Below are positions 1 through 10,484 of a stretch of DNA of 10,484 bases, piece after piece (the stretch's first letter is position 1; every line of letters starts with the position of its first letter). Position numbers and translations under genes: made by a program. The DNA is from Candidatus Aminicenantota bacterium (GTDB lineage: Bacteria > Acidobacteriota > Aminicenantia > UBA2199). The stretch lies in the NCBI GenBank assembly GCA_030671465.1, contig DAOVIP010000026.1:1-10484 (forward strand). The letters run 5' to 3'. A model generated the notes under the pieces. That model had not been told where the DNA came from and ran no database searches. It worked only from the letters and a program-made list of their open reading frames with translations.

Positions 1-31
1 ATATCATATTATTAAAAGAAATGTTATGAAA

Positions 32-53
32 TAAAGATGGCAGCTGATCTTTA
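32..53 (-). terminator. Weak candidate terminator hairpin after nfnB
   Basis: A 7-bp inverted repeat (TAAAGAT at 32-38, ATCTTTA at 47-53) with an 8-nt loop lies just past the nfnB stop codon. Read on the minus strand it is followed by a short T-containing stretch but no clean T run. The stem is AT-rich, so it would be a weak terminator. Nothing else is recognisable in the 65 bases left of nfnB. Confidence 0.3.
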
Positions 54-65
54 AAATAAAATTGA

Positions 66-1541
66 TTATTTTCCGGAGAGGTATTCGTGCATGTGCTCGG
101 CGGCGATTTTGCCGTCGCCCATGGCCAGGATGACCGTTGCTCCGCCCCGGACAATGTCCCCGCCCGCAAAAATTTCCGGTATGGAGGATTGCATGGTATT
201 TTCATCCACCACCACGGTTCCCCAGCGGGTGACTTCCAGTTCGGGAATAGACTGGGGAATAATGGGATTGGGAGCGGTCCCGATTCCCACCACCACGATA
301 TCCACATCGATGTCGTACTCTGAACCGGCAATGGGCACAGGTCTGCGTCTCCCGGAATCATCGAGTTCGCCCAGTTTCATTTTCTGAACTCGCATGGATT
401 TCACCCAACCCTCGGAATCACCGAAATATTCGATGGGATTGGTCAGGGTCATGAATTCAATGCCCTCTTCCTTGGCATGGTGCGCTTCCTCGATTCGGGC
501 CGGCATTTCCTTTTCGGATCTGCGGTAAATAATCATTGCCCTTTCTGCTCCCAGCCTCTTGGCGGTTCGAACCGAATCCATAGCGGTATTGCCCCCGCCC
601 AGCACCGCTACATGCTTGCCGCGGACAATTGGGGTATCATATTCCGGGAATTTGAAAGCCTTCATCAGGTTGACCCGGGTGAGATACTCATTGGATGAAT
701 AGATACCGATTAAGTTCTCTCCGGGGATATTCATGAACTTGGGAAGCCCGGCTCCACTGCTCACGTAAAATCCTTTGTATCCCTCCACCTTCAATTCCTC
801 GATGGTTATGGTTTTTCCCACAATGATATTCTTTCTAAAGTCGACTCCCATTTTTTCAAGAACACCGATCTCGGTTCTGACGATTTCCTTGGGCAATCTG
901 AATTCCGGAATCCCGTAAACCAGAACTCCCCCGTATTCGTGAAGGGCTTCAAAAACAGTGACATCATAACCCAGCTTGACCATTTCTCCGGCCATGGTGA
1001 GCCCAGAAGGTCCCGAACCGATCACCGCCACTTTGATGTTATTCTTTTTTGCGGTTTTGGGAATGGATATATTGCCGCTGTTTCGTTCGCTATCCGAGGC
1101 AAATCTTTCCAGATGCCCGATGGCCACCGGAGGTTTTTTCATCTTATTGTAAATGCATTTGATCTCGCACTGGGTTTCCTGGGGACATACCCGGCCGCAA
1201 ATGGCTGGCAGGGCATTGGTTTGCTTCAATACTTCTGCTGATTTTAAAAAATCACCCTTCTCAATATATTTGATAAACCCGGGAATGTTGATGTTGACCG
1301 GACAGCCTGAAATACAGGTGGGGGTTGGACAGTCAATGCAGCGGGATGCTTCCAGAATGGCCTGCTTTTCCGACAGTCCTTTGTTGACTTCAAAGAAATT
1401 CCGATTTCGTTTCAGAGGGGGATTTTCCGGCATCTTTACCCGATCGATATTGGACCTTTCCTTGGCCCCTTTTGATTTTCTCAATTGATCACGCCATTCT
1501 TGAGCTCGGTCTTTTTTTAATTCCTCATAGTTGACTGGCAT
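66..1541 (-). CDS. nfnB: NfnB/GltD-type NADPH-binding iron-sulfur flavoprotein (large subunit of NADH-dependent reduced ferredoxin:NADP+ oxidoreductase)
   Basis: A 491-residue protein of the glutamate synthase small-subunit/NfnB family. In NfnAB it is the cytoplasmic subunit that carries the bifurcating FAD and two [4Fe-4S] clusters and reacts with ferredoxin and NADPH. Visible features: an N-terminal cysteine set for two clusters (C68, C71, C76, C80 and C115, C119, C125, C129), a GxGxxG dinucleotide motif at about 174-180 for FAD, a GGGNTA motif at about 315-320 for NADP(H), and the C-terminal GD-x-x-GG segment at 461-467 that closes the FAD site. Length is normal for the family. The ATG has GGAG 5 nt upstream, placed directly after the nfnA stop, with 9 nt between the genes, so the two are co-transcribed. 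Without a GltB partner in view and with nfnA adjacent, NfnB is more likely than glutamate synthase. Sulfide dehydrogenase (SudA) is an alternative name for the same family. Confidence 0.88.
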   Translation of the reverse strand: MPVNYEELKKDRAQEWRDQLRKSKGAKERSNIDRVKMPENPPLKRNRNFFEVNKGLSEKQAILEASRCIDCPTPTCISGCPVNINIPGFIKYIEKGDFLKSAEVLKQTNALPAICGRVCPQETQCEIKCIYNKMKKPPVAIGHLERFASDSERNSGNISIPKTAKKNNIKVAVIGSGPSGLTMAGEMVKLGYDVTVFEALHEYGGVLVYGIPEFRLPKEIVRTEIGVLEKMGVDFRKNIIVGKTITIEELKVEGYKGFYVSSGAGLPKFMNIPGENLIGIYSSNEYLTRVNLMKAFKFPEYDTPIVRGKHVAVLGGGNTAMDSVRTAKRLGAERAMIIYRRSEKEMPARIEEAHHAKEEGIEFMTLTNPIEYFGDSEGWVKSMRVQKMKLGELDDSGRRRPVPIAGSEYDIDVDIVVVGIGTAPNPIIPQSIPELEVTRWGTVVVDENTMQSSIPEIFAGGDIVRGGATVILAMGDGKIAAEHMHEYLSGK

Positions 1542-1550
1542 GTGGTCTCC

Positions 1551-2378
1551 TTATCCAATTTCCTTTTGATAATTTGAGTACGAAATCTCTTCTTCTTTTT
1601 TATAAGCATTTAAACGTTTCAGCATCTCATCAAAATCGACCTGGTGGGCATCAAATTCCGGTCCATCCACGCAGACAAATTTGGTTTTTCCGCCCACACT
1701 GATTCGGCAGGCTCCGCACATGCCGGTTCCATCCACCATAATGGTATTCAGGCTGACAATGGTGGGGATTTTATATTTCTGGGTGAGCAGGGCAACGAAT
1801 TTCATCATGATGGCCGGACCAATGGCCACCACCTCATTGACCTTTTCCCTTTTGATAATATTTTCAATTCCAGTGGTGATCAATCCTTTTTGTCCATAGG
1901 ATCCATCATCGGTCATGATCATAATCTCATCGGCAAAAGCACTCATTTCTTTTTCCAGTATAATCAGGTCTTTGCTGCGGGCAGCCAGAATCACAATCAG
2001 TTTATTTCCCGCTTCCTTCAGTGCTTTGGCAATGGGATACAGGGGGGCAATTCCCACCCCACCTCCGGCCGCAATAACCGTACCGACCTTTTCGATTTTG
2101 GTGGCTTTTCCCAGAGGGCCGACCAGATCCATAATAGAATCACCTTTCTTCAGATTGAACATTTTATGTGTGGTAGTACCGACCTTCTGAATAATCAGGG
2201 TAATGGTACCGGATTGGGTATCGGCATCGGCAATGGTAAGGGGTATGCGCTCCCCCTTTTCAGAAATTTTAACGATTACAAATTGTCCTGCTTTCCTACT
2301 TTTTGCTATGGCCTGACCTTCGATAACCAGTTTGACCACATGCTCGGATAGAATTTCCTTTTCAATAATTTTGTACAT
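1551..2378 (-). CDS. nfnA: NfnA-type FAD/NAD-binding [2Fe-2S] subunit (dihydroorotate dehydrogenase electron-transfer-like)
   Basis: A 275-residue protein of the ferredoxin-NADP reductase/PyrK-like superfamily. In NfnAB this subunit binds FAD and NAD(H) and passes electrons through a [2Fe-2S] cluster to NfnB. Visible features: a beta-barrel FAD domain with R-I-P-L-T at 44-48, a GGGVGIAPL nucleotide-binding loop at 105-113, and a C-terminal cluster site with D216, C221, C224 and C236. One Asp plus three Cys is the ligand pattern known for NfnA, whereas PyrK uses four Cys. The start at 2378 has GGAGG 7 nt upstream. A longer frame opens at 2429 but would begin inside the promoter, so I reject it. 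It is the first gene of the nfnAB operon. SudB-type sulfide dehydrogenase beta subunit is an alternative label. Confidence 0.88.
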   Translation of the reverse strand: MYKIIEKEILSEHVVKLVIEGQAIAKSRKAGQFVIVKISEKGERIPLTIADADTQSGTITLIIQKVGTTTHKMFNLKKGDSIMDLVGPLGKATKIEKVGTVIAAGGGVGIAPLYPIAKALKEAGNKLIVILAARSKDLIILEKEMSAFADEIMIMTDDGSYGQKGLITTGIENIIKREKVNEVVAIGPAIMMKFVALLTQKYKIPTIVSLNTIMVDGTGMCGACRISVGGKTKFVCVDGPEFDAHQVDFDEMLKRLNAYKKEEEISYSNYQKEIG

Positions 2379-2385
2379 CAAGCGA

Positions 2386-2390
2386 CCTCC
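2386..2390 (-). promoter_or_regulatory. Shine-Dalgarno site that fixes the nfnA start
   Basis: GGAGG on the minus strand, 7 nt before the ATG at 2378. The upstream ATG at 2429 has no comparable site. Confidence 0.75.
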
Positions 2391-2407
2391 GGAATTATTA
2401 AGGTTAC

Positions 2408-2436
2408 AACATATCAAAAAATCGGACAAATTTCAA
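2408..2436 (-). promoter_or_regulatory. Sigma70-type promoter for nfnAB
   Basis: On the minus strand, TTGAAA (2436-2431) and TATGTT (2413-2408) are separated by exactly 17 nt. This predicts transcription starting near 2400 and a short leader of about 22 nt carrying the GGAGG site. The rest of the 148-nt space between nfnA and the divergent LolB-like gene holds an A/T-rich stretch and a possible TATGAT box (2480-2485) facing the LolB-like gene, but without a convincing -35 element. Confidence 0.55.
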
Positions 2437-2526
2437 TTAAAAAAAATTGTTTTTCATTTCATATCAAATGCAACCGGGATATGATAAAATCAAAAATATG
2501 GCCAGGCCAAGGCGATTACCGAAGTG

Positions 2527-3147
2527 ATGACAAAGGGATTTTTGATCAAGCGAATTATCGGCTCAATGGTTTTTTATACGGTTTTGATCTGGATTCTGGT
2601 TTTTCATAATTGTGTGCCCAGAAGATATACCCTGAATCTGGATGCACCCGGATTCCATCAGTCCATCCGCTTGAAATTCAGTTTAAAAAAGGACCGTGAG
2701 CGGCAGAGCGGAAAAATTGTGATGAAATTTGATTCCCACCGGGCCAAAATTCTTTTTCTGTCCCCTTTGAATCAGGTCTATTTCAAATTGCTGGTGGAAA
2801 ACAACCGGGGCATCCTGATCAACACCAGGGCAAGCAAATACTGGGAAGGCGGATTTGATGAATTGCTAAAGAAAATGTGGGATATAAATCTATGTTTTGA
2901 TGACCTGAAACGGTTGATCCACCTGGGGATCATACCCCGGCAAAAATTAAAGGCCTCCGGGTTTCAACTGGAACTGGAAAAGGACCGGGAGTCCGGAAAC
3001 CCGGCCCGGGTTATTCTGCGCAATGATCAGGTTATTCTGAATTTGAAAATTCTCAACCGGCGTCAGAAAAAAGGAACGGTTCAATTCTATCTGGATGTCT
3101 CCAAGATGACCCGGAGTGAAATTGAACAGGTGCTGATATATGATTAG
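2527..3147 (+). CDS. LolB-like outer-membrane lipoprotein-insertion factor (putative)
   Basis: A 206-residue protein with an N-terminal hydrophobic segment (about 9-27) ending at C29, followed by a soluble domain. The domain recalls LolB, which receives lipoproteins from LolA and inserts them into the outer membrane. The pattern is a beta-rich half, a PLN turn at 80-82 followed by strands and a Gly-containing hairpin, a helix with a W-x-x-N/P-like stretch near 110-121, a second helix leading to a LGIIP turn (133-137), and a late strand pair near 158-176. I compared these with E. coli LolB from memory, without an alignment. The residues before C29 (F-H-N) are not a normal lipobox, so lipidation is doubtful. 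GTG at 2524 is an alternative start; neither start has a strong ribosome site. In E. coli lolB is beside ispE-prs; here ispE lies 6.2 kb further on the same strand. Confidence 0.55.
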   Translation: MTKGFLIKRIIGSMVFYTVLIWILVFHNCVPRRYTLNLDAPGFHQSIRLKFSLKKDRERQSGKIVMKFDSHRAKILFLSPLNQVYFKLLVENNRGILINTRASKYWEGGFDELLKKMWDINLCFDDLKRLIHLGIIPRQKLKASGFQLELEKDRESGNPARVILRNDQVILNLKILNRRQKKGTVQFYLDVSKMTRSEIEQVLIYD

Positions 3148-3151
3148 ATGA

Positions 3152-3172
3152 TGGGGGGAGTATCTCCCCCCA
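3152..3172. terminator. GC-rich hairpin between convergent genes (likely bidirectional terminator)
   Basis: A perfect 9-bp stem (TGGGGGGAG pairing with CTCCCCCCA) with a 3-nt TAT loop sits between the stop of the LolB-like gene (3147) and the stop of the convergent DUF4097 gene (3181). No T run follows on either strand, so it is not a textbook intrinsic terminator. It may act with Rho or protect the 3' ends of both mRNAs. Confidence 0.55.
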
Positions 3173-3180
3173 CCGGGATC

Positions 3181-3996
3181 TTACTTACGTTTCTTGATAT
3201 AGATGTTGCCGTGGTGGGTTTCGAAAAATATCTCCGTGCCTCCACCGTTAAGGTTACCGTGAATGCTTTTGTCGATTCGTACCACATATTTACCTTCGAC
3301 ATTTTTCTTCTCGGTCTTGGTGGATTTGACCTGGGTTCTGATATCAAAGTCGGTATAGATATCTCCCCTTTCGGATTTCATTTTGAGACTGGCCTTGATG
3401 CTGGCCGGGAAGGTGATGTCGATATTGCCATGATAGGTAGTAAAAGACATGGGTTTGTTGGGGGTAATTTTTTTAAATCTCACCTTGATATACCCGTGGT
3501 GGGTGTTGGCCATGACATGTCCGGAAATGTCCGAGAGTTCGATGGAACCGTGATGGTTTTTAGCTTCGATTTCTCCCGAAACATTGTCAACCAGGATATT
3601 GCCATTGTGGTGACTGCCAAGATACAGAGATGTTTTAAATGGTACCTTTATATCCAGGTTGATCTTCTGGTAAAGGGAAGAAGATTGTATCTTCACGATG
3701 TTGTCTTCCTCCTCGACAACCATACCCATAGATGTGGCGGAAATACGCCTGAGTCCCTGACTTTCTTTCGTATTCCTTTCTTTAGAGATCTTTTTGGTGG
3801 ACACAACTGCTTTGACAATGACATCTTTGCCATTGTATCCGGTTACGGTGAATCCCCCTGTATGCAGATAGGCTTTGATAATACAGGGTGCATTGGGATT
3901 GCTTAGCGGAACGACGATTTCTTCAGCGACCAGCATGGTGCCGGCGAATACCATTAACACAAATAACATCAAGAAATGTTGAGCTATTTTTTTCAT
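3181..3996 (-). CDS. Exported DUF4097-family beta-repeat protein, His-rich turns (paralogue B)
   Basis: A 271-residue protein with a Sec signal peptide (about 1-24, LVA before EE). The mature part is a repeating beta-strand protein of the DUF4097 'putative adhesin' type, a family often encoded with ECF sigma/anti-sigma pairs; its function is not established. Repeat turns end in Gly at 132, 150, 168, 190, 211, 253 and 263. Several turns carry His: H129-H130, H148-H149, H166-H167, H189 and H261-H262, plus H246. The neighbouring paralogue has Asn at the matching turns. AGGAGG lies 5 nt before the ATG, a very strong site. It is 12 nt downstream of the paralogue and is the last gene of the minus-strand block. 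The His ladder might bind metal; that is inference. Confidence 0.8.
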   Translation of the reverse strand: MKKIAQHFLMLFVLMVFAGTMLVAEEIVVPLSNPNAPCIIKAYLHTGGFTVTGYNGKDVIVKAVVSTKKISKERNTKESQGLRRISATSMGMVVEEEDNIVKIQSSSLYQKINLDIKVPFKTSLYLGSHHNGNILVDNVSGEIEAKNHHGSIELSDISGHVMANTHHGYIKVRFKKITPNKPMSFTTYHGNIDITFPASIKASLKMKSERGDIYTDFDIRTQVKSTKTEKKNVEGKYVVRIDKSIHGNLNGGGTEIFFETHHGNIYIKKRK

Positions 3997-4008
3997 TTTA
4001 TCCTCCTT

Positions 4009-4860
4009 CTATTTTTGATTGATGACAATATCACCATTCAACGTACTCATTTTTATCTGGATCCCTCCATCTCCAACCCGGAGAGCGGAGAAACGATTGC
4101 TTTTGTATACAAATCGGCCATTGATTCGCTCTGGTTTGGTCGGGGCCATCGGGAGAATACGGACATCATAGGCCGAATAGATTTCTCCATTAAAGGTTTT
4201 GACCAGAAAGTCAGCCGAGGGCTTATGGGGGAAAAAAATTTCGATATCACCGTTTACGGTCTGAAAGGAGCAGCTGGCTTTGGGGTTTTTATCGAATCTG
4301 ACCTTGACCTCTCCATTCACCGTATGAGCTCTGCCCGAACCGGTAATGTTGCTCATACGGATTTTTCCATTGACATTTTTGACAATAAAATGACCGATCA
4401 AATGACTGATTTCGATATCGCCGTTATTAACGGTTTTCAGAAAAATATCAGTCTTTCTGGGAATTTGAATATCAAAATCGTACTGGACCATGTATCCGGT
4501 TTTCTCACAATTCCAGTTCAGTGAACGGTCCGGGCATCTGAAAGGCCCGTCCACAAAAATTTCAATGGCATTGTCCTTTTCTGAAATCTCAAGCTTGACT
4601 TCCCGGCAGGCCCTTTCGATTTTTTGCCTGGACCTGGCTTTGATGGTTTTTTTTGTCCGCAGGATGACCTGGTTGCCATCCCCGCCCTTTACATGGATAT
4701 ATCCGAAAACATTATCAATGAACAGGCTTTTGGGTTTGAGGGGATAGGAGAATCCGATGGTTTTTCGGATTTCCTCGGATTCCTCCTGATCCAGGCTCCA
4801 AATCTGGGCCTGGAGAATGGCCACTCCCAGTATGGCGGTAATCACAGCGATTTTTTTCAT
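4009..4860 (-). CDS. Exported DUF4097-family beta-repeat protein, Asn-rich turns (paralogue A)
   Basis: A 283-residue protein with a signal peptide at about 1-19 and the same repeating beta architecture as the next gene. Turns end in Gly at 147, 165, 183, 204, 225, 266 and 276, and most read V-N-G or L/F-N-G, the usual form in this family. Four cysteines (C85, C109, C118, C197) could form disulfides in the periplasm; the paralogue has only one. The gene follows the anti-sigma gene with a 4-nt ATGA overlap, which suggests translational coupling; GGGAG lies 7 nt upstream. The position in a sigma/anti-sigma operon suggests an envelope protein made under control of that sigma factor. No enzymatic motif is visible. 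Confidence 0.8.
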   Translation of the reverse strand: MKKIAVITAILGVAILQAQIWSLDQEESEEIRKTIGFSYPLKPKSLFIDNVFGYIHVKGGDGNQVILRTKKTIKARSRQKIERACREVKLEISEKDNAIEIFVDGPFRCPDRSLNWNCEKTGYMVQYDFDIQIPRKTDIFLKTVNNGDIEISHLIGHFIVKNVNGKIRMSNITGSGRAHTVNGEVKVRFDKNPKASCSFQTVNGDIEIFFPHKPSADFLVKTFNGEIYSAYDVRILPMAPTKPERINGRFVYKSNRFSALRVGDGGIQIKMSTLNGDIVINQK

Positions 4861-5699
4861 ATCTTTGCTCCCGCTTTATCCAGTCTTGCGATCTGTTTCA
4901 ACGATAACTCCGCCTGATTTCTGATTTCAGGTTCGAGTCTGTTCCGCTGTATGAGCTGCTTCAGGGCCTTGATGGCTCTTTTTTCCCTCAATTCCGATAT
5001 GAGATTAATCAGGCCGGATTGAACCAGGGGGGAGTTTTGTCTGGCCAGTGATTGAATGATACCCTGTTTCACCAGGGGGTGGTCACTGAAGAGATAAAGG
5101 GCATCCACAACGGCCAACCGCACATTTACATTGGGGTCATTATTGAGAGTTTGCAGTAGAGTAACCAGGGTATTGTTGCTGGGGCTTTTTACCCGTGCGC
5201 TCCAGGTTACTCCGTTGAGCCGGTCGCTGGCAGAGGATTGATTTAGCATGGAAATGGCCGCTTGCTGGCGGATATTCTGAATTTCATTTTCGAGTACTTT
5301 TAATTCTGTTTTCAAGACCTGAGGTGAAAACAAAATATATCCAGCAAAAAAGCCGGTTACGATAAAAGTCAGAGAAAATGTGAATTGCAGCAGTGGTCTC
5401 CGGACAGCCAGGGATCGGTAAATTCGGGTGATCAGATTTATCCTGGATTTCGGCTGTTTTTCAGTGTCCAATCCTTCTTTATAATCGGATAACATCGAAT
5501 AAAATTGGGTTCTCAGCTGTTTAACAGGCTGTTGTTCGGGCAATACGCCCAATTTGATCCAGATTTCATTGAGGTTTTCCAGCTCTTCCCGACAGGCCGA
5601 ACATGAGGCAATATGGTTTTTAAATGTTTCTCTTTCGTTTGCTTCCAGTTCTCCGGTCAGATAGTCGGGGATTTGGGTCTTGATATGCTTGCTACTCAT
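4857..5699 (-). CDS. Membrane anti-sigma factor: zinc finger (zf-HC2) plus transmembrane helix plus HEAT repeats
   Basis: A 280-residue protein. The N-terminal 50 residues form a ZAS/zf-HC2 domain with H29-x3-C33-x2-C36, the zinc motif of anti-sigma factors that hold ECF sigma factors at the membrane. A basic stretch precedes one transmembrane helix at about 104-124. A linker then leads to an alpha-helical region (about 176-274) with HEAT-like units starting at about N187, S223 and E256. The predicted topology is zinc finger in the cytoplasm, HEAT region outside, so the HEAT part may be the sensor. The start at 5699 shares one base with the sigma stop (TGATG) and has AGGAGG 6 nt upstream; a GTG one codon earlier is only 3 nt from that site. 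Zinc-finger call strong, HEAT call moderate. Confidence 0.82.
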   Translation of the reverse strand: MSSKHIKTQIPDYLTGELEANERETFKNHIASCSACREELENLNEIWIKLGVLPEQQPVKQLRTQFYSMLSDYKEGLDTEKQPKSRINLITRIYRSLAVRRPLLQFTFSLTFIVTGFFAGYILFSPQVLKTELKVLENEIQNIRQQAAISMLNQSSASDRLNGVTWSARVKSPSNNTLVTLLQTLNNDPNVNVRLAVVDALYLFSDHPLVKQGIIQSLARQNSPLVQSGLINLISELREKRAIKALKQLIQRNRLEPEIRNQAELSLKQIARLDKAGAKI

Positions 5700-6259
5700 C
5701 ACAATCCTCCTCTCAGTTCTATATAATTTTTTCTTAAATCCTTAATGCCCCGATGAACATTGACCTTGATCGATTCGATACTGCATTCCAGGAGTTCGGC
5801 AATTTCCCGGTATTTGAGATTTTGAAATCGGCTCAGAATAATGATTTCCCGCTTTTTAAGGGGAAGTTTTTCAAGGGCTTGTTTCAGAATTGAAATATCC
5901 TCCTGGTATTCACTTTTCTGGTCCGGCTCTATCTCTGGGGTTGCCTCCTCCTGCCACTTTTCATCCAGGGAGATTTCATTCTTGAATTTTCTCAGGTGGT
6001 CTTTATGCACATTCCTGGCGATCTGATACATCCAAAACATAAATTTGCTTTCTCCACGATAACTGGAGCGGTATTTGAGGATTCGAAAAAAGATTTCCTG
6101 TACCAGATCCTCACTGACCGAGGTATTTCTGGTTAACCGTAGCAGAAAATTGTAGAGTTTTACATGATGCCTTTCAAAAAGAATGGCCAACATTTCAACC
6201 TTGTCATTTTTTACTGCAGTCATAATATCTTCATCCGTTGAATGATTTATAAACTTCAT
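5699..6259 (-). CDS. ECF-type RNA polymerase sigma factor
   Basis: A 186-residue ECF (group 4) sigma factor. Region 2 spans about 24-93, with the core-binding DLVQEIFFRI stretch at 51-60 and the W-x-x-x-I-A-R-N segment at 76-83 that contacts the -10 element. An acidic linker (about 98-122) leads to region 4 (about 124-178), whose helix-turn-helix is near 149-170. Regions 1 and 3 are absent, as expected. The next gene overlaps by one base and encodes its likely anti-sigma partner. The ATG at 6259 has GAGG only 2 nt upstream, so translation may be weak; a TAA at 6281-6283 limits any extension. A gap of 172 nt separates it from the protease gene and may hold its own promoter. Confidence 0.92.
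   Translation of the reverse strand: MKFINHSTDEDIMTAVKNDKVEMLAILFERHHVKLYNFLLRLTRNTSVSEDLVQEIFFRILKYRSSYRGESKFMFWMYQIARNVHKDHLRKFKNEISLDEKWQEEATPEIEPDQKSEYQEDISILKQALEKLPLKKREIIILSRFQNLKYREIAELLECSIESIKVNVHRGIKDLRKNYIELRGGL
5706..5711 (-). promoter_or_regulatory. Shine-Dalgarno site inside the sigma gene that fixes the anti-sigma start
   Basis: AGGAGG lies within the last codons of the sigma gene, 6 nt before the ATG at 5699 and only 3 nt before the alternative GTG at 5702. Confidence 0.7.
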
Positions 6260-6310
6260 GTCCTCTGTTATTTTTCCCCTTTATTTCGCATAAATAAGGT
6301 TTCCAGAAAA

Positions 6311-6339
6311 GTAATACTCGAGATGGTGAAAAAGGTTAC
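6311..6339 (-). promoter_or_regulatory. Candidate ECF-type promoter before the sigma gene
   Basis: On the minus strand GTAACC (6339-6334) and TATTAC (6316-6311) are 17 nt apart. AAC-containing -35 boxes are typical of ECF promoters, and ECF sigma genes are often autoregulated. It would give a leader of about 44 nt. The rest of the 172-nt gap has a small CCCG/CGGG hairpin (6 nt loop) without a T run and an 8-bp palindrome TACCGGTA (6376-6383), but no other gene that I can see. Confidence 0.3.
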
Positions 6340-6431
6340 ACCCGAAAGTCCGGGAATTTTGTGAATTGATGTTGATACCGGTAATTCTGATTTTGACTGG
6401 ATGGTTTTGAAGCAATCAGGGTGAGGGGATT

Positions 6432-7799
6432 TCAATACTTGAATACCACTATTTTCCCCAGGTTTCTGGAGATGCCTTCCCGGGAATCAAAGTTACGCAC
6501 CATGGTTCGGTGTTCGTCGGCAAAAGCGTAAAATTTCACGGTTTGATTTCTGGGAACATCCAAAATGAAAAATCCCTTGTCGTCACAGCGGGTCACACCA
6601 TAGAAAAATTCACCCCGGGTATAACGCTGAACATCCGGGTGAAAAGACATATCTGAGGGTTTCTGGTTTATGATCTTTTCGATGTCGTCAACCTTAATAT
6701 TCAATTGGCGGGCAATATCGTTCGGGCTTTTCCCCTGGTTATGCATGGAATGAATAACCTTGATGCGCATATAATGCTGGAGTTCCTGATGCAGGTTTTG
6801 AATTTGTTCCAGGCTTCGGTCGTTTCGGGTCATCAAAATTTCTGCCTGGAGGGGATGCCGGCTATGCGAGGAAATGATCCATCCGGTCAGGTAAATGTGA
6901 TGACGGGTTTCATCGGTATTGTAATCATTTAACAACCACTGAAGGGGAATTTCCTGGGTGTTGAATTCAAACTTGTTGCGGGCAATAGTCAGGGCCTTTA
7001 TCGCCCAGGTAACCGGGTTGATATAACCCATGTCGGATCCGGCCAGGACCGGCGGGGTGACGGCTGTGGGCACACCGACGATTCTTTTGTTATAAAGGGC
7101 GCCCCCCCCGCTGTTTCCCGAGGACATGGCTGCATCGGTTTTAATAAATCCGTCCAGACCGTAAAAACTCCGATTTCGGTAAAAGCCCAGAAATTTCCCC
7201 TCGGTAATGGTGATGGTATCTCCCCCTTTGACCGGGTATCCGATGATGGTGATGGTTTCATTTAGCTTGATGGAAAACGGATTTCCAAATGGGGAATAGG
7301 GAAGATCCCGGGGTTTGACTTTTTTGCCCTTCACTTCTGCATATATTTTGAGCAGGGCCGTATCATGCATTTTATCCAAGCTGATTGGTGTTGCCAGGTA
7401 TTGGGTTTCCGGTGCCTTGAGCGGATCGTTGTCCTTCAAACGGTAGACCAGCATGGAATTGCTGACCCGGGTTCTGATATACAGGCGATTGATCCGGTTG
7501 TCATATCGATAGACATTGTCCATCAGGTAGACATGGTAATTGGTCAGTATCAATCCGTCCGGACTGATGATGGTTCCAGAACCCACCGGGGTTTCTTCAA
7601 TACGTTCTTGAATCAGTTCTCCATTATGAATGATCTTTTTGGCTTTGGCATCCACGGTTGGATTTTTGTATATCGATACTTTAACCAGGTGGCCCAGCTG
7701 AACGTAGGGAGTTACGTCATCGGGAATACTCTCGGCGCTCAACTGAAATCCAGCAAGTATGAAAACAATTGAACAGATAATCTGAGTTTTTTTGAACAT
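6432..7799 (-). CDS. Secreted trypsin-like (HtrA/S1C-type) serine protease with unusual C-terminal region
   Basis: A 455-residue protein with a Sec signal peptide (about 1-22, LSA before ES). The protease domain covers about 70-280 and has the full catalytic triad: H89 in TNYHV, D146 in HDTALL and S230 in GNSGGG. No PDZ domain follows, unlike DegP/DegS. Instead residues about 300-455 look like a beta-sandwich resembling carboxypeptidase-regulatory or CNA-B domains, interrupted by a helical stretch (about 328-380) that contains a helix-turn-helix-like IARQLNIKVDDIEKI segment (362-376). The gene starts 10 nt after the PrsW-like gene, with GAGG 5 nt upstream, and lies ahead of the sigma/anti-sigma pair. 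A role as site-1-like protease for the anti-sigma factor, or in envelope quality control, is inference. Confidence 0.85.
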   Translation of the reverse strand: MFKKTQIICSIVFILAGFQLSAESIPDDVTPYVQLGHLVKVSIYKNPTVDAKAKKIIHNGELIQERIEETPVGSGTIISPDGLILTNYHVYLMDNVYRYDNRINRLYIRTRVSNSMLVYRLKDNDPLKAPETQYLATPISLDKMHDTALLKIYAEVKGKKVKPRDLPYSPFGNPFSIKLNETITIIGYPVKGGDTITITEGKFLGFYRNRSFYGLDGFIKTDAAMSSGNSGGGALYNKRIVGVPTAVTPPVLAGSDMGYINPVTWAIKALTIARNKFEFNTQEIPLQWLLNDYNTDETRHHIYLTGWIISSHSRHPLQAEILMTRNDRSLEQIQNLHQELQHYMRIKVIHSMHNQGKSPNDIARQLNIKVDDIEKIINQKPSDMSFHPDVQRYTRGEFFYGVTRCDDKGFFILDVPRNQTVKFYAFADEHRTMVRNFDSREGISRNLGKIVVFKY

Positions 7800-7809
7800 G
7801 GTTACCTCA

Positions 7810-9210
7810 CTATTTTCCCGTCCAACTCAGGCCGGATACAATTCTATTGTATTTGATGATTCCGGCCTCGAATTCCGAGCTGGGTGTCGTAAAGGTAAAT
7901 ATAAAATGACTGTTTTTAACCGGGATAATATCGGTGATTACCTTGATCAGGGTGGGGAATTCAACCGATTTCAGGGAGGGTGCTTCCAGGTAACTCCAGG
8001 CAATTCTCTTTCCCCTTTTCTGGCCGATCACTACATTCTGAATCCGCATGCTCTCGGTTTTGGGGAATGATATAAAGGACATCAACTGGCTATTATCCAG
8101 TTTGCCGGCATCTTTTTTGACTTCGAGTTTGAGTCGGAAACGGGGGTGTCCGATATGATTCCGGCTGAAGAGAGTCTCGGTACTGCTGCTGGTCAGATGA
8201 AAGTCCCGGGATAGCCCCTGGAACCCAGGGGATGAAAGTGCATGGGGGTAATTGAAGCTGATTCCGTACTGGGAATTGATATATTGCAGGCCCCCGCAAC
8301 CATTGGCGGCAATGACCGATCCGGTTATGAATAGCCCGGCCGTATAAACCAGCATCAGCGGTCTGAACTGAAAACGATGCCGCCTGGATTTATCCGGTCT
8401 GATTCTGGTTAATCTCTTCATCTTGAAGGTACAGAAGATCAGAATCAGTATGGTATAGAACATGGTGAAGATAAAGGACAGCCAGAATACCTGGGGAAGG
8501 CCAGCTACAAACAAAAATTCATTGATAACAAGATAGAAGCCCAACAAAAGAATTCCGAGCGTTACCCCCATTACCGAGTACATCTGAAAACTTCTTTTTA
8601 AAAACTTGGCCTTGCCAATGTAGTGCCCCATCAGAGATCCCACGGCTGAAAAAGCCATCACTTTGGTGGTGATTATATAGGCTATGACAAAAAGTGTATA
8701 ATCGGGATGAATCCAAAGTTCCTGCACTGCCTGGGCCACTGCATATCCGGCACCGGTCACCGCCCCGTACACCATACCGTCAACCGGTTCATCAAATTCT
8801 TTCAAAGGCATGATCCCGAAACGTATGAATCCGAATAATACCAGAGAGAAAACCATAGCTTTTACCAGGAACGATCCCTGGACAAACAGAAACATAGAGG
8901 CATGAATCCACTCATTTGCCTGATATATGAGATTGATGAGGGGATGGCCGAGCAGGGCCCAGGCTGCCATACCGGCGATAAAGGTGGCAATAATATAGGG
9001 TATCGGTTCGGGTTTGCGGCGATCCTGCAGATAAAAAAACCAGACCCAAACCAAACCGGAAACCAGAGCCATGGAGGCCAGAATAAGGAACCTCAGGCCC
9101 TGGTGTACTCCCAGCCTGGATTCAAAACCCAGCAGGAACATGATGGTTAAAAACAGAAGCTGGAATATCAAATTGAAAATCCCACTTTTGAATGCATTTG
9201 TCAACCGCAT
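7810..9210 (-). CDS. PrsW-like multi-pass membrane protein with apparently lost active site and a C-terminal extracytoplasmic domain
   Basis: A 466-residue protein. Residues 1-303 hold about nine hydrophobic segments and match the PrsW (PF13367-type) framework: a Y-x-x-D-x4-EP motif (Y60 to P69), DEPVDG-x-VYG at 140-149, and MG-x-Y-x-GKAKF at about 194-203. PrsW of Bacillus subtilis is the membrane protease that cuts anti-sigma factor RsiW. Here the metal and catalytic residues are replaced: EE of EExxK becomes S113-F114 (K117 kept), the Glu of LGFAxxEN becomes Q160, and the His before the second GKA motif becomes F187. After a last helix (about 285-303), residues 305-466 form a soluble domain with a YGISFNYP opening (315-322), reminiscent of PsbP/DcrB-like domains. 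The ATG has GGAGG 7 nt upstream; a TTG one codon earlier is only 4 nt away. First gene of the block. Fold assignment good, function unknown. Confidence 0.75.
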   Translation of the reverse strand: MRLTNAFKSGIFNLIFQLLFLTIMFLLGFESRLGVHQGLRFLILASMALVSGLVWVWFFYLQDRRKPEPIPYIIATFIAGMAAWALLGHPLINLIYQANEWIHASMFLFVQGSFLVKAMVFSLVLFGFIRFGIMPLKEFDEPVDGMVYGAVTGAGYAVAQAVQELWIHPDYTLFVIAYIITTKVMAFSAVGSLMGHYIGKAKFLKRSFQMYSVMGVTLGILLLGFYLVINEFLFVAGLPQVFWLSFIFTMFYTILILIFCTFKMKRLTRIRPDKSRRHRFQFRPLMLVYTAGLFITGSVIAANGCGGLQYINSQYGISFNYPHALSSPGFQGLSRDFHLTSSSTETLFSRNHIGHPRFRLKLEVKKDAGKLDNSQLMSFISFPKTESMRIQNVVIGQKRGKRIAWSYLEAPSLKSVEFPTLIKVITDIIPVKNSHFIFTFTTPSSEFEAGIIKYNRIVSGLSWTGK

Positions 9211-9217
9211 CAATTCA

Positions 9218-9222
9218 CCTCC
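9218..9222 (-). promoter_or_regulatory. Shine-Dalgarno site that fixes the PrsW-like start
   Basis: GGAGG on the minus strand, 7 nt before the ATG at 9210 and 4 nt before a TTG at 9213; the ATG is preferred. Confidence 0.7.
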
Positions 9223-9242
9223 AATGCCGGATTTCCCTCTTT

Positions 9243-9271
9243 TTTATAGCATATGAAACCAATTTATGCAA
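9243..9271 (-). promoter_or_regulatory. Extended -10 promoter for the PrsW-like gene and following block
   Basis: On the minus strand TATAAA (9248-9243) is preceded by TGC, giving an extended -10 element. A partial -35 (TTGCAT, 9271-9266) lies 17 nt upstream. The start would fall near 9236, leaving a leader of about 26 nt with the GGAGG site. The -35 overlaps the palindrome at 9269-9288. Confidence 0.5.
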
Positions 9272-9288
9272 TCCAAAATTTCGGATTG
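9269..9288. promoter_or_regulatory. 20-bp near-perfect palindrome, candidate operator between divergent promoters
   Basis: CAATCC and GGATTG flank an AAAATTTC centre. Read against its reverse complement, the whole 20-bp unit mismatches at only one symmetric pair (positions 7 and 14). It overlaps the -35 region of the PrsW-like promoter and lies about 27 nt before the possible ispE -10 box. This is the usual place and shape for a dimeric repressor site. No regulator gene is in view to match it. Confidence 0.45.
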
Positions 9289-9314
9289 GGGCAGTAGCAA
9301 TATTTTGAGATTAA

Positions 9315-9323
9315 TGATATGAT
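9315..9323 (+). promoter_or_regulatory. Possible extended -10 promoter for ispE-tRNA-prs
   Basis: TGATATGAT fits an extended -10 element (TG-n-TATGAT) but no good -35 lies at the right distance. The start would be near 9330, giving a very short leader of about 12 nt that still contains the GGAG site at 9332-9335. Confidence 0.3.
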
Positions 9324-9341
9324 GTAAATCTGGAGACCCGG

Positions 9342-10262
9342 GTGTTCAAACTGAAATCTTTTGCCAAAATCAACCTGGGCCTGGAGGTCATTGGAAAAAG
9401 AGAAGATGGTTATCATGACCTGAAGACCATATTTCAAACCATTGATTTTTTTGATGTATTGAAGTTGACAGAGAATAAATCCGGAAAAATCAAGATAAGC
9501 GGAAATAACCGGGATATTGATTGGGGCAGACAGAATACGGTTTCCAAGGCCTTTCAAACCATTTATGAAAATTATGAGGTCAGCCAGGGATTTACCGTAC
9601 AGGTCGAGAAAAATATACCCCCCGGATCCGGGCTTGGCGGAGGCAGTAGCAATGCCGCGGTGATTCTTCTTTTTTTGAATGAATATTTCAGCCTGAATAT
9701 TAAGCCGGAGGAGCTGATAGACATGGGCAAAAATATCGGTGCTGATGTGCCTTTTTTTTTCATGGGCGGCACGGTTTTGGGCCAGGGGATAGGGGAGAAG
9801 ATTAGAAGAATCAAAGATCTGGAAGAGACCCGGATTGCGATGCTTATTTCTGATATTCAGGTCCCAACCGGATTAATTTTTTCCCGGTTTGGCTTGACAT
9901 CTGTTCCATTTGAAAGTAAAATAGATATCTTTTTGAAAACAAGAAATTGGAAAGTTTTTGAGAATAATCTGGAATCAATTACATTTCAATTATTTCCAGA
10001 AATTCAGAGAATAAAGGAAAAAATGCAGTCCTATGGAAGCGATTTGGTTATGATGAGTGGCAGTGGCTCGACAGTGTTTTGCACTACGGAAAATTGTTCG
10101 CTCAGCCGCTTGAAGAAAGATTTTCCAGGAATTATTCTCACCAGAACCATTGATTTCAATACTTATCATCATCATATTGGGGCGTGGCCAAGCGGAAAGG
10201 CATCGGTTTTTGGAGCCGACATTCGGAGGTTCGAATCCTCCCGCCCCAGGAGTAAAACATGA
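9342..10262 (+). CDS. ispE: 4-diphosphocytidyl-2-C-methyl-D-erythritol kinase, reading frame running through a tRNA gene
   Basis: IspE phosphorylates CDP-methylerythritol with ATP, the fourth step of the MEP isoprenoid pathway, in the cytoplasm. It is a GHMP kinase with K9 in the N-terminal AKINLGL motif, the ATP-binding loop PPGSGLGGGSSNAA at 93-106, the catalytic Asp D135 in GADVPFF, and the C-terminal MSGSGSTVF motif at 238-246. The start is GTG with GGAG 6 nt upstream. The kinase fold ends by about residue 278, close to the 283 residues of E. coli IspE. Yet no stop codon occurs before the tRNA-Gln gene: residues 279-306 are encoded by the tRNA and the prs ribosome site, and the TGA overlaps the prs ATG. 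Enzyme call is very sure; whether the tail is made is open. Confidence 0.93.
   Translation: MFKLKSFAKINLGLEVIGKREDGYHDLKTIFQTIDFFDVLKLTENKSGKIKISGNNRDIDWGRQNTVSKAFQTIYENYEVSQGFTVQVEKNIPPGSGLGGGSSNAAVILLFLNEYFSLNIKPEELIDMGKNIGADVPFFFMGGTVLGQGIGEKIRRIKDLEETRIAMLISDIQVPTGLIFSRFGLTSVPFESKIDIFLKTRNWKVFENNLESITFQLFPEIQRIKEKMQSYGSDLVMMSGSGSTVFCTTENCSLSRLKKDFPGIILTRTIDFNTYHHHIGAWPSGKASVFGADIRRFESSRPRSKT
10178..10249 (+). tRNA. trnQ: tRNA-Gln (anticodon TTG)
   Basis: A complete 72-nt cloverleaf. The acceptor stem pairs TGGGGCG (10178-10184) with CGCCCCA (10242-10248), including the weak U1-A72 pair typical of tRNA-Gln, and G73 is the discriminator. The D stem is GCC/GGC, the anticodon stem TCGGT/GCCGA holds loop TTTTGGA with anticodon TTG at 10210-10212, the variable region has 5 nt, and the T stem GGAGG/CCTCC holds loop TTCGAAT. 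CCA is not encoded, so it must be added by nucleotidyltransferase. The D loop closely resembles that of E. coli tRNA-Gln. There is no promoter just before it, so it is probably made from the ispE-prs transcript. Confidence 0.96.
10248..10252 (+). promoter_or_regulatory. prs Shine-Dalgarno site overlapping the tRNA 3' end
   Basis: AGGAG lies 6 nt before the prs ATG. Its first two bases are A72 and G73 of tRNA-Gln, so folding or 3' cleavage of the tRNA would hide or shorten the ribosome site. Confidence 0.7.
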
Positions 10263-10484
10263 ATAATTCAAAGTATCTGATTTTTTCTGGTTCTTCCAAT
10301 ATTGAATTATCCAGTCAGATAGTCGGTCATTTGAAGAAGCCACTGGGTCGATCCAAACTGGGAACTTTTTCCGACGGAGAAATTCGGTTTCAAAGTCATG
10401 AAAATGTTCGCGGTGCCGATGTTTTTATTGTCCAGTCATTCAGTTCAGATATCAATTTTCATATCATGGAACTGTTGTTGATGG
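10259..10484 (+). CDS. prs: Ribose-phosphate pyrophosphokinase (PRPP synthetase), N-terminal part, cut by window end
   Basis: Prs transfers pyrophosphate from ATP to ribose 5-phosphate to make PRPP for nucleotide, His and Trp synthesis, in the cytoplasm. The 75 visible codons show the N-terminal hallmarks of the family: FSGSSN near 9-14, the FSDGEI segment at about 40-45, ENVRGADVFIVQS at about 51-63, and the start of the N-x-x-x-MELL motif that precedes the ATP site. The ATG overlaps the ispE TGA by 4 nt. The gene continues beyond the window, so its C-terminal PRPP loop cannot be checked. ispE and prs are neighbours in many bacteria, often with a tRNA-Gln gene between them. Confidence 0.95.
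   Translation, partial: MNNSKYLIFSGSSNIELSSQIVGHLKKPLGRSKLGTFSDGEIRFQSHENVRGADVFIVQSFSSDINFHIMELLLM

What the first reader, a model, noticed from the sequence alone, without database searches (positions are those of the whole stretch)
7810..9210. PrsW homologue that appears to have lost its catalytic residues, encoded with an anti-sigma factor
The PrsW scaffold is clear (Y-x-x-D-x4-EP, DEPVDG-x-VYG, MG-x-Y-x-GKAKF), but the residues expected to do the chemistry are changed: EExxK reads S113-F114-L-V-K117, the Glu of the LGFAxxEN motif is Q160, and the His ahead of the second motif is F187 (a further His probably L227). The surrounding framework is intact, so this looks like a selected pseudoprotease rather than a decaying gene. 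Since active PrsW cuts an anti-sigma factor, an inactive form beside an anti-sigma gene might bind and shield it or act as a sensor, as rhomboid pseudoproteases do. The comparison with B. subtilis PrsW is from memory.
Basis: partly seen in the sequence, partly recalled or inferred. Interest (0 to 1): 0.75.

Follow-up and report, generated by a model that had tools for sequence, protein, structure and literature searches.

The report
Dead membrane protease paired with protease
A bacterial membrane protein built like the protease PrsW has lost its cutting residues, and in distantly related bacteria its gene sits beside one for an intact secreted protease, which suggests that it now holds or controls that enzyme, much as inactive membrane proteins do in human protease complexes.

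Summary
None of 81 window-type proteins with letters there has Glu at 121 or 122, so this is a kept pseudoprotease. The anti-sigma link is weak: an ECF sigma gene lies near 2 of 10 such loci. The steady partner is the next gene, a secreted trypsin-like (S1) protease with an intact triad, adjacent in 9 of 10; in 142 class genomes the two genes co-occur. The C-terminal third is an extracytoplasmic PsbP-like domain. In Chloroflexi it is a separate gene between the other two; in Myxococcota it appears fused to S1; in one Chloroflexi group an M4 metalloprotease stands in for S1. These PrsWs form one clade in a quick tree. Of 140 Chloroflexota PrsW loci, 0 of 112 with EE had a module-type protease neighbour, against 9 of 28 others. 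Best reading: a non-catalytic PrsW that scaffolds or regulates exchangeable secreted proteases, working like APH-1 or iRhom. Physical interaction is inferred, not shown.

The parts
7810..9210 (-). pseudo-PrsW::PsbP-like fusion protein (466 aa): 9 predicted TM helices (residues 1-305), then an extracytoplasmic domain (306-466)
   Evidence: AF2 models pLDDT 85.5 and 88.6 for the membrane part alone; loop charges
8296..9210 (-). PrsW-fold membrane part, residues 1-305
8836..8850 (-). position of EExxK, here F121-S122-L123-V124-L125
   Evidence: MAFFT column map with EExxK and QExxK relatives
8728..8733 (-). position of the E-N pair of LGFxxxEN, here Q160-A161
8650..8652 (-). position of the first conserved His, here F187
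   Evidence: Tyr in 72, Phe in 6, His in 5 of 83 window-type rows
8518..8532 (-). position of HxxxD/N, here L227...E231; His is kept in 58 of 83 window-type rows
7813..8295 (-). PsbP/Mog1/DcrB-fold domain, residues 306-466, predicted outside the membrane
6432..7799 (-). partner: trypsin-like (S1) protease with a signal-peptide-like start, 455 aa, ATG 11 bases after the pseudo-PrsW stop with an SD-like AGGT between them; no PDZ match
   Evidence: Pfam Trypsin_2 E=9e-18; sequence; adjacency; co-occurrence
7110..7535 (-). stretch holding the S1 catalytic triad H89 (7533-7535), D146 (7362-7364), S230 (7110-7112)
   Evidence: H and D in 34 of 34 rows, S in 33 of 33 that reach it
6435..6917 (-). C-terminal CarboxypepD_reg-like region of the S1 partner with an HTH-like insert (approximate limits; no Pfam CarboxypepD_reg match in the window protein itself)
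   Evidence: profile of 8 window-type S1 C-termini against C-termini of the M4 partners, hhalign E=2e-8, prob 95
5699..6259 (-). neighbour, not judged part of the module: ECF sigma factor
   Evidence: Pfam; near 2 of 10 window-type loci
4857..5702 (-). neighbour, not judged part of the module: zf-HC2 anti-sigma factor with HEAT repeats
   Evidence: Pfam

Best explanation
The gene encodes a catalytically dead PrsW that forms the membrane part of a conserved module: (1) a pseudo-PrsW in the membrane, (2) an extracytoplasmic PsbP-like domain, here fused to it, and a secreted protease with an intact active site and a C-terminal CarboxypepD_reg-like (CDR) domain, here of the S1 family. Most likely the pseudo-PrsW with its PsbP domain binds the partner protease at the membrane face and tethers, matures or restrains it, as iRhom does for ADAM17 and as the PrsW relative APH-1 does in gamma-secretase. 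Shown here by computation: loss of the catalytic residues across a clade, an intact protease partner, adjacency and co-occurrence, the fusion arrangements, and replacement of the protease class with the rest kept. Inferred: physical contact, the direction of control, and the substrate.
For: No Glu at 121/122 in the 81 of 83 window-type rows with letters there. S1 gene next downstream in 9 of 10 window-type loci: window, L031-L036, L038, L039. Outside the window type, S1 directly downstream in 21 of the 27 loci L040-L066 and 2.5-2.8 kb on in 3 more (L041, L043, L044), against 0 of 17 in L067, L069-L084, 15 of which have EE. In 142 class genomes the S1 orthologue (E<=1e-30) is in 6: the 5 with the long pseudo-PrsW plus G412, whose contig starts inside the pseudo-PrsW C-terminus. 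S1 triad intact. The PsbP-like domain is fused to PrsW (window type), stand-alone between PrsW and S1 (Chloroflexi, hhalign E=6e-12, 54), or fused to S1 (Myxococcota, E=7e-9 against the combined profile). In one Chloroflexi clade an M4 metalloprotease replaces S1, with the CDR-like domain shared (E=4e-23) and PsbP kept. 47 rows filed as module plus L058 form one clade, SH-aLRT 95; 35 of the 47 have a shown protease or CDR neighbour. In 140 Chloroflexota PrsW hits a module-type neighbour occurs at 0 of 112 EE against 9 of 28 others, Fisher p=1.6e-7 (S1 alone 4 of 28, p=0.0013), not corrected for kinship. Topology puts PsbP and S1 on the same side. APH-1 carries QExxR where PrsW has EExxK (PMC6588880, passages); many relatives here carry QExxK (51).
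Confidence: 0.55

Rival explanations
1. The protein works as a receptor or delivery factor: its emptied active-site cavity still binds transmembrane segments and hands substrates to the S1 or M4 protease, which makes the first (site-1) cut outside the membrane.
For: The invariant columns are largely old PrsW framework (QDR...EP, DEPVDG); a protease of either class would serve as cutter.
Against: No substrate gene was seen to travel with the module; ECF sigma genes are near only 2 of 10 window-type loci.
Confidence: 0.2
2. It is still an active intramembrane protease that uses other residues.
For: H227 is kept in 58 and E231 in 73 of 83 window-type rows; QExxK members keep one Glu and the Lys, and some keep the first His (51).
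Against: No Glu at the EExxK site in the 81 window-type rows with letters there; the window protein lacks both His positions and yet keeps the partner; the site varies between subclades (QE, WQ, RQ, ET, xS).
Confidence: 0.08
3. One reading: a dead PrsW binds and shields the anti-sigma factor encoded nearby.
For: A zf-HC2 anti-sigma factor with a TM-like stretch lies further down on the same strand; KSB1 locus L033 also has an ECF sigma gene, and by eye an anti-sigma gene, just upstream.
Against: 2 of 10 window-type loci against a background of 11 of 140; not seen in the same-genus locus L031. The genome has two other PrsWs with EExxK (11, 16, 17).
Confidence: 0.06
4. The module serves something other than control of proteolysis, such as export or anchoring of CDR-domain surface proteins, and the protease domain is one passenger among several.
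For: In L041, L043, L044 and L053 the PrsW::PsbP fusion is followed by a CDR-like protein in which no protease domain was found (Pfam run on L041 and L053; L043 and L044 by profile); the protease class is exchangeable. A CPBP-type relative, myxosortase, sorts surface proteins (title and abstract start in listing, 62; its kinship to PrsW is recalled).
Against: A protease adjoins most other members, and L041, L043 and L044 also hold a QEFLK PrsW, a PsbP-like ORF and an S1 ORF further along.
Confidence: 0.11

Closest known systems
PrsW (B. subtilis site-1 protease of RsiW; PF13367, NF033739)
   Same: membrane fold and framework motifs
   Different: no EExxK, no Glu of LGFxxxEN, no first His, an extra PsbP domain, paired with a secreted protease
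APH-1 of gamma-secretase, and TMEM147 of the BOS complex (that 7tm3 chain 6 and 9c7u chain C are TMEM147 is recalled; PMC7505659 passages model TMEM147-nicalin on APH1-nicastrin)
   Different: eukaryotic; no PsbP domain; no sequence match found; here the partner is an S1 or M4 protease
iRhom1/2 with ADAM17
   Same: catalytically dead membrane protease with an added extracellular domain that controls an active protease (PMC11248996 abstract)
   Different: rhomboid fold, eukaryotic; no shared ancestry with PrsW implied
DegS/HtrA site-1 proteases (for the partner gene)
   Same: trypsin-like domain, matched by DegP/DegS models far below their cut-offs
   Different: no PDZ match; a CDR-like region instead; encoded with pseudo-PrsW

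Membership tests
PrsW glutamic-type intramembrane proteases | sequence profile of the family | tested here: inconclusive
   NF033739 E=6e-13 but 48.9 of 225 bits; PF13367 15.4 of 23.5 bits
PrsW glutamic-type intramembrane proteases | EExxK motif | tested here: not met
   F121-S122-L-V-L125; no Glu at either place in the 81 of 83 window-type rows with letters there
PrsW glutamic-type intramembrane proteases | conserved His of TMH5 and HxxxD of TMH6 (as given in PMC4602095, passages) | tested here: not met
   F187 and L227 in the window protein
PrsW glutamic-type intramembrane proteases | cleaves a membrane anti-sigma factor | not testable with these tools
   needs biochemistry
APH-1 / BOS-type scaffold | APH-1 fold | tested here: met
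APH-1 / BOS-type scaffold | sequence homology to APH-1 | tested here: inconclusive
   no APH-1 chain with profiles A2, A3 and no Aph-1 among the 25 Pfam families shown for A3; weak relatives may be missed
APH-1 / BOS-type scaffold | stable complex with a peptidase-fold ectodomain protein | not testable with these tools
   gene pairing only
iRhom pseudoproteases | rhomboid fold | tested here: not met
   PrsW profile and APH-1-type fold
PsbP/Mog1/DcrB fold (C-terminal domain) | fold | tested here: met
HtrA/DegS proteases (partner gene) | trypsin domain with a C-terminal PDZ domain | tested here: not met
   trypsin domain present, no PDZ match among Pfam matches up to E=1

The most novel reading that the evidence does not exclude
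This is a prokaryotic counterpart of the APH-1/nicastrin/presenilin and TMEM147/nicalin/NOMO complexes: a dead PrsW scaffold (QExxK or further decayed, as APH-1 is QExxR) holds exchangeable extracytoplasmic peptidases through PsbP and CDR domains, and the bacterial clade is close to the source from which the eukaryotic scaffolds arose.
Probability: 0.1. Interest if true: 0.95.

Novelty: new variant of a known kind. Interest (0 to 1): 0.72.

Why it matters
Dead membrane proteases that run a second, live protease are known best from animals (iRhom with ADAM17, APH-1 in gamma-secretase). A bacterial case with loss of the active site across a clade, three fusion arrangements and a swap of protease class would show that the arrangement arose in prokaryotes too, and would give simple systems in which to ask how such scaffolds control proteases. 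It also warns that some genes annotated 'PrsW family protease' may not be proteases: 28 of 140 Chloroflexota hits lack the EE pair, though some of these keep the other site residues.

Tried and rejected
Anti-sigma partnership: set aside, since an ECF sigma gene is near only 2 of 10 window-type loci (several contigs end within 1-4 kb) with 11 of 140 as background; one also lies 2.6-2.7 kb from L041 and L044. Decaying gene: rejected, conserved full-length relatives. A metal site elsewhere in the fold: among the columns looked at, no conserved Glu/His set other than H227 and E231, which the window protein only half keeps. dN/dS: not attempted; the nearest relative with DNA in hand is 59% identical.

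An early match of the S1 profile to large ORFs upstream of the WQ/RQ group (42-49 bits) first looked like S1; inspection showed that it comes from the shared C-terminal domain, and Pfam names the protease of L257 M4. Pfam was run for L257 alone; the other four were judged by HEFTH and the shared C-terminus. M4 genes were not searched for separately in the 140 loci, only through the S1/CDR profile.

Sequence links to APH-1 or any solved PrsW structure: none found. Foldseek with the membrane part alone gave no significant match; VIA ranked APH-1 and BOS/translocon chains first.

Rows dropped or chosen: rows of the 100-row tree were picked by hand, 34 of the EE rows as a sample; its 47 'module' rows include 12 without a shown partner (L037, L040, L244 and nine proteins known only as sequences); P0006 was left out because it is identical to L031. 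L064, L066, L085, L204 and L239 were dropped from the 200-row tree. 13 of the 140 Chloroflexota loci have under 2 kb on one side. The PF13367 sample favours canonical PrsWs, as the window protein scores under that cut-off. The own-phylum control (52 loci, 47 with an EExxK ORF, no S1 hit) has flanks of about 1.5 kb and repeats some places. Linkage p-values are not corrected for kinship.

Papers: passages read in PMC6588880, PMC4602095, PMC3482391, PMC12067869, PMC7505659, PMC8327139; outline and abstract of PMC11248996; others in search listings only. Ellermeier and Losick 2006 and Pei 2011 were not read; PMC3155266 is not held. Among the papers listed in searches (only one search listed every match) none is titled as describing this module; the library is open-access only, so that is not proof of absence. 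That NOMO has CDR-type repeats is recalled (PMC8327139 passages say Ig folds).

Full report
What was checked. The ORF at 7810-9210 on the minus strand is real, 466 aa, with a good ribosome site. Profiles put it in the PrsW family but below curated cut-offs. A protein search returned 86 relatives; 82 are of the same long type (70 of 460-480 aa, the rest mostly fragments), and of the five among them whose source names an organism four say Aminicenantes and one only 'bacterium'. With the window protein that makes 83 rows.

The catalytic residues. I aligned the PrsW domain of the window, relatives with QExxK, and canonical EExxK PrsWs. EExxK falls on F121-S122-L123-V124-L125; the spacing from the motif to DEP and the conserved Arg (R130) fit without a gap. 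Position 160 is Glu in 2, position 187 His in 5, position 227 His in 58 and Leu in 3 including the window, position 231 Glu in 73.

The partner. I read the neighbours in eight further window-type loci with named records (L031-L038: Aminicenantes three times, KSB1, Krumholzibacteriota, Ignavibacteria, Cloacimonadota, Acidobacteriota) and in a divergent ninth (L039). The next gene downstream is a trypsin-like protease related to window 6432-7799 in eight of these nine; in L037 the contig ends 858 bases on and the ORF there is unrelated. With the window that is 9 of 10. In all 142 class genomes held, the long pseudo-PrsW is in 5 (G000, G468, G425, G413, G409; four of these are the same contigs as L031, L032, L034 and L038) and the S1 orthologue in those 5 plus G412. 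In G412 the first 39 bases of the contig encode ILNSVRWDEAAR and a stop, the pseudo-PrsW C-terminus, just before the S1 start. The S1 triad is intact: H and D in 34 of 34 rows, S in 33 of 33 that reach it (L054 is cut; L204 repeats L045). The window S1 starts with a signal-peptide-like stretch and several Chloroflexi ones look like lipoproteins (read by eye).

The protease can be changed. In a Chloroflexi group with WQ, RQ or YQ in place of EE (L238, L243, L244, L248, L254, L257), five of six have upstream a large protein with HEFTH (cut at its start in L243); for L257 Pfam names it peptidase M4 (E=6e-43). Five of six have a PsbP-like gene downstream, homologous to the Chloroflexi middle gene (E=3e-28). 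The C-terminal domain of these M4 proteins matches that of the Chloroflexi S1 partners (E=4e-23) and that of the window-type S1 proteins (E=2e-8); the window-type and Chloroflexi S1 C-termini match each other at E=2e-5, prob 77. I call it CDR-like because Pfam CarboxypepD_reg matches L041, L042, L052, L053 and L060, all below its cut-off; window, L033 and L257 have no such match. In L041, L043, L044 and L053 a PrsW::PsbP fusion with ETFI or EAFI is followed by a CDR-like protein without a protease domain found; the first three also hold a QEFLK PrsW, a PsbP-like ORF and an S1 ORF further on.

Control and tree. A search of 121 Chloroflexota genomes gave 140 PF13367 places, all fetched with up to 5.5 kb on each side. 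112 keep EE; none has a hit to the S1/CDR profile in its locus. Of the other 28, 4 (QEFLK) have S1 downstream and 5 (WQ/RQ/YQ) have the M4 gene upstream; Fisher p=1.6e-7, or 0.0013 for S1 alone, without correction for kinship. 19 of the 28 have neither. In a 100-row tree with the motif columns removed and rows picked by hand, 47 rows filed as module (35 with a shown protease or CDR neighbour) and L058 (QELVK, no S1 found) form one clade with SH-aLRT 95, among EExxK PrsWs. A 200-row FastTree is less tidy: EE needs 7 changes and the linked label 12, with window-type rows of unknown context as a separate group and long-branch warnings. A single origin of the altered state in this module is thus favoured by a quick tree, not proven.

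The anti-sigma question. An ECF sigma gene is within 5.5 kb of 2 of 10 window-type loci (window, L033) and of 11 of 140 Chloroflexota PrsW loci; several of the 10 contigs end within 1-4 kb. In L031, of the same genus, the S1 gene is followed by an ORF that reads like an aminotransferase and by the LolB-like gene. The genome has two other PrsWs with EExxK and LGF/AGFxxxEN on other contigs. The anti-sigma factor is thus a neighbour of the module, not a fixed part.

Conclusion. The finding is right that this is a kept pseudo-PrsW. What it belongs to is a three-part module with a live secreted protease. I put 0.55 on the scaffold/regulator reading, 0.2 on a substrate-delivery version, 0.11 on a non-proteolytic or sorting role, 0.08 on residual activity, and 0.06 on the anti-sigma shield.

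Noticed in passing
L131, L176, L187, L236, L244, L245-L247, L249-L253, L255, L256, L258-L261 (Chloroflexota): 19 of 140 PF13367 proteins lack the EE pair and have no S1/M4 partner found (QEVLK, AQxLM, QQxF, QESFK groups and others; L244 belongs to the module clade). Several genomes carry two such genes. Other pseudo-PrsW lines may exist.
   Followed up: no
L042, L047, L052 and the L238-L257 group, N-terminus of the PrsW protein: Several Chloroflexi pseudo-PrsWs begin with a cysteine/histidine-rich LIM-like or zinc-ribbon stretch (CC.C...C..H, by eye); one of 18 members of A3 matches Pfam LIM at E=0.002.
   Followed up: no
window 6435-6917: The C-terminal region of the S1 partner holds an HTH-like insert (weak HTH matches at residues 338-378) in an apparently secreted protein.
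   Followed up: no
window 9342-10262 and 10177-10250: The IspE-like reading frame runs through the tRNA-Gln gene on the same strand, so its last residues come from tRNA sequence; the true end or overlap is unclear.
   Followed up: no
L120 5604-6281 and 8372-10182: One of the genome's canonical EExxK PrsWs lies 2-4 kb from a sigma-like ORF and a zinc-finger, TM-bearing anti-sigma-like ORF (by eye), perhaps a likelier PrsW and anti-sigma pair than the one in the window.
   Followed up: partly
window 3181-5702: Anti-sigma factor with C-terminal HEAT repeats followed by two DUF4097 (toastrack) proteins; no such block follows S1 in the same-genus locus L031.
   Followed up: partly
L041, L043, L044: Clusters with two pseudo-PrsW genes: a PrsW::PsbP fusion plus a CDR-like protein, then a QEFLK PrsW, a PsbP-like ORF and an S1 ORF.
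   Followed up: partly
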